This document shows, piece by piece, positions 1 through 64,000 of a stretch of 64,000 nt of DNA. Both the position numbers and the translations under genes were made by a program. This DNA is from Candidatus Bathycorpusculum sp. Its GTDB lineage: Archaea; Thermoproteota; Bathyarchaeia; Bathyarchaeales; Bathycorpusculaceae. The stretch lies in contig WRJX01000105.1 of assembly GCA_009778385.1 (NCBI GenBank), positions 145,053 to 209,052 on the forward strand, written 5' to 3'. The notes beneath the pieces are model-generated. The model had not been told where the DNA came from. It made no database searches and saw nothing but the letters and a program-made list of their open reading frames with translations. Within the stretch, counting starts at the first letter, position 1, and every line of letters starts with the position of its first letter.

Positions 1-57
1 CGATAAACTAATTAAGTGCCAATGTGAACATACCGAGACAATAACAGGTGAAAATGT

Positions 58-351
58 TTGGATTTAAGCTTTGACTTAGTTTACGCTTTAATTGGTTTCC
101 TCATAATGCTGGGCATACTTGGCGGCATCGGAATAAACAAACCAAGAGGTATGAGCGTTAAAACCTGGTGTATTGGCTACCTTACAGTCGCAATCGGCTT
201 TGACATACTAGTTGTTTTAGGCTTAGTAGGCAACTATGCACCGCTAAACAACTTGCTGATTGGGCTTTCTGCAGGTGCCGCCACAGGCTTAGCAGTCCAC
301 GTTATGCATCATATAGACGAGGAAGGCGAACACCCAACCATTATGGGTTAA
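58..351 (+). CDS. Small hypothetical membrane protein
   Basis: 97 aa ORF (TTG start) with about three hydrophobic segments; no family recognised. Confidence 0.6.
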   Translation: MDLSFDLVYALIGFLIMLGILGGIGINKPRGMSVKTWCIGYLTVAIGFDILVVLGLVGNYAPLNNLLIGLSAGAATGLAVHVMHHIDEEGEHPTIMG

Positions 352-371
352 TCTCACCCACTTTTTCAGGG

Positions 372-1610
372 TTAACATTTAAGCAATTCAGTAAATAGTG
401 TAAAATAATCTCTTAAATGCCTAATTATTAAAAAATTCTCTCGCACAAACTCTTTACCCTTTTTCCCCATCTGTTGCGCTAATTCAGGATGCTTTAATAA
501 ATAAACGGTGCGATCAGCAGCTTGCTCAACAGTTTCAACCATAAAACCAGTTGTACCATCTTGGATTTGAAGCGGAATTCCGCCGACATGCCTTGCCACC
601 ACTGGAACACCCTTCCAAAGGGCTTCAGTCACCGTTAATCCAAAACCTTCGCGAGTCGACATCTGCAAAACCACTTGCGAAGCTCGCTGAAAAGCGTTAA
701 CCTCCAAATCTTTAACATCTTTTAAATCTGTAAGTAAATATACATCTGAATCTTCGCAAGCATGCCGAGCAGTTTTTTCAAAATATAGCCACCCTTCTGG
801 GTCATCAGCAGCCATTCCTGCAATTAATAGTAGCTGCACATTAGGAATCTCCTTTTTAACAAGACGATAGACATCAATTGTACCTAAAGGATCCTTCCAA
901 GGGTCAAATCGGCCAACCTGAGTAATAATCGGCTGATCAGGTTTAACATCATACCGATCCAGTATAGACAAAACTTCGTTATCGTTTAATTCGCGATTTT
1001 TATCACAAAGGGGATTTATTGAGGGTGGCCTAATGGTAAGCATCGGTACAGTAAGACTAGGAATAACATACTCTTTAGCGGTGAATATTGCCGCATCATA
1101 TCGATTAATGTATTGTTCGAGAAAGTTCCAAACCGCCAAGCTGGGAGTCGAGAGATCAATATGACAACGCCATATCCATTTGTTCATTTTATTAGGATGA
1201 AACTGTATCATAGCGGCCGGTTGGTTATCATGAACCATCACAATATCAGTATCTATAATCGCTGATTCACTGTTCATACGATTGTATTCAAGATATGTGT
1301 ACTCCTCCTCTTTGGTTAACAGCAGATTAGCACCTTGTAATGCGTTATGAATTTTTTTTGTGGTGTTAAAAAATGGCAGATCACCATGGATAACTTCCCA
1401 ATGTACCTCTAAACCTGCGTCACGCATAAGCGGAATCATACTGTGCAAAACTTCAGCCACACCACCTCCAAAAGCAGTAGAGTTCACGTGTGTAACAGAT
1501 TTTCCTTTAAGCCGCTCAGCTAAAGCTTTGACCTCTTCAACGGCTGTTTCCCCAACAATCGAAACATAATCATTAAGCTCGATTTTCCGATTTAGTTCAA
1601 CATGTAACAT
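372..1610 (-). CDS. treT: Trehalose synthase-type glycosyltransferase (TreT-like, GT4)
   Basis: Protein contains HVNSTAFGGGVAEVLHSMIPLMRDAGLEVHWEVIHGD and GFGLTVTEALWKGVPVVARHVGGIPLQI, typical of TreT/GT4. The track ORF extends to 1721, but the hydrophobic N-terminal extension looks spurious; start proposed at the internal Met (MLHVELNRK). Confidence 0.85.
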   Translation of the reverse strand: MLHVELNRKIELNDYVSIVGETAVEEVKALAERLKGKSVTHVNSTAFGGGVAEVLHSMIPLMRDAGLEVHWEVIHGDLPFFNTTKKIHNALQGANLLLTKEEEYTYLEYNRMNSESAIIDTDIVMVHDNQPAAMIQFHPNKMNKWIWRCHIDLSTPSLAVWNFLEQYINRYDAAIFTAKEYVIPSLTVPMLTIRPPSINPLCDKNRELNDNEVLSILDRYDVKPDQPIITQVGRFDPWKDPLGTIDVYRLVKKEIPNVQLLLIAGMAADDPEGWLYFEKTARHACEDSDVYLLTDLKDVKDLEVNAFQRASQVVLQMSTREGFGLTVTEALWKGVPVVARHVGGIPLQIQDGTTGFMVETVEQAADRTVYLLKHPELAQQMGKKGKEFVRENFLIIRHLRDYFTLFTELLKC

Positions 1611-1800
1611 AAAAAACACCAAAAAGCTAACGTGAAATGTCTCTAAAACTTGAACAAAATAATTATTAGCCGCCAGCAATAATAACATTATTGAAGTTTT
1701 AACGGTAAATAATACCAACAATGTTCCGCCATTTTTCAGTAACTATTTCTCCGCTTTTTAACCGCCGTTAAACTTACAAAACAAAAAAAAGGATAAACAG

Positions 1801-3618
1801 ATGCGCATTGGAACCACTTATCATAAAAACAATTGCGAATTCACAGTATGGGCTCCAAACGTTACCAACGTAAAATTAACACTTGAAGATAACAAACAAT
1901 CAATTGACATGGCTAAAGTGGGAAACGGTTACTGGACAACACTGCTAAAACAGGTTGAGCCAGAGTTAAAATATATGTTTCAGCTTGACGCCAAATCAGC
2001 CAAGCCAGACCCAGCATCACATTTTCAGCCAGAAGGAGTCTTTGGCCCCTCATTAGCGATAAATCATGAAAAATATACATGGAAAGACACTTCTTGGCAC
2101 GGACTAGAGTTCAAAGAACTAATTTTTTATGAGGTTCACGTTGGAACCTTCACACCTCAAGGTACACTATCAGCCATGCAAAACAGAATAGCAGAGCTGG
2201 CCGATTTTGGAGTAAACGCAATCGAACTAATGCCAGTCACACAGTTCTCAGGTAGTCGAGGCTGGGGTTATGATAGTGTTTTTCCATTTGCTCTTCAAAA
2301 CAGTTACGGCGTACCCGATGACCTAAAAGGCTTAGTTGACGAATGCCACGACCGGGGGATAGCAGTTTTTCTTGACTTTGTGTATAACCACATTGGACCT
2401 GAGGGGAACATTCTAAATGATTATGCACCCTACTTTGTCAATAATCGTATGACCACTTGGGGACCAAACCTCAACGTTGATGGCCCAAACAGTTTTGGAG
2501 TACGAAACTATTTTTTGGAAAACACCCTGCATTGGTTCCGTGACTATCACATTGACGGCATACGATTGGATGCTATACTTTGGATAGCTGACATCAGTCC
2601 TAAGCATTTTCTTGCTGAACTAAACCAATCAGTTGCAAAATACGCACAAGAAATAGGACGACGATTGTATATGATTGCTGAAACGGGCTATAATGAACCA
2701 GCAGTTCTAACATCGATAGATAAAGATGGATACGGTTTTAACGCACAATGGCTGGATGATTATCATCATGCTCTTTTCAGTCAATTAACAGGCGAAAACA
2801 AAAGTTACTACACAGGCTTTATCAAGTTGGAGGATTTAGTGGATGCTTTAACTGACGCTTACGTGTACGTTAAAAAACCACCAGAATTCAGACGCCGTGG
2901 GTCAGAGGAGTTTTTTCGGCAGATTCCGGCTTACAAGTTTGTAGTTTTCAGTCAAAATCATGACCAAATCGGCAACCGGTTATGGGGAGATCGGCTAGTA
3001 AGTATTTCCGGTTATGAAGCGGTTAAAGTGGCTGCGGGATTAATTTTGTTGTCTCCCTATGTTCCTCTTCTTTTTATGGGAGAAGAATACGGTGATATTA
3101 CGCCCTTTTTGTTTTTCACTGATTATCAAGGTAAAGAGTTAGCAGAAAAGATTAGGGAAGAAAGAAGAAAAGAATTCACTGAATTCCAGTGGATCGGTGA
3201 CCTACCTGATCCCCAAAACCCTGAATGGTTTACTAAATCAAAAATTCAATGGGAAAAACGTAGACAAGGCATCACAGGTAAAATCACGGAGTACTATAAA
3301 ACATTGATTAATTTGAGAAAAAAGGTGCCTTCTCTTCAAGCCGATGAATACCGTAACATCAAAACAGTAAACACCCAAGGAAAGGTTTTGTTAATCGAAA
3401 AACAAAAAAATACTTCAAAAGCATTAATCATAGCTAATCTAGGCAACGAAACACAAAGTCTCCAAATCCCTAGTGGATTAAACAGCCAAAAAGTTTTAGA
3501 TTCAACCGACCTAATTTTTGGAGGGCCAGGAAGTGGGCTCCCAGAAAAATTCTTGCCAAGTATGAATGTGCCAAGTTTATGTTTTGCAGTCTATCTAAAT
3601 CAGGAGTCATTCACATGA
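1801..3618 (+). CDS. treZ: Malto-oligosyltrehalose trehalohydrolase (GH13)
   Basis: FYEVHVGTFTPQGT, GVNAIELMPVTQFSGSRGWGYD, DGIRLDAI, SQNHDQIGNR motifs; adjacent to treY. Confidence 0.93.
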   Translation: MRIGTTYHKNNCEFTVWAPNVTNVKLTLEDNKQSIDMAKVGNGYWTTLLKQVEPELKYMFQLDAKSAKPDPASHFQPEGVFGPSLAINHEKYTWKDTSWHGLEFKELIFYEVHVGTFTPQGTLSAMQNRIAELADFGVNAIELMPVTQFSGSRGWGYDSVFPFALQNSYGVPDDLKGLVDECHDRGIAVFLDFVYNHIGPEGNILNDYAPYFVNNRMTTWGPNLNVDGPNSFGVRNYFLENTLHWFRDYHIDGIRLDAILWIADISPKHFLAELNQSVAKYAQEIGRRLYMIAETGYNEPAVLTSIDKDGYGFNAQWLDDYHHALFSQLTGENKSYYTGFIKLEDLVDALTDAYVYVKKPPEFRRRGSEEFFRQIPAYKFVVFSQNHDQIGNRLWGDRLVSISGYEAVKVAAGLILLSPYVPLLFMGEEYGDITPFLFFTDYQGKELAEKIREERRKEFTEFQWIGDLPDPQNPEWFTKSKIQWEKRRQGITGKITEYYKTLINLRKKVPSLQADEYRNIKTVNTQGKVLLIEKQKNTSKALIIANLGNETQSLQIPSGLNSQKVLDSTDLIFGGPGSGLPEKFLPSMNVPSLCFAVYLNQESFT

Positions 3619-6056
3619 GCAGTAACCAGTTCATTTGCATTCATGGACATTTTTATCAGCCACCACGCGAAAACCCGTGGCTGGAAGAAGTGGAAATTCA
3701 AGAATCGGCAACCCCATATCATGACTGGAACGAACGCGTAACTGCTGAATGCTATGCACCTAACGCTTTTTCCCGTATAATGGATCCTTCATGGCGAATA
3801 ATCGGTTTAATTAACAATTACTCCAAAATAAGCTTCAACTTTGGTCCAACCTTGCTTTACTGGTTATCACGCCATAACCCAGCAGTTTACGAGTCTATAC
3901 TAAACGCAGACAAAGAAAGCATGAAAAACTTTTCAGGTCACGGCTCTGCCATCGCACAGGTTTACAATCACATGATTATGCCCTTAGCAAACCGTAGAGA
4001 TAAAGAAACACAGGTTAAATGGGCAATTAAAGATTTTGAGTCACATTTTGATCGGCACTCTTGGGGCATGTGGCTTCCTGAAACAGCTGTAGATATTGAA
4101 ACGCTCGAGGTGCTAGCAGAAAACAGCATAAAATTCACGATTCTGTCGCCCCATCAAGCCGCCAGATATCGTAAAATCGGTGACAAAAAATGGATTCAAA
4201 CATCTGAAAAACCAATCGACCCAAAAAAAGTATATCAATGTAATCTACCTTCAGGAAAAACAATACGTTTATTCTTTTTTGATAAGCAAACAGCTAACGA
4301 TATTGCTTTTGGTAATCTACTTGAAAGCGGTGAGGCTTTTGCTAAACGGCTCACAGATTCGTTTAAAACTGATGCCACTAAAGGTTTAATCGAATCAGTA
4401 GCAAGTGACGGAGAACTCTACGGGCACCATCATCCACACGGCGACATGACCTTAGCCTACTGCTTATACTATATAGAAGAAAAAAAGCTTGCAAAAATAA
4501 CAAACTTTTCTGAATTCTTAGATAACAATTCACCAGAGTATGAAGTTGAAATTATCGAAAACACTTCATGGAGTTGCATTCACGGAGTGGAACGTTGGAG
4601 AAACAACTGTGGCTGCAAAAATGATCCTAAACGCAACTGGAATCAAGAATGGCGCAAACCACTACGCGAATCCATGAACTGGCTAAGAGACCAACTTTCC
4701 AAAGGATTTGAAACGGCAACAGCAGAGTACCTTAAAGACCCATGGAACGCTCGAAACAATTACATTAAAGTAATCTTGGACAGGTCAAAAGAATGCAGAG
4801 ACGAATTTTTAGCTGAGGAAGCAAAAAAATCGTTAAACGATTATGAAAAACGTAAAGTAATTAAACTCCTTGAGATGGAACGACATGTACTTTTGACTTT
4901 TACAAGTTGTGGCTGGTTTTTCGACGAAGTTAGTGGTATCGAAACAGTACAGGTGATGATGTATGCTGCTCGCGCCATGCAGCTTGCCAAGGAACTTTTA
5001 GGTTTAGACTTAGAAAATCAATACATTAAAATGCTGGCCCAAGCTCCAAGCAATATTGCTGAATTTTTAAATGGTGAGAAAGTCTATAACACTCTTGTTA
5101 GACCAGCAATTGTTGATTTCGCCAAAATTGGCGCCCAAAGCACGATTATCACGCTTTTTTCACCTAATTTAAACACTAAAATGTTGACCACACAAATGCC
5201 TAATTGTTATTTCAAAGTTACACAAAAAGAACTTGACGTACGAGATGACGGAAAATTCCGTCTAATAATAAACAACACATCAGTTTATTCAGGAATAACC
5301 CTTGACGAACAAACACTTGGATGCGCAGCAATTTGGTTAGGTGACCACAACGTGAGTTGTGGAACAATGCCTAACATGCAACAAGAAAGATTCAACTCGA
5401 TGAAAACTGAACTCTTAGGAAGTTTTGAGAAGGGGCAGATTAGCGAAATTATCTTTTCCTTGTCAAAATATTTTGGTGAAAACAATTACTCGCTAAATGA
5501 CATGTTCAGAGATGATCAACAATGCATACTGGATTTTATTGTTGAAGACACCCTAGAAAAGACTCGAGAACTCTATGATATAATTTACAGAGATAATTCA
5601 ACGTTAATGCGGTTTATGAAGGAAAACAGAATTCCCCCACCGCGACCTTTCTGTTCAGCCGCAGAAATAATTTTAGAAATGGAAATTGAAGAAGCCTTAA
5701 CCGCTGACAACATAGACATAGAACACCTACAAAGTTTGGTTGCAAACTCTAAGAGTTTCGCAGTTAATTTAAACTCTGAATTGTTAACTTTTGAAGCAAG
5801 CGAAAAAATAACAGAAGAATTTAACAAACTTCAAAATAATCCAGAAGACATACAAAAAATCAAAAATATCACAAACCTAATCACACACATTAACGAGCTA
5901 CAGTTAAATCTGAATCTTTGGCAGTCGCAAAACATCGCGTTTACACTTGCAGAAAAACTGTTTCAAGCAATGAAGACACGGCAGGATGAAGCAGCACACA
6001 TATGGGTTTCAAGTTTTCGACAGTTATGTGAGTTAATTGGAATACGGCTGGATTAA
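3615..6056 (+). CDS. GH57-type glycoside hydrolase with DUF3536 domain
   Basis: ICIHGHFYQPPRENPWLEE N-terminus, SWGMWLPETAVD and DGELYGHHHPHGDMTLAYCLY motifs. ATG at 3615 overlaps the treZ stop (ATGA). Confidence 0.85.
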   Translation: MSSNQFICIHGHFYQPPRENPWLEEVEIQESATPYHDWNERVTAECYAPNAFSRIMDPSWRIIGLINNYSKISFNFGPTLLYWLSRHNPAVYESILNADKESMKNFSGHGSAIAQVYNHMIMPLANRRDKETQVKWAIKDFESHFDRHSWGMWLPETAVDIETLEVLAENSIKFTILSPHQAARYRKIGDKKWIQTSEKPIDPKKVYQCNLPSGKTIRLFFFDKQTANDIAFGNLLESGEAFAKRLTDSFKTDATKGLIESVASDGELYGHHHPHGDMTLAYCLYYIEEKKLAKITNFSEFLDNNSPEYEVEIIENTSWSCIHGVERWRNNCGCKNDPKRNWNQEWRKPLRESMNWLRDQLSKGFETATAEYLKDPWNARNNYIKVILDRSKECRDEFLAEEAKKSLNDYEKRKVIKLLEMERHVLLTFTSCGWFFDEVSGIETVQVMMYAARAMQLAKELLGLDLENQYIKMLAQAPSNIAEFLNGEKVYNTLVRPAIVDFAKIGAQSTIITLFSPNLNTKMLTTQMPNCYFKVTQKELDVRDDGKFRLIINNTSVYSGITLDEQTLGCAAIWLGDHNVSCGTMPNMQQERFNSMKTELLGSFEKGQISEIIFSLSKYFGENNYSLNDMFRDDQQCILDFIVEDTLEKTRELYDIIYRDNSTLMRFMKENRIPPPRPFCSAAEIILEMEIEEALTADNIDIEHLQSLVANSKSFAVNLNSELLTFEASEKITEEFNKLQNNPEDIQKIKNITNLITHINELQLNLNLWQSQNIAFTLAEKLFQAMKTRQDEAAHIWVSSFRQLCELIGIRLD

Positions 6057-6058
6057 CC

Positions 6059-8608
6059 TTGAATGTACCTTTAGCAACTTACAGGGTACAACTAAACAGG
6101 AACTTTGATTTCTTAAAACTTAAAGAAATAGTGCCATATTTAACCAAGCTGGGCATCTCGCACATTTATGCTTCCCCAATATTCAAAGCTAGAGCAGACA
6201 GCATGCATGGCTATGATATAGTTGATCCAACAGCAATCAGCGAAGAACTAGGTGGCAAAGTAACGTTTGAAGACCTTTGCCGCGAAACGGCAGCTTACGG
6301 GTTAAGTTGGCTTCAAGATATTGTACCAAATCACGCGGCGTATTCGCTAGAGAACAAAAGAGTTTTTGATGTCATGCAGAATGGACTAAAATCACGCTAC
6401 GCAAAATTTTTTGATGTTGACTGGAATTATCCATCGTTGATACTTAACAGACGGACTCTTGTGCCATTTTTGAGTAAAGAGCTATCCGAATGTATTAAAC
6501 AGAGAGAAATATCATTAATTTTTGATGGTTTTAGCTTCAAAGTCAAGTATGGCAATTTAGAGTTTCCAGTTAATAGAAGGACCAACCAAGAATTACTTCA
6601 AGAAAAAAATATTGAGTTGACGATTAAGCAGTATAATAATAGTTCTAAACTTCTTACAGAGTTGCTTTCAAAACAGTATTACTTGCTTGCTTACTGGAAA
6701 GAGGCCTTTAAAGAAATTAATTATCGTAGATTCTTTGACATTCTTGATTTAATCGGGTTACGGATGGAAAAACAGGACGTTTTTGAGGAAACTCATCAAT
6801 TAATCTTTGACTTGTTACGCACTGGTAAAGTGTCGGGTTTGCGTGTAGACCACGTTGACGGCGTTCATAACCCCGAAGAATATCTCCAGAACTTACACAG
6901 ACATTCCCCAAACACTTATCTAATTATAGAAAAAATTCTAACCGACAACGAAACTCTGCCTGAGACATGGCCCATTCAAGGCAGCACAGGATATGATTTC
7001 ATAAACTATGTCAATGGATTATTTGTAAAACAAACCAACGAAGCATCCATTGATAACATATACAAACAATTTACTAAAAATACACAGGAGTTTAATGAAT
7101 TACTGTTTGACTGTAAAAATACTGTTGTTGATAACTATTTTATGGGTGACATAAATAACATTGCCCACCTGATTAATCAAACCCTACAGAAATTAGAATA
7201 TAACCAATTTAACCCTGAGAAGATAACCAATGCTGTCACTATATTGATCACATGTTTTTCAGTTTACCGCACTTACCTAAATCCTAAAAACCCAATCGAC
7301 AAAAAAGGCAACTTTTACACAGCGTTAAAACAGGCAAAACAACGCAACCCCGAATTAACTAAAGAATTAGACGTAATAGAAAAGCTTCTTCAGCAATGCC
7401 CTAACAACAAGATGGCTTTAGAAACACTAATGAAATTGCAGCAGTTCACCAGTGCAATTATGGCTAAGGGACTTGAAGATACCGCTTTTTACCGGTACTG
7501 TAGACTTTTATCGCTAAATGAAGTGGGTGGCAATCCATCCAAATTTGGTGTCTCAACTGAGGAGTACCACAAGTTTAATCTTGTAAGACAAAACAATTGG
7601 CCACTCACCCTTAATGCCAGCAGCACACATGATACAAAACGGGGCGAAGACGCCAGAGCAAGACTAAACGTGTTAAGTGAGATACCACAAGAACTAGAAA
7701 AACACTTGCTATATTGGGCAGAAAACAACACCAAACACAAAACAATCATTAACGGAAACCCTGTACCTAACCACAATGAAGAATACCTAATCTACCAGAC
7801 ACTTATTGGTGCATACCCACCTGAAGACACAGAAACACAAGAATTCACCTCGAGAGCTGCAGTATACGTAATTAAAGCGTTACGGGAAGCAAAAGTTCAC
7901 ACATCATGGCTAAACCCAAACATGAAATATGAGAACGCTACCAACCGGTTTATTCAAGATACTCTAAAAGATCCACAGTTTCTTGATACATTTTTGCCGT
8001 TTCAAAAACAAATCGCCTTTTATGGTTTCATAAATTCGCTATCTCAAACGCTCCTCAAAATTACTTGTCCAGGCATTCCAGACTTCTATCAAGGCGCAGA
8101 ACTTTTGGACTTAAACATGGTAGACCCCGACAACCGTCGTCCAGTAGATTACCAAAAAAGAAAACATATCCTTGGGGAAATTTCAAAGATTGCTCCATCA
8201 GATGCAAAGATGCTTTTAAATGATTACACGATAGGCAAAGCAAAACTTTACTTAATTTTTAAAGCCTTACAGGTTCGACGACGACTTAAAGCCTTGTTTG
8301 AAGAGGGAACGTATATTCCATTAACTGTTGAGGGCACACTAAAAGAGCAAGTAGTTGCATTTATGCGTAAAAAGCAAGGCAAGTTTATTGTTGTGGTCAC
8401 ACCCCACTTCTTGACAGGCTTGTTAAATTCGCCGTATTCATGGAAACTTAACTGGGAGGATACCTTAGTAAAATTGCCAGTTAATACTACATCAATATGG
8501 AATAAAGAATTTACAGATTCGCGTATCCATACTTCGGGACTACTGTCTGTTGATGAAGTTTTAGGTGATTTTCCAGTAGCTCTACTCACAGGAGATAACA
8601 ATGTATGA
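6059..8608 (+). CDS. treY: Malto-oligosyltrehalose synthase
   Basis: PLATYRVQLNRNFDFLKLKEIVPYLTKLGISHIYASPIFKARADSMHGYDIVDP, LRVDHVDGVHNPEEYL, STHDTKRGEDARARL, CPGIPDFYQGAEL; TTG start. Confidence 0.95.
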   Translation: MNVPLATYRVQLNRNFDFLKLKEIVPYLTKLGISHIYASPIFKARADSMHGYDIVDPTAISEELGGKVTFEDLCRETAAYGLSWLQDIVPNHAAYSLENKRVFDVMQNGLKSRYAKFFDVDWNYPSLILNRRTLVPFLSKELSECIKQREISLIFDGFSFKVKYGNLEFPVNRRTNQELLQEKNIELTIKQYNNSSKLLTELLSKQYYLLAYWKEAFKEINYRRFFDILDLIGLRMEKQDVFEETHQLIFDLLRTGKVSGLRVDHVDGVHNPEEYLQNLHRHSPNTYLIIEKILTDNETLPETWPIQGSTGYDFINYVNGLFVKQTNEASIDNIYKQFTKNTQEFNELLFDCKNTVVDNYFMGDINNIAHLINQTLQKLEYNQFNPEKITNAVTILITCFSVYRTYLNPKNPIDKKGNFYTALKQAKQRNPELTKELDVIEKLLQQCPNNKMALETLMKLQQFTSAIMAKGLEDTAFYRYCRLLSLNEVGGNPSKFGVSTEEYHKFNLVRQNNWPLTLNASSTHDTKRGEDARARLNVLSEIPQELEKHLLYWAENNTKHKTIINGNPVPNHNEEYLIYQTLIGAYPPEDTETQEFTSRAAVYVIKALREAKVHTSWLNPNMKYENATNRFIQDTLKDPQFLDTFLPFQKQIAFYGFINSLSQTLLKITCPGIPDFYQGAELLDLNMVDPDNRRPVDYQKRKHILGEISKIAPSDAKMLLNDYTIGKAKLYLIFKALQVRRRLKALFEEGTYIPLTVEGTLKEQVVAFMRKKQGKFIVVVTPHFLTGLLNSPYSWKLNWEDTLVKLPVNTTSIWNKEFTDSRIHTSGLLSVDEVLGDFPVALLTGDNNV

Positions 8609-10149
8609 GCCATATTTCAAGAGCTAGTGGACTACTTTTGCCAGTAGCGTCATTACCATCAAAGTTTGGCATCGGCGACTTGGGACCAGAAAGCCAAAAA
8701 TTCGTTCAGCTACTTGCCAAGTGCAACCAGCATTACTGGAGCATTCTTCCACTTTCACCTACAATTCTTGAAGCAGGGAACTCGCCATACCAAACAAGTT
8801 CAGCCTACGCTGGGAATCCTTTGCTCATTAGTCCCGAAGAGCTAAACAAACAAGATCTAGTTAAAAAGTCCACATTAAAAGCGGCAGTCATACCTCAAAC
8901 CAGCAAAATAAACTACTATGCAGTCTACCTAAACAAGCAAATCATACTTCATGAAGCTTATGAACGCTTCAAACAAACGCATCCAATGATGAATTCTAAG
9001 CAGAATTTTGAAACATTTTGTTCTGAAAACTGTTATTGGTTAGACGATTATGCCCTTTACAACGCATTGAAAGCTAAGTTGGATAAATCATGGGTTCACT
9101 GGCCACCAGAGTTACGTAGTCGCGACACAGAAGCATTAGCAACCCAAACAAGGCAACTATCTGACGAGTTAGGTTTTGAAAAGTTTGTACAGTACACCTT
9201 TTTCAGTCAATGGGAAACCCTGAAAAAATTCTGCCATAAAAAAAGAATTTGGATAATTGGGGATATGCCGTTTTATGTAGCTCATGACAGTGCTGATGTT
9301 TGGGTAAATCAGAAGCTGTTTAGTCTAAAACAGGATGGCAAAGCCAGATTTGTCGGTGGCGTTCCCCCCGACTATTTCAGTGATGATGGCCAATTATGGG
9401 GTAATCCTGTGTATGAGTGGCCCAGAATGGCAAAAACAGGGTTTGATTGGTGGCTTAAACGCATTGGTTACAGTTTGAAGATTTACGATTTTTTGCGACT
9501 AGATCATTTTAGAGGATTTGTGTCTTACTGGAGGGTATCGGCATCCGCTAAAACAGCACAAAAAGGAAAATGGGTTAAAGCACCATACCAAAAATTTTTT
9601 GTTATACTGAAAAATTGTTTTTGTGATTTGCCGTTTATCGCTGAAGACTTAGGAGCAAATGATGACACAGTAAAAAATGTGGTTAGGTTTTTGGGGATTC
9701 CTGGAATGAAAGTGCTGCTTTTTGGTTTTAACGGTTCAGAAGATAATCCTCACGTGTTAGACAATCACCCGATAAACTCTGTGGTTTACACGGGTACACA
9801 TGATACCAACACAGTTCGAGGCTGGTTCAAAACCGAGGCATCTATTGCTCAGAAAGCTAACTTTTTTAATCAAATAGAAAAAAAAGCAACAGAAGCCCAA
9901 ACGGGTTTTGAAATGGTTAAACTTGCACTCAAATCAAAAGCTAAACTTTGCATTATCCCAATACAAGACGTACTATCACTGAATGAAGAAGCCCGAATTA
10001 ACATACCTAGTTATCCAACAGGTAATTGGGAATGGAAAATAATACCTAAACAATTAAGAAGCAAACAATTCTCATCGCTCGCAAAAGCCACAATTGAAAC
10101 TGATAGGGCATCAAATTGGGGCTTAACTATTTTTGAATCAAATCTTTAG
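8605..10149 (+). CDS. malQ: 4-alpha-glucanotransferase (GH77)
   Basis: RASGLLLPVASLPSKFGIGDLG, IIGDMPFYVAHDSADVW, FLRLDHFRGF, FIAEDLG, YTGTHDTNTVRGW; 4 bp overlap with treY. Confidence 0.95.
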   Translation: MSHISRASGLLLPVASLPSKFGIGDLGPESQKFVQLLAKCNQHYWSILPLSPTILEAGNSPYQTSSAYAGNPLLISPEELNKQDLVKKSTLKAAVIPQTSKINYYAVYLNKQIILHEAYERFKQTHPMMNSKQNFETFCSENCYWLDDYALYNALKAKLDKSWVHWPPELRSRDTEALATQTRQLSDELGFEKFVQYTFFSQWETLKKFCHKKRIWIIGDMPFYVAHDSADVWVNQKLFSLKQDGKARFVGGVPPDYFSDDGQLWGNPVYEWPRMAKTGFDWWLKRIGYSLKIYDFLRLDHFRGFVSYWRVSASAKTAQKGKWVKAPYQKFFVILKNCFCDLPFIAEDLGANDDTVKNVVRFLGIPGMKVLLFGFNGSEDNPHVLDNHPINSVVYTGTHDTNTVRGWFKTEASIAQKANFFNQIEKKATEAQTGFEMVKLALKSKAKLCIIPIQDVLSLNEEARINIPSYPTGNWEWKIIPKQLRSKQFSSLAKATIETDRASNWGLTIFESNL

Positions 10150-10474
10150 AACTATTAGCATTTTTCGACCGCCATGAAAAGCAAACATCTGCTTAGTCAC
10201 ACTTATGTAGATAATACTTCAGACAACTGGTTAATTTTTTAAAGATAAAACAAACTTAAATCGGCCATATGGAAATTACACGTCCGAAGCTTGGCAGTTT
10301 TTCGTTAGTTTTATTTAAATGTGAAATATTCAAATTGACAGTATGGAAGTCAACAAGGGAAATGTACAGACGTTTTAAGCAGTAATTGCCATTATTAAGT
10401 CAGCTATAGCTCTTGATCAACAGGGGTCAAGAAGAGTATAATTATAAAAAAATAATTCGGCCTTGATAATGAAA

Positions 10475-11422
10475 TTATTCTGAGGATAACATTTTTTTGG
10501 CATCCTCAATAGCATCATGTTTTTGTTGACTGACTTCAGGGTATTTGAGGTTAAGTTGGTAAATGCTTGTTGTAATAATATCTGCAATTAATAAACGAGC
10601 CACCCATTTGTAGTCTGCAGGTATAACAAACCATGGTGCCCATTTAGTGCTTGTGCAGGTTAACATGTCTTCATAAGCGGCGACATATTGATCCCAGTGG
10701 TCTCTCTCCTTGAGATCTGATTCCGAAAACTTCCAGTGCTTATCAGAATTGTTTAGACGTGCCAAGAGTCTTTTTTTCTGTTCATCTTTAGAAATGTTTA
10801 GAAAAAACTTTAGAATAAAAGTGCCATTGCGTGAAAGATAACGTTCATAATTTGAAATATCTTGGTAACGGTTTTCCCAAAACTTTTTATCAAACTTTTT
10901 TATGGGTAAATTTTGTTTTTCCAAAAGTGTCTGGTGTACTTTAACGATTAAAACTTCTTCATAATATGACCTATTAAAAATGCCAATCATACCTTTTTCC
11001 GGCAACGCCACAGTTTGGCGCCACATGAAATCGTGATCAAGCTCCATAAGGGAAGGCTGCTTAAAACTGGTTACACGACAGCCTTGAGGGTTAACTCCTG
11101 ATAGTACATGTTTAATTGCACTGTCTTTCCCTGAAGCATCCATACCCTGAAGGATAATCAAGATAGACCAAGTGTGGCTCGCGTACAAAAACTCTTGTGC
11201 CTTTGCCAGTTCAGCCCTGTTTACATCAAAAAGCTTATTTGCTTGCTCCTTTAGAGCACCTTTGCCTATAAATTTGGCCTCTTCACTTTGTGCCCAACCT
11301 GTTTCTAAATCTTTTAAACAAACCTTTTTTCCAGACTTAACTTTTGTTAAATCCATAAATAACTTCATTCGTTCAGAACGTTCCATGGGAGTTACTGCCT
11401 CATGTTTATTTATTTTTGACAT
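10475..11422 (-). CDS. ppk2: Polyphosphate kinase 2 family protein
   Basis: ILQGMDASGKDSAIKHVLSGVNPQGCRVTSFKQPS (Walker A-like), IGIFNRSYYEEVLIVKVH, LKFFLNISKDEQKKRLLARL. Confidence 0.93.
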   Translation of the reverse strand: MSKINKHEAVTPMERSERMKLFMDLTKVKSGKKVCLKDLETGWAQSEEAKFIGKGALKEQANKLFDVNRAELAKAQEFLYASHTWSILIILQGMDASGKDSAIKHVLSGVNPQGCRVTSFKQPSLMELDHDFMWRQTVALPEKGMIGIFNRSYYEEVLIVKVHQTLLEKQNLPIKKFDKKFWENRYQDISNYERYLSRNGTFILKFFLNISKDEQKKRLLARLNNSDKHWKFSESDLKERDHWDQYVAAYEDMLTCTSTKWAPWFVIPADYKWVARLLIADIITTSIYQLNLKYPEVSQQKHDAIEDAKKMLSSE

Positions 11423-11764
11423 CGTCTATACACGAAAACTACTGCTCCGTCAACAAAGGCAGGAATATTGGTGAATGCAAAGCAAATCAGCCACTATGGA
11501 CCTTGATGGCGGCGTAGTATTTGAGACATCTCGCAGTAAAGCAGTGCCTACAAAAAGAGAAATGAGAATACAACATATAAACCCAGTTGGCGCCAACCCG
11601 ATAAGATTTCTTTGTGAAAATAGTTTATCGCCAGATATGAATATACTATCATGAACCCAAACAACCACTGGCAGCATCTGTCGACATCTTTAATGTTACT
11701 TTGACGAGAAATGCATCTTTCGCCTACGGGATTACTCGTTAAATACTATTTCAGTTTTTGTCGA

Positions 11765-11974
11765 CTACCAGTTATAGTGGCGATTATTGTTTTGATGCCT
11801 ACTTTTAGTTATCGTTTTGAGGGCAGTACTTATCATGTGTAGAAGGGCAAGCAGGTGGCCGGCGTATTTGGCAACTTGAGCTGTTGAGAGTTCTAGTGTG
11901 CCTAGATGGTCAAGGCGTAAAGCAAGTTCTCCGTTACATAGTTGCTTAATGTTTTGTAGCGAGATCTTAGACAT
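11765..11974 (-). CDS. Possible small helical hypothetical protein
   Basis: 69 aa ORF, MSKISLQNIKQLCNGELALRLDHLGTLELSTAQVAKYAGHLLALLHMIS; amphipathic, no family recognised. Confidence 0.35.
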   Translation of the reverse strand: MSKISLQNIKQLCNGELALRLDHLGTLELSTAQVAKYAGHLLALLHMISTALKTITKSRHQNNNRHYNW

Positions 11975-12066
11975 TGCGTGTAGTCATAAATTTACAGAGC
12001 ATCTGTTAGCATGTTTCTTTGTGTTTTAAGAATTTAAAAAGAGGAACGGAAGCATACAGAGCAAAT

Positions 12067-12194
12067 TGGCGCCGGGGAAGGGACTCGAACCCCTGCAGGC
12101 ACGAAACCTACCAGCTATCTTGCTGTTTTTTGGCCAAGCCCACTTTTCCTTTAAGATCTCGAGGCTGGCGCGATAACCACTCCGCCACCCCGGC
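12067..12194 (-). tRNA. tRNA-Ser(CGA), class II, with probable intron at 37/38 and genomically encoded CCA
   Basis: Minus strand: GCCGGGG...CCCCGGC-G-CCA acceptor, GGCGGAGTGGTTATCGCGCC D-arm, anticodon stem CCAGC/GCTGG with loop CTCGAG-[about 41 nt]-A, long variable arm AGGT..GCCT, T-arm AGGGG-TTCGAGT-CCCCT. Intron ends ATCTT/AAGAT are complementary. Confidence 0.9.
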
Positions 12195-12369
12195 TGAAGT
12201 AGATAAAGTCTACACGCCACTCTAAAAGAGTTTCCAATAAAATCAAACTTAACTATTGGTTAAGTGGTTCTGTCAACCAGTCTATTTTGGCCCTAATAAT
12301 CAATGTATGCAAAAATTCTATAATATGAGTTAAGATGTTTATGGCTGAAAAAGTAGTTTAAAAAAGAAG

Positions 12370-13341
12370 TTATGCGACAAGGTCAGCCATGTCAAGGCTG
12401 TGTTCATAAATCTGTCGTATAAAAGAAATGGCAGCTAAAAGTTGGGGCATAACATCAACTGGTTGGTTTTTAACAACTTTTTCAATGTTTGCGTAGATAT
12501 CGTGGATTTTTGTTTTGATATTCCGAACGTTTTCTGCTAGTGCCATGTCTTTGTTAATAAAAGATTTTAATGCCTGTTCGTTTGCTTCAAGACAAACAGT
12601 TTGTAAATCAATCAGCAGTTTTGCCAGTTCGCCAGATGGTTTGAATCCATGTAGTTCAAGAGTTTTTGTGGCTACTTGTACACAGGTATCACCAATGGAT
12701 TCGATCAGGCTTGCAGCAAGACGATAATCTAAACAGTCAATCGGAGTTATCCCCAGTTTTTCACTAAGACAGGGGTTTTGTATAATTGTCCTAAGAATTC
12801 TCACCAATAAGAAGTATAAGCGGTTGCTTTCTACATCGCGAGTTACAACAGCTTTTGCCAACTGCAAATCACCATTGATAAAAGAATTTGTAACATCATG
12901 GGTCATTCCAGAAATGATGGCATAGTTTCGGCGCAAAATTTTTTCGGGTTGTGAACCTGAAGGGTCAAGCAAGCACTGCAGAACAACTTGAGAATAATTC
13001 TCTTCAACAATTTCTAAACCTACAAGAGAGCTTACGGTAGTTTTTACAGTGTTTCTTACTTCAAGGTTAATTCGGTCTTTGGCTTCAACACGGATAACAT
13101 CAAAACCCAACAAGTAACAACCAATAATTTCTCGGTTCAGAAAGGGCCCAACTCTTAAAGTAGCTATTTTCTGCTGCTGTTCAAAATCATATTTAGCATC
13201 AACAACAAGCTTACCATCACCAGTAACTTCCAAGTTAACTAAGGTGCCTTTTTTCAGTCCATTCTGTTGAGCCCAAGATTTTGGCACACAAACAAAAAAC
13301 GTGCCAGTTGGAGTTTGCTGAACTTTACGTAAATTACTCAA
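12370..13341 (-). CDS. AbrB/SpoVT domain plus PhoU domain phosphate-uptake regulator-like protein
   Basis: N-terminal RKVQQTPTGTFFVCVPKSWAQQNGLKKGTLVNLEV (AbrB-like) followed by PhoU-like helical repeats. Confidence 0.85.
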   Translation of the reverse strand: MSNLRKVQQTPTGTFFVCVPKSWAQQNGLKKGTLVNLEVTGDGKLVVDAKYDFEQQQKIATLRVGPFLNREIIGCYLLGFDVIRVEAKDRINLEVRNTVKTTVSSLVGLEIVEENYSQVVLQCLLDPSGSQPEKILRRNYAIISGMTHDVTNSFINGDLQLAKAVVTRDVESNRLYFLLVRILRTIIQNPCLSEKLGITPIDCLDYRLAASLIESIGDTCVQVATKTLELHGFKPSGELAKLLIDLQTVCLEANEQALKSFINKDMALAENVRNIKTKIHDIYANIEKVVKNQPVDVMPQLLAAISFIRQIYEHSLDMADLVA

Positions 13342-13577
13342 CTTAAGTTACCCCTTACAAATCCATTGTAACATATCTAAACATTTCACATCTTATATAA
13401 ATTTGACATAAAATATTAAATAATTAGGACAACCAGGCGAGTACCAAAGGAAAAACACATAAAAAAGAACATTGAAAATTTTAGATATTCAAACAATAAC
13501 AGTAAATACGCCAACACCATAAATGGCTAAACGTACAACAGTATTATTGAAGTGATTTAGGGCGAGAAATCACAAAC

Positions 13578-15218
13578 ATGAGCGAAAATGAAAGACTTCA
13601 AAAAGCCATTGAGGCAACTATCGTTGCAGGTTACCAACTTAGCACTGAAGCTTTTGACTATCTTTGCCACAACTGTGAAGGAACTGACCCACTTGCAATC
13701 ATGAATATGGTACTTTACGAAATGAAGTATCTAAAAGAAAAACCCTTCTTTATAGAAAAAATTTTCTTAGAAAACATGGTTAAACAATTAACCCAGACAC
13801 GACAAGCAGCACAAGCGGTTCAAAACGGAAAAACCCAAGCCACCGTCCAAACAACGACACAAAGCATAGAAAACATAGGTGAAGAACAAAAAACCCAAGG
13901 AATCAAGGTACAACAGTCATCTAGACCGTCAGTCATTATCGACGAAGGAACATTTTATCCCTACGCAAAATACATCCCCTCAGAATTGAAAATTCTTGAG
14001 GATGCAACAGGCAAACTTACCTCAAACGGAACCCTTGAAGAATACAAGGCGCTTTTTCAAGACCGCTACAAACGTATAGAAAAAATTCTACGCCAAAGAA
14101 TAGACGCCAGAGCAGCAACACCAATCCGGGAAGCCTTAAAGTCACAACCTAAAACCAAACTAAAAATTATCGGCATGCTAACCGAGAAAAGAGATGCCAA
14201 ACAACAAACAATACTTTCCGTAGAAGACCTTGACAGCAGTGCAACAGTACTAGTTCCAAACAAGGCACCAGACGAAGTGAAAAAAAAGGCGTTACAGATT
14301 CTTCCAGATCAAGTTATCTGTATTGCAGTAGTAAAAACCAGAACCAATCTGTTTCTGGCTGAAGACATAATATTTCCTGATGTAGGACGTAAAGTTCCGC
14401 AGAGAGCACAAGAACCAGTATACGCTGTACTAACATCAGACATTCATGTGGGCAGCACAAAATTCAACAGAGAAGCTTTCAAAAAATTCATCCTTTGGTT
14501 TAAAGGTAAATATGGCACACCAGAAATGAGGGAAATTGCTGGGCGCGTAAAATATCTCCTTGTAGCAGGAGACATCGTTGACGGTGTAGGAGTATACCCT
14601 GGGCAACAATTTGAATTAACAATTCGTGATGTCCACAAACAATACGATTTTGCCATCAAATATTTAGAAAAAATCCCCAAATATATCGAAATAATTTTGG
14701 CACCTGGGAACCATGACACTTCAAGAAAGGCCCTTCCACAACCCGCCATCCCACCAGACTATTTAACCGCAATTGAGGGCAAACCCAACATTCACTCAGT
14801 TGGAAGTCCATGTCTAGTAAATATCCATGGTGTTGATGTACTCATGGACCATGGCAGAAGTTTAGATGATATTATAGCAGTCATTCCAGAAATGAGTCAT
14901 GATCATCCAGAAAAATCGATGAGACTGCTTTTACAAGGACGACATTTAGCTCCAGTATACGGCGGAAAAACTATGCTTTCCCCAGAAAACCGCGACTACC
15001 TAGTTATTGACAAGGTTCCAGACATCTTACATGCTGGTCACGTTCACGTTTTAGGCTATTGTAATTACAGAGGTGTTTTAGTTGTTAATTCCGGTGGTTG
15101 GCAAGAACAAACAGATTACATGGAAAAATTAGGTTTAGTCCCAACCCCAGGAAAAGTGCCAGTAATAAACTTGATGACAATGGAAATAACAGTATTAGAT
15201 TTCAAAGAAGAAAATTAA
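13578..15218 (+). CDS. polB: DNA polymerase D (PolII) small subunit DP1
   Basis: Metallophosphatase motifs SDIHVGSTKFN, VAGDIVDGVGVYPGQQ, LAPGNHDTSRKALPQP, LLMDHGRSLDD, LHAGHVHVLGYCNYRGVLVVNSGGWQEQT. Confidence 0.95.
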   Translation: MSENERLQKAIEATIVAGYQLSTEAFDYLCHNCEGTDPLAIMNMVLYEMKYLKEKPFFIEKIFLENMVKQLTQTRQAAQAVQNGKTQATVQTTTQSIENIGEEQKTQGIKVQQSSRPSVIIDEGTFYPYAKYIPSELKILEDATGKLTSNGTLEEYKALFQDRYKRIEKILRQRIDARAATPIREALKSQPKTKLKIIGMLTEKRDAKQQTILSVEDLDSSATVLVPNKAPDEVKKKALQILPDQVICIAVVKTRTNLFLAEDIIFPDVGRKVPQRAQEPVYAVLTSDIHVGSTKFNREAFKKFILWFKGKYGTPEMREIAGRVKYLLVAGDIVDGVGVYPGQQFELTIRDVHKQYDFAIKYLEKIPKYIEIILAPGNHDTSRKALPQPAIPPDYLTAIEGKPNIHSVGSPCLVNIHGVDVLMDHGRSLDDIIAVIPEMSHDHPEKSMRLLLQGRHLAPVYGGKTMLSPENRDYLVIDKVPDILHAGHVHVLGYCNYRGVLVVNSGGWQEQTDYMEKLGLVPTPGKVPVINLMTMEITVLDFKEEN

Positions 15219-15221
15219 TTG

Positions 15222-16457
15222 TTATAAGGAATAGTTTTTTTTCGAAATACGTGGTTTATAATCCATTATACGTTCGAATCTTACGTCGGCACCAAAAACA
15301 TCACGTATTAAGGTTCTGGAAATTTCAAGACGAATTTTTTTAGTTCTTCCGTAACGCCCCATGCTTACAACCTTGGCGTTAACAAGACCCATTGAATCTA
15401 ACTCATTAACTAGACTGCCTAAACGTCGCTGGGTTAGAAGACCAGCCCCAAATTCACCACAAAGCTCATTATAAACATCATAAATTTCACCAGTGGTTGC
15501 ATTTGACTTGTTAAGGTGATAAACGCTCAACAACACCAATTTTGAATGTAGCGTCAAGTTTTTGAGAGCTTCAACAACACGATTATGTTCAATATGTTTT
15601 TCAGCTTGATATACATGTTCTTCAGTGATATTTTTTGCTTCTTGACGTTCAGCTACTTCTCCTGCAACACGTAGCAAATCTAATGCACGACGTGCATCCC
15701 CATGTTCTGCGGCTGCAAGAGCTGAACAAATACTTAAAGCAGAATCTGTCAAAGCACCTTCTTGAAAAGAAAGCTTTGAACGTTCAAACAAAATATTTCT
15801 CAGTTCACCCGCATCATAGGGACGAAAAACTAGTTCTTCTTCACTTAAAGAGCTAAAGACCCTTGGGTCAAGAAACTCTTTAAGACGTAAATCGTTAGAA
15901 ATTCCAATTATAGAAACTTTACTTTTTACGAGCGTTTCATTGATTCGAGTTAACTCGTACATGAAAGCATCACCCTTTTCTTTAATTAAAGCGTCAACCT
16001 CATCGAGTACAATTATGAAAAGAATTCGTGAGGTATCAAGACTGGCACGAAATCTATCAAAAACTTCTTCCACGGATAAACCAGTGAAGGGTATGGACAT
16101 ACCTACACTTTGACTTAAACTTGCAAAAACACGATATTCGGAACCGGTCATACGGCAGTTTATGTAACAGAATTTTACTTGTGCACCATACTGTTTTGCT
16201 TTTGCTTCTAAATGACTTAAGACATATTTTGTTACGGCGGTTTTGCCAGTTCCAGTTTTTCCGTAAATGAAAATGTTTGAACATCTAGCATCCTTGAGAA
16301 CTGGGGCAACTCTTTCACCTAGAAGGCGTATTTGGTCTTCTCTATGGGGTAATTTGTCAGGTATATAGTCGTGTCTGAGTACTTCTCTGTCTCTGAAGAG
16401 ATTTATTCGATTAACAAAACTGTCGAATACATCATCAAGTACATTTGTATTTACCAT
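15222..16457 (-). CDS. cdc6: Orc1/Cdc6 replication initiator
   Basis: YIPDKLPHREDQIRLLGERVAPVL, IFIYGKTGTGKTAVTKYV (Walker A), LFIIVLDEVDALI (Walker B), GDARRALDLLRVAGE, C-terminal wHTH. Confidence 0.96.
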   Translation of the reverse strand: MVNTNVLDDVFDSFVNRINLFRDREVLRHDYIPDKLPHREDQIRLLGERVAPVLKDARCSNIFIYGKTGTGKTAVTKYVLSHLEAKAKQYGAQVKFCYINCRMTGSEYRVFASLSQSVGMSIPFTGLSVEEVFDRFRASLDTSRILFIIVLDEVDALIKEKGDAFMYELTRINETLVKSKVSIIGISNDLRLKEFLDPRVFSSLSEEELVFRPYDAGELRNILFERSKLSFQEGALTDSALSICSALAAAEHGDARRALDLLRVAGEVAERQEAKNITEEHVYQAEKHIEHNRVVEALKNLTLHSKLVLLSVYHLNKSNATTGEIYDVYNELCGEFGAGLLTQRRLGSLVNELDSMGLVNAKVVSMGRYGRTKKIRLEISRTLIRDVFGADVRFERIMDYKPRISKKNYSL

Positions 16458-16600
16458 TTGTCACCCTCAATTTTTCAAAGGATATACCGTTATTTCGATT
16501 GGAACAGATAAAGCATGAGGTACAAAAAACTGGTTTTATAACACAATATTTCTACAGAACTATGGTCAACTCAGCTATCAAATGCCTAAACATAGAAGAG

Positions 16601-16625
16601 ACACACCCCAAAATTTCCACTGGAC
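16601..16625 (-). promoter_or_regulatory. ORB1, origin recognition box
   Basis: Minus strand GTCCAGTGGAAATTTTGGGGTGTGT; matches the archaeal ORB layout (dyad TCCAGTGGAAA followed by a GGGG G-string). Confidence 0.85.
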
Positions 16626-16718
16626 AAAAAACAAAAAAATTAATAAAAATATAATATATATTAAATTATAATTATATACTCTGGGAGATAAATTAGTTCT
16701 AAGTATATTAATCATTGT

Positions 16719-16736
16719 CATCTAACAAGTTAGATG
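16719..16736. repeat. Perfect inverted repeat CATCTAAC-AA-GTTAGATG
   Basis: 8 bp arms with a 2 bp spacer between ORB1 and ORB2. Confidence 0.7.
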
Positions 16737-16787
16737 AAATTCCAGCAAAATTTTTAATCTCTTAAAATCAAGTTCTATCAGTAAACT

Positions 16788-16812
16788 CTCGAGCGGAAAC
16801 CAAGGGGTGTGC
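16788..16812 (+). promoter_or_regulatory. ORB2, origin recognition box
   Basis: CTCGAGCGGAAACCAAGGGGTGTGC; aligns without gaps to ORB1 and ORB3. Confidence 0.82.
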
Positions 16813-16944
16813 CTGTAAACCGCTAAAATTTGCTATAAGTCCATTAAAAAACCCATAATTTTTCCATGAATATTAATTTTCTTTTTCTATTTTATTTTGT
16901 GGGTATTAAACGGTTTCCAAAGTATGATAATATGATTTTATAGC

Positions 16945-17247
16945 TTCACAAAACTGTGAAGTATGTGTGAAACTGTGATGTGAAATCTTTATTTTAAGCT
17001 CTATTTCCATTAATTCATATTTAATTTGCTTATTTATTGTGAATAACACACCCCTATGCTTCTACTGGAAAACACAAACAGAGCAAAGAATGATTTTTTT
17101 TTCACATTCTGTTTTTGTGTGAAGCTTGTAAAATCATTAACAATGAAATTTTTGTCTAAAAAGAGATTTAAAGCTTATTTTAGACTTTTCACATTGTGTG
17201 TATTCACCATAACAGCTATAAGCTGTGACGTAATAGAATTGTGAACA
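16945..17247. repeat. Cluster A of TGTGAA/TTCACA repeats
   Basis: About eleven TGTGA/TCACA in about 300 bp, including TTCACA-AAAC-TGTGAA (16945-16960) and TTCACA-N11-TGTGAA (17101-17123). Confidence 0.8.
17046..17070 (-). promoter_or_regulatory. ORB3, origin recognition box
   Basis: Minus strand TTCCAGTAGAAGCATAGGGGTGTGT; aligns without gaps to ORB1 and ORB2. Confidence 0.82.
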
Positions 17248-17265
17248 GACACCAAGGTAACTAGA

Positions 17266-17706
17266 ATGCCAGCACGTAAAATGCGTGTGGAGATATTCGA
17301 TAATGACGGCAACCGATACACCGTCGCATTCGAGGGACAAGTAACACGTGACAAAGCTCTACGCATAATGGATCTTGTTGAAATGCTAGGTGGTATTCCA
17401 AATGGGGGTCAATCAACAAGCAGTTCAAACAGTGTTCTTCCAAGTGTAACTTCTCGTTTTGAAAAAGTCCAAATAGTTATTCAGAAAAGTTTTCCATTAA
17501 TCTGGTTTGTGTCTAAAGATATTCAATCGGTTTATGAGCAGGAACTTAAGGAGCCCATCAGTTTAAGTACAGTCTCAACATACTTATCAAGAATGGTGGG
17601 TAAAGGTTTGCTTATAAGAACAGGTGTAGGAAACAATATCAAATACAAATCAACATCAAACTTACCGCAAACAGCAATAAAACAACAAATAAAAAACAAT
17701 TACTAA
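17266..17706 (+). CDS. wHTH DNA-binding protein, uncharacterised, origin-proximal
   Basis: N-terminal domain KMRVEIFDNDGNRYTVAFEGQVTRDKALRIMDLVEMLGG plus C-terminal helix-turn-helix/wing (SLSTVSTYLSRMVGKGLLIRTGVGNNIKYKST). Confidence 0.8.
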   Translation: MPARKMRVEIFDNDGNRYTVAFEGQVTRDKALRIMDLVEMLGGIPNGGQSTSSSNSVLPSVTSRFEKVQIVIQKSFPLIWFVSKDIQSVYEQELKEPISLSTVSTYLSRMVGKGLLIRTGVGNNIKYKSTSNLPQTAIKQQIKNNY

Positions 17707-17727
17707 CTTTTCAACTCTTAACAATAT

Positions 17728-17769
17728 TGTGAACAAAATTTTTACTTCACAATTTCATAAGTTGTGAAC
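17728..17769. repeat. Cluster B of TTGTGAA/TTCACAA repeats
   Basis: TTGTGAA...TTCACAA...TTGTGAA within about 42 bp downstream of the wHTH gene. Confidence 0.7.
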
Positions 17770-17782
17770 CAGTTATGGCATG

Positions 17783-18610
17783 TTATGTTTGGGGCGCGCT
17801 GGGGTCTTCTTTCTTTAAAAACTTTTCCATTTCCTTCTTAACACTATACCTAAAAGGAATTTTACCCTCTCCTCGTTCAAGGTATCCTTCCTCATAGAGT
17901 TTCTTCATCAATCGTGCTGTATGCTCCCTACTAAGGTTAACTCGCTCTTTAATTTCAGGAGCAGTCTTTGACCCTTCAGAAGATAACATTTCCAGCACTG
18001 CAACCTCGGTACTGGTTAATGAGGCTAAAGCTTTATCACGCTTAATAGGCACAACTGGTAACATCTGCTCAAACTTAATCTCAGGCGGTATCAACGAGAT
18101 TTTTTGTATTTGCTCCTCAAACACACTGATTTTGTTCTTAAGCGTTTCTTGAGTTGCTTCAATGTCTTTTATTTTAATATCCAACCCTGACAGAGAAGAT
18201 GATAAACTACTGCTGTTTTGGGTTAAACTGTTAAGTTGACTTATTTGTGTCTCAAGCTGATTTTTCTGGTTTTCAATAATGTTTCTTTGATTTTCAATGC
18301 TTCTTTTTTGATCTTCAAAATTGCTAAGTTGGCTCTCAACGGGTGAAATTCTTTTCTCAATGGTGTCTATTTTTCTTAGTCCGGTATCAGATTTTGCTAG
18401 ACTTCCTTCAACTTTAAACGCTATTTGTTCAAGTCTTTCCGATTCACGTTTAAGTTCGCGGTTAAAACTTAGTACAATATCTTCAACTGCATCACGGGCT
18501 TTTTCATACTCTTTTTGTGCTTGACGTATTCTGCTATAATATCCAGTAGATGCGACAGCTGTGGCTACTAGTAAGACACCCATTAATACTGGTAATATAA
18601 TTTCACTCAA
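17783..18610 (-). CDS. Membrane-anchored coiled-coil protein with C-terminal wHTH
   Basis: N-terminal TM helix (IILPVLMGVLLVATAVASTGYY), long Q/N/S-rich coiled coil, C-terminal wHTH (LTSTEVAVLEMLSSEGSKTAPEIKERVNLSREHTARLMKKLYEEGYLERGEGKIPFRYSV). Confidence 0.85.
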   Translation of the reverse strand: MSEIILPVLMGVLLVATAVASTGYYSRIRQAQKEYEKARDAVEDIVLSFNRELKRESERLEQIAFKVEGSLAKSDTGLRKIDTIEKRISPVESQLSNFEDQKRSIENQRNIIENQKNQLETQISQLNSLTQNSSSLSSSLSGLDIKIKDIEATQETLKNKISVFEEQIQKISLIPPEIKFEQMLPVVPIKRDKALASLTSTEVAVLEMLSSEGSKTAPEIKERVNLSREHTARLMKKLYEEGYLERGEGKIPFRYSVKKEMEKFLKKEDPSAPQT

Positions 18611-18624
18611 GTTTCCACCTCAAT

Positions 18625-18772
18625 ATGTGATGTACTTGTGATTTAACTCGTGATTTAACGTGTTGCATCACACATCACAGTTTCTGTAACTCTTTTAAGC
18701 CTTACGGTAATTTCCATGGAAAGTAATGCATGACATCACACATCACAAAATCACACGGTCACAAATCACATT
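18625..18772. repeat. Cluster C of TGTGAT/ATCACA repeats
   Basis: About nine TGTGA/TCACA, including ATCACACATCACAAAATCACACGGTCACAAATCACA, directly upstream of the coiled-coil wHTH gene. Confidence 0.82.
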
Positions 18773-18897
18773 TCCACGATTTCAATGTATCCCAAATAAG
18801 CTTAAATTAACCTTTATTTTATTATTACTCCTTAGTTTATCATGAAAAAAATTGTTGAGAACTAGTGAAAAAAGAAGCTCAAATTAGCCTTATTTTA

Positions 18898-18918
18898 TGT
18901 GATTTGTGACGTCACATA
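18898..18918. repeat. Cluster D: TGTGATTTGTGACGTCACA
   Basis: Two TGTGA and one TCACA, with GTGACGTCAC dyad, at the 3' end of the 18912 ORF. Confidence 0.65.
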
Positions 18919-19427
18919 GGCTGATTTGATGGGCCAGAAAGCCGTTTTAGGCTTGTTTCTAGCTCTTCTCTGATGATTTCTATCAATTTTACATGGTCTT
19001 CTAGCTCTTCCTGTTTTCCGGGTACGTCTTGGTGGGCCTCCACATAATCTCTTAGTTTATTTGCTATTTCGAGATATGGGTCCAGAGTTGAGCTTTCAAA
19101 CACACCTAAATATCCTAAGAGTAGTACAGTGTAAATGGATTTTATTACATTTTCTTTAGACTGCGCTAAAGTCCTATTAAATGAACCCCGGCTTATTTTA
19201 GACTTTGTTAGTCGTAATTTGGCTTTCTCATCGTATTTTAGCTGTTTGCCAGTTATATTTTCGGCTAATATGTCAATTAGCAATGTCTCAAGTTGCGTTT
19301 TGGTTAATTGGCTATTTTTTGCCAGTATTTTTACAATGGGGTCATTTAGGGCTCCATTTAGCCATGCTGTTACGCCATCTTTTAGCTTCAAAACTTGCTT
19401 CTCCTTCTTTATGTTGAATGGATACAA
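18912..19427 (-). CDS. Uncharacterised 171 aa basic/helical protein, possible HTH
   Basis: TTG-start ORF; segment NSQLTKTQLETLLIDILAENITGKQLKYDEKAKLRLTKSKISRGSFNRTLAQSKENVI suggests a DNA-binding helical domain; no family recognised. Confidence 0.65.
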   Translation of the reverse strand: MYPFNIKKEKQVLKLKDGVTAWLNGALNDPIVKILAKNSQLTKTQLETLLIDILAENITGKQLKYDEKAKLRLTKSKISRGSFNRTLAQSKENVIKSIYTVLLLGYLGVFESSTLDPYLEIANKLRDYVEAHQDVPGKQEELEDHVKLIEIIREELETSLKRLSGPSNQPM

Positions 19428-19784
19428 CTTTGTATACTGCCAACACTTTTATAGCTTATTACCCCTAAAATAACTGAAAATTGACCACTAAATCGCCATA
19501 AATTAACGTTTTTATTTAATATAACTGCATTATTATGTTAATTAGCAGCTTATCGGGTAGAATTAGTGCTAAAAAAGTGTTTAAAGGTTAATTTGGAGTT
19601 ATCAATTTAAATTACTATAGTTGTTTTTTGTCTTTTTCTAAACTTTTATGCTAATTACTAATTCCCCCTTTAGGGTTTATTTGCTTGTTTGCTGTTTATT
19701 TTTTCAGCTCAAAACACATTTTCTTTCTCATTATCATTACATTTTTCCTTACTACTTTCAATATAAACGACAATAAATTGACAT

Positions 19785-19935
19785 TGTGATGTCACCTAAT
19801 CACACATAATCACATGTGAATCACACAGAAATCACGTGTTTTTCCATGAAACAGTATGATATCACAGGTTGTGATGGGTTTGTGATGCAAGTGTGATTGT
19901 GATGTGATTTGTGATTAGCGTTATCACAATTACAA
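19785..19935. repeat. Cluster E of TGTGAT/ATCACA repeats (densest)
   Basis: About thirteen TGTGA/TCACA in about 150 bp, e.g. GTTGTGATGGGTTTGTGATGCAAGTGTGATTGTGATGTGATTTGTGAT. Confidence 0.85.
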
Positions 19936-19955
19936 AAGTTTAGGTTTAGCGCTGT

Positions 19956-20789
19956 TTAGATATTTTCTGATAGATGTTTTAACTTGCTAAAAAGCTCTGG
20001 TCTTAAATCTCTAAGCGTAGGAATGAAAGTTTCAGCTGTTCTTAAGTCATGAAAGTCAGCTTCACAGCAAATAAAGTCTTCTTCATCATACTTTGCCTTG
20101 GCTAAAACGTCTCCTGTGGGACTTATAAGACGGCTTCCACCCCAAAATTGTAGGCCTTCTTGAATTCCAGAAAGGTTAACATAGGCAAGATAAGCCGTGT
20201 TTTCTATAGCTCTGGCTGCTGTTAAAATTTCAAAGTAATTTCTGCGTACTGCTGGAGAGGCTGAAATGCATACAATTAGCTGGGCTCCATCTAATCGGGC
20301 AAGCCTGAACACTTCTGGAAAGAAAATATCATAGCAAATAGTTAATCCGATTCTTCCAATGGTAGTGTCAAACACGGCTGGTTGGTAACCTGGACGAAAA
20401 TACCGTTTCTCTTCAAAGACACTGTGCGTAGGTAGATACATTTTATGATATTTACCGATGTAACCTTGGGGACTAACAAGAACTGCAGTGTTGTAAAGTG
20501 TGGCTTTCGTTTTTTGGCTTACTTCAGGCATCCCAAAAATGATGTGAATATCTGCCTTTTTTGCGATGGCTTCAACTTTTTCTACGGATGGCCCAGGAAT
20601 CGGTTCGGCCAGCTCGTAAACTTGATCTTTAATAACATAACTGGTTAGAGACATCTCAGGAAAAATTATCAAATCTGCGCCTTGGCTTTTAGCTTTAAGT
20701 GACAATTCCTCGTATTTTTGAAGATTTACCTGTTTGTCTCCGCGGTTGCTGTTAATTTGGGCAAGAGCCAGCTTAATGTTGTCTTTCAT
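19956..20789 (-). CDS. Carbon-nitrogen hydrolase (nitrilase superfamily)
   Basis: Glu-Lys-Cys triad motifs: IIFPEMSLTSY, KYHKMYLPTHSVFEE, GLTICYDIFFPE. Confidence 0.9.
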   Translation of the reverse strand: MKDNIKLALAQINSNRGDKQVNLQKYEELSLKAKSQGADLIIFPEMSLTSYVIKDQVYELAEPIPGPSVEKVEAIAKKADIHIIFGMPEVSQKTKATLYNTAVLVSPQGYIGKYHKMYLPTHSVFEEKRYFRPGYQPAVFDTTIGRIGLTICYDIFFPEVFRLARLDGAQLIVCISASPAVRRNYFEILTAARAIENTAYLAYVNLSGIQEGLQFWGGSRLISPTGDVLAKAKYDEEDFICCEADFHDLRTAETFIPTLRDLRPELFSKLKHLSENI

Positions 20790-20813
20790 GATCTTCCCCT
20801 TTTTTTAGTAATT

Positions 20814-21647
20814 TCATATTGGAAGCCTGAAATCGTTTCCTACGGTTCTAAAACCAAGTTTAGGCACTATGGGTAGTCGTCGTTTATGCTCATTATTTAA
20901 CCAACGATTTTTAACAGCTTCAACAATGTTTTGCTCAACGTTTAGTTGGTTTGCGATGTCGTCTGTTGGTATGAATCTTTCAAGCCCATAAAGTATGAGG
21001 TCTAAGGTTTCATATTTTATTCCAAGTTCATCCTCAGCTGATTGGTTCGGCCAAAGCGCTGGTGTGGATGGTTTTAACGCGATTGATTCTGGGATTCCAA
21101 GGTTAATTGCAAGTTTGCGGACTTGTGTTTTGTAGAGATCCATTGTGGGTGCTATGTCTGCTGCGCCGTCTCCCCACTTTGTGAAATATCCCATCAAGGT
21201 TTCTGATTTATCAGAGCTTCCACAAACGATTTTGTTAAGCTTGTTTGCGTAATAATAAAGAATAATCATTCGAGTTCTTGCTTTGATGTTTCCTTTACAT
21301 ATTTGATTTTTTTGGTCATATACCGGTATTGCCGTGTAGAAGCTTTCAAGGATAGATGTCATGTCAATCGTTTGAGTTTCAATGTTAAACTGTTTGGCAA
21401 TGGCTTTTGCGTCGTCAATGTCTTTTTGTTTTTTTGTTTCCCCTTCAGGTAATAGTAGTGCCAGAACGTTTTGGTTTCCTAACGCTTTGCTGCATAATGC
21501 CGCGACTGTTGCACTATCGATTCCACCTGAGAGCCCAAGTACGACACCTTTGGCTTGACTGTTGGAAACGTATTCTTTTATAAAACGAATAATTCTTGTT
21601 TCTATTTCGGAGAAGTCCAAGTTTAATACGGAAGGTGTCAACTTCAC
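20814..21647 (-). CDS. nadE: NAD+ synthase
   Basis: GVVLGLSGGIDSATVAALC P-loop, KARTRMIILYYYANKLNKIVCGSSDKSETLMGYFTKWGDGAADIAP. Confidence 0.95.
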   Translation of the reverse strand: MKLTPSVLNLDFSEIETRIIRFIKEYVSNSQAKGVVLGLSGGIDSATVAALCSKALGNQNVLALLLPEGETKKQKDIDDAKAIAKQFNIETQTIDMTSILESFYTAIPVYDQKNQICKGNIKARTRMIILYYYANKLNKIVCGSSDKSETLMGYFTKWGDGAADIAPTMDLYKTQVRKLAINLGIPESIALKPSTPALWPNQSAEDELGIKYETLDLILYGLERFIPTDDIANQLNVEQNIVEAVKNRWLNNEHKRRLPIVPKLGFRTVGNDFRLPI

Positions 21648-21744
21648 GGTTCACGCACGTCTCTCTTTTCATGGGTGGTAGGCAAGTATTTAAGGACAAG
21701 CATAAATATTAAGGGAACATTACATCGATAGTGAAGGTTGTCTC

Positions 21745-22011
21745 ATGGGACGAAGAAGGAAAAAAGTTGTTCATATTCCAAAAAAACGTTTACCTAAATT
21801 CTTCTCGTGCCCTAGGTGCGGAAAAGAAACAGTGCTTGTTGAAATAAATCGGGAAGAAGGTGGTCAAGCTGTTGCGCAATGTAGCAGTTGTGGTCTTAAA
21901 GAAGATTTTCAAGTAAGGCCGGCACAGAGTGAAGTTGACGTTTACTGCATGTTAACTGATCGTGTATACAGTGCATTAAAGCGTACACCTGTAACCAAAC
22001 AAAAAGAGTAA
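21745..22011 (+). CDS. Elf1-like zinc-ribbon transcription elongation factor
   Basis: MGRRRKKVVHIPKKRLPKFFSCPRCGKETVLVEINREEGGQAVAQCSSCGL. Confidence 0.85.
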   Translation: MGRRRKKVVHIPKKRLPKFFSCPRCGKETVLVEINREEGGQAVAQCSSCGLKEDFQVRPAQSEVDVYCMLTDRVYSALKRTPVTKQKE

Positions 22012-22027
22012 CTTGAGAGAATAGCTA

Positions 22028-22780
22028 ATGCTTGGGCGAGTAGAAAAGTATCTCCTTGAAAAAATTGCAGCTGAAAAAACAATTCATATGACACTTATTG
22101 ACCCAGAAAAAATTACTCCTGCCCAAGCTTCCATAGTAGCAGAAAACTCTAAAGACAGTGGAACCACAGCTATAATGATTGGTGGTTCAACATTTTCTTC
22201 ACAGGAACATTTAGATGCAGTAATTCAAGCAATTAAGAAAGCTGTTGATTTGCCCACTATACTTTTCCCAAATAACGTAAGTGGTATCAGTAGATACTCT
22301 GACGCGATATGGTTTATGTCCCTTTTAAACTCTGTAGACCCGTACTTTTTAGTCGGCGCCCAAATTCTAGGTGCACCCTTAATCAAAAAATTTAATATTG
22401 AACCAATTCCTATGGGGTATATTATTGTCGGACAAGGCGGGACAGCAGGGGTCGTCGGTAAAGCTATCGCCATACCATATGATAAACCTGAATTGGCAAC
22501 AGCACACGCCTTAGCAGGGCAATACTTTGGTATGCGATTTATTTATCTTGAAGGTGGCTCTGGAGTAGCGAACCCCGTTCCGCCAGAAATGATTAGAACC
22601 GTAAAAAAATATCTTGACGCTACCTTGATTGTCGGCGGAGGCATCCGAACCCGCGAGCAAGCAGCAGCAGCTGCCCAAGCAGGCGCAGATATTATTGTAA
22701 CAGGAAATCTTATCGAGGTTGCGGATAACAAGCAACGCATCGCTGAGGTTATTGAAGGAATCAAGCAAAAAAGTAAATAG
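22028..22780 (+). CDS. Geranylgeranylglyceryl phosphate synthase
   Basis: HMTLIDPEKITPAQASIVAENSKDSGTTAIMIGGST, FPNNVSGIS, YLEGGSGVANPVPPEM, LIVGGGIRTREQAAAAAQAGADIIVTGNLIE. Confidence 0.93.
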   Translation: MLGRVEKYLLEKIAAEKTIHMTLIDPEKITPAQASIVAENSKDSGTTAIMIGGSTFSSQEHLDAVIQAIKKAVDLPTILFPNNVSGISRYSDAIWFMSLLNSVDPYFLVGAQILGAPLIKKFNIEPIPMGYIIVGQGGTAGVVGKAIAIPYDKPELATAHALAGQYFGMRFIYLEGGSGVANPVPPEMIRTVKKYLDATLIVGGGIRTREQAAAAAQAGADIIVTGNLIEVADNKQRIAEVIEGIKQKSK

Positions 22781-22870
22781 CTGATAATTCTTTGTTGTGA
22801 GTTGGTTTTTTCTTTAGAAAAGCCAAAATACCTTACTGTTAACCTTTCTTGTTTCTTAGAAGGGGATTAT

Positions 22871-25800
22871 TTGAGCAGCAAACTAAGCCAAAGTTATCAA
22901 GATTACATTGATGAAATGAGGCGTCAACTAAAAGAATTATATGCAATTAGTGATAGCGCTAGAGCCAAAGGTTTAGACTCCGCTTTAAAGACTGAATGTA
23001 TCGAGGCTCAGGACATTGCTGACTTGGTTGAGGGTCTTGTTGGACCAAAAAATGTTGCTTTAAGTATCCGTAGATTAAGTAGCCAAATGTCTCGTGAAGA
23101 AGTAGCTTTTAAAGTTGCGCAGGAAATTGCTCAAGGCAAATTCACTATGGCAGGTGAAAAGCAGACACCTGAAGAGTTAGCTGAGCAGGCTATTAGAACT
23201 GCTCTTGCGATTTTCACTGAAGGCTTAACCGCCGCCCCAATTCAGGGCATTGCTCAAGTTAAAATAAAAAGGAACGCTGATCAATCCCGTTACCTAGCAG
23301 TCTATTTTGCTGGTCCCATTCGCTCAGCAGGGGGTACCGATCAAGCTTTAACGCTGGTTGTGGGTGATTATGTGCGTCGGGAGCTAGAGTTAGACACGTA
23401 TAAGCCTACTGACGAAGAGATTTCCCGTTTTATTGAAGAACTGCGGCTCTATGAACGTTCCGTGGGGCGCTTTCAGTATCATATTCCCGATGAAGAACTG
23501 CGTAAAGCCCTAAATCTTGTTCCAATAGAATGCACAGGTACTGAATCAGATCCTGTTGAGGTTTCTTCTTACCGTAACTTGGAGCGTGTAGAAACCAATC
23601 GTGTTCGAGGTGGTGCATTAAGGGTTATTAACGATGGTATTGTTGGTCGTGCGCAAAAAGTGTTTGTAATCATTGACAAGCTAGGCTTTCAAGGCTGGGA
23701 CTGGTTGAGAACGTTCAAAAAAAAATCTGAGAAAAAATCTGGCGGGTTCATGGATGACGTTATCGCGGGAAGACCCATTTTTGCTTTTCCATCAACTCGG
23801 GGAGGTTTTCGGCTTAGATATGGGCGCTCACGTAATACTGGTCTTTCGGCAGTTGGTATTCATCCAGCTACGATGCTTGTGGTTGAAGGCTTTTTAGCGG
23901 CGGGTACACAGATGCGTTTGGAACTTCCTGGTAAGGGCGGTGTTACCATGCCTGTAGATAGCCTCGAAAAACCCGTTGTTTTGCTTAAGGATAATTCTGT
24001 TGTGCGGGTATCGCTTGAAAATTTTCCCGAGGTTAAGGGTAAGATTCAAAAAATCCTTTTTCTTGGTGATATGTTGATTGATTTTGGTGACTTTCTCTAC
24101 TGTAACAAGGCACTATTACCTTCAGGCTATGTGGAAGAATGGTGGGTCAAAGATTTAAAAGGGGCCATAATAACAAAATTTGATGGTGATAACAAGAAAG
24201 CATCTGATGCCTGTTGCCTTCCAGTGCAGCAGCTTGAGGCTTTCCTTGTTAATCCATTCAAAAATAAGCCCACAGTTAAGCAAGCAAATATTATTAGCCA
24301 AAACTTGGACATACCTCTAGCGCCTAACTGTACTCTTTTTTGGTCCAGCCTTTCTACAACTCAAGAAGTTGACTGCCTAAGAAACTGGTTGATTACTTGT
24401 GAAATAACTTCTGATGATGGGTTTGTATGTAACGTAACTGGAACTGCTAGTGATGAAGTTGTAAAGTTGCTTAGAAAAATTTTGTTGCCTCATCGAATTG
24501 TTGAAGGTAACGTTGTTATTGAGGGTGAGGATGCTGCGATTTTTGGTTTTACCCTTGGTTACGGTACGCCTCGATTAAAGGAACCTGTGCGGTCTGATGC
24601 TGTATTAGATTTGCTATCTATCCTTAGTGGTGTGCAGGTTAAGGATAAAGCTCCAAGTTATGTGGGTGGACGTATGGGTAGGCCTGAAAAAGCTAAACAC
24701 CGTGAAATGAGGCCTCTTGTTCATGTGTTATTTCCTGTAGGGTTGGCTGGTGGTGTTCACAGGGATTTTGTTGAGGCTGGAAAAAAAGGGCCAGTGTTTG
24801 TTGAAATAGCTAAACGTAAATGTCCTCAATGTAAATCATACACGTTAAAGGTTCAATGTTCCACCTGTGGTTGTGATACGATTGCGGAAAATTCGTGTCC
24901 CCGTTGTGGTAAAGCCTTAAAGGATAACTATTGTGGTGCATGCAAGACGAAGTCAGTTTTGTATTCTAGGCAGCCTATTAACTTTAAGGAAATGCTTGAA
25001 TCTGCTTGTTCTTCTTTGGGTGTTTCTGCTCCAAAGATGGTTCGTGGCGTTAAAGGGTTAACTAATGAGGATAAGATGCCTGAATTTTTTGAGAAGGGTA
25101 TCTTACGTGCTAAATATGGTGTGTCTACTTATAAAGATGGCACGATCCGTTTTGACGGTACTAACGCTCCTTTAACACACATAACGCCTGCTGAGGTAGG
25201 TGTCTCAGTTGAAAAACTACGTTCGTTGGGTTATGGGTATGATGTTTACGGGAAAGAATTGACCGATACTAATCAGATTCTGGAGTTAAAAATTCAAGAT
25301 GTAGTTATTCCTTGGAAGGCAGGTGAATATTTTATCCAAATTGCAAATTTCATTGATGCTCTGCTTGAGCGTGTCTACAAGTTGCCACGTTTCTATAATA
25401 TTGAAAAGAATGCTGATCTTGTTGGGCAGTTGATTTTCGGTTTGGCTCCTCATACATGTGCCTGTATTCTTGGACGGGTAATCGGCTATACTGACCGTAA
25501 CCTAATTTATGCTCATCCAGTTTGGCACTCTGCTAAGCGTCGAGATTGTGACGGTGATGAAGATGCTATCATGTTGGCCCTTGATACGTTGATTAATTTT
25601 TCACGGCGGTATTTGCCTGCTCAGATTGGTGGAATTATGGATGCTCCAATTTTAATGATTCCTTTTGTTAATACAAAAGAGGTTCAGCGGCAGGCTCACG
25701 ATTTTGATGTGAGTGCAACTTATCCTTTAGAGTTTTATCAAAAGTCTTGGCAGAAAGTTGAAGCTAGATTGATGAGTTCCATTATGGATACAATAAGTCA

Positions 25801-26299
25801 CCGGCTTGGTACTGAAGCGCAGTTTGAAGGGTTTATGTTTACTGTGCCCACTACGAACATCAATTTAGGTAATGCGCAAAGTTCATACAAAGAATTTAAG
25901 TCGATGGTTGATAAACTTAACATGCAGTTAAGTCTCGGTGAACAGATAGAAGCTGTTGATGCTAAGCGTGTCGCGCTTAAAGTTATTAATACTCATTTTA
26001 TGCGTGATATTGCTGGAAACTTGCGTGCCTTCTCAACTCAGTCGTTCCGGTGTAAGAGTTGTAACAAAAAGTTTCGTCGTTTGCCATTGACTGGAAAATG
26101 TTCTTTTTGTGGTGGAAGTTTAACGCTTACGGTTTATCGAGGTAACATTGAAAAGTATTTAGCAGTTGCTCAGCATTTGGTGGATAAATATGGGTTGCCT
26201 AAGTATTACACTCAACGGTTGATTTTAATTAAGGAAGAGCTTTCTTTGATGTTTGATAATAAGAAAGCTAAGCAGGCTACGCTTTTTGATTTTGGTTAA
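22871..26299 (+). CDS. polC: DNA polymerase D (PolII) large subunit DP2
   Basis: YFAGPIRSAGGTDQALTLVVGDYVRRELELDTYKPT, SAKRRDCDGDEDAIMLALD, Cys4 zinc motifs; no intein apparent. Track ORF starts at 22802 (TTG); TTG at 22871 (LSSKLSQSYQ) looks more likely. Confidence 0.95.
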   Translation: MSSKLSQSYQDYIDEMRRQLKELYAISDSARAKGLDSALKTECIEAQDIADLVEGLVGPKNVALSIRRLSSQMSREEVAFKVAQEIAQGKFTMAGEKQTPEELAEQAIRTALAIFTEGLTAAPIQGIAQVKIKRNADQSRYLAVYFAGPIRSAGGTDQALTLVVGDYVRRELELDTYKPTDEEISRFIEELRLYERSVGRFQYHIPDEELRKALNLVPIECTGTESDPVEVSSYRNLERVETNRVRGGALRVINDGIVGRAQKVFVIIDKLGFQGWDWLRTFKKKSEKKSGGFMDDVIAGRPIFAFPSTRGGFRLRYGRSRNTGLSAVGIHPATMLVVEGFLAAGTQMRLELPGKGGVTMPVDSLEKPVVLLKDNSVVRVSLENFPEVKGKIQKILFLGDMLIDFGDFLYCNKALLPSGYVEEWWVKDLKGAIITKFDGDNKKASDACCLPVQQLEAFLVNPFKNKPTVKQANIISQNLDIPLAPNCTLFWSSLSTTQEVDCLRNWLITCEITSDDGFVCNVTGTASDEVVKLLRKILLPHRIVEGNVVIEGEDAAIFGFTLGYGTPRLKEPVRSDAVLDLLSILSGVQVKDKAPSYVGGRMGRPEKAKHREMRPLVHVLFPVGLAGGVHRDFVEAGKKGPVFVEIAKRKCPQCKSYTLKVQCSTCGCDTIAENSCPRCGKALKDNYCGACKTKSVLYSRQPINFKEMLESACSSLGVSAPKMVRGVKGLTNEDKMPEFFEKGILRAKYGVSTYKDGTIRFDGTNAPLTHITPAEVGVSVEKLRSLGYGYDVYGKELTDTNQILELKIQDVVIPWKAGEYFIQIANFIDALLERVYKLPRFYNIEKNADLVGQLIFGLAPHTCACILGRVIGYTDRNLIYAHPVWHSAKRRDCDGDEDAIMLALDTLINFSRRYLPAQIGGIMDAPILMIPFVNTKEVQRQAHDFDVSATYPLEFYQKSWQKVEARLMSSIMDTISHRLGTEAQFEGFMFTVPTTNINLGNAQSSYKEFKSMVDKLNMQLSLGEQIEAVDAKRVALKVINTHFMRDIAGNLRAFSTQSFRCKSCNKKFRRLPLTGKCSFCGGSLTLTVYRGNIEKYLAVAQHLVDKYGLPKYYTQRLILIKEELSLMFDNKKAKQATLFDFG

Positions 26300-26348
26300 C
26301 TAAAGCTTTACAAATAAACTTGCACATTACTGTTGGAGGGGAAATGGT

Positions 26349-26609
26349 ATCACAGGTACGTTTCATCCAAATGCTTACCTAAAAAAAGTTCGTAATGTAC
26401 GATGCGGACTTAGGGCAAGGACAAAGATATTGATGTTTATTGATATCCAGTACTGTAGTGCTAATGAATTAGCTAACAAAACTGGGCTCTCATACAATGT
26501 TGTGATGCATCATTTGCGTTTACTGTGTCGTGAAGGTATTGTTAAACACAAGGGTGGTAGAAGATACGTTTGGTTGCCTACAGGTGTTGGGCAGACGCGT
26601 TTGTCTTGA
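26349..26609 (+). CDS. Small wHTH (ArsR-like) protein lacking a canonical start codon; minimum ORF from ATG at 26433
   Basis: Hand translation in one open frame: ...GTFHPNAYLKKVRNVRCGLRARTKILMFIDIQYCSANELANKTGLSYNVVMHHLRLLCREGIVKHKGGRRYVWLPTGVGQTRLS*. GGAGGGG at 26335-26341. Absent from the ORF track because it is short. Confidence 0.65.
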   Translation: MTGTFHPNAYLKKVRNVRCGLRARTKILMFIDIQYCSANELANKTGLSYNVVMHHLRLLCREGIVKHKGGRRYVWLPTGVGQTRLS

Positions 26610-26913
26610 TTTTTATGAATTTACATGTGCACGGTGCTTGTTGGCATTTTGGGCATTTATGATTGTATTTCTCTAAAGCGGCTTTTTCAAGATCCACATC
26701 TGTGATGTTGGCCAAAGATGCAAGCCATGCTAAGACGTCGGCGAACTCTTTTTCTAAAGCTGTCTTGTTTTCGTTGTTTAGGGCTTCTTTGAGTTCCTGT
26801 AGCTCATCGCTGAGCCATTTGAAGGTTGCCTCAACTCCACGTTCTTTATCACTTTCAATGTATAAGTATTTCATCATTTTTTGAAATTCGCAAATCTGCA
26901 ACTGCGTCACCAA
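26578..26913 (-). CDS. MazG-type nucleotide pyrophosphohydrolase
   Basis: TFKWLSDELQELKEALNNENKTALEKEFADVLAWLASLANITDVDLEKAALEKYNHKCPKC: EExxE/ExxD motifs with a C-terminal Cys cluster. Confidence 0.85.
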   Translation of the reverse strand: MVTQLQICEFQKMMKYLYIESDKERGVEATFKWLSDELQELKEALNNENKTALEKEFADVLAWLASLANITDVDLEKAALEKYNHKCPKCQQAPCTCKFIKIKTNASAQHL

Positions 26914-27032
26914 AGTTAGGTATTGTTTTGCCTATTTTAAACCATTAAGGAAAAGCAGCTGTTTTCTTTACACAACATTAATAATCTACAAGAAATTATG
27001 ATTATCCACTTAACAATAATAGTGGGATGTTA

Positions 27033-27203
27033 ATGAGCAAAAAAAGAAAAGATACAGGTCCAATGCCTGCTGCAAGTGCCGGTTTACTTAGGTTCTTTGA
27101 AGAAGAAACCGAAGGCGTTAAAATTAGACCTGAACTCTTAGTGGTTATTTCTGTTGCTTTAATTGTTGTATCCGTTCTGGCAAAAGTTTTCTTCCCAGTA
27201 TAA
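27033..27203 (+). CDS. Preprotein translocase Sec61-beta/SecG subunit
   Basis: Hand translation MSKKRKDTGPMPAASAGLLRFFEEETEGVKIRPELLVVISVALIVVSVLAKVFFPV*; 56 aa, below the track cutoff. Confidence 0.92.
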   Translation: MSKKRKDTGPMPAASAGLLRFFEEETEGVKIRPELLVVISVALIVVSVLAKVFFPV

Positions 27204-27233
27204 ATCAACAACATTTTTCTTTTCTAAAAATTT

Positions 27234-27527
27234 TTATCTTTGCCTATTTTGCGTTTGTTGTAATACCTCAATTCTTTGAACCGAGTTTAAGTGTAGATAT
27301 AAATCGCCTGTTTCCTCTCTACTTGCTACTTGTGGAATCGGCTGTGCAAGGGTTGAACGTAAAACTATGGCGTCTACTTCTGATAGCCAGATCCCTGCAG
27401 GTCCTTGACTGACTGCTTCTAAAGTGCCCTCAAAACCATAGGCTGAATCCATTATTACTCTAACTTTCTTGCCAACGTTCCTTTCAAGCATATGAAATAT
27501 GGACGGAGGCAAATCTTGCGCTGGCAT
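27234..27527 (-). CDS. Sm/LSm-like protein
   Basis: NVGKKVRVIMDSAYGFEGTLEAVSQGPAGIWLSEVDAI...LYLHLNSVQRIEVL (Sm1/Sm2-like). Confidence 0.75.
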   Translation of the reverse strand: MPAQDLPPSIFHMLERNVGKKVRVIMDSAYGFEGTLEAVSQGPAGIWLSEVDAIVLRSTLAQPIPQVASREETGDLYLHLNSVQRIEVLQQTQNRQR

Positions 27528-27781
27528 AGGCTTTGCAGAATTTATATAATTGTCGTTTTGGGGATAAAACAGTTCTCCCTATTAAAACGCTTTTATGTAT
27601 GATGCATGTTGAGGTTTTAGATTCAAATCATTGTGAGTTTTGAGTTTTTTCTGTCTAAAATTGCCTTGCTTGCTTGTTTGAAATTGTGAAATTTTGTATT
27701 TATTGTCAAAAAAATTTGCCTTAAATTTAAGCTATATTTTAATAACTCTAATAGGTTCAATAGAAAACTAACCTGAGATGT

Positions 27782-29614
27782 TTGAACATGGCGGATAACA
27801 CTTCTAGCAATTCCTTAAGCGATTCCATGGATGGCGCATTGAAACATTACTCGTCCATGTTCTTTCTACCGCCCTACAAATGGGTGATTATAGCTATAGC
27901 CTCAATTTGTATCGGCATAATTGGAGCATCAACCTACGCCTTATTTCCCACAACTCAGGGATTAATAAACAGTTTAGCTCTTGGTGTAACCCTGTTTGTT
28001 GTAACAATTGCTGTTGACGCTTTAATAAGCAAAATAGTCTTAAAAGACCCAATTTACATCCTGCGCAGGACCGTAGCAATGTCGCTTTTCTGCTGGATAC
28101 TTTGGGTGTTTTTCCTCATTTTGGGGGTAGCTTTTGGTCTAGCGTTTGATACCCTCTGGTGGTTCAAATTATCACTATTAGGGTTTGGTGCAGTTTTAAC
28201 TCTACGTTTTATCGTTCTACTTGCCACTTCTTCAGCTGGCTTTATACGACAGGTTTTATCTGCCCTGCTTTGGCCTTACCTTTGTGTTGGCGCATTTTTA
28301 GGATTCTGGTCAAGTATGACAGGTAACACATTAACCCAATTTTTGCCTTACATTATAGCTACACCAATAATTGCTTATGTAGCAGTGTTCATATTCCTAA
28401 ACTCGTTAAACAAAGTCGGTAGCAACCTTACTAGCGTGCCCGCACTACCTCTGTTTAAAGCTTTCATGCTTAACTGGGTTGTCGCCGCAAACGCGCCCCT
28501 TGAAACATATTTGGAAAAGATGGGTGAAAACGAAGACATAGATGTTACATTGCTGCGTTTTGATGCCTCTACGCCTAAGGCCACCATAATTGTGCCTCTT
28601 GTTCATCCGGGGCCCTTCAAAAATATAGGCAGCAGCCTTTTGCCCTCTTTACTTAAGAAGCATTTTGAAGAAGCTTACGGATGTCAAACCTGCACACCAC
28701 TGGGCATTTTAGGTCATGAACTTGATTTGGCTTCTCAAGCACAGAACTTCAAGGTTATAACTCAGATTATTGAAGCTGCCAAGTTTGAAACAACAGAAAC
28801 CTTGGCTTCTCCGTTTGTTCAGGTTTCAGAGGGTTATGCTACAGCTTCCTGTCAAGTTTTTGGTGATACCGCTTTTCTTTCGTTTACCCTTTCACCAAAA
28901 ACTACCGAAGATCTTCCCCAAGAACTTGGGCAAGCAGTTCAGCAAGAAGCTCAAAAATATGGGTTAAACTGCGCAATTGTCGTTAACTGCCACAACAGTA
29001 TAAACGATATAATTGATACTGTTGAGTATTTAGCCGAGTTTAAAGTTGCCGCTTTTAAATGTCTTCAAAAAGTCGCTTCAATGCCAAAGAAGTCTTTCAA
29101 AGTTGGCTCTTCAACAGTTTATCCTAAAGATTTTACGCTTGAAGAAGGTATGGGAACCGGTGGTATCACAGCTATAACTGTCCAAGTTGAAGATCAGAAA
29201 GTCGCCTACATTGTTATAGATGGAAATAACATGATTTCTGGGTTGCGAGAAAAAATTCTTCCAGCTATAAACGCCTCTGGGTTTGATGCCAGCGAAGTTT
29301 TCACAACCGACACTCATGCTGTAAGTGCACTTGTCACTGGTCGTCGAGGGTATCATCCAGTAGGCGAAGTCATGAATCAAGATAAATTAATCAGTTACAT
29401 CACAGATGTTGCAAGAAATGCTGCCGCCAACTTGGAACCCGCTAAAGCAGGCTGTAAACACCTAATTGTTCCGCAAGTCCGTGTTATCGGTGGGTCACGT
29501 ATAGGGTCTCTTTCATTGCTTGTAGACAAAGCGTTTGTGAAAGCAAAACAGGTTATTGTTCCAGTGTTCCTTACTGAGGGGTTGTTGTTGATTCTACTTT
29601 TAGCCCTACTTTAA
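27782..29614 (+). CDS. DUF2070 family membrane protein
   Basis: N-terminal TM region plus soluble domain IIVPLVHPGPFKNIGSSLLPSLL, GTGGITAITVQVEDQKVAYIVIDGNNMISGLR, DTHAVSALVTGRRGYHPVGE. Confidence 0.88.
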   Translation: MNMADNTSSNSLSDSMDGALKHYSSMFFLPPYKWVIIAIASICIGIIGASTYALFPTTQGLINSLALGVTLFVVTIAVDALISKIVLKDPIYILRRTVAMSLFCWILWVFFLILGVAFGLAFDTLWWFKLSLLGFGAVLTLRFIVLLATSSAGFIRQVLSALLWPYLCVGAFLGFWSSMTGNTLTQFLPYIIATPIIAYVAVFIFLNSLNKVGSNLTSVPALPLFKAFMLNWVVAANAPLETYLEKMGENEDIDVTLLRFDASTPKATIIVPLVHPGPFKNIGSSLLPSLLKKHFEEAYGCQTCTPLGILGHELDLASQAQNFKVITQIIEAAKFETTETLASPFVQVSEGYATASCQVFGDTAFLSFTLSPKTTEDLPQELGQAVQQEAQKYGLNCAIVVNCHNSINDIIDTVEYLAEFKVAAFKCLQKVASMPKKSFKVGSSTVYPKDFTLEEGMGTGGITAITVQVEDQKVAYIVIDGNNMISGLREKILPAINASGFDASEVFTTDTHAVSALVTGRRGYHPVGEVMNQDKLISYITDVARNAAANLEPAKAGCKHLIVPQVRVIGGSRIGSLSLLVDKAFVKAKQVIVPVFLTEGLLLILLLALL

Positions 29615-29620
29615 AAATAG

Positions 29621-30154
29621 TTATGCTTTTGCCTTTCTTGTTGTTCGTTTGGGTTTTCTTTTGAGTTCTGTTCCACAAATTTGGCAGGCGTTAAACGAGC
29701 TGTTAACTGGGTATTCTTTGTGGCATGCGGGGCAGTAGCGTATCCATTCTAGGAGTCGTTGGATGCCAAAGGTTGCGAGTGCGTAAAATTCTATGCCGTT
29801 CTGTTTGGCAACGTTTTGGATTGAGTAATCGTCAGTTATGATTTCTGGGTGTTCGCCTTGGATTTTTAGTTCTAAAGCTAATGCGAGAAGTTGCATGTCG
29901 GTTTCGGAGAGAAGATATGAATCTCCTACTTTGCTTGCGGACGCTTTTATTTTATTTGAATATTCTTCATGGGGCATTTTGATTTTTACTTTGCCGCTTT
30001 CAATGGCGGTGTTAAAACGTACCCATGCCATTGAGTTGGTTCTTATTTCGTCATGTACTTTTGGTACGGTTACTTGTTCTTCGCCAAGTGAGAAGGGGTC
30101 AAATCCTGCCAAAAATGCGGAGGTATCTAATACAACAATTTTTTTTCTAAGCAT
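29621..30154 (-). CDS. PIN-domain rRNA endonuclease Nob1 with zinc ribbon
   Basis: VVLDTSAFLAGFDP, SETDMQLLALALELK, IITDDYSIQNVA, RYCPACHKEYPVNSSFNACQICGTEL. Confidence 0.9.
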   Translation of the reverse strand: MLRKKIVVLDTSAFLAGFDPFSLGEEQVTVPKVHDEIRTNSMAWVRFNTAIESGKVKIKMPHEEYSNKIKASASKVGDSYLLSETDMQLLALALELKIQGEHPEIITDDYSIQNVAKQNGIEFYALATFGIQRLLEWIRYCPACHKEYPVNSSFNACQICGTELKRKPKRTTRKAKA

Positions 30155-30176
30155 TGTTATTTGCCTGTGTTTTTTG

Positions 30177-31016
30177 TTATCTTGATCCTTGGAATAGTAA
30201 CCTACAACTTAGGCGGTCATAGAAGTCGTTTTCAAACCTAATAAAGTTTGAAACATTTTTTGACTTTGTAACTTTAACAGTGAGTTCTTTCTCGCTTTTC
30301 ATGTGATGATAGTTGCCGTCAATCATGACAAGCATCTGTTTTGGTCTAATAACGTTTAAAGTAATTTCAGAGTCAGTAGGAAAAACAAGGGATCTAAATA
30401 CTGTCAATGCGCATATGGGTGTAACTAAAATTGCGTCCATTTTTTTGTCAAGCACTGGGCCACCAGCGGAAAGTGAATACCCTGTAGAGCCTGTTTGGGT
30501 TGCAACAATCAAGCCGTCAGCTTGACACTTCAGGATTGATTTTCCATCTTTGCAAATTTCTGTATATAAAATTTTTGAGGGCTCTCCTGCTGAAATTACA
30601 ACATCATTTAGTGCATCGGGTAGTGTTTCCTCGCCTATTTTGGCAGACAGTTTGGTGCTTTTTTCAATTCTAAAGTCACCTCTAAGGATCCTGTCAACTG
30701 CTTTGCAGGCTTCATTAGGTTCAACCTCTGTTAAAAATCCTCTGACACCCATGTTTATGCCTAAGATGAGTGGTTCTGGTTTTGGACTGTTTAGACATGT
30801 ACGTAGAATTGTACCGTCTCCGCCAATGGTTATTATGAAGTCAGTTTTCATTTCTTTAAGGGGAACAGCTTTTGCTTGGACTTCTATCTTGTCAGCCAAG
30901 GTGTCTTCAATGAAAACTTCGATACCTTTACTGTTTAGGTGCATTGATAGCTCTTCTGTTAGCTGTAAGGCTTTCTCTTTGTCATAACGAGCTACTATTC
31001 CTGCGCTTTTGAACAC
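30177..31016 (-). CDS. nadK: NAD kinase
   Basis: IITIGGDGTILRTC, GINMGVRGFLTEVEP, LKCQADGLIVATQTGSTGYSLSAGGPVLD. Confidence 0.95.
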   Translation of the reverse strand: MFKSAGIVARYDKEKALQLTEELSMHLNSKGIEVFIEDTLADKIEVQAKAVPLKEMKTDFIITIGGDGTILRTCLNSPKPEPLILGINMGVRGFLTEVEPNEACKAVDRILRGDFRIEKSTKLSAKIGEETLPDALNDVVISAGEPSKILYTEICKDGKSILKCQADGLIVATQTGSTGYSLSAGGPVLDKKMDAILVTPICALTVFRSLVFPTDSEITLNVIRPKQMLVMIDGNYHHMKSEKELTVKVTKSKNVSNFIRFENDFYDRLSCRLLFQGSR

Positions 31017-31109
31017 AATGTCACCGTTTAGGGTTAATACCGTACCTTAATCTATATATGGGTGTTGTTGAGACTTTTGCATTAATAGAAAAGGAATTGT
31101 GGTGAGCGA

Positions 31110-31502
31110 ATGAGCAGACCAGTTGATGTAGGAGAACTCCGTGTCGGCGGCTACATGATGATTGATGGAGAGCCATGTCGTATTGTGGACATAGCAAAAT
31201 CTAAACCTGGAAAACACGGTGCAGCAAAAGCAAGAATCGTTGCTATAGGTGTTTTTGATAACCAAAAAAGACAATTCGTAAAACCAGTCGATGGAAGCGC
31301 TGAAATCCCAATTATTGATAAGCGTCCAGGTCAAATTTTTGCAGTTAACCCTAGCGGTGTACAAATCATGGACTTGGAAACATACGAGTACTTTGATGCT
31401 CCGTTTCCAGATGAAGAAGACTTAAAAGCTAAATTAGTTGCCGGTGCAGAAATCGAATACTGGAAAATCTTGGGCAAAATCAAAATAAGCAGAGTCAAAT
31501 AA
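31110..31502 (+). CDS. Translation initiation factor aIF5A
   Basis: GGYMMIDGEPCRIVDIAKSKPGKHGAAKARIVAIGVFD (hypusination loop KPGKHGAAK). Confidence 0.96.
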   Translation: MSRPVDVGELRVGGYMMIDGEPCRIVDIAKSKPGKHGAAKARIVAIGVFDNQKRQFVKPVDGSAEIPIIDKRPGQIFAVNPSGVQIMDLETYEYFDAPFPDEEDLKAKLVAGAEIEYWKILGKIKISRVK

Positions 31503-31628
31503 TTCTGCCCTAACCAAATATTTTTCAGTTTGTCTCTAGCTTGTTTTTTGTTTACGTAGTCTTGTTTATATTTGTTCATACTTTTTCGGATTAGGTTTAT
31601 TTGTATGCTATTGTCTCTTTGTGGATTG

Positions 31629-31692
31629 AAGCCAATGATGCATGAAGAGCCGTCTGAATTGTGAAGAACAAATTATTGGGGAACTGAGGCTT
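31629..31692 (+). ncRNA. Candidate C/D-box sRNA
   Basis: AAGCC-A-ATGATGC(C)-...-CTGA(D')-...-GTGAAGA(C')-...-CTGA(D)-GGCTT; 64 nt, complementary terminal stem AAGCC/GGCTT. Confidence 0.55.
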
Positions 31693-31815
31693 TAACTTGC
31701 GGCAAACATTTTCCCCACAAATTAAGTGGAGTGATTTTGCTTGTGTTGATAGGTTTTTATGCTGTAATCTTTATTTAACGGCAGGTATGAATGTTTAAAG
31801 TCGGAGTGAGAATGG

Positions 31816-33174
31816 ATGGCACTTGACCGTTTAGGTTCATCACTAACAAGCGCAATAAAAAAGCTGTTTAAAGCAGGTGTAGTTGACGAGGCAGCAGTAA
31901 AAGAACTTGTACGTGACATACAACGTGCACTGCTTCAGTCAGACGTTAACGTACAGTTAGTGCTAGAAATTTCTAAACGCATTGAAGAACGCGCCTTAAA
32001 AGAAAAAGTGCCGCCTGGAATCTCGAGACGAGAACATGTCATAAAAGTTGTATATGAGGAATTAACCCGCTTCGTAGGCGATAAACCAGTTCCACTTAAA
32101 GTTGAGCCTGGTAAAAAGAAAATCATCATGCTTGTTGGTATTCAAGGTTCAGGCAAAACCACTCATGCAGCCAAACTGGCTCGATACTACCAGAAACGCG
32201 GCTTCAAACCCGGTTTGATTGCAGCTGACACTTTCCGCCCAGGTGCTTACGCGCAACTTTTACAACTTGGCAATAGAATAAACCTGCCCGTTTTCGGTGA
32301 TGTAAAAGCTAAAGACCCAGTCAAAGTTGTTCGTGAAGGACTTAAAGCCTACACAGACAAAGACTTGATTATTGTTGACACTGCTGGTCGTCACAAAGAA
32401 GAAAAAGACCTCATCAAAGAAATGAAAGACCTTGAAAAAAACATCAAACCTGATGAGGTCATAATGGTTATTGACGGCACCATAGGGCAGCAGGCTTTGA
32501 TTCAAGCAAAGACATTTCATGAAGCAACCCCAATTGGAGCCATTATTATCACTAAACTTGATGGTTCCTCGCGTGGAGGTGGCGCCCTTTCTGCAGTTGC
32601 AGCAACAGGTGCCCCAATAAAATTCATTGGTACTGGCGAAAAAATTGAAGATATAGAATCGTTTGTGCCTTCCCGTTTCGTTGGTCGCCTACTAGGTATG
32701 GGTGACTTAGAGACTTTGCTGGAAAAAGTACATGATGCTGAGGTAAAGGTTCCTCAGAAGAAAGCTAAAGAAATCCTTAGTGGCAAATTTACCTTGACTG
32801 ACATGTACGAACAGTTTAGTGCTGTCAAAAACATGGGACCTTTCAGCAAAGTGCTAAAGATGCTTCCAGGTATGTCTTATGATGTACCTGACGAAATGTT
32901 AAACACTGCTGAAGGTCGTCTTGACAAATGGCGTATAATTATTCAATCAATGACATCTGAAGAAAAAGAAAACCCCAAACTGCTTAACTCTTCACGCGCA
33001 AAACGTATTGCCCGAGGCTCAGGAACAACAGAAAAAGAAGTAAAAGAACTTCTCAAACAATACTTTATGATGCGCAAGATGCTCAAAATGTTTAAGCGCA
33101 AAAAGAAACTGCCATTTGGTCTTGGCGGAAAAGGCGGTATGGGCATGAGCGGTATTCCACCAAACTTTAAGTAG
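31816..33174 (+). CDS. ffh: Signal recognition particle protein SRP54
   Basis: [58 protein letters not shown], Met-rich C-terminal M domain. Confidence 0.97.
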
Positions 33175-33185
33175 GCACATAAATT

Positions 33186-34517
33186 ATGGATGTACAGCAA
33201 AAAGCGTTTGAACTTCTTAGTAAATATCCCCTATGCGACCATTGTCTTGGTAGACAATTTGCCGCTTTAGGTTATAGCATGGAAAACAACATCAGAGGCT
33301 CCTCGTTAAAGGTGGTTTTAACCATGTATGCCAATGTTTTGTCAAAAGAAAAACCCGATGAAGGCATCGCTAAACTTCAAGTTTTGGCTACAAACGGTTT
33401 CTCAAAAACAGCACAAGAAACTCTAAAACATTTAAAACAAGAACCTAATCCACATGCTGAGAAGTGTTTTCTCTGTGATGGCACTTTTGATAAGGTTGAA
33501 GAGTTAACGCAAAAAGCACTATCTGCTCTTGATTATTATGAATTCTCCACTTACCTTGTAGGTATTGAGTTACCAGTAAAAATTGAAGAACGTGAAGACG
33601 AATTCAAAGCCGCATTTGGCATTGGTACTGCTGAAAGTATGAAACACGAATTTGGCAGACTCTTTGGTAAAGCCTTAGGTGCACGCACTGGTAAAGAAGC
33701 AGAATATCTAATTCCAGATATCGTGGTTGTGCTTAACCCATTTTTGGGTAAAATCAGGCTTCAAGTTAACCCCTTGTTTGTTGGGGGTAGATACCGTAAA
33801 CTCGTTCGTACTGTTTCACAGTCAAGATGGTTTTGTTCAAACTGCAGAGGACGTGGCTGTGAAAAATGTGGTGGAACAGGTAAACTATATCCTGAATCAG
33901 TTGAGGAATTTGCATCTAAACCAATTTTGGAGGTGTCTGAGGGTGTGGATTCGTTTTTTCATGCTTCTGGACGTGAAGACATTGATGCCCGTATGCTTGG
34001 AACGGGCCGACCTTTTATTGTTGAAATTTCTAAACCCAAGAAACGTTTTATTGATTTGAAAGCTATGGAAGAAGCAATTAACGTTGGCGCTATAGATAAG
34101 GTTGAGGTTTCAGAACTTCACTTCACAACTAAGGATAAGGTACGCAGGCTTAAGAAGGGTGAGAGTGCTGTGAAGGAGTATCGGTTGCTTGCCGAGTTTG
34201 AACATGACGTGTCGGATGAAGAATTATGCTTAATTGAAGAAAAACTCACGGGAATTACTGTTAAACAGCAAACGCCGTTGCGTGTTTTGCATCGAAGGGC
34301 TGATTTAATTCGGGAAAGGTACATATATAAGGTTAAAGTTAAGAAGGTGTCGCTTAAGACGGCTCTGCTAGAAATTCGTTGTCAAGGCGGTCTCTACGTG
34401 AAAGAGTTGGTGTCTGGCGATGAAGACCGAACAATTCCAAGCGTTTCAGGTTTGCTTGGAAATAGGGCAAGGACACTTAAGCTTGATGTGCTTAACGTCA
34501 TAATGGATGATAATTAA
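33186..34517 (+). CDS. pus10: tRNA pseudouridine synthase Pus10
   Basis: Cys motif YPLCDHCLGRQFA, FFHASGREDIDARMLGTGRPFIVEISKPKKR, CQGGLYVKELVSGDEDRTIPSVSGLLG. Confidence 0.94.
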   Translation: MDVQQKAFELLSKYPLCDHCLGRQFAALGYSMENNIRGSSLKVVLTMYANVLSKEKPDEGIAKLQVLATNGFSKTAQETLKHLKQEPNPHAEKCFLCDGTFDKVEELTQKALSALDYYEFSTYLVGIELPVKIEEREDEFKAAFGIGTAESMKHEFGRLFGKALGARTGKEAEYLIPDIVVVLNPFLGKIRLQVNPLFVGGRYRKLVRTVSQSRWFCSNCRGRGCEKCGGTGKLYPESVEEFASKPILEVSEGVDSFFHASGREDIDARMLGTGRPFIVEISKPKKRFIDLKAMEEAINVGAIDKVEVSELHFTTKDKVRRLKKGESAVKEYRLLAEFEHDVSDEELCLIEEKLTGITVKQQTPLRVLHRRADLIRERYIYKVKVKKVSLKTALLEIRCQGGLYVKELVSGDEDRTIPSVSGLLGNRARTLKLDVLNVIMDDN

Positions 34518-34530
34518 AAGGTGAAATAGA

Positions 34531-34827
34531 ATGAGAGGTTCAAAAGGATATTACTCTGGAACTCGCAGTTTGCTACGCAAACCACAACGTGAACGCGGAA
34601 AACCACATATTAGCAAGCTACTTCACGAGTACGAGCTTGGCTCAGAAGTAATCATAAAAATGAATTCCAGCGTACAAAAAAGTATGCCTCACAAACGGTT
34701 CCATGGTAAAATCGGAGTTATTCAGGAAAAGCGTGGACGAGGATATGTTGTCAATGTTCCACAAGGTGAGGCAATTAAAACAATCATTGTACGTTGTGAA
34801 CACTTAGAGCCATACACTGGGAACTGA
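34531..34827 (+). CDS. Ribosomal protein eL21
   Basis: MRGSKGYYSGTRSLLRKPQRERGKPHISKLLHEY...MPHKRFHGKIGVIQEKRGRGYVVNV. Confidence 0.95.
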   Translation: MRGSKGYYSGTRSLLRKPQRERGKPHISKLLHEYELGSEVIIKMNSSVQKSMPHKRFHGKIGVIQEKRGRGYVVNVPQGEAIKTIIVRCEHLEPYTGN

Positions 34828-34832
34828 GCAGA

Positions 34833-35171
34833 ATGAGTCAAAATGAACTAAGCGAAACCCGGCTTACTTTACCACAAGTCAAAAAGGTGTTAGAATCAAT
34901 TGGCGAGGAAAATCTTGACCAATTCCAGCGTCGCACCCTTGACTATGTTAGCAAATTTGCCAAGATTGAACCTGAAAAAGCTGAAGAGTTAGTGGCGATA
35001 TTTGTTAAAGAGTATGATCTTGATGAGGTTGAAGCTGTTCAAATCGTAAACTGTATGCCTGAAACTGTTGATGAATTACGTGTCTTTCTTGCGGGTGGGC
35101 GTAAAATCATAGAAGCTCAAAAGCTTGAAAAAATAGTTTCAATTCTAAATGAAAACAGAATCCTCAAGTAG
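34833..35171 (+). CDS. RNA polymerase subunit RpoF/Rpb4
   Basis: RRTLDYVSKFAKIEPEKAEELVAIFVKEYDLDEVEAVQIVNCMPETVDELRVFLAG. Confidence 0.92.
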   Translation: MSQNELSETRLTLPQVKKVLESIGEENLDQFQRRTLDYVSKFAKIEPEKAEELVAIFVKEYDLDEVEAVQIVNCMPETVDELRVFLAGGRKIIEAQKLEKIVSILNENRILK

Positions 35172-35229
35172 TACAAGCGAGTAAGTATTTTTAAGCCTTG
35201 AATACACAGATGAGGGTATAGTGATTATT

Positions 35230-35796
35230 ATGGAGAAGCGATACGAAGAGTACGCTTACGTGTTAGACTTCCTGCCACACGGTAAGCCTGGTGTTCGTCC
35301 AACTGGAAGAGCTGGTTACAGAGCGGGAGCCCTTATTCAATGTGTCGGCGAAGAATTTTTTACTGTACTCGAAGCCTTAGTAAAAGAAGGCTTAATTCTA
35401 AAGCCTGGTGACCGCGTTTACGTTGGCAAAGATTCACGAGAAGAAGTAACCTACATTATTGGCCGAGTAGGCTATGAAGAGTTAACCGCATCAGCTAAAG
35501 CTGAACTCCCAGTGGTCATAAGCAAAGTTGTCGCTAATCGTGAAAAATGGTTTGTCAACTTTTTTAACACTGCACGCGCTATTACTCCCCGTATGCACGC
35601 CCTTGAGCTAGTCCCTGGGATCGGTAAAAAATACATGTGGCAAGTTATCAACGAACGAACACGTAAACCCTTCGAAAGCTTTGACGATTTACAAAAACGC
35701 ACTGAACTGCCAAGTCCTGCCAAACTTATTACCAAACGGGTTATGGAGGAACTTGAGGGCGACAGTAAATACCGCCTGTTCACTCGGGTACAGTAA
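35230..35796 (+). CDS. DUF655 family RNA-binding protein
   Basis: YEEYAYVLDFLPHGKPG, VGEEFFTVLEALVKEG, HhH-like LELVPGIGKKYMWQVINER. Confidence 0.9.
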   Translation: MEKRYEEYAYVLDFLPHGKPGVRPTGRAGYRAGALIQCVGEEFFTVLEALVKEGLILKPGDRVYVGKDSREEVTYIIGRVGYEELTASAKAELPVVISKVVANREKWFVNFFNTARAITPRMHALELVPGIGKKYMWQVINERTRKPFESFDDLQKRTELPSPAKLITKRVMEELEGDSKYRLFTRVQ

Positions 35797-35801
35797 CCAA
35801 A

Positions 35802-36620
35802 ATGAGCATTGAAGAAACACAGAAATTATTGCAAACTTTTCAAATCACGCCAAACAAGCTTCTTGGGCAAAACTTTATGGTTGAGCCCACCTTTTACCCC
35901 AAACTTACAAACTATGCTGAACTCACTTCCTCTGATGTTGTATTAGACGCCGGAGCCGGCTTTGGTTTTTTATCCAGATTTTTAGCTGATAAATGCAAAA
36001 GGGTTATTGCAGTTGAAAAGGATCCACAAATTACATTGGCACTACATCAACAAACACGTAACTTTAATAACATTACCGTTATCAAGGGTGACGTGTTAAA
36101 AACTGATCTGCCTGATTTTAACAAAGCCATAGCTGCGCCACCTTACTATTTATCCTCCAAACTTGTACTATTTCTACTAAAACACAATATTGACTGCTCT
36201 GTGCTGATTGTGCAAAAAGAATTCGCTAACCGCCTCGCCGCAGAAGTCGGAAGTGAAGACTACAGCTGGTTAACAGTCATCATTTACCAAAAAGCCCAAG
36301 TTGAACTTTTGGATTTTGTACCAAAAGACATGTTTTATCCTCAACCAGAAGTTGACTCAGTCATTTTGCGCATAAAACCTTGGCAAACTTTACCCTTTAC
36401 TGTAAAAGATGACCTATTTTTTGAACAGATGCTTAAATGGCTATTTACTGAGCGACACAAAAAACTCTCAAACGCCCTTGAATCCTTCGTAAAAAATACC
36501 TTGAAAATGAACAAACAGGATTTCCAAAAAATAATTAAAACCTTGCCTTACCATGAAATGCGGCCTCGTGAACTTACACCTGAAAACTTTGGAGCCTTAG
36601 CCAATGCACTCACCAATTAA
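35802..36620 (+). CDS. ksgA: 16S rRNA dimethyladenosine transferase KsgA/Dim1
   Basis: LLGQNFMVEPTF, VVLDAGAGFGFLSRFLADKCKRVIAVEKD, AIAAPPYYLSSKLVLFLL; motif reads APPYYL where NPPYNI-like is usual. Confidence 0.9.
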   Translation: MSIEETQKLLQTFQITPNKLLGQNFMVEPTFYPKLTNYAELTSSDVVLDAGAGFGFLSRFLADKCKRVIAVEKDPQITLALHQQTRNFNNITVIKGDVLKTDLPDFNKAIAAPPYYLSSKLVLFLLKHNIDCSVLIVQKEFANRLAAEVGSEDYSWLTVIIYQKAQVELLDFVPKDMFYPQPEVDSVILRIKPWQTLPFTVKDDLFFEQMLKWLFTERHKKLSNALESFVKNTLKMNKQDFQKIIKTLPYHEMRPRELTPENFGALANALTN

Positions 36621-37224
36621 ACGTGTTTGGTTTCAAAACTTGGTGTTTGATATAACTGAAGATGTATTTGAGCCTTCAGATGATTCTTTTTTGTTTGCAG
36701 AAAACCTTGATGTCCATAAGGGTGATGAAGTGCTGGATTTGGGCACAGGTTGTGGAATTCTAGGAATTTTGGCTGCTCAAAAAGCAAAGAGTGTATTGGC
36801 CGTTGACATTAACCCCTATGCAATTAGCTGTACCAAACAAAATATGTCTCTTAACTATATGCGAGGTAACATGAGTTTTTTGAGAAGTGACTTGTTATCT
36901 GCCTTGAATACTGCTGTCCTGTTTGACTTAATACTGTTTAATGCCCCTTACTTACCCTCTGAGCCGCATGAGGTTGAAACGTGGATTGAACGTGCGTGGG
37001 CTGGCGGCGTTACTGGGCGCGACGTGATTGACCGTTTTATTCCTCAAACTGTTGCACACTTGAAGCAGTCCGGACGTATTCTTTTGTTGCAGTCCAGTTT
37101 GACAGGTTTAGAATTGACGATTCAAAAATTCCACAAATGTGGTTTATCTGCAGTGGTCAAGGCTGAAAGCAAATTACCTTTCTTTGAATCTATCCATCTA
37201 ATCGAAGCTCAATACACGCATTAA
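36604..37224 (+). CDS. HemK/Mtq2-like class I methyltransferase
   Basis: VFEPSDDSFLFAENL, EVLDLGTGCGILGILAAQKAKSVLAVDINPYAI, LFNAPYLP. Confidence 0.88.
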   Translation: MHSPIKRVWFQNLVFDITEDVFEPSDDSFLFAENLDVHKGDEVLDLGTGCGILGILAAQKAKSVLAVDINPYAISCTKQNMSLNYMRGNMSFLRSDLLSALNTAVLFDLILFNAPYLPSEPHEVETWIERAWAGGVTGRDVIDRFIPQTVAHLKQSGRILLLQSSLTGLELTIQKFHKCGLSAVVKAESKLPFFESIHLIEAQYTH

Positions 37225-37260
37225 GAACTGTTAAAAATAAGTGATAGTAGATATTTTATA

Positions 37261-37599
37261 GTGGTTTTTATGACATTATGGTTTTATGTTAAAACACCTG
37301 ATGAACCTAAAGTTGTAAGCGAGACTGTTTGTACGTTTAATTTTACGCAAGGTGAGCATCCTGAAGACAAGTATTCATGGATTATCGAGCCCGGACGAAA
37401 TGAACCTAGCTACTGGGAAATCAAAGCCAAATACGCCCCGCTCAAAGACCTAACTATCATCGGAATCACCTATCGCATAGGCGATACTATTGTTTTCGCT
37501 GAAATAGACGATAATTTGGCGCCGAACTTTATCAACCCCTTAATAACCAAATATGGGTTTGACAACGTCAAATGGATTGCCACTTTAACTCCACGTTAA
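37261..37599 (+). CDS. Hypothetical protein
   Basis: 112 aa ORF with a normal archaeal amino-acid profile; no family recognised. Confidence 0.6.
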   Translation: MVFMTLWFYVKTPDEPKVVSETVCTFNFTQGEHPEDKYSWIIEPGRNEPSYWEIKAKYAPLKDLTIIGITYRIGDTIVFAEIDDNLAPNFINPLITKYGFDNVKWIATLTPR

Positions 37600-37777
37600 A
37601 ACTTTTTATTGTACTTCTTTTTGTCGGCTATCTATTTGCTATTAATGGTTCATGCTTAAACTGGTAGAGCGTGTGAATTGGGTCTCTTTGGAGATTAATA
37701 TCCAAATTGTACTACCATAGGAAATAATGGGTGATGATAGATGAAAATTAAGTTAACAACATATTAGAAAATTGTTG

Positions 37778-38272
37778 TTATTGATTTTTGTACTTCTCAA
37801 ACTCATTATTCATTATTGTTAACTCGATATTGGCTTGTTTGAAATATTCTATCGTGTCAGCGTCAGCATGATAACGTTTTTCACAGACCACCCTTTTAAT
37901 GCCCGCATTAATAATCATCATCGCGCAAGTTCGACATGGTGTCATCTTGCAGTACAATGTTGCGCCTTCAAGGGAGATTCCGAATCTTGCCGCTTGAATA
38001 ATTGCGTTTTGTTCAGCGTGTAGGGTACGTACACAGTGTTGGGTTATGTTTCCGTCGCTGTTGAAGACTTTGCGCATATCATGTCCCGCTTCGTCACAGT
38101 GTGATAAGCCTGCTGGTGCGCCAACATAACCTGTAGTCATTATACGTTTATCTTTAACAATTACAGCACCACATCTCCCCCGATCACAAGTTGCACGCTT
38201 AGATACTGCCTCACACAAGTCAAGAAAATATCGATCCCAATCAGGTCTTGTGTTAACTGTTTCAATGCTCAA
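37778..38272 (-). CDS. dCMP/cytidine deaminase family (ComEB-like)
   Basis: CDRGRCGAVIVKDKRIMTTGYVGAPAGLSHCDEAGH, RTLHAEQNAIIQAARFG, CKMTPCRTCAMMIINAGIKRVV. Track ORF extends to 38329; TTG at 38272 proposed as start. Confidence 0.92.
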   Translation of the reverse strand: MSIETVNTRPDWDRYFLDLCEAVSKRATCDRGRCGAVIVKDKRIMTTGYVGAPAGLSHCDEAGHDMRKVFNSDGNITQHCVRTLHAEQNAIIQAARFGISLEGATLYCKMTPCRTCAMMIINAGIKRVVCEKRYHADADTIEYFKQANIELTIMNNEFEKYKNQ

Positions 38273-38335
38273 TGACTTACCCTGCCTAGTTTGCTTTAGA
38301 AACAACACGTGAAAACAAACTAATAACATTAACGA

Positions 38336-39634
38336 TTATTTGCGAAATACATGAATTTCTCTACCAATCAAATGTCGAGAGTCAACTTCTACAAGCGATT
38401 CCAAGCATGTTAGGGATTCTATGTTGGTAACGTTTTTGGCAAAAATTTCTGGGTTAAACGGTTTAACACGCACAAAACTTGTGTTTTCTGCTTTTTCACC
38501 GATAGGCATCGTAACTACCTGCCCTGAACGAGTAACAATATATGGTGTAACCACAACAAGCATGCCGTCTGGTCTAAGTACTTTATAGGCTTCTTCAATA
38601 AACCCAAAAAACAACGGAGTAAGCTTGTCAATAACTTTTTTTGCATATGGTGTTGTGGGAATTTGACGCAAAGCAGGCCCTAAATCTGGTTCTGAAACAA
38701 TACAATCAACATTTTCTATGCCAATTTTTCTAGACAAAAAATCCACGTCACTTTGGACAACTCGATAATCAGCATTACGCAGTTCATATTCTTGTGATAG
38801 CCATTCCAAATTGTCTTCTGCTGCCTTGATGCACCACGGATTAATGTCTGTACCTACAACATGAGCTTTGATCAGTAGGGCTTCTTGCAGAACTGTACCC
38901 ACGCCACAGAAGGCATCGAGCAATGTTTTTTCTTCGGTGCAGCCTGAGAGGTTAACCATGATTTTTGCCAGACGCGGTGGCATGCCAAAGATTTTTCTTT
39001 GTCTTGGCTTGTAAATATCTCGCTTTTGGAATTCAAATGGGTTATGGACTGCAATAGTTGTAGCTATCCAGCTGGTTTCCTTGCCAATGCAGAGGAGTAT
39101 TTCTGATTTATTTTCAACGAGATTCTTTTTTAGAACTTCAACATGACTAAGTTGCCCTTGCGACTTGTTAGCAAACCCCATGAAACGGGCTTTTTTGCCA
39201 TATTCTGCCAGTTCATCTTTAATTGTGCTTCCAAGTAGGCGTTGGATTTCACCAGCACGAGCTTTAAGATGATCTTCTTCAAGGTAAACGCTAACTCCAA
39301 AAAACACTTTGCCTTTTGCCTGTTTGACCATTTGGTTAACTATGTCACTTTTCTTTAAAGCTTCTACAACTTGCTCTTCCGCTTGCTTGTTATGTTTTAC
39401 GTAAGCATCTTTTACTTGCTGGCTAGAAAGCGACAGCATGACTTGACCTATTTTAATTGTGCCACCTAAATCCCCAATGACCATTGGATCTAGGGTTTGT
39501 TGAGTTTGAATGGTGAAAAATTCTTTAGCGAAATGCTGTATTTCAAAACTTATCTGTCTTGCTTGCAGGTAAGCTGTAAGCTCCGCTAGGGAAAGCTGCC
39601 AATTCTTTCCTGAAATGAACAATAAATTAAACAT
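38336..39634 (-). CDS. tRNA (guanine10-N2)-dimethyltransferase-like (Trm11/Trm-G10)
   Basis: THUMP-like N-terminus; GMPPRLAKIMVNLSGCTEEKTLLDAFCGVGTVLQEALLIKAHVVGTDIN, CIVSEPDLGP. Confidence 0.85.
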   Translation of the reverse strand: MFNLLFISGKNWQLSLAELTAYLQARQISFEIQHFAKEFFTIQTQQTLDPMVIGDLGGTIKIGQVMLSLSSQQVKDAYVKHNKQAEEQVVEALKKSDIVNQMVKQAKGKVFFGVSVYLEEDHLKARAGEIQRLLGSTIKDELAEYGKKARFMGFANKSQGQLSHVEVLKKNLVENKSEILLCIGKETSWIATTIAVHNPFEFQKRDIYKPRQRKIFGMPPRLAKIMVNLSGCTEEKTLLDAFCGVGTVLQEALLIKAHVVGTDINPWCIKAAEDNLEWLSQEYELRNADYRVVQSDVDFLSRKIGIENVDCIVSEPDLGPALRQIPTTPYAKKVIDKLTPLFFGFIEEAYKVLRPDGMLVVVTPYIVTRSGQVVTMPIGEKAENTSFVRVKPFNPEIFAKNVTNIESLTCLESLVEVDSRHLIGREIHVFRK

Positions 39635-39993
39635 TAAAAATCAACAAGTCAACTAACTATTTAAACACATTAACATAAATGGTTAAAAATATCAAATTGA
39701 AAATGCCGAACTGACGAGGAGAGTTTTAATAGCCTTCTTTTGTTCTTATTTAATTAGTATCTTTGTATTGGTGACTATGACAGTTATGACCTACCCTGAT
39801 AAAAATCGCCCTATTGAAAGGGTGTGCTCATAGTATCGAGCGCAAGAGTCTTTACTTTAAGTAATTGCATTAAACGCCTTGCTTAACTAAAGACATGTTT
39901 TTATGGGATTATGGTTATAACACTTATTAGTAACCTTATCAAATACTGAACGCTTTAGAATAAGCTTCGTTAAAACTGAGAGGAAGACGTTAG

Positions 39994-40530
39994 ATGCACG
40001 CAAGAAATTTCAGACATGTAAAGAATCGTGCTTATACAAGGAAAGAATACGCTCGTGGTTTTCCACCACCAAAAATTGTCAAGTTTACTATGGGTGACAC
40101 AAAAGGTAGCTTTGATTTTGAAGTTCAGCTTCTGTCAACTAAGAGGGTTCAGGTGCGTCATAGTGCACTTGAGGCGGCACGTGTGGCTACAAATCGTGTG
40201 TTGATTGACAAACTAGTTAATGATTATCTCATGGTTGTTCATCCATATCCACACATTATATTGCGGGAAAACAAGATGATTTTTGGTGCTCATGCTGACC
40301 GTCTTCAACAAGGTATGAGGCGATCATTTGGAACTGCCGTTGGTACTGCTGCAAAGGTAGAGGTAGATCAACCAATAATTACTGTGAAAGTAAAAGCAGC
40401 ATCTGCTGAAATCGCAAAAATGTCCCTTAAACGTGGTAGTGCAAAGCTTCCAATTCATTGCAAAATCGTGGTGACCAAATCTCCAGCTACATCAGCTGAG
40501 AAGGCCACAACGGAGACTGAAACCGCTTGA
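39994..40530 (+). CDS. Ribosomal protein uL16 (L10e)
   Basis: MHARNFRHVKNRAYTRKEYARGFPPPKIVKFTMGD...HPHIILRENKMIFGAHADRLQQGMRRSFGT pattern. Confidence 0.95.
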   Translation: MHARNFRHVKNRAYTRKEYARGFPPPKIVKFTMGDTKGSFDFEVQLLSTKRVQVRHSALEAARVATNRVLIDKLVNDYLMVVHPYPHIILRENKMIFGAHADRLQQGMRRSFGTAVGTAAKVEVDQPIITVKVKAASAEIAKMSLKRGSAKLPIHCKIVVTKSPATSAEKATTETETA

Positions 40531-42941
40531 GCGACGCGAGCAAGCCGTTGATCTCTTGGTTTAAGGACGTACGAAATACTGATGTGCCTGTTGTTGGCGG
40601 AAAAAATGCCAGCCTTGGTGAAATGATTCATGCTGGACTGATGGTTCCCAACGGTTTTGCTATTACAGCTTTTGCTTATGAAAAATTTATTGAAGAGACT
40701 CAAATTTCTAAAAAAATATATGCTATAATTAAGGAGACTATTGTAGACCCTAATGATCCTAAGCAGTATGAGGGGGCTTCAAAACGTATTCGTGTGTTGA
40801 TTGAAAAAACTCCTATGCCTAAAGATATTGAGTTGTCAATTAGGAAAGCTTATGAGGAGTTAAACAAGAGTTTTAATCTTAGGGATACTTTTGTTGCTGT
40901 TCGTTCTAGTGCTACTGCGGAGGATTTGCCTGATGCTTCTTTTGCGGGTCAGCAGGAAACTTTTCTTAATGTTAGGGGTTCTGATGATCTTGTTGAGGGG
41001 GTTGTGAAGTGTTGGTCGAGTTTGTTTACTCCTAGGGCTATTTTTTATCGTGCTGAGAAGAATTTTGCGCATGATAAGGTTTTTATTAGTGTTGGTGTTC
41101 AAAAAATGGTTAACTCCCGTGTTGCGGGTGTTATGTTTACAATTAACCCTGTAACTGGAGACCGAAATGAAATTGTTATTGAATGCACCTTTGGTCTTGG
41201 TGAGGCGGTTGTTTCTGGTGCTGTTAATCCTGATGGTTTTGTTGTTGACAAGTTGACGGGTCAAATTAAGGAACGTAGGATTGCAAAGAAGACTGTTGAG
41301 TATATTCGGGATCCAAATACAGGAAAAACTATTCATTCAAACATTTTGGGTACTAGAGCTACAGCGTCTTGTGTAAGTGACCAAGAGATAATGGCGCTTG
41401 TAGATCTTGCTCGTAGAATCGAGAAGCATTATGGTAAACCAATGGATATTGAATGGGCAATTGACCAAGACTCGTCTTGTTCTAACAATATTTTCTTGGT
41501 TCAAGCACGTCCAGAAACAGTGTGGTCGAAAACTATGGAAACCCCAGTTGATTCTAAAGAAAAGATTGAAGAATCCTTGAAAGTTATAGTTAGAGGCATT
41601 AGTGCTGGTAAGCGTGGTTATGGTTTTGGTGTGGCTAAGGTCGCCAAGACAACTGATGAAGCGGCATCAATTATGCAAAAGGGTGATATTCTAGTTACGG
41701 ATATGACAAATCCTGACTTTGTTCCGTATATGAAGATGGCTTCTGCTATTGTGACTGACAAAGGGGGTATTACTTCTCATGCGGCTATTGTGAGTCGAGA
41801 ACTAAATATTCCTTGTGTTGTTGGAACAGAGACTGGAACTCAAGTTATGAAGTCTGGCGAAGAATATACCGTTGATTCAAGAAATGGTATAATCTATGAA
41901 GGTATAATACCGCAGGCACAAGCGCCAGTAGAGAATCGCATGATGCCTTGTACAAATGAGGCTCCTGTTCAGGTGACAGCTACAAAAATTTACATGAACT
42001 TGGCTATTCCTGATAAGATTGAGGAATACAAGAACTTACCCTTCCAGGGCATCGGTTTAATGCGTGCAGAATTTATCTTCGCAGCATACGTTAATGAGCA
42101 TCCTATGTCTTTGGTTGAGAAGGGTGAGGATCAGAAGCTTGTTGATAAGTTTGCTGAGGGTATTGCTACTGTTGCGCGTGTGATTCAGCCGCGTATTGTG
42201 GTTGTGCGGTTTAGTGATTTTAAGACTAATGAGTATCGTGATCTTGAGGGCGGCGAGAAATATGAGATTGTTGAAGAGAATCCAATGTTGGGTTGGAGGG
42301 GCTGTAGTCGCTATATTAGTAAGTGGTATGAGAAGGCTTTTCGTCTTGAGTGTCAGGCTATAAAGAAGTGTCGTGATGAATGGGGTCTTAAGAATGTTTA
42401 CGTTATGCTCCCAATGGTTAGGACTCTTCAAGAAGCAAAGAAGGTTCTTGAGATTATGCGACAAGAAGGTCTTGAACGTTCACGTGACTTCAAGATTTGG
42501 TTTATGGCAGAAACTCCAAGTATTATAGTTATGGCCGATGAATTTAGTAAGTTGGTTGATGGTTTTAGTGTTGGTAGTAATGATTTGACGCAGGGTGTGT
42601 TGATGATTGATCGTGATTCTGAGCGTCTTGGTCAGATGGGTTATTTTGATGAGCGTGATCCTGCTGTAAAGCGTATGATTGCACATTTGATTAAAGTTGC
42701 TCATGAAAATGGGTGTACCGTAAGTATATGTGGTGAGGGGCCGTCAAACTTGCCTGACTTTTGTGAGTTTCTCGTTCGTGCAGGTATAGACAGTATATCA
42801 GTGAACAATGATGCAGTTGTAGCAACATTAAGAAATGTTGCAAGCATAGAGCAAAAAATCATTCTTGAGCGCTTAGCTGAAGTCGCCGCAGTCACAGCAG
42901 GTAAACCATTAAAGAAACCCATTCCAGACTGGGAATGGTAA
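40527..42941 (+). CDS. ppsA: Phosphoenolpyruvate synthase
   Basis: PVVGGKNASLGEMIHAG, TFVAVRSSATAEDLPDASFAGQQETFLNV, AIVTDKGGITSHAAIVSRELNIPCVVGT, FSVGSNDLTQGVLMIDRD. Confidence 0.97.
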   Translation: MSDASKPLISWFKDVRNTDVPVVGGKNASLGEMIHAGLMVPNGFAITAFAYEKFIEETQISKKIYAIIKETIVDPNDPKQYEGASKRIRVLIEKTPMPKDIELSIRKAYEELNKSFNLRDTFVAVRSSATAEDLPDASFAGQQETFLNVRGSDDLVEGVVKCWSSLFTPRAIFYRAEKNFAHDKVFISVGVQKMVNSRVAGVMFTINPVTGDRNEIVIECTFGLGEAVVSGAVNPDGFVVDKLTGQIKERRIAKKTVEYIRDPNTGKTIHSNILGTRATASCVSDQEIMALVDLARRIEKHYGKPMDIEWAIDQDSSCSNNIFLVQARPETVWSKTMETPVDSKEKIEESLKVIVRGISAGKRGYGFGVAKVAKTTDEAASIMQKGDILVTDMTNPDFVPYMKMASAIVTDKGGITSHAAIVSRELNIPCVVGTETGTQVMKSGEEYTVDSRNGIIYEGIIPQAQAPVENRMMPCTNEAPVQVTATKIYMNLAIPDKIEEYKNLPFQGIGLMRAEFIFAAYVNEHPMSLVEKGEDQKLVDKFAEGIATVARVIQPRIVVVRFSDFKTNEYRDLEGGEKYEIVEENPMLGWRGCSRYISKWYEKAFRLECQAIKKCRDEWGLKNVYVMLPMVRTLQEAKKVLEIMRQEGLERSRDFKIWFMAETPSIIVMADEFSKLVDGFSVGSNDLTQGVLMIDRDSERLGQMGYFDERDPAVKRMIAHLIKVAHENGCTVSICGEGPSNLPDFCEFLVRAGIDSISVNNDAVVATLRNVASIEQKIILERLAEVAAVTAGKPLKKPIPDWEW

Positions 42942-43008
42942 ACCTACACCATTTAAACCTACCTTTTCGTAGTTTTTACTATCTAATTTAACTTAATGGT
43001 TTGAGAAC

Positions 43009-44010
43009 ATGGACAATTTTGATTTTGAAGAGGAAAGAATCAAACAGGAAATCCAAAAGCTTGGCGCTAAACGTGTTTTAATTCAAATGCCACAAGGCTT
43101 AAAACCTAAAGCAACCAAAATTGCTAAAATAGTGGAGAAAGTCGGTGCGCTTGCTTTGATTTCAGCTGATCCCTGTTATGGTGCCTGTGACATCACCACT
43201 AATGAAGCGGCAGACCTTGGCGCAGACTTGGTTATTCATTTTGGGCATTCAAAACTTGTTAAGCATGAGTCTGTTCCAACTATTTATGTTGAAACAAGAG
43301 CCTTAGCAAATGTTAATGAGGCTTTAGAGAAAGCCCTGCCGTTGCTGGGTAGTTATTCAAAAATTGGTTTAGTAACTTCTGTTCAGCACCTGCAAACTCT
43401 TGATGAAACACGCAAGTTTTTGGTGCATTCTGGAAAAACTGTGATAATCGGAGAAGCTGGACACGTTGGGTATGCTGGGCAAGTTATCGGTTGTGATTAC
43501 AGTAACGTAAGATCTATTGTTGGTGAGGTGGAAGCATACTTATTTGTCGGCGGTGGAATCTTTCATGCATTGGGCATAGCTTTGAGCACCTCCAAACCAA
43601 CTATTGTTGTTGATCCCTATGATAATCGGGCATTCTCGGTTAGTGAGGCTGCTCAGAAACTTTTAAAGCAGCATTGGGCGTGCATTGAGCAGGCAAAAAA
43701 TGCTAAGAACATCGGTGTAATCATCGGTTTAAAGCCTGGGCAGAAACGGGTTGAAGAGGCCCTAAAAGTTAAAGAGTTAATTGAAAAGCATGGTAAAACT
43801 GCTTATCTTATTGCCATTCGGGAAGTAACACCTGAGTCACTTCTTGATTTTCCCACAATTGAGTCCTATGTAAACACGGCTTGCCCAAGAATTTCTCTTG
43901 ATGCCCCAGAAAAATTCGCGAAGCCCATATTAACAGTTAACGAGTTTATGGTTGCATCTGGCGAAGCTTCATGGGAGAGCATGCTCAAAAAAGGCTTATT
44001 CGAAAACTAG
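43009..44010 (+). CDS. dph2: Diphthamide biosynthesis Dph2 (2-(3-amino-3-carboxypropyl)histidine synthase)
   Basis: KRVLIQMPQGLKPKA, ISADPCYGACDITTNEA, LVTSVQHLQTLDE, FVGGGIFHALGIAL, NTACPRISLD. Confidence 0.93.
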   Translation: MDNFDFEEERIKQEIQKLGAKRVLIQMPQGLKPKATKIAKIVEKVGALALISADPCYGACDITTNEAADLGADLVIHFGHSKLVKHESVPTIYVETRALANVNEALEKALPLLGSYSKIGLVTSVQHLQTLDETRKFLVHSGKTVIIGEAGHVGYAGQVIGCDYSNVRSIVGEVEAYLFVGGGIFHALGIALSTSKPTIVVDPYDNRAFSVSEAAQKLLKQHWACIEQAKNAKNIGVIIGLKPGQKRVEEALKVKELIEKHGKTAYLIAIREVTPESLLDFPTIESYVNTACPRISLDAPEKFAKPILTVNEFMVASGEASWESMLKKGLFEN

Positions 44011-44672
44011 ATCTTGAGCGTTTTCTCTCAACTGTGCAAATTAACCCTACGCCCAAAGCTAACCTTGAACAATATACCCTTTCAGAACATATTGCTGCAA
44101 CTATGCTCTACACTGCAGCCTACATAAACAACGATATAGCAGACAAAAGTGTCTTGGATTTAGGCTGTGGCACCGGTAGGCTTAGTTTGGGTGCAGCTTT
44201 TCTTGGAGCCAAAACCGTTTTAGGTGTTGACATCGACAAAACCGCCTTAAAAGTTGCCATTACAAACTCGCAAAATACTGGTTTAACCGCTAACACAGAT
44301 TGGATCAACGGTGACATCTCCACAGTTAATGGTTGTTTTGATACAGTTTTGCAGAACCCACCTTTTGGTGTTCAAACTCGTAATGCCGACCGTGCTTTTC
44401 TAGTTAAGGCTTTAACGTCTGGTAAAATGATCTATTCTTTACATAATCATCCTGAAGTTGATAAACGTCTAATTAATATTCTCAAATCGTCTGGAATGGG
44501 TTTGATTGAGGTTCAGCCGTCAGCTTTTTTAAAACGTTTCATTGAACAGCATGGAGGTGTAGTCAGAGCAGTTTACGCGATGCTTATGACTATTCCTAAA
44601 ATGTTTACTTTCCACACTAAGGAGCGTCATGATTTTGTGATTGATCTCTACGTTATCGAGAATAGCTATTGA
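43971..44672 (+). CDS. METTL5-like RNA N6-adenine methyltransferase
   Basis: LEQYTLSEHIAATMLYTAAY, SVLDLGCGTGRLSLGAAFLGAKTVLGVDID, VLQNPPFGVQTRNADRAFL; overlaps the dph2 end, true start may be internal. Confidence 0.88.
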   Translation: MGEHAQKRLIRKLDLERFLSTVQINPTPKANLEQYTLSEHIAATMLYTAAYINNDIADKSVLDLGCGTGRLSLGAAFLGAKTVLGVDIDKTALKVAITNSQNTGLTANTDWINGDISTVNGCFDTVLQNPPFGVQTRNADRAFLVKALTSGKMIYSLHNHPEVDKRLINILKSSGMGLIEVQPSAFLKRFIEQHGGVVRAVYAMLMTIPKMFTFHTKERHDFVIDLYVIENSY

Positions 44673-44812
44673 GTAGACTCTTTTTATGGCGGGTTTGTTT
44701 TTCTTTACTAAATCAAAAGGTTTATTGCGTGCGCAGAATTTTAGCATATGCTACTTAACAAGATGTGATTATAACTTCGGTTATTAAAATAAGTTAAAGA
44801 GAGAAAATTACC

Positions 44813-45394
44813 ATGAGTTTAAAACAACCGGAACAAAAAAGTGGTCATATAGTTTTACCGGGCGAACGCTTAGGTGTTATTGAAGAATTTATTCCTGATT
44901 CAGGAACTTATGTTAAAGACAGCGTTATCTACTCAAAAATTGTTGGGCACGCATTAATGGATCTTCTCAACAAACGTGTTTCAGTTTATCCCTTAGTTAA
45001 CAGTGCTGTAACTCCAAAGGCTGGTATGACCGTTATTGGTCAAGTTGGAAATGCACAATCCGATAATGTGTTGGTCAGAATCTTTAGAGTTGGCAACAAA
45101 AAAATTAGCGGTGTTTTTGGCGGCATACTTCACATCTCCGATGTTTCTGATCGTTATATCAATTCCATGAATGAAGTCTGCAAGCCAGGAGATATTATTC
45201 GCGCCAAAGTTATCAGCGAGAAGAACCAAGTTTACCATTTAGCAACTCAAGATAAAAACTTGGGTGTTCTGTACGGGTTCTGTTCACGGTGCAGCAATCT
45301 TATGAACCTTGACCGTTATGAAATGCGTTGCCCTAAATGTGGTAACATTGAAAAACGTAAAACAACTATTGATTATGGAACTGAACCACTCTAA
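44813..45394 (+). CDS. Exosome RNA-binding subunit Csl4
   Basis: IVLPGERLGVIEEFIPDSGTYV, S1-like domain, C-terminal zinc ribbon FCSRCSNLMNLDRYEMRCPKCGNIEKRKT. Confidence 0.93.
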   Translation: MSLKQPEQKSGHIVLPGERLGVIEEFIPDSGTYVKDSVIYSKIVGHALMDLLNKRVSVYPLVNSAVTPKAGMTVIGQVGNAQSDNVLVRIFRVGNKKISGVFGGILHISDVSDRYINSMNEVCKPGDIIRAKVISEKNQVYHLATQDKNLGVLYGFCSRCSNLMNLDRYEMRCPKCGNIEKRKTTIDYGTEPL

Positions 45395-45409
45395 GAGGTA
45401 AAATAGCAA

Positions 45410-45691
45410 ATGAAAATTAATGTATTAAAGAAAAACGAACATGAACTAAAAATTGAGATTATAGGCGCAGACCATGGCCTTTGTAACTTGCTCCAGAAAA
45501 AAATCTTACTGGACGAAAACGTTGATTTAGCTGGCTATGATGTTCCCCATCCTTTAGCTTCAAACCCAATTATTTACGTTAGAATGAAAGGCGACTTAAA
45601 TCCTCAAGATACATTGCTTGCTGCTGCTAAAAAAGCAATTGCAGACAACGAAGAATTCAGCAAAACACTTAAAAAAGCCCTAAAAGCGTAA
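45410..45691 (+). CDS. RNA polymerase subunit RpoL/Rpb11
   Basis: ADHGLCNLLQKKILLDENVDLAGYDVPHPLASNPIIYVRMKG. Confidence 0.92.
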   Translation: MKINVLKKNEHELKIEIIGADHGLCNLLQKKILLDENVDLAGYDVPHPLASNPIIYVRMKGDLNPQDTLLAAAKKAIADNEEFSKTLKKALKA

Positions 45692-46194
45692 TCTCCTTTT
45701 TAACTTCAATTTTTCCATATGTTACATTGATTCTGTTTCACTACCGTTTTGTAGAGCCCCCTTTTGGATGTTAACCATTTTTGGCCTAAAACCTAAAGGA
45801 CTGCCCTGAAATAAACTTAAATTCATACAATGAAAGTTAAACAAGAGTTGTCCATATTCTAATCATCACAGTTGCCCATAAATGGAAAATTTATTTTCGA
45901 TTATATCTCTAAAATTCAACTTATTGGTGTTTAGTGCGGTTAACCTGTTTTATTTTAAACCTTAGATGCCCTTATTGGAGTAATCTACAATAACTGACTG
46001 GTTTGAGGTGTTGTTGTCAGCCCGAATTGGGGTTGATTTACCGATGCTCAGAAGTTTATGCTTTAGCCTTCTGTAAGAGCGGGTATTTCTGTTCCTTTAT
46101 GGGTGGCGTATTTAATTGCATTTGAAATCAGCTTTTTGTAACCTGATATTTAGAAAAAGTTTAAAAGCAACAAAGATAAGGAAATCAAAAACGG

Positions 46195-46563
46195 ATGAGG
46201 GAACCCTATATGGAATTCTGTCCTAACTGTGGTAGTCGTCTTGAACCAAAGAAATCAAAGATCGGTAAAGAAGCTTCTTTGATTCTTGCTTGTCCTAAAT
46301 GTGGATACAAAAAACCTGAAACTGGTGCAGCAATTGAGCCTAAAACTGCAAAAGTTATTCAGCATAACCCCCAACAGTTTGTTGCTGTAATAGGAAAGGA
46401 AGAACAGAAATTAAGCACGTTGCCAACAGTCAGAGTGGAATGTCCAAAGTGTGGAAATAACACAGCTTACGTATGGCAAGTGCAAACACGTGGCGCAGAT
46501 GAGTCTTCAACCCAGTTTCTACGTTGCACAAAATGCAACTATACCTATAGAGAATACAGTTAA
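46195..46563 (+). CDS. Transcription factor S / RpoM (TFIIS-like)
   Basis: MEFCPNCGSRLEPKK...CPKCGYKK and C-terminal VECPKCGNNTAYVWQVQTRGADESSTQFLRCTKCNYTYREYS. Confidence 0.94.
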   Translation: MREPYMEFCPNCGSRLEPKKSKIGKEASLILACPKCGYKKPETGAAIEPKTAKVIQHNPQQFVAVIGKEEQKLSTLPTVRVECPKCGNNTAYVWQVQTRGADESSTQFLRCTKCNYTYREYS

Positions 46564-46729
46564 TCTGAAAATTCTCCTTTCTTCCAATTTTACTACGTTA
46601 TTATATGTTTACAGGGTAAGTTTTTGGGTTTTACTTCTTAAGAGGGTTTATTAAAAGGGTTTTAGAACAAGTTTATCTATAAGGACAGCGATAAAACATA
46701 CACATGTGTATTAGGCGAGGAAGAGAACT

Positions 46730-47485
46730 GTGTTTAAGCTCAAAGTATCTGATGCTAAGCTCTTAAGAGATATGGCTACTGCGATTTCAATATTGGTGGA
46801 TGAAGCAACCTTCAAGATTGACACTGAAGGCTTAAAATTGCGTGCAATGGATCCATCACGCGTAGCAATGATAGATTTTGAATGGCCAAAAACCATATTT
46901 GAAGAATATGTATGTACTGAACCAACAAAAATGTGCATAAACATAAGCGAGCTTCTTAAACTTCTCAAACGTGCGGGGCGAGATGAATCCGTTGAGCTCT
47001 CGCTTGACGATAAAACTGGGCGTCTGCAAGTCAAAATCATGGGTAAATATGCCCGAAACTTTACGATGCCAACTCTTGAAGCATCAGAAGAAGAGGTTCC
47101 TACTCCAAAAATCAACTTTAATGTTAAGGCAAAAAGCACCACTGCAGGTTTAAGCCAAGCAATTGAAGACGCACAACTAGTTAGTGACCACGTGCGAATT
47201 GAGGCAGACTCTGAAAAACTGGTTTTAAGTGCAACTGGTGATTTGATGGGTGCTACAATTACTTTACAAAAAGGAAGTGATGCCCTTCTTGATTTGGAAG
47301 TTAAAGAAAACTCTAAAGCAACTTTCAGCCTGAGCTATCTTTCTGAGATTATCAAAGCAGCTTCAGCTACGTCAGACATTGCAACACTTGAGTTTTCAAG
47401 TGACATGCCTGTGTACATTGATTTCCAGCAGACTAAGGAAGGCAAATTAACGTTCTTCTTGGCACCAAGAATAGAAACAGACTAA
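46730..47485 (+). CDS. pcn: Sliding clamp PCNA
   Basis: GLKLRAMDPSRVAMIDFEWP, LLKLLKRAGRDESVELSL, SEIIKAASATSDIATLEFSSDMPVYIDF, C-terminal FFLAPRIE. Confidence 0.95.
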   Translation: MFKLKVSDAKLLRDMATAISILVDEATFKIDTEGLKLRAMDPSRVAMIDFEWPKTIFEEYVCTEPTKMCINISELLKLLKRAGRDESVELSLDDKTGRLQVKIMGKYARNFTMPTLEASEEEVPTPKINFNVKAKSTTAGLSQAIEDAQLVSDHVRIEADSEKLVLSATGDLMGATITLQKGSDALLDLEVKENSKATFSLSYLSEIIKAASATSDIATLEFSSDMPVYIDFQQTKEGKLTFFLAPRIETD

Positions 47486-48606
47486 TGATGGATAGAACTT
47501 TGTCGATTGAACCAGTGAGTTTCACAAAAAGCGATATAGCCAAATATCCCTTTTTGAAAGAAACTGCACGGTATCTTTCTCCTTTAGATTTACAGATTGA
47601 AGACTTAACTAGTCCTAGTATGCATCAAATTCTAGACCGTGCAATGGAACGTGTAACCTCAGCAATAATTGATTTTACAGTTAGACCGCTAATTGGCGCG
47701 CAGGGCAACAGATACATAATAAAAAACCCTGAAAAGGAGATAATTTCTTTTCCTGTTGCAATAATGCTTGTTTCTGCTACTGATAACTCTCTTATAAAAA
47801 AACGGTACGCGTTAGCCGAGGCTAAACAGGCAACAAGCGAGTTGAATTCAGAGTCAAAAGAATTAATTCTCAAAATTGCTCTTGATTTCGGTTGGAAAAT
47901 TACTTTGGCTCCATTTGATAGCGCGTTTGAGTTTGTTTTGTATTTTAGTGATTTTTTGCAAAACGCTAGTCATCTTCATGATGCTAAATGGAAACTAATA
48001 AACAGCAAACTTTCCAAGGGTGATGTGTACCTCAACAAGCATGATGTTGTACGTTTGCTTCAGGAAGAGGTAAAGCGGAGAATAGAAAAACGGCTCAACA
48101 ATACCCCTATAGATAGATATCCGCCTGAAATCTCTGAGTTAGCCGAAAAGCTCAAAATTCTTGCAGCAGAACATATCGGGCAAGCTGAAACAGAATTTCC
48201 AAAAGTGGTTGTTCAAGAGGCTTTTCCGCCCTGTATTAATGCCCTCTATGATGCTGCCTCAAAGAATCATCATCTGCCGCATATGGGTCGGTTCGCGTTA
48301 ACAGCTTTTCTAGTTAATATTGGTATGAGTCCTGAATCTGTAACTGAACTTTTCAGGTCTTTTTCTGACTATAATGAACGACTTACTCGCTATCAGGTTG
48401 AGCACATTGCTGGTGAACGTGGTTCAGGCACAAAATATACCTGTCCACAATGTTCAATTCTTCAAACCCATAATGTTTGTAAAAACCGTGATGATCTTTG
48501 CAAACGTATCTATCATCCATTAAAATATTACAAAATTAAATCTGAAATTACGACTCCGAGTCAATCTGGAAAACTCGGAGAAAGCAGCCAGCTAAAAAGT
48601 AACTGA
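47485..48606 (+). CDS. priL: DNA primase large subunit PriL
   Basis: FPPCINALYDAASKNHHLPHMGRFALTAFLVNIGMSPE, CSILQTHNVCKNRDDLCKRIYHPLKYYK (Fe-S cluster Cys motif). Confidence 0.94.
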   Translation: MMDRTLSIEPVSFTKSDIAKYPFLKETARYLSPLDLQIEDLTSPSMHQILDRAMERVTSAIIDFTVRPLIGAQGNRYIIKNPEKEIISFPVAIMLVSATDNSLIKKRYALAEAKQATSELNSESKELILKIALDFGWKITLAPFDSAFEFVLYFSDFLQNASHLHDAKWKLINSKLSKGDVYLNKHDVVRLLQEEVKRRIEKRLNNTPIDRYPPEISELAEKLKILAAEHIGQAETEFPKVVVQEAFPPCINALYDAASKNHHLPHMGRFALTAFLVNIGMSPESVTELFRSFSDYNERLTRYQVEHIAGERGSGTKYTCPQCSILQTHNVCKNRDDLCKRIYHPLKYYKIKSEITTPSQSGKLGESSQLKSN

Positions 48607-48669
48607 GCAGTCAGCTTAATGTCAAAGTTTATTAGGTCACACTCCACTAGTTTAAAGTAGATTTTTGAA

Positions 48670-49419
48670 GTGAATTTTTTGATGACTTATCAGTTGTCGG
48701 GGAACATGCAAGTTTGTTCAAAGATTGGCGTAATTTTGCCAACGTATGGTGAAGCAGAAAATATTGTAAATCTCATTAGCGATATTGAAGCTCTAAACCT
48801 TGACACTTCTATCTTGGTTATTGACGATTTAAGTCCTGACCACACTGCAGAATTTGTTCGGCAAATGCAGCAAAAATACAGCAACATCATCTTGTGTGTT
48901 CGACCTAAAAAAACTGGATTAGGCACTGCAATTACTGATGGATTTAAGATTTTTCTCTCAATGCAAACATTGCCTAAATACGTTATAACAATGGATGCCG
49001 ATTATTCTCATGACCCAAAAGCTATACCGCAATTGCTTTCAAACATGGAAACAAACTGTGGGGTAGTAATTGGTAGCCGCTACTGCGAAGGTGGAAAAAC
49101 CGCGGGGTGGCCTTTCACACGTAAAATCATCAGTAGAGTCGCCAATTTTATTGCTCAAAACTCTCTTGGACTTAATCTTCACGACTGTACCAGTGGTTTT
49201 CGCTGTTACTCTACTGATTTTCTTCAAGAAGTCATCAGCAATCTACACAGCCAAACATACGAAATACAAATAGAAACCATCCGGCAAGCAGTTTCAAAGG
49301 ATTTTCTAGTCAAAGAGACCCCCATTTTGTTTGTTAACCGCAAACGCGGTAAATCCAAACTTACATTAACCGAAATTAAAAGTTATTTAACTTACACTTT
49401 TAAGGCTGCCACACCTTAA
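48670..49419 (+). CDS. Dolichol-phosphate mannosyltransferase-like GT2
   Basis: VILPTYGEAENIVNLISDIEAL, LVIDDLSPDHTAEFV, ITMDADYSHDPKAIPQLL, VIGSRYCEGGKTAGWPFTRKIISRVANF. Confidence 0.92.
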   Translation: MNFLMTYQLSGNMQVCSKIGVILPTYGEAENIVNLISDIEALNLDTSILVIDDLSPDHTAEFVRQMQQKYSNIILCVRPKKTGLGTAITDGFKIFLSMQTLPKYVITMDADYSHDPKAIPQLLSNMETNCGVVIGSRYCEGGKTAGWPFTRKIISRVANFIAQNSLGLNLHDCTSGFRCYSTDFLQEVISNLHSQTYEIQIETIRQAVSKDFLVKETPILFVNRKRGKSKLTLTEIKSYLTYTFKAATP

Positions 49420-49461
49420 CGTTTCGAGTCGCGATATGCTTTTATCTGCTTTGAACCATTT

Positions 49462-51183
49462 TTGTATAGTTTAGTATCAATGTGGCTTGGAAATTTGAGG
49501 GGTAACCTGCTGCTAAAACGTATCGTTTCATCAAAAAAGTTACTTACTGTTTCAGTTGCTTTACTTATTTTAAGCATTACCTTGGCTATGGCAAGCATTT
49601 ACTCCGTGCAGACTGGACAAACACAAACTGTTGTTTTGTTTGACGAAACTTTCCATTTATCCTCAATGGAAACTCGCCGACAGGGTTTAGGTTCCTTTCA
49701 CGGCGGAGAAAACCTCACAATTCAAGTCCAAAGCAACCCTGGACTCATGAACTTTTCAATAATTACGTATCGGGCAACCAACTTTACTGAACAATCCATA
49801 GGTGACATCACTTTCTCTTTTATTGCAGGTGCTGACTACTACGAAACTGTGTTTTACTGTTTACCCCAAACCTCTGGTGACGTACATTTAACAGTGACTG
49901 TCAACAAACCTGCTGTTGAGTATCCCTGTAGTATGCTTAACAGCCCAGCAAAAGTGCTATTTGTAGCAAGCATATCTGTAATATTTCTCATCACCCTGAA
50001 AGCAGCTGTTAACCAAACCACCAAAACTCTTTTGCCCACTGTTTTACCCTCAATTAGCCGAAATGGACACAAGCGCTTAATCACTCTGCTTTTTATCTCT
50101 TTGATTGTTTGGTTTAGTCTTTTAGCAACAAACTCTAACCCCCTCTCTGACTTCGAAGATTGGTATACTGATCACGCACGGCACCCCTACACGTCAACCT
50201 TATTCTTGACTAGAAACTTTGCAGTGTTCAATACTCCACTTGGTGACCTATCAAGCAGCGACAATTCTTACTACAAATTTACCACTTGGCCCGAAATGCC
50301 CCACCTTTACCCGATGGGAAGCATTTTCTTGTTTATGCCTTTTGCCCTTATGCTCCAAAACGGTGCCGATCCTACGCTTGTCTTTAAACTGGAAATTGTC
50401 CTATTTCTTGTGGTGGCACATATTTGTCTGTACTTTTTCTTAAAATATTTCTGGAAAAAACCTCTTGATTTACCATGGAAGCTTATCGGGGTCTACATAA
50501 TTTATGTTTCACTTGTTATTTTTGCGGCTAATGGCATGTTTGACTCGGTTGCGTTTCTGTTTAGTCTATTTGGGTTAATCCTGTTTTTGACCAAGCGGTA
50601 TGATTATTTCATTTTGATGGTTGGAGTTTCAATTATTTTCAAATATCAAGCTGGCATCTTCTTGCTACCCTTAATAATTTGCGCTCTTGTTGAGCTTTAC
50701 CGCACAAACAAGTTCTTTGGACTTATCCAAAATAGGCCTGTACTTGTTGGAGCTGCTTTAGCTGTTGCCAGTGGGGTCACTGCTGTTCTTAGTGCCCCTT
50801 ACTTAATGCAGGTTCGACCTGAACTTATCATGAACGGAATTAACGCGTTTAATCCTCACTCACAGGTTTCTTGGTGGCTCCAAATCTTAGCTGTTGCATT
50901 AACTTTAGCAGTTACACTTGTTTACACTGCTTACATATACAAACAAAACAGTTTGATGGCTCTTTCAGCAATATTTCTGTTGTTGCCAAGTTTTATGATG
51001 CCTTACATCCAAAACTGGTACCTTCCTTTTCTGTTTGTTTACATTTTGATACCACAGGAAAAGAAAGTGCTTGGTGCAACAATGATTTGGTTGGTATTTA
51101 TGGTGATAATGCTTTCTTTTGGTGGTGCATCATTTAATCCGTTTTTAATTATCGAGAACATAAAAATAATGCTCCACCTTTAG
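49462..51183 (+). CDS. Polytopic membrane protein, possible GT-C glycosyltransferase
   Basis: 573 aa, many TM segments, loop SNPLSDFEDWYTDHARHPYTS; follows the DPM-like gene. Confidence 0.65.
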   Translation: MYSLVSMWLGNLRGNLLLKRIVSSKKLLTVSVALLILSITLAMASIYSVQTGQTQTVVLFDETFHLSSMETRRQGLGSFHGGENLTIQVQSNPGLMNFSIITYRATNFTEQSIGDITFSFIAGADYYETVFYCLPQTSGDVHLTVTVNKPAVEYPCSMLNSPAKVLFVASISVIFLITLKAAVNQTTKTLLPTVLPSISRNGHKRLITLLFISLIVWFSLLATNSNPLSDFEDWYTDHARHPYTSTLFLTRNFAVFNTPLGDLSSSDNSYYKFTTWPEMPHLYPMGSIFLFMPFALMLQNGADPTLVFKLEIVLFLVVAHICLYFFLKYFWKKPLDLPWKLIGVYIIYVSLVIFAANGMFDSVAFLFSLFGLILFLTKRYDYFILMVGVSIIFKYQAGIFLLPLIICALVELYRTNKFFGLIQNRPVLVGAALAVASGVTAVLSAPYLMQVRPELIMNGINAFNPHSQVSWWLQILAVALTLAVTLVYTAYIYKQNSLMALSAIFLLLPSFMMPYIQNWYLPFLFVYILIPQEKKVLGATMIWLVFMVIMLSFGGASFNPFLIIENIKIMLHL

Positions 51184-51267
51184 TTTCAAGGTAACATACA
51201 AACATAGCACTCTTGTAGTTATGGTTAATAGGGAAAAAGGCATTATAACCTGTTTAGGGTGGTGCAC

Positions 51268-52503
51268 ATGTCTTCGAGGGATTTTGTTTACTCCAAATTC
51301 ACAGAGTTTTACAATAACTCCTCAACAGTGATTCCTGCGCCGTCAAGTTTTGAACAACGTGAATTTGCCTACCTCATGTTTAAGGAACGTTTCATGGTTC
51401 GCCACAAACGTTTCGAAAGTATGCAAGTTTTTCAAAACGTTTTAGCCAGAAACGTGCCCTCGGACGTTTATCACTCCTGTGCCTACTATGAAAGTCCTGA
51501 TCTTGAAATGGACAAAAAAGGTTGGATTGGTTCTGATCTTGTTTTTGACATAGATGCAGATCACATTCCTACATCATGTGGTAAAATCCATGATGAATGG
51601 ACCTGCCAAAAATGCGAGTTCAGTGGGAAAGGCATAACCCCTGAGGAATGCCCAATCTGCGAAGGCGACAAGTTCTCAGCTAAAACTTGGCCCTGTGATC
51701 TTTGTATTGAATCAACACGCATAGAAACTGGCAAACTAATTGACATGCTTACAAAAGACTTTGGGTTTGCTGCTAATGAGCTCCATGTCTTTTTTTCTGG
51801 ACATCGCGGTTACCATGTGCATGTGGAAGATGAGTCAGTGCGTTCACTTGATGCCCTGTCAAGAAAAGAAATCGTTGACTATATAACTGGACTTGGTTTG
51901 TCTGTCATTGATAAAGACACAAAAGAAAAACCTGTTAAAGGCAGAAAGCGAGCGGCTGCCACAAAAAAATTTAATCTACATGATTACGGATGGAACCGAC
52001 GTTTAAAGGTAGGTATGTCAAAGTTTCTTTCAACCGCGACAGCTGAAGATCTAAAAAACTTGGGGTTAAAGAACAAAAATTTGTTTAAAAACAAAGATGT
52101 TATTCTTAAACGTGCTATTGAGGATGGTCAATGGGATCTTATTCCAGGTGTTAGTGTGGCGACATGGCATAAGCTGGCTGAGCAAATTAAAAGCTTGGAG
52201 TCAGCAAACATTGATACGGTTGTAACTACAGATATTCATCGGTTAATCAGGATGAACGGCACTTTGCATGGTAAAACGGGTTTGCTTAAAATAGAATTTC
52301 CAGCGCATCAAATTGACGATTTTGACCCGTTAACTCAAGCAGTAGCTTTTAAAAAGGGCACAGCTAGAGTGTTGGTCTCTGATGCGCCTGAGTTTAGGTT
52401 AGGCGGAGCAACATGGGGACCCTATAAGAACGTTAAGGTTGTGTTGCCCACTGCTGCGGCGGTCATGCTTATCCTAAAGGGCAGAGCTGAGGTGGCAAAT
52501 TAA
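51268..52503 (+). CDS. priS: DNA primase small (catalytic) subunit PriS
   Basis: LVFDIDADHI, HVFFSGHRGYHVHVEDE, TDIHRLIRMNGTLHGKTGL. Confidence 0.96.
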   Translation: MSSRDFVYSKFTEFYNNSSTVIPAPSSFEQREFAYLMFKERFMVRHKRFESMQVFQNVLARNVPSDVYHSCAYYESPDLEMDKKGWIGSDLVFDIDADHIPTSCGKIHDEWTCQKCEFSGKGITPEECPICEGDKFSAKTWPCDLCIESTRIETGKLIDMLTKDFGFAANELHVFFSGHRGYHVHVEDESVRSLDALSRKEIVDYITGLGLSVIDKDTKEKPVKGRKRAAATKKFNLHDYGWNRRLKVGMSKFLSTATAEDLKNLGLKNKNLFKNKDVILKRAIEDGQWDLIPGVSVATWHKLAEQIKSLESANIDTVVTTDIHRLIRMNGTLHGKTGLLKIEFPAHQIDDFDPLTQAVAFKKGTARVLVSDAPEFRLGGATWGPYKNVKVVLPTAAAVMLILKGRAEVAN

Positions 52504-53048
52504 TGTATGACGAACTATACCAAGCATGGAAACACGAAGTAACAGAGCCTACACTTGGTACTTTACCGCGTGACTTTTATGAACACATTACTCGGTATCT
52601 GCGTAAAATAAAAGAAGAAAATAGTTTAATGGATAATAAGACTCTTAAAACGACTCTGCTTGAAAAAGAAGCTGCCAATGTTAAGCGTATGCTTGGGGAA
52701 TTATTGTGGGCAAGATACAAAAAAATAGTCAAATTTACCACTCAAACCCAAAAACTCTCTACTGAACTGTTAGCGTTTGAGGAAGCCCAAATCTTTGAGA
52801 GTTTTGTCCCCTTTACTGAAGCTTATCAAAAATTTGCTAAAAGTTTGCTTCAAGGTCAAACCCGTCAGTCAAATCAGGAACCACACAAACGCGTTACTCT
52901 ACGTTTTTCTAAAGATATTCCTCAGATCATGGGTGCCGATATGAAGTCCTATGGGCCATTTATTGTTGAAGACATTGCATCTTTGCCGGTTCAAAACGCT
53001 AAAATCTTTGTAAAGCAAGGGTTAGCAGTAATAGTCGATGTAACCTAA
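52503..53048 (+). CDS. GINS complex subunit (Gins51/15-like)
   Basis: MYDELYQAWKHEVTEPTLGTLPRDFYEHITRYLRKIKEEN, A/B-domain arrangement; coupled to priS as in many archaea. Confidence 0.88.
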   Translation: MYDELYQAWKHEVTEPTLGTLPRDFYEHITRYLRKIKEENSLMDNKTLKTTLLEKEAANVKRMLGELLWARYKKIVKFTTQTQKLSTELLAFEEAQIFESFVPFTEAYQKFAKSLLQGQTRQSNQEPHKRVTLRFSKDIPQIMGADMKSYGPFIVEDIASLPVQNAKIFVKQGLAVIVDVT

Positions 53049-53068
53049 CAGCTTATTTTGTTGTTAGA

Positions 53069-54145
53069 TTACTTTTGGCTATTGATGCTTTTGGCATATT
53101 TTCTGTTTTTGTACATATGCCCTAAGTTTTTGACTGAAAATATCAAAAGCGGATAAACGATAATCCATATTATCGAATAGAGTGGTCCATAGTATTTGTG
53201 GAATAAGTCTACGTTTGGCGAGGTTACACCGTACTGCATGCTAATCATAAAAATTGTTATAATCCTGAAAATGTTGATAAAATATGTGACAACTGCACCA
53301 ATGATGAAACATCCAATTTTTGCTTTCCAAGAAATTGGCATGCGCTTTAAGAACAGCAGTATAACAACGGTGTAGATTAGGAAGCTTTCTATGCCTGCGC
53401 AGGGCCATGCAATACCCAATTGGGTGGTTCCCATTGGTCCTGAAACAGTTAAGATTGGCATTGTTCCGTGAAGTGAATCCGTGGAGCTAGTTAGAATTGT
53501 GCTGTAACCCATTAGATTAAAGATTATACTGGCTATTGAGGCAGTGGTGGGCACAAAAGCCTGAAACAATGTAAATTGACCATACGGATACATGTTGTCA
53601 ATAGCATATATTCCTCCAACCATTACCATGAAAGACAGGGGGATGGCATAGTTGATTAAGCCTTTTTTCCCAAACATCAAAAAAGCAATCGCTGCAAAGA
53701 AAGCTGCAAAAACCAAGTATTCAATTGACATGGGCATAGCTGAGGCCCAGTCTCCCTGCATATTGTTAGCCAATGCCCAATTGGTGATGACGTTATTTAA
53801 ATCTAAATAGTAAGATACCCAAACGTAAATAGTGGGTAGAATCATAATTAAAGAAAGCAGGATAACACGGGGTGAAAGCGTCTTGACAAGTTTTGTGTCT
53901 TTAAAGTTTTCCCAGCCTAAAATCAGCTCAAGACCAATTAACCAAACAAAAAATAGCTCAAACGTTCTGCCTTTCCACATGGATTCAAATGATGTAGCAT
54001 CTAAGAAGTACAACCAAACCAGTGGAATAAGAAACACAATCAACGGCAGTAAAGGCAAAAGCATTCTGGGTTGATTTCTGATATGCTCAAAAATTTTGGG
54101 CATTATGCTACCGATCCATCTTACATATAATAGGTTTAACCACAA
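53069..54145 (-). CDS. Archaeosortase/exosortase family protein
   Basis: Polytopic; IAWPCAGIESFLIYTVVILLFLKRMPISWKAK and YFINIFRIITIFMIS match the Cys...Arg catalytic motifs of the family. Confidence 0.88.
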   Translation of the reverse strand: MWLNLLYVRWIGSIMPKIFEHIRNQPRMLLPLLPLIVFLIPLVWLYFLDATSFESMWKGRTFELFFVWLIGLELILGWENFKDTKLVKTLSPRVILLSLIMILPTIYVWVSYYLDLNNVITNWALANNMQGDWASAMPMSIEYLVFAAFFAAIAFLMFGKKGLINYAIPLSFMVMVGGIYAIDNMYPYGQFTLFQAFVPTTASIASIIFNLMGYSTILTSSTDSLHGTMPILTVSGPMGTTQLGIAWPCAGIESFLIYTVVILLFLKRMPISWKAKIGCFIIGAVVTYFINIFRIITIFMISMQYGVTSPNVDLFHKYYGPLYSIIWIIVYPLLIFSVKNLGHMYKNRKYAKSINSQK

Positions 54146-54506
54146 TCATAAAAAGAATTTCCCAAAATATTTTCAAAAACATTTTTTCGTTGCTTCCATG
54201 GAGTTGTTTTCTTGTCTGGTGTCTATAGCTGCTTGTTGTGGTTTTATGCTAAAACCAGTTTGGGCAAGGGTAACAGGCCATCTATTTGGCATCTAATCTT
54301 CAATGCATGCAGAAAATCTTATAGGTCATAAGAACTATAATGGTGCTGAAACAATTCAGTATGTCAAAAAAACTTTTTTTAACCCATTACTCTATTTATT
54401 GAACGGGTTGTTTTGTTTGGTTGTTCTTTGTTTTAGATTTAAAAGTGAAAAAGTATAAGAATGGGTGCGTTACTTTTATGGAAAGCTAAAGCTGGTAGTG
54501 AACAAA

Positions 54507-54782
54507 GTGAACGTTCCTAAAGAAGTCAAGACTTACTGTCCAAAATGTAAAGCTCATGAAGCTCATGCTGTAACCCTGTACAAGGCTGGAAAACGTAGAG
54601 CCTTGGCAGTTGGCGAACGTGCCCACGCTAGAGAAAAAAGAGGCTATGGTGGACAAAAATATGCCCTCCAACACGAATTCGCCAAAACAACCAAAAAACA
54701 AACTTTACGTTTGAAATGTAAAAAATGTGGTTACATGCGCCACAAAGATGGAATAAGACTAAGAAAATTAGCCCTAGTTTAA
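54507..54782 (+). CDS. Ribosomal protein eL42 (L44e)
   Basis: VPKEVKTYCPKCKAHEAHAVTLYKAGKRRALAVGERAHAREKRGYGGQ...LKCKKCGY. Track ORF starts at 54465; GTG at 54507 preferred. Confidence 0.94.
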   Translation: MNVPKEVKTYCPKCKAHEAHAVTLYKAGKRRALAVGERAHAREKRGYGGQKYALQHEFAKTTKKQTLRLKCKKCGYMRHKDGIRLRKLALV

Positions 54783-54805
54783 ACATATAATGGAGTTAAA
54801 ATGTT

Positions 54806-55003
54806 ATGTCAGAATGGAACAAGCTTATCCCCAAACCGAGCAGCACTTTTTTACGTGTTAAATGCTTAAAATGCGGTAACGAACAATTAGTGTTTAGTCA
54901 CGCAACAAACAAAGTAACATGCAACGTATGCAATGAAACTTTAGCTGCACCAGCAGGCGGAAAAGCGAAAATCAATGGCGAAATCCTTTCAGCATTAGAG
55001 TAA
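54806..55003 (+). CDS. Ribosomal protein eS27
   Basis: TFLRVKCLKCGNEQLVFSHATNKVTCNVCNETLAAPAGGKAKINGEIL. Confidence 0.95.
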   Translation: MSEWNKLIPKPSSTFLRVKCLKCGNEQLVFSHATNKVTCNVCNETLAAPAGGKAKINGEILSALE

Positions 55004-55028
55004 ACAAAACAGTCGAGGATGTTGTGAA

Positions 55029-55814
55029 ATGGCAGAGCGTAAGCCTGAATGGCCAGAAAATGGCGATCTAGTAATTGCTACTATAGAGTCTGTAACTGAC
55101 TATGGTGCTTACGCGAAACTTGATGAATTCAATAAACGTGGACTGCTTCACGTTTCCGAAATTTCTTCTTCATGGATTCGTAATATCCGCGATTTTGTAC
55201 GTGAAGGACAAAAAGTTGTCCTCAAAGTTTTGCGTGTAGATTCTGAAAAAGGGCACATTGACCTCTCTCTGCGTCGAGTTACTAAACGTGAACGTATCGA
55301 AAAAATTATGTCATGGAAAAAGGAACGCAAAGGTGAAGCTTTACTCCGTGAAGTCGCAACAAAAGTCGGCTTAACTGCTGATGAACTTTACCAGCAAGCC
55401 GGAGAAAAAATTGACGAAAAATTTGGTATATATGAAGGATTTGAAAAAGCAGTAAAAGATGGTTCCGAAGCACTAACAAAGATTGGGGTTCCAGAAAAAA
55501 TTGCCGCCATTTTTGCCGAAGTTGGCGAAGAACGTATTCACGTAAAAATGGTCAAGGTCAAAGGAATCCTTGAAATCAGATGTATGAAACCAAACGGCGT
55601 AAAAATAATCAAAGAAGCATTTGCAGCAGCAAAAGCAGAAAAAATTCGTGCCGCCGAGGTAAAATTCTACGTTATTGCTGCGCCAAAGTACAGCATTGAA
55701 GCCCGAGCAGAGAATTATAAGAAAGCTGAAGAGGTCTTCCAGAAAGCTGCCCAAAGTGTCGTGTCAAATATTACTAAAGCAGGCGGACAAGGCACTTTTA
55801 GAAGGGAAAAATAG
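55029..55814 (+). CDS. Translation initiation factor aIF2 alpha
   Basis: PENGDLVIATIESVTDYGAYAKLDEFNKRGLLHVSEISSSWIRNIRDFVREGQKVVLKVLRVD. Confidence 0.96.
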   Translation: MAERKPEWPENGDLVIATIESVTDYGAYAKLDEFNKRGLLHVSEISSSWIRNIRDFVREGQKVVLKVLRVDSEKGHIDLSLRRVTKRERIEKIMSWKKERKGEALLREVATKVGLTADELYQQAGEKIDEKFGIYEGFEKAVKDGSEALTKIGVPEKIAAIFAEVGEERIHVKMVKVKGILEIRCMKPNGVKIIKEAFAAAKAEKIRAAEVKFYVIAAPKYSIEARAENYKKAEEVFQKAAQSVVSNITKAGGQGTFRREK

Positions 55815-55815
55815 T

Positions 55816-55983
55816 TTGGTTTGGCAACTAAGAAAATGCGTTAAGTGTAATCATTACACATTAAATAAAACGACATGTCCTTACTGCAGTGGTACTGTAA
55901 AGATTCCTCATCCAGCCAAGTTTTCCCCTGATGATAAGTACCTGAAATATCGTATGGCAATGAAAAGAGGTAGCGAAGAGTAA
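55816..55983 (+). CDS. nop10: H/ACA RNP protein Nop10
   Basis: MVWQLRKCVKCNHYTLNKTTCPYCSGTVKIPHPAKFSPDDKYLKYRMAMKRGSEE from TTG at 55816; shown in the track only as part of a longer ORF (55675-55983). Confidence 0.94.
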   Translation: MVWQLRKCVKCNHYTLNKTTCPYCSGTVKIPHPAKFSPDDKYLKYRMAMKRGSEE

Positions 55984-56759
55984 TGAAAGAAACATACATT
56001 AAAGAACTTCGGCAAATCCAACCTAACAACCCCGTTTTAATTGAAGGCCTTCCAGGATTAGGTTTAGTTGGCAAAATCGCTATGCGATACTTAATTAAAC
56101 AATTGAAAGCCCAAAAAATCGCTTACCTATACTCACCGCACTTTCCATATTTTGTCTTAGTTAACAAAAAGGGTAACGTACGTTTACTACGTGGTGCCTT
56201 TTATTACTGGAAAAACCCAAAAGAGGATGCAAACGACCTTATCCTGTTTACTGGTGACAGCCAATCACAAACCATTGAAGGTCAATATGAAATCGCTGAT
56301 CGCATGCTAGACTACGCAGAGAAAAATCATGTACACACCATTGCAACAATTGGTGGTTACCGTATGGAAGCAAAAGATAAACCTAAAGTCTTTGTCACCG
56401 CAACCCGTAAAGGTATAATTGATAAATCAATTGAAGCAGGTGCATCCTTAAGCGCTTCAGGGAGTCCAATAGTTGGAACTGCAGGCTTAATCTTGGGTTT
56501 ATCGAAATTTAAAAAAATCAATGCTCTATGTCTTCTGGGCGAAACACGTGGTTATCTTCCTGACCCGTTAGCAGCAAAAAGTGTTCTTGAAATTCTAAAG
56601 AACACCTTTAATTTTGATGTTGATCTAAACGGGTTAGATGAAGAAATTTCTCGAGCAGAAACAATGGTCACACGCCTACAAGCAATCGAAGAAAAACGGG
56701 CGCTACAGGCAGAAGAAACAAAGAAACAAGATGAAAAGAAAACAACCTACATATCTTAA
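55983..56759 (+). CDS. PAC2-family proteasome assembly chaperone-like protein
   Basis: NPVLIEGLPGLGLVGKIAMRYLIKQL, GTAGLILGLSKFKKINALCLLGETRGYLPDPLAAKSVLEIL. Confidence 0.9.
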   Translation: MKETYIKELRQIQPNNPVLIEGLPGLGLVGKIAMRYLIKQLKAQKIAYLYSPHFPYFVLVNKKGNVRLLRGAFYYWKNPKEDANDLILFTGDSQSQTIEGQYEIADRMLDYAEKNHVHTIATIGGYRMEAKDKPKVFVTATRKGIIDKSIEAGASLSASGSPIVGTAGLILGLSKFKKINALCLLGETRGYLPDPLAAKSVLEILKNTFNFDVDLNGLDEEISRAETMVTRLQAIEEKRALQAEETKKQDEKKTTYIS

Positions 56760-56920
56760 CTTTCTCTTGTTTTCTTGAAATGCTTCTTTTTTTTAAATAT
56801 CTGATTTGTTTGGCGATATTTTCGTCTCCAAAAGGTAAAACATTCCAATAATGTGGTGCATTGATTATTTTCGATCTTGCATTCGTTATGGCTGTAGTAA
56901 ACTTTAGGTATTCTCTACGA

Positions 56921-58987
56921 TTAGGTTTTCTTTAGGCATCCTTCACGTGGTTCATAGATAGTTCCTTCTCGGAGCAGTTGACTTATCATGCGTTCAATTT
57001 CGCCTCTTGGGATCTTGTGTTTGGTTTCTAGTTCGCTGACAAATGCGTCTCTTTCAACGATGCCCGTTTGTTTTTCCATGTCCATGAGAACTGATAAGAC
57101 TATATGGAAGCGGTCTCTGATGCTTTTAGGTCTGCCAGTCATGATGATGTCGATGTCAACTTTGAAGCTAGACAAGTCGATTCCTACTTCTTCGAGTGAT
57201 TTTTTCATGATTGCAATTGCTGCTTCGGCGTCTTCTGCAGTTACTTCTTTGCGTAATGCTACACGAGCGCGAGCTTCAGCGCATCTGACTAATGATTCAA
57301 GTTGGCGGGTAGTGATTGCTACTGGGGAGCCTTCTGATTCACTGGCGTTACGCATGGCTAAATAGAACTCTTTAAGTCGTTTTAACGCTTCAGGGTTTAA
57401 CGCTGGGTGTACACTTTTGGCATAACTGACATATTTACGTAAAAGTTCTGTGTCGACTTGTGCTTCAACTGGGCTTATGCCGCGTCTATGGATTTCTAAG
57501 ATGTGTTCTGACATTCTGCTGTCTGATTCTTTATTGGGTACATCACGAAGCACGAAGATTAAATCAAAACGTGACAGGATAGTAACTGGTAGGGAAATGT
57601 TTTCGGCTACTGTGCGATTTGGTTCATACCTGCCCAAGGAGGGGTTAGCCGCTGCTAAAACAGACGTTCGTGCATTAAGGGTTGCAACGATGCCGCCTTT
57701 AGCTACTGAAACGGTGTGTTGTTCCATGGCTTCGTGAATGGCTACTCGGTCTTCAGGACGCATCTTGTCCATTTCGTCAATGCATGCAATGCCTTTATCT
57801 GCTAAAACAAGTGCGCCTGCTTCAAGTGACATTGAACCGCCTTTTTCGCGAACAACAGCTGCAGTTAACCCAGCGGCGGTAGTGCCTCTGCCTGAGGTAT
57901 ATAGGCCTCTTGGAGCGATGCGTGAGACATATTGAAGCATCTGTGATTTGGCGGTACCTGGGTCACCGATGATTAACGCGTTCATTTCGCCTCTCACAGT
58001 CATGTCTGGTAGGCTCCTTGAAACTCCGCCAAAGAGCAGGTACATAACGGCTTCTTTTAGATGTTCATTGCCGAAAATAGATGGGGCGATGCTGCTTATG
58101 ATTTTTTTGTGAACATGAGGGTCACGTGAGAGTTCTATTATTTTTGCTTCTTCTTCGGGTGATGGTGGTGAGGTTTCGGGTTCTTTACCTAAAAGTTCAA
58201 CAGAGTTGGCTTCTAGTTGAAGGATGAATGTGCGGAGTTTTCCCATGCCTATTAGTGATGGTGCATGAGCGTGGACTATGCCAACTATGGAAACATGGTC
58301 TCCGGGGCGTGCTTGATCCACGATTTCGTCACCGACTAATTTTACTGCCAAAACCCTAGGTAACTGTCCAGGTGGCAGGTCTTCTGGTTTTTCTTGTAAT
58401 CTTAGATCTTGTGAGTCTATGAATGTGGACTCTTCTTGGGCAAACTCAAATGGGCCTTCTTTTCCGCAATCGGGTGCCATGCAGACTGCTGGGGCTTTAA
58501 GGAATTGTCCTGTTTGTTCAATTTTCATTATTGTTCCACAACGTTTGCATTTATATGCTGCTTGCAGAACCATTGGACGAACTGGTGTGGCGCGGACGAC
58601 AATGCCTTCGACAAGAATTAATTTGCCCATATTTTTGGAGCCAATTTTACGTAATGCTTCTTTGCCTAAGAGTTTGGCAACGCGCACGGTAATTTTTTCT
58701 ATTTTTTCGGCGTACTCATGGTCTTCAATTCTTAGTTGTTCATATGCTGCTTTGCTTGCATATTCCAAATATTCTTCAGGTTTGTTGAGCAATTGTTCAG
58801 CTAGAGTCTGGTCAAAACTATATAATTCATCAAAATTGATTGTAACGCTGGTTTTTCCTGTAATGGCTAATTGGCTGATCTTTGTTCTATACTTTTCTTT
58901 TTGTCCTTTTTCAGAATCTACATTAAAGATTTTGAAGAACTCCAAGAAACGTTCCTGTGGATCAACTTGTTCAACGTCTTTAGCCAT
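56921..58987 (-). CDS. mcm: Replicative helicase MCM
   Basis: NALIIGDPGTAKSQMLQYVSRIAPRGLYTSGRGTTAAGLTAAVVRE, GIACIDEMDKM, ILSRFDLIFVLRD arginine finger; C-terminal wHTH. Confidence 0.98.
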   Translation of the reverse strand: MAKDVEQVDPQERFLEFFKIFNVDSEKGQKEKYRTKISQLAITGKTSVTINFDELYSFDQTLAEQLLNKPEEYLEYASKAAYEQLRIEDHEYAEKIEKITVRVAKLLGKEALRKIGSKNMGKLILVEGIVVRATPVRPMVLQAAYKCKRCGTIMKIEQTGQFLKAPAVCMAPDCGKEGPFEFAQEESTFIDSQDLRLQEKPEDLPPGQLPRVLAVKLVGDEIVDQARPGDHVSIVGIVHAHAPSLIGMGKLRTFILQLEANSVELLGKEPETSPPSPEEEAKIIELSRDPHVHKKIISSIAPSIFGNEHLKEAVMYLLFGGVSRSLPDMTVRGEMNALIIGDPGTAKSQMLQYVSRIAPRGLYTSGRGTTAAGLTAAVVREKGGSMSLEAGALVLADKGIACIDEMDKMRPEDRVAIHEAMEQHTVSVAKGGIVATLNARTSVLAAANPSLGRYEPNRTVAENISLPVTILSRFDLIFVLRDVPNKESDSRMSEHILEIHRRGISPVEAQVDTELLRKYVSYAKSVHPALNPEALKRLKEFYLAMRNASESEGSPVAITTRQLESLVRCAEARARVALRKEVTAEDAEAAIAIMKKSLEEVGIDLSSFKVDIDIIMTGRPKSIRDRFHIVLSVLMDMEKQTGIVERDAFVSELETKHKIPRGEIERMISQLLREGTIYEPREGCLKKT

Positions 58988-58999
58988 TCATAATTCCGC

Positions 59000-59551
59000 C
59001 TATTGCTTTTCTTGTTTTTGAAGAATCTGATTTTTCCAGGTGGAAATTATTTCACCGAGTTGTTCATAGATAATTTTTTCCTCAGTAGTCAGTTTTTTTA
59101 GTACTTGGTCACTTTGGGCAGAAACTGAGGATAAAGCTATAATTTTCTTAAGTCGTGAATTAATGATGTCTTTTGCTAACGCTTTGGCTTTATGGTATTC
59201 TTGGATTTTTTCGGGCTGAACAGCTTCAGCTTCAGCAAGGGATAGATATCTGCGTAGTTTTGGGTAAAAATTTTGTGGCAATTCTGAGATCATACCTGGA
59301 ATCTGAACGCCTTCTTTCCATTGTACCTTGTAGAGTTTGCTTCCGTCCAGAACCTCTTCTTCTCTTAGATGCACAATGCCTGTGGCTTGTAGCTCTTTTG
59401 CTATCCAATAGTAAACTTGGTATTCATTGCCCTCATCAAATGGGCCCACGTTTAAACCGGCTAGCTTCATTTCAGCAAAGTTACGGTTGGCAACAACAGT
59501 AATAAGCGAGTTCTCATAGCAAAAATCTAGTATTCCAATGTTTGTTGGCAT
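59000..59551 (-). CDS. GINS complex subunit-like protein (Gins23-like)
   Basis: VVANRNFAEMKLAGLNVGPFDEGNEYQVYYWIAKELQATGIVHLREEE...LPQNFYPKLRRYLSLAEAE; 12 bp upstream of mcm on the same strand. Confidence 0.85.
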   Translation of the reverse strand: MPTNIGILDFCYENSLITVVANRNFAEMKLAGLNVGPFDEGNEYQVYYWIAKELQATGIVHLREEEVLDGSKLYKVQWKEGVQIPGMISELPQNFYPKLRRYLSLAEAEAVQPEKIQEYHKAKALAKDIINSRLKKIIALSSVSAQSDQVLKKLTTEEKIIYEQLGEIISTWKNQILQKQEKQ

Positions 59552-59797
59552 TCTTTTTTCCCTCTCAACCTGTTTTGCCCTTTAGGGATTCAACAGGTAA
59601 TGACAGAAACACCTTTAAGGCTTTTCTAAAAGAACAACTAAACTTTGAACAATTCTGTATGTTTCTGTTTTGATGTTTAATGGTGTCTTTTGGCATATTG
59701 ATGATAATTTTGCAAGCAATAGGGGGAGTGATCACTGGTTAAGTATTTGTTTTACCCGTGTGGTGTAAAAAGTGGCAAGGTACAATAAGAAAAATGG

Positions 59798-60130
59798 TTA
59801 GAATAACAGTTGTTGTTGCGTGACTTTTTTAGGTTGTAGGCATCGGTTGCATACACAGCTAAACGGTAAATCTTTTGTGGGGCAGGACTCAGAGTATTTG
59901 CAGGTGCTACACCCAAAATCTGTGCTACAGATGATGCAGGTTTGGGTAAATGAGACTTCTGACTTTAAAATGTCCTGTAGAGTGTCCCGGAGTTGGTTGA
60001 TGTTATTATAATTCTTTATGCTAAACAGTATATCTTGACCATTATACTCTAGCCCTAAGCGTATAAGTAGAATGAATTTTTCTCTTTCAACACGTGGAAG
60101 CTTAAAGCCCTTCTTGTTTAAAATAACCAT
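59798..60130 (-). CDS. Uncharacterised Cys-rich (zinc-binding) protein
   Basis: C-terminal TCIICSTDFGCSTCKYSESCPTKDLPFSCVCNRCLQPKK; located between GINS-like and rfcL genes. Confidence 0.7.
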   Translation of the reverse strand: MVILNKKGFKLPRVEREKFILLIRLGLEYNGQDILFSIKNYNNINQLRDTLQDILKSEVSFTQTCIICSTDFGCSTCKYSESCPTKDLPFSCVCNRCLQPKKVTQQQLLF

Positions 60131-60143
60131 CCTTTTTGGTCTC

Positions 60144-61373
60144 CTAAAACATTTTCAAACCCGTTAAGAACGTCACTTCTTCAGGCGTAAGTTTTAGCCA
60201 TTCAATTAATGTGTTTGTTTTCTTTTTTTGTTGCAACATCAATTTGAGATAAGGTACAAATATCATTTTTGCTTCATATTTGCTGACATGACATTGAACG
60301 CCGATTTTTACACAGATGCTGTCTAATAATGTGCGTTTGCTTTTGGTCCAAAACAGCGTTATAACTCTGATTGGTGGTGAAATAAACTCAAATGACTTAT
60401 ACGATTCAGGGTTAACTGCTGCGGCTTGGGCGAGGTTATTGTAGAAGTATTTGAGTAGGTGCCAGTTTTCTGTTCCTACTCTTCCTCTGAAAACGTCAGC
60501 TTGCGATAGGAAATCGTATGCTTCTGCAAGCTCACCTGGATCAGTGTAGCGTCGAGGCATGTTATCACCTATAGCCATCAGAAGGTCATCGTATTCAACA
60601 TTTGAAGAATTAAGAAGATTTGAAACTTCCATAATGCTCTTTGTAGCGAAGTAGCCTTTTAAAGTGTCATACATGCTGATGTCTTTGTTTCTTAGACTCA
60701 ACGCTAACGTGTCTTGTACGGTTAGGGTTTTGCCTTCCTCACTTAAGCCCTGTAAGTCATTAATTGCCGACCGCACATCGCCACGACTATTCAACGCAAT
60801 TTTTTCAAGTGCCTCGAACTCGTATTTAATGTGTTCCTGTTCACATATTTTCTTAAGTGCCATTATAATTAAGGGAATGCGAGCTTGCTGGAACCTGATT
60901 AGTAGACAGACCTTTTTTAGGGGACGCAGTTTTTCAAGGTCAGGATCATTAGCTGCCATTATAACTGGGGTGCGCGTGTTTTCAACAATTTTTATGATTG
61001 CACTAACTCCACCACGGTCCTCGTTGCCCGCGATGCCGTCAACTTCATCCATAAATAGCATGTTGCCTTTAACTTCGCTGGAAAATTTGTCTAAACCTAC
61101 AAATGATGTTGCTGGAACTGCTATACGGTTAACTGCTTTTTCTGAACGGGCATCACTGGCATTCATTTCGATGATTCTAAATTTGTATTCGTTTGCAGCA
61201 GCGTTAACAAGAGTGGTTTTGCCCACGCCTGGAGGTCCATAAAGTAATACAGCTTTTTTGGTGGGACGCTTGTTTTCTAGCCATTCAACAAATAATGTTT
61301 TTGCTTCCTCATTACCTATAACATCTTTTATTGTTGTTGGCCGATATTTTTCGACCCACAGGTCATTTTTCAA
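60144..61373 (-). CDS. rfcL: Replication factor C large subunit
   Basis: WVEKYRPTTIKDVIGNEEAKTLFVEWLENKRPTKKAVLLYGPPGVGKTTLVNAAANEY, MLFMDEVDGI, SRGDVRSAINDLQ. Confidence 0.96.
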   Translation of the reverse strand: MKNDLWVEKYRPTTIKDVIGNEEAKTLFVEWLENKRPTKKAVLLYGPPGVGKTTLVNAAANEYKFRIIEMNASDARSEKAVNRIAVPATSFVGLDKFSSEVKGNMLFMDEVDGIAGNEDRGGVSAIIKIVENTRTPVIMAANDPDLEKLRPLKKVCLLIRFQQARIPLIIMALKKICEQEHIKYEFEALEKIALNSRGDVRSAINDLQGLSEEGKTLTVQDTLALSLRNKDISMYDTLKGYFATKSIMEVSNLLNSSNVEYDDLLMAIGDNMPRRYTDPGELAEAYDFLSQADVFRGRVGTENWHLLKYFYNNLAQAAAVNPESYKSFEFISPPIRVITLFWTKSKRTLLDSICVKIGVQCHVSKYEAKMIFVPYLKLMLQQKKKTNTLIEWLKLTPEEVTFLTGLKMF

Positions 61374-62374
61374 TTGCTTTCCCCTAAAGTTTTACCTATT
61401 TTTGCAAATTGAGCTAAAAGTGCACTTAACTGTATGTCACTATTAGCACCTTGCGTTAAGCGGTAATCGTACTCCCCAAGGATATTGCTAAGTTCAGCTT
61501 TCTGTTCAGGTGCTATGTAGCTGATTTTGAAAAGTTCCCGTTGCATTTGACGAATGATTTCTGCGCCAGTAAAACCATAGGTGCCAATAATGTCATACAT
61601 TACTCGTCGAGCTTCCATAAAATCACCGTTAATAGCTTTGTTAAGCATGAGTTGAACCTGTTTAGGGCTAGCTTCGCCGATAACTTGGGAAACAACTTTT
61701 TCATCTATTGCACCGCCTTCCTTGTAAGCTGCTGCTGTTTGCAGGGCATTGATGGCATGGCGTAAATCGCCTTCACCGTAGTCTACAATTCTCTCAACGG
61801 CTTCAGCAGAAATGTTTACGTTTTCTTTTTTAGCTATACATTTTAGGTGCTCTATCATGGCGGTTCTGTCAAGCCGTGAAAACCGAAAAATTGCACATCT
61901 GCTTTGAATGGGCTCAATTATTTTACTTGATTGATTACAGATTAGAATAAACCTTGACGTACGACTACTGGTTTCCATGATACGTCTAAGCGCCGTCTGA
62001 GCGGGCCCCGTCATTTGGTCACATTCATCCAAAATAATTAACGCAAAAGGCACATCACCAAATGCGCCTCGACTGTAACGTGAAAAGTCTTTGACGCGTT
62101 CACGAACAGTGTCAATACCTCTCTCATCTGAAGCATTAAGCTCCAATGTAAAGTTTCTCCAGTTTTGCATACCAAACAATTCATGCGCAATACATAGCGC
62201 AGTTGTGGTCTTTCCTGTACCAGGTATACCCGCAAGCATTAAATGCGGCATAATTTTTGGATTTCTCATAAACGCTTTAAGACTTTCAACTATGTCATGT
62301 TGATCCACTACATCATCAAGGATTTTCGGACGGTACTTCTCTACCCACATAAGTGCTTCTTCATTAACTGCCAT
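61370..62374 (-). CDS. rfcS: Replication factor C small subunit
   Basis: WVEKYRPKILDDVVDQHDIVESLKAFM, LAGIPGTGKTTTALCIAHELFG, LIILDECDQMTGPAQTALRRIME, GEGDLRHAINALQTAA; 4 bp overlap with rfcL. Confidence 0.97.
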   Translation of the reverse strand: MAVNEEALMWVEKYRPKILDDVVDQHDIVESLKAFMRNPKIMPHLMLAGIPGTGKTTTALCIAHELFGMQNWRNFTLELNASDERGIDTVRERVKDFSRYSRGAFGDVPFALIILDECDQMTGPAQTALRRIMETSSRTSRFILICNQSSKIIEPIQSRCAIFRFSRLDRTAMIEHLKCIAKKENVNISAEAVERIVDYGEGDLRHAINALQTAAAYKEGGAIDEKVVSQVIGEASPKQVQLMLNKAINGDFMEARRVMYDIIGTYGFTGAEIIRQMQRELFKISYIAPEQKAELSNILGEYDYRLTQGANSDIQLSALLAQFAKIGKTLGESN

Positions 62375-62778
62375 TGAATGTAACCTTCCACAAACATTAA
62401 CAATAACGCAACTAAATAACTAATTTACTTTTCCCACAACTAAAATGGAGGACTGTGTTTTGTGTGGAGGAGTTTATTAGCAAAAGAATATTTTACCAAA
62501 AATCCATCGGCAAATTGTATGTGTTAATTAGTTCTTTGTTTTTTGTATTTAGCATGTATTTTTCTATCAGTCATTAATTTCGGGTTTGTATTGCTTTGTT
62601 GTATGGTCACAGGTAAGTTAACCAGTTTTACGTTTTCCCATTTTCCAATTTACATGTATCTCGGTGTGGTGGCGTCATTATTCTTGTTTGTTCTCAAAGA
62701 GAACACTCTTGGCCGTTTTTGTTCTTGAGGGAGAATTATATGCTACTTTGAAGGTATACGAAATGGTGAAAAAACCAA

Positions 62779-63609
62779 ATGGCAATTGAAAAAAAATTAG
62801 TTGCTTTAAGCGTCCTTGCTATAACAATCGGAATAGCAACAGTTGTACCCTTAGCGTTCTTTATGACTGCAGAAGCCCAAACATACCCAAAATATGATGA
62901 ACCATGGTTTAACATAAATGTCCCTTTTGCATTTTTTAAAGCCGATCTAACCGATGGTATCTACCAAGATTTATGCGGACTTCCACTTCAAGTTGCAATC
63001 AACTATAACGCCTTTAACTCGCAAACAGATGCTCGAGTCGAATATCTGGAACTTACACTCTATACTGATGACTTACAACTTTTTAAGACCAATTATTTCT
63101 TTGGCACTGTCAAACCAGGTAATGAAAACCTTATGGATTCATTTGTTTTTAGCAGAGAAAGCTGGTTTAACCTCTCTGAGTTGAATCTTCATGGCGGCGG
63201 TCGTGGTTGTATATATGATATAACTCAGATGCTTGATCGTGGGGTAGACGGCTTGGTAGACGGCTTTTGTCGTGTACATAATGCCCGTGAAGACGTTGAC
63301 TTGATAAACGATAAATACGGTGATATCTTGGCGGTAATGGAAAACACGCAAACAATCTACCTTGACGTTAGAAGAGTCGGTTACGTCACCTTTGATGGTA
63401 ACAACACAGTGGTAACGTTGCCAAGTGCCCCAGTTATACAGCACATAGAACTGACAAAGAATGGTGATGTATTCACATTTGGTGACTCAGCACTTGTAAG
63501 CGATAAAATCTCTTATGCACAAGATCACTATGATAGAATAACTGAAAACTGGCAATGGCCTAATCAACAGGGTCAATATTATTCCGGTTCTATAGCCTTT
63601 GGGTGGTAA
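62779..63609 (+). CDS. Secreted/membrane-anchored hypothetical protein
   Basis: N-terminal signal/TM (LVALSVLAITIGIATVVPLAFFMTAEA); beta-rich extracellular-looking sequence; no family recognised. Confidence 0.65.
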   Translation: MAIEKKLVALSVLAITIGIATVVPLAFFMTAEAQTYPKYDEPWFNINVPFAFFKADLTDGIYQDLCGLPLQVAINYNAFNSQTDARVEYLELTLYTDDLQLFKTNYFFGTVKPGNENLMDSFVFSRESWFNLSELNLHGGGRGCIYDITQMLDRGVDGLVDGFCRVHNAREDVDLINDKYGDILAVMENTQTIYLDVRRVGYVTFDGNNTVVTLPSAPVIQHIELTKNGDVFTFGDSALVSDKISYAQDHYDRITENWQWPNQQGQYYSGSIAFGW

Positions 63610-63919
63610 GCAAGTGATTAGTGACGAGTTGGAAGGCAACACTTTGAGTGTTTATGCGTTTATTGTTCGTGTAGATAGGCCTGTGGGAACAAGGGATGTA
63701 ACGCGCGGTGCAGAACTTAGTAGTACCAGTGTTGCGCATCGTCACCTGCAAAAACTTGAAAATCTTGGCTTAATAGAGAAAGACAACTACGGCAACTACG
63801 TCCTTAAAGAGAAGACGCCAATCGATGGGCATGTGTGGGTCGGCAAGAACCTTGTGCCTCGGTTGATGTTTTATTCCCTCTTTTTTTTGGGCGCATTCGC
63901 CGCAGAAGTAAGTATATAG
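63599..63919 (+). CDS. wHTH protein with C-terminal TM segment
   Basis: GTRDVTRGAELSSTSVAHRHLQKLENLGLIEKDNYGNYVLKEK plus hydrophobic MFYSLFFLGAFAAEVSI; overlaps the upstream gene by 11 bp. Confidence 0.7.
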   Translation: MGGKQVISDELEGNTLSVYAFIVRVDRPVGTRDVTRGAELSSTSVAHRHLQKLENLGLIEKDNYGNYVLKEKTPIDGHVWVGKNLVPRLMFYSLFFLGAFAAEVSI

Positions 63920-64000
63920 CAGTTTAACTTTTTGTTGACTGTATGGGTAGTGTGTAGTTGCAGTGTTTGAACCAGCTAGCAACAAGCTCAGGTGACACAC

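Follow-up and report, generated by a model that had tools for sequence, protein, structure and literature searches.

What could be the role of a dense set of TGTGA/TCACA repeats around three genes that lie next to an orc1/cdc6 initiator gene in Candidatus Bathycorpusculum sp.? The question bears on the ways in which these archaea position, anchor and segregate their chromosomes, and a first-pass annotation had viewed the three genes (here g1, g2 and g3) and their repeats as an origin- or centromere-associated DNA-binding system. For the window (the whole 64,000-nucleotide stretch of DNA that was analyzed, to which all coordinates refer) and for relatives, we show by computation that the motifs form two classes, that they keep to this locus and are conserved in position, that they are lost together with genes, and that the locus is syntenic.

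Paired repeats are almost confined to the origin locus

The orc1/cdc6 gene (15222–16457, minus strand; Pfam Cdc6_C 2.7e-25, Cdc6_lid 5.6e-25) is syntenic in the order. A pattern scan places an ORB-like origin element, TCCAGTGGAAATTTTGGGGTGTG, at 16602–16624 (minus strand), followed by an AT-rich stretch at about 16625–16700, and a second element, TCGAGCGGAAACCAAGGGGTGTG, at 16789–16811 (plus strand). A third, degenerate element, ...AGTAGAAGCATAGGGGTG..., occupies 17049–17072 (minus strand; the scan matched 17049–17066 and the remainder was assigned by eye). ORB elements and an AT-rich region beside orc1/cdc6 are the sequence features that predict an orc1/cdc6-type archaeal origin, and the cumulative GC skew of the window has its minimum at 16–20 kb; the skew of one complete genome (G048) is noisy and gives no usable signal. 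ORB-like elements of relatives peak at −480/−460 from g1, and the gap between orc1 and g1 is ~800 bp in most genomes.

The first-pass count of about 39 TGTGA/TCACA pentamers was accurate: there are exactly 39 in 16946–19928, at the places originally listed, while the remaining 61 kb of the window contain 99. Thirty-eight of them fall in 1712 bp of non-coding DNA, for which 1000 dinucleotide shuffles gave a mean of 5.5 and a maximum of 14; the description of the sites as non-coding needs one amendment, in that those at 18912–18916 overlap the last codons of g3. Genome-wide counts were made by pattern searches. The triple TGTGA-N0–15-TGTGA-N0–15-TGTGA has 10 matches in the 2.18-Mb genome, all 10 at the orc1–g3 locus, and its reversed control has 0 matches in the whole genome, which rules out a similar density in most intergenic regions. 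Paired sites hardly occur outside this locus: the paired Y-type pattern TGTGAYNTGTGAY (see below) has 47 matches in 16 genomes, 44 of them at g2–g3, and the palindrome TTCACA-N4-TGTGAA occurs once per genome upstream of g1 in 9 of the 16 Bathyarchaeia genomes searched (G000 has one extra elsewhere). If the recognizable sites of a DNA-binding protein are all in its own locus, the protein must act at that locus. The association of genes with repeats is conserved in about 50 relatives, which also rules out the other refutation named in the first-pass annotation, a lack of such conservation.

Two site families segregate with two wHTH proteins

The repeats had been described as one motif; instead, they are two related motifs, each of which segregates with one wHTH protein. 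A-type sites (TGTGAA) lie around g1 and inside the origin, where 275 of 293 sites from 48 genomes (94%) have A as the sixth base; Y-type sites (TGTGAY) lie around g2 and g3, where only 23 of 654 sites (3.5%) in these 48 genomes have A. The window follows the same division (A at 12/14 g1-side versus 1/25 g2/g3-side sites; Fisher p = 2.8e-7), as do the named Bathyarchaeota loci, a set that overlaps the 48 genomes (401/426 versus 21/591). Sites pair preferentially as TTCACA-N4-TGTGAA or TGTGA-N2-TCACA, or as direct repeats spaced by 7 or 11 bp; CRP-like TGTGA-N6-TCACA sites were considered and rejected, the N6 spacing not being preferred.

Another line of evidence comes from the small group of genomes that lack one gene, namely two without g1 and three or four without g2. 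Those without g1 (G078 and G373) have only Y-type sites at g2 (8 and 5, respectively). Two without g2 (G253 and G198) have only A-type sites at g1 (2 and 4), a third (G086) has 3 A-type and 1 Y-type sites, and one without a credible g2 (G101) has 3 A-type sites. Since the sixth base separates the sites cleanly, both along the locus and according to which genes are present, we reject a single motif read by a single protein; and since site families are lost or kept with their genes, it is most likely, judging from sequence, that g1 reads TGTGAA and g2 reads TGTGAY.

The three genes and their sites

The A-type array upstream of g1 (16946–17244; 11 sites, 9 of them TGTGAA) lies within the origin region, its sites interleaved with the ORBs at fixed distances, and its core is the palindrome TTCACA-AAAC-TGTGAA (16945–16960). 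In 51 genomes, site positions are conserved at −340 to −300, −240, −160 and −60 to −20 from g1. The g1 protein (17266–17706, plus strand; 146 aa), the likely TGTGAA reader, has a β-β-α N-terminal domain and a winged HTH; the gene is single copy in 53 of 61 relatives, and its AF2 model has a pLDDT of 73. The profiles of g1 and g3 gave no useful match to PDB sequences. Three A-type sites (17728–17767) separate the convergent 3′ ends of g1 and g2, a junction that in 35 relatives carries 11.8 sites/kb, 92% of them A.

The g2 protein (17783–18610, minus strand; 275 aa; Pfam MarR 2.7e-7) is predicted to consist of an N-terminal TM helix, a coiled coil and a C-terminal MarR-like winged HTH, and is the likely reader of TGTGAY. 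Only a few residues precede the predicted TM helix, and there is no extracellular sensor domain. The hydrophobic N-terminus is kept in most distant homologues, although three class-level genomes (f16) have a homologue without it; the recognition-helix core L226-REHT-R-LMK-Y239 is invariant in 30 homologues. In nearly all genomes shown, the predicted g2 core promoter, TTTAAGG, has Y-type pairs both upstream and downstream. In the window, 4 exact Y-type sites lie downstream of it (18626–18679, with a 7-bp-spaced pair at 18667–18679) and 5 lie upstream (18736–18770, at 7- and 8-bp spacing), the upstream layout being the same in relatives.

The third gene, g3 (18912–19427, minus strand), encodes a conserved all-helical protein with a probable HTH. 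The TTG at 19427 originally chosen as the start probably lies too far upstream: conservation of the protein sets in near 19391, the likely true start, and the extra N-terminus is overlapped by an operator-like palindrome at the g3 promoter, TATACAAAGTTGTAT (19422–19436, minus strand), which we found by pattern search and alignment and which recurs at this promoter in most of the genomes checked, with few copies elsewhere in the genome. In a set of 400 Thermoproteota genomes, 161 carry g3, each with a single match; g3 has no match in Pfam or NCBIfam, and its AF2 model (pLDDT 66) found no useful match in a structure search of the PDB. Site scans place Y-type sites at the g3 3′ end, TGTGATTTGTGACGTCACA (18898–18916), a segment with 27 sites/kb over 50 genomes, and, beginning ~350 bp upstream of g3, a distal array (19785–19928) of 13 sites, of which 12 are Y and 1 is A. 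At least 3 sites stand at the same place as the distal array in 33 of 50 genomes, and the array itself contains no evident promoter or gene. An RNA gene in these 350 bp was considered and rejected: the stretch has no Rfam match and has diverged outside the sites; Rfam scans of the window and of the relatives scanned returned only tRNAs, elsewhere. Some families also have sites near 600 bp upstream of g3; their spacing is identical, so we give them no weight as array evidence.

Synteny and phylogenetic spread

The order orc1-g1-g2-g3 is kept across the order and far beyond the genus. It recurs in genomes that look like those of ammonia-oxidizing archaea (AOA), with a Y array between g2 and g3 in ten such AOA-like genomes, and the module is apparently also present in cultivable ammonia oxidizers such as Nitrosopumilus. 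The AOA-like genomes have hardly any A-type sites at g1; the g1 half of the system is therefore not universal. In Aigarchaeota-like genomes, g2-g3 is present but does not adjoin orc1. Between g1 and g2, 14 of 52 relatives encode a HerA-family ATPase (PF01935) and a NurA-like partner. This pair is absent from the window species, a search for NurA elsewhere in that species found none, and no ATPase motor is universal to the module. The three genes form an ancient module beside the origin, which looks like a system to hold or control that origin; we found no description of it in the literature searched.

A model for the locus and its alternatives

The first proposal is partly borne out: confinement, interleaving with ORBs, fixed positions and synteny all fit an origin-associated system, its repeats are two motifs instead of one, and a centromere, partition or anchoring role is hypothetical. 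We lean, at a little short of even confidence, towards a dedicated origin-locus system with two cognate protein–site pairs. Counting against it are the small number of genomes behind the co-loss, the near-absence of A-type sites at g1 in AOA-like genomes, the f16 homologues of g2 that have no hydrophobic N-terminus, the Aigarchaeota-like genomes in which g2-g3 is away from orc1, the uninformative GC skew of G048 and the fact that no ATPase motor is universal to the module. The model that we infer, with its protein–site pairings, membrane topology, tethering and effect on initiation or segregation, would operate as follows. Soluble g1 would bind TGTGAA sites (core TTCACA-N4-TGTGAA) among the origin ORBs and help to build or restrain the initiation complex. 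The g2 protein would bind the TGTGAY sites (7- and 11-bp repeats and TGTGAYRTCACA palindromes) around g2 and g3, with TGTGATGTGTGAT as candidate DNA for its wHTH; because g2 has a membrane helix, the array that it occupies would hold origin-proximal DNA at the membrane. Both g1 and g2 may autoregulate, the Y-type sites making g2 self-limiting, and g3 may be a third DNA-binding protein, probably autoregulated through TATACA-N4-TGTATA.

The main rival of such a tethering system is a pure autoregulatory circuit, in which g1 and g2 repress themselves, and perhaps g3, but play no structural part at the origin, g2 is an ArnR-type membrane-bound one-component regulator, and orc1 synteny means co-expression with replication genes. 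We consider this a substantial possibility, if a doubtful one. Y-type pairs flank the predicted g2 core promoter and lie in the g2 5′ region as operators would, which we counted against an origin-locus system; A-type sites extend to −20 of g1; paired sites hardly occur elsewhere in the genomes; and membrane-bound HTH transcription factors, ArnR and ArnR1, exist in Sulfolobus (cited in PMC13286277). The sites are, however, too many, and conserved ones lie far from promoters: the g1|g2 junction of convergent 3′ ends, the g3 3′ end and the distal array 350 bp upstream of g3 argue for the origin-locus system. Furthermore, the g3 promoter has its own, different operator, regulators without another target would have no evident purpose, and g2 lacks an extracellular sensor domain. 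The simple local regulon that the first-pass annotation kept as its conservative alternative is weakened but keeps some probability; the Y-type sites on both sides of the g2 core promoter also fit autoregulation.

It is unlikely that the arrays are instead negative or timing elements of the origin, comparable to bacterial DnaA-box clusters or seqA/datA-type elements, at which Orc1 or MCM loading faces competition from g1 and g2 and membrane attachment is a by-product of regulation. Such control would suit A-type sites that stand among ORBs at fixed positions and an orc1–g1 distance that is nearly constant, and Sulfolobus UBP/ucm demonstrates that archaeal origins need non-Orc1 DNA-binding factors (PMC12141716); but the larger Y array lies at a distance of 1.5–3 kb from the ORBs and belongs with g2 and g3 rather than with the origin core, and g2-g3 persists away from orc1 in the Aigarchaeota-like genomes. 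We disfavor, as very improbable, a mobile element or defense island that came to lie beside the origin by chance: the HerA-family ATPase and NurA-like partner of some relatives might suggest it, HerA being found in defense systems too, but the module is single-copy and strictly syntenic across the order and in distant classes, and against PADLOC g1–g3 gave only weak coiled-coil or generic HTH matches.

The origin-locus system may have a wider meaning, which we put forward tentatively and with rather more doubt than confidence: an undescribed origin-anchoring system of Bathyarchaeia and Nitrososphaeria-type archaea, in which a membrane wHTH coiled-coil protein grips a dedicated array beside the origin and its soluble wHTH partner recognizes a related motif inside the origin, so that initiation is linked to the placement or segregation of the chromosome, with a HerA-family translocase included in some lineages. 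The genes of the module are ancient and single-copy, with cis sites of their own and a link to the origin. The system makes testable predictions: half-sites of the two proteins that differ in a single base, paired sites at one locus only, and a membrane anchor. If confirmed, the system would be a direct physical link of an archaeal origin to the membrane.

Comparison with known systems

The HerA-NurA end-resection complex resembles the module in the HerA-family ATPase and NurA-like partner of the 14 relatives. In the repair complex, herA-nurA is linked to mre11-rad50; the pair of the relatives is linked to g1 and g2. The inserted pair is divergent: its NurA match is below the cut-off, and its HerA is far below equivalog thresholds.

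UBP of Sulfolobus is a non-Orc1 factor that binds the conserved ucm motif in the origin (PMC12141716); it is described as a 111-aa protein with a saddle, stirrup loops and more than 300 sites in the genome, whereas g1 and g2 are wHTH proteins with paired sites at one locus. SegAB is the one chromosomal segregation system of archaea for which we found experimental support in the literature searched; it resembles the module in that it has a DNA-binding protein whose sites cluster near its own locus and near oriC1 (PMC12284271). The SegB motif TCTAGASTCTAGA is absent from the window even when up to 2 mismatches are allowed, and no SegA-like (ParA-like) ATPase is among the conserved neighbors of the module.

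ArnR and ArnR1 likewise combine a TM helix and an HTH in one chain, as g2 does with its hydrophobic N-terminus and MarR-like wHTH. In ArnR the HTH is N-terminal and the targets are archaellum promoters; g2, in contrast, has a predicted N-terminal TM helix, a coiled coil and a C-terminal wHTH, and its paired sites are at its own origin-linked locus (44/47 in 16 genomes, counting pairs alone).

AspA of the Sulfolobus plasmid pNOB8 is a wHTH protein whose binding site is a palindrome upstream of the aspA gene and which spreads along DNA (PMC5120986). The g1 model has a wHTH fold, and a palindrome, the putative g1 site, lies upstream of g1. AspA is among the generic wHTH structure matches of the g1 model (5k5q, E 0.02–0.05), no closer than Fur, RosR or MecI. 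The module has no parB or parA among its conserved neighbors; it is chromosomal and origin-linked, and differs from AspA-ParB-ParA in its two site families and in its predicted membrane-anchored second binder.

Two families of TGTGA sites at the orc1/cdc6 locus

Recounting TGTGA/TCACA pentamers around the soluble wHTH gene g1 (17266-17706, + strand), the gene g2 for a probably membrane-anchored coiled-coil wHTH protein (17783-18610, - strand) and g3, which encodes a conserved all-helical protein (18912-19427, - strand; likely start near 19391), returned 39 (the first-pass annotation claimed roughly 39), from 16946 to 19928 and at the places it listed. The excess over chance that it asserted also holds: 38 pentamers occupy 1712 bp of non-coding DNA, against a mean of 5.5 (maximum 14) in 1000 dinucleotide shuffles. 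Scanning the 2.18-Mb host genome (105 contigs) for three closely spaced TGTGA gave ten matches, every one in the 3-kb locus, and none for the reversed control.

When sites are classed by the base directly after TGTGA, two families emerge: this base is A in 87-98% of sites upstream of g1 and in the g1-g2 junction, and T or C (Y) in 90-97% around g2 and g3. Within the window, A follows in 12 of 14 g1-side sites versus 1 of 25 g2/g3-side sites (p = 2.8e-7, a value free of the kinship problem). Counts from 48 genomes (275/293 versus 23/654, with no genome among the 48 departing from the partition) and from named Bathyarchaeota loci in a partly overlapping set of genomes (401/426 versus 21/591) describe related genomes rather than independent trials. 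The families also differ in preferred spacing: TCACA-N4-TGTGA and direct repeats near 10-11 and 15-16 bp for A; 7-bp direct repeats, TGTGA-N2-TCACA and 11 bp for Y.

Site types follow gene loss. Genomes without g1 (G078, G373) have exclusively Y-type sites at g2; those without g2 have exclusively A-type sites at g1 (G253, G198) or three A-type and one Y-type (G086); and G101, in which the sole g2 match is interrupted by five stops, has three A-type sites. For this reason the best assignment, which we consider quite likely, is that g1 reads TGTGAA and g2 reads TGTGAY.

Position and confinement of the sites

Across 51 genomes, A-type sites lie at -340 to -300, -240, -160 and -60 to -20 relative to g1, within an orc1-g1 gap of near 800 bp in relatives. 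Y-type sites flank the predicted g2 core promoter on either side and extend into the g3 3' end; in 33 of 50 genomes a distal Y-type array lies 300-560 bp upstream of g3, and no conserved gene was found between the two. In L066, L072 and L085, loci that come from different families, TGTGA sites some 600-770 bp upstream of g3 are spaced identically (14, 16, 99); the region matched no Rfam entry and no tRNA, and seems to be a conserved element separate from the array. The g3 promoter itself carries a TATACA-N4-TGTATA palindrome (19422-19436), distinct from the TGTGA sites and rare elsewhere in each genome, which is probably the g3 operator; very distant lineages carry it at g3 too.

A search of 16 genomes for the Y pair TGTGAYNTGTGAY gave 47 matches, against 13 for the reversed control in those genomes. 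Of the 47, the only ones outside the g2-g3 locus are G005:C13, G056:C1 and G312:1088060, the last being 1.4 kb upstream of g3. The A palindrome TTCACANNNNTGTGAA is present once upstream of g1 in nine of these 16 genomes and has no exact match in the other seven. Its one extra copy (G000:C77:21463-21478), the host genome's second TTCACA-N4-TGTGAA palindrome, lies away from the origin locus and is a possible additional g1 target. At least for paired sites, this distribution argues against a genome-wide regulon.

Conservation of the probable origin neighbourhood

The gene order PhoU-like / DP1 (PolD small subunit) / orc1 / g1 / g2 / g3 / nitrilase / NAD synthase / Elf1-like / GGGPS / DP2 is maintained across the order, in the majority of some 50 genomes, which answers the proposed check for synteny of g1-g2-g3 beside orc1/cdc6; Pfam supports orc1 and nitrilase, the remaining names coming from reading the sequences. 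ORB-like origin elements were located by pattern scan at 16602-16624, 16789-16811 and 17049-17072; an AT-rich stretch separates the first from the second, and the cumulative GC skew of the window turns at 16-20 kb. Together with gene context, these features suggest that this is the active origin. A tRNA gene at 12070-12194 (- strand) probably contains an intron, since it spans 125 bases.

The close g3 relatives are in Bathyarchaeota MAGs, the nearest being Candidatus Bathycorpusculum and related bins, which we take to be from termite gut. One contig assigned to a Bacteroidetes MAG (L099, WQTS01000042.1) bears a Bathyarchaeia g3 gene (84% identity), probably through binning contamination. In ten ammonia-oxidising-archaea-like genomes (L214-L219, L223-L226), g1, g2, g3 and GGGPS-like genes keep the same order, orc1 adjoins in most whose contig extends that far, and 4-11 TGTGA-type sites, mostly Y-type, occur per 280 bp upstream of g2. 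Aigarchaeota-like genomes (e.g. G076) keep g2-g3 away from orc1.

Of 52 relatives, 14 have a longer g1 operon, in which genes for a NurA-like protein and a HerA-family ATPase follow g1 and end against g2; the pair is absent from the window species. No NurA was found in that species' genome with the module's NurA-like protein or the Pfam model, which can miss NurA as divergent as the module's and also missed that of G048. This insertion (L043:5368-7936) is patchy across the order, recurring at L044, L045, L060, L069, L072, L074-L076, L078, L080, L083, L085, L087, L220 and L222; for its HerA-like protein, the CedD and HerA models give roughly the same score.

The three proteins

The g1 product (146 aa) combines a beta-beta-alpha N-terminal domain with a winged HTH (AF2 model, pLDDT 73). 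A structure search with this model hit generic wHTH proteins, Fur, RosR, MecI and AspA among them, and gave no E value under 0.001. The g2 product (275 aa) has a hydrophobic N-terminal helix, which most of the distant homologues keep, followed by a coiled coil and, at the C-terminus, a MarR-like wHTH whose recognition region, L-REHT-R-LMK, is invariant across 30 homologues. The all-helical g3 protein has a conserved HTH-like centre, SRGxFNRTLxQ, and no match in a family search; of 400 Thermoproteota genomes sampled, 161 carry it, each in a single copy.

Discussion

Confinement of the sites to the locus, arrays away from promoters, fixed geometry inside an origin and a reader that is probably membrane-anchored suggest a cis-acting origin-locus system. 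We tentatively favour a reading in which g2 would anchor the origin region and g1 would act on the origin itself. Somewhat less probable, although ranked close to anchoring because Y-type pairs bracket the g2 promoter, is that the g1 and g2 sites serve pure autoregulation. Control of initiation without anchoring ranks third and seems unlikely.

The open-access literature yielded no description of a g1-g2-g3 module, and relative to it the combination of features would be new. Were autoregulation the explanation, the module would instead be a further member of an already known kind. Among known systems, SegAB, AspA-ParBA, UBP/ucm, ArnR and HerA-NurA each depart from the module, either at a defining test or in having another architecture.
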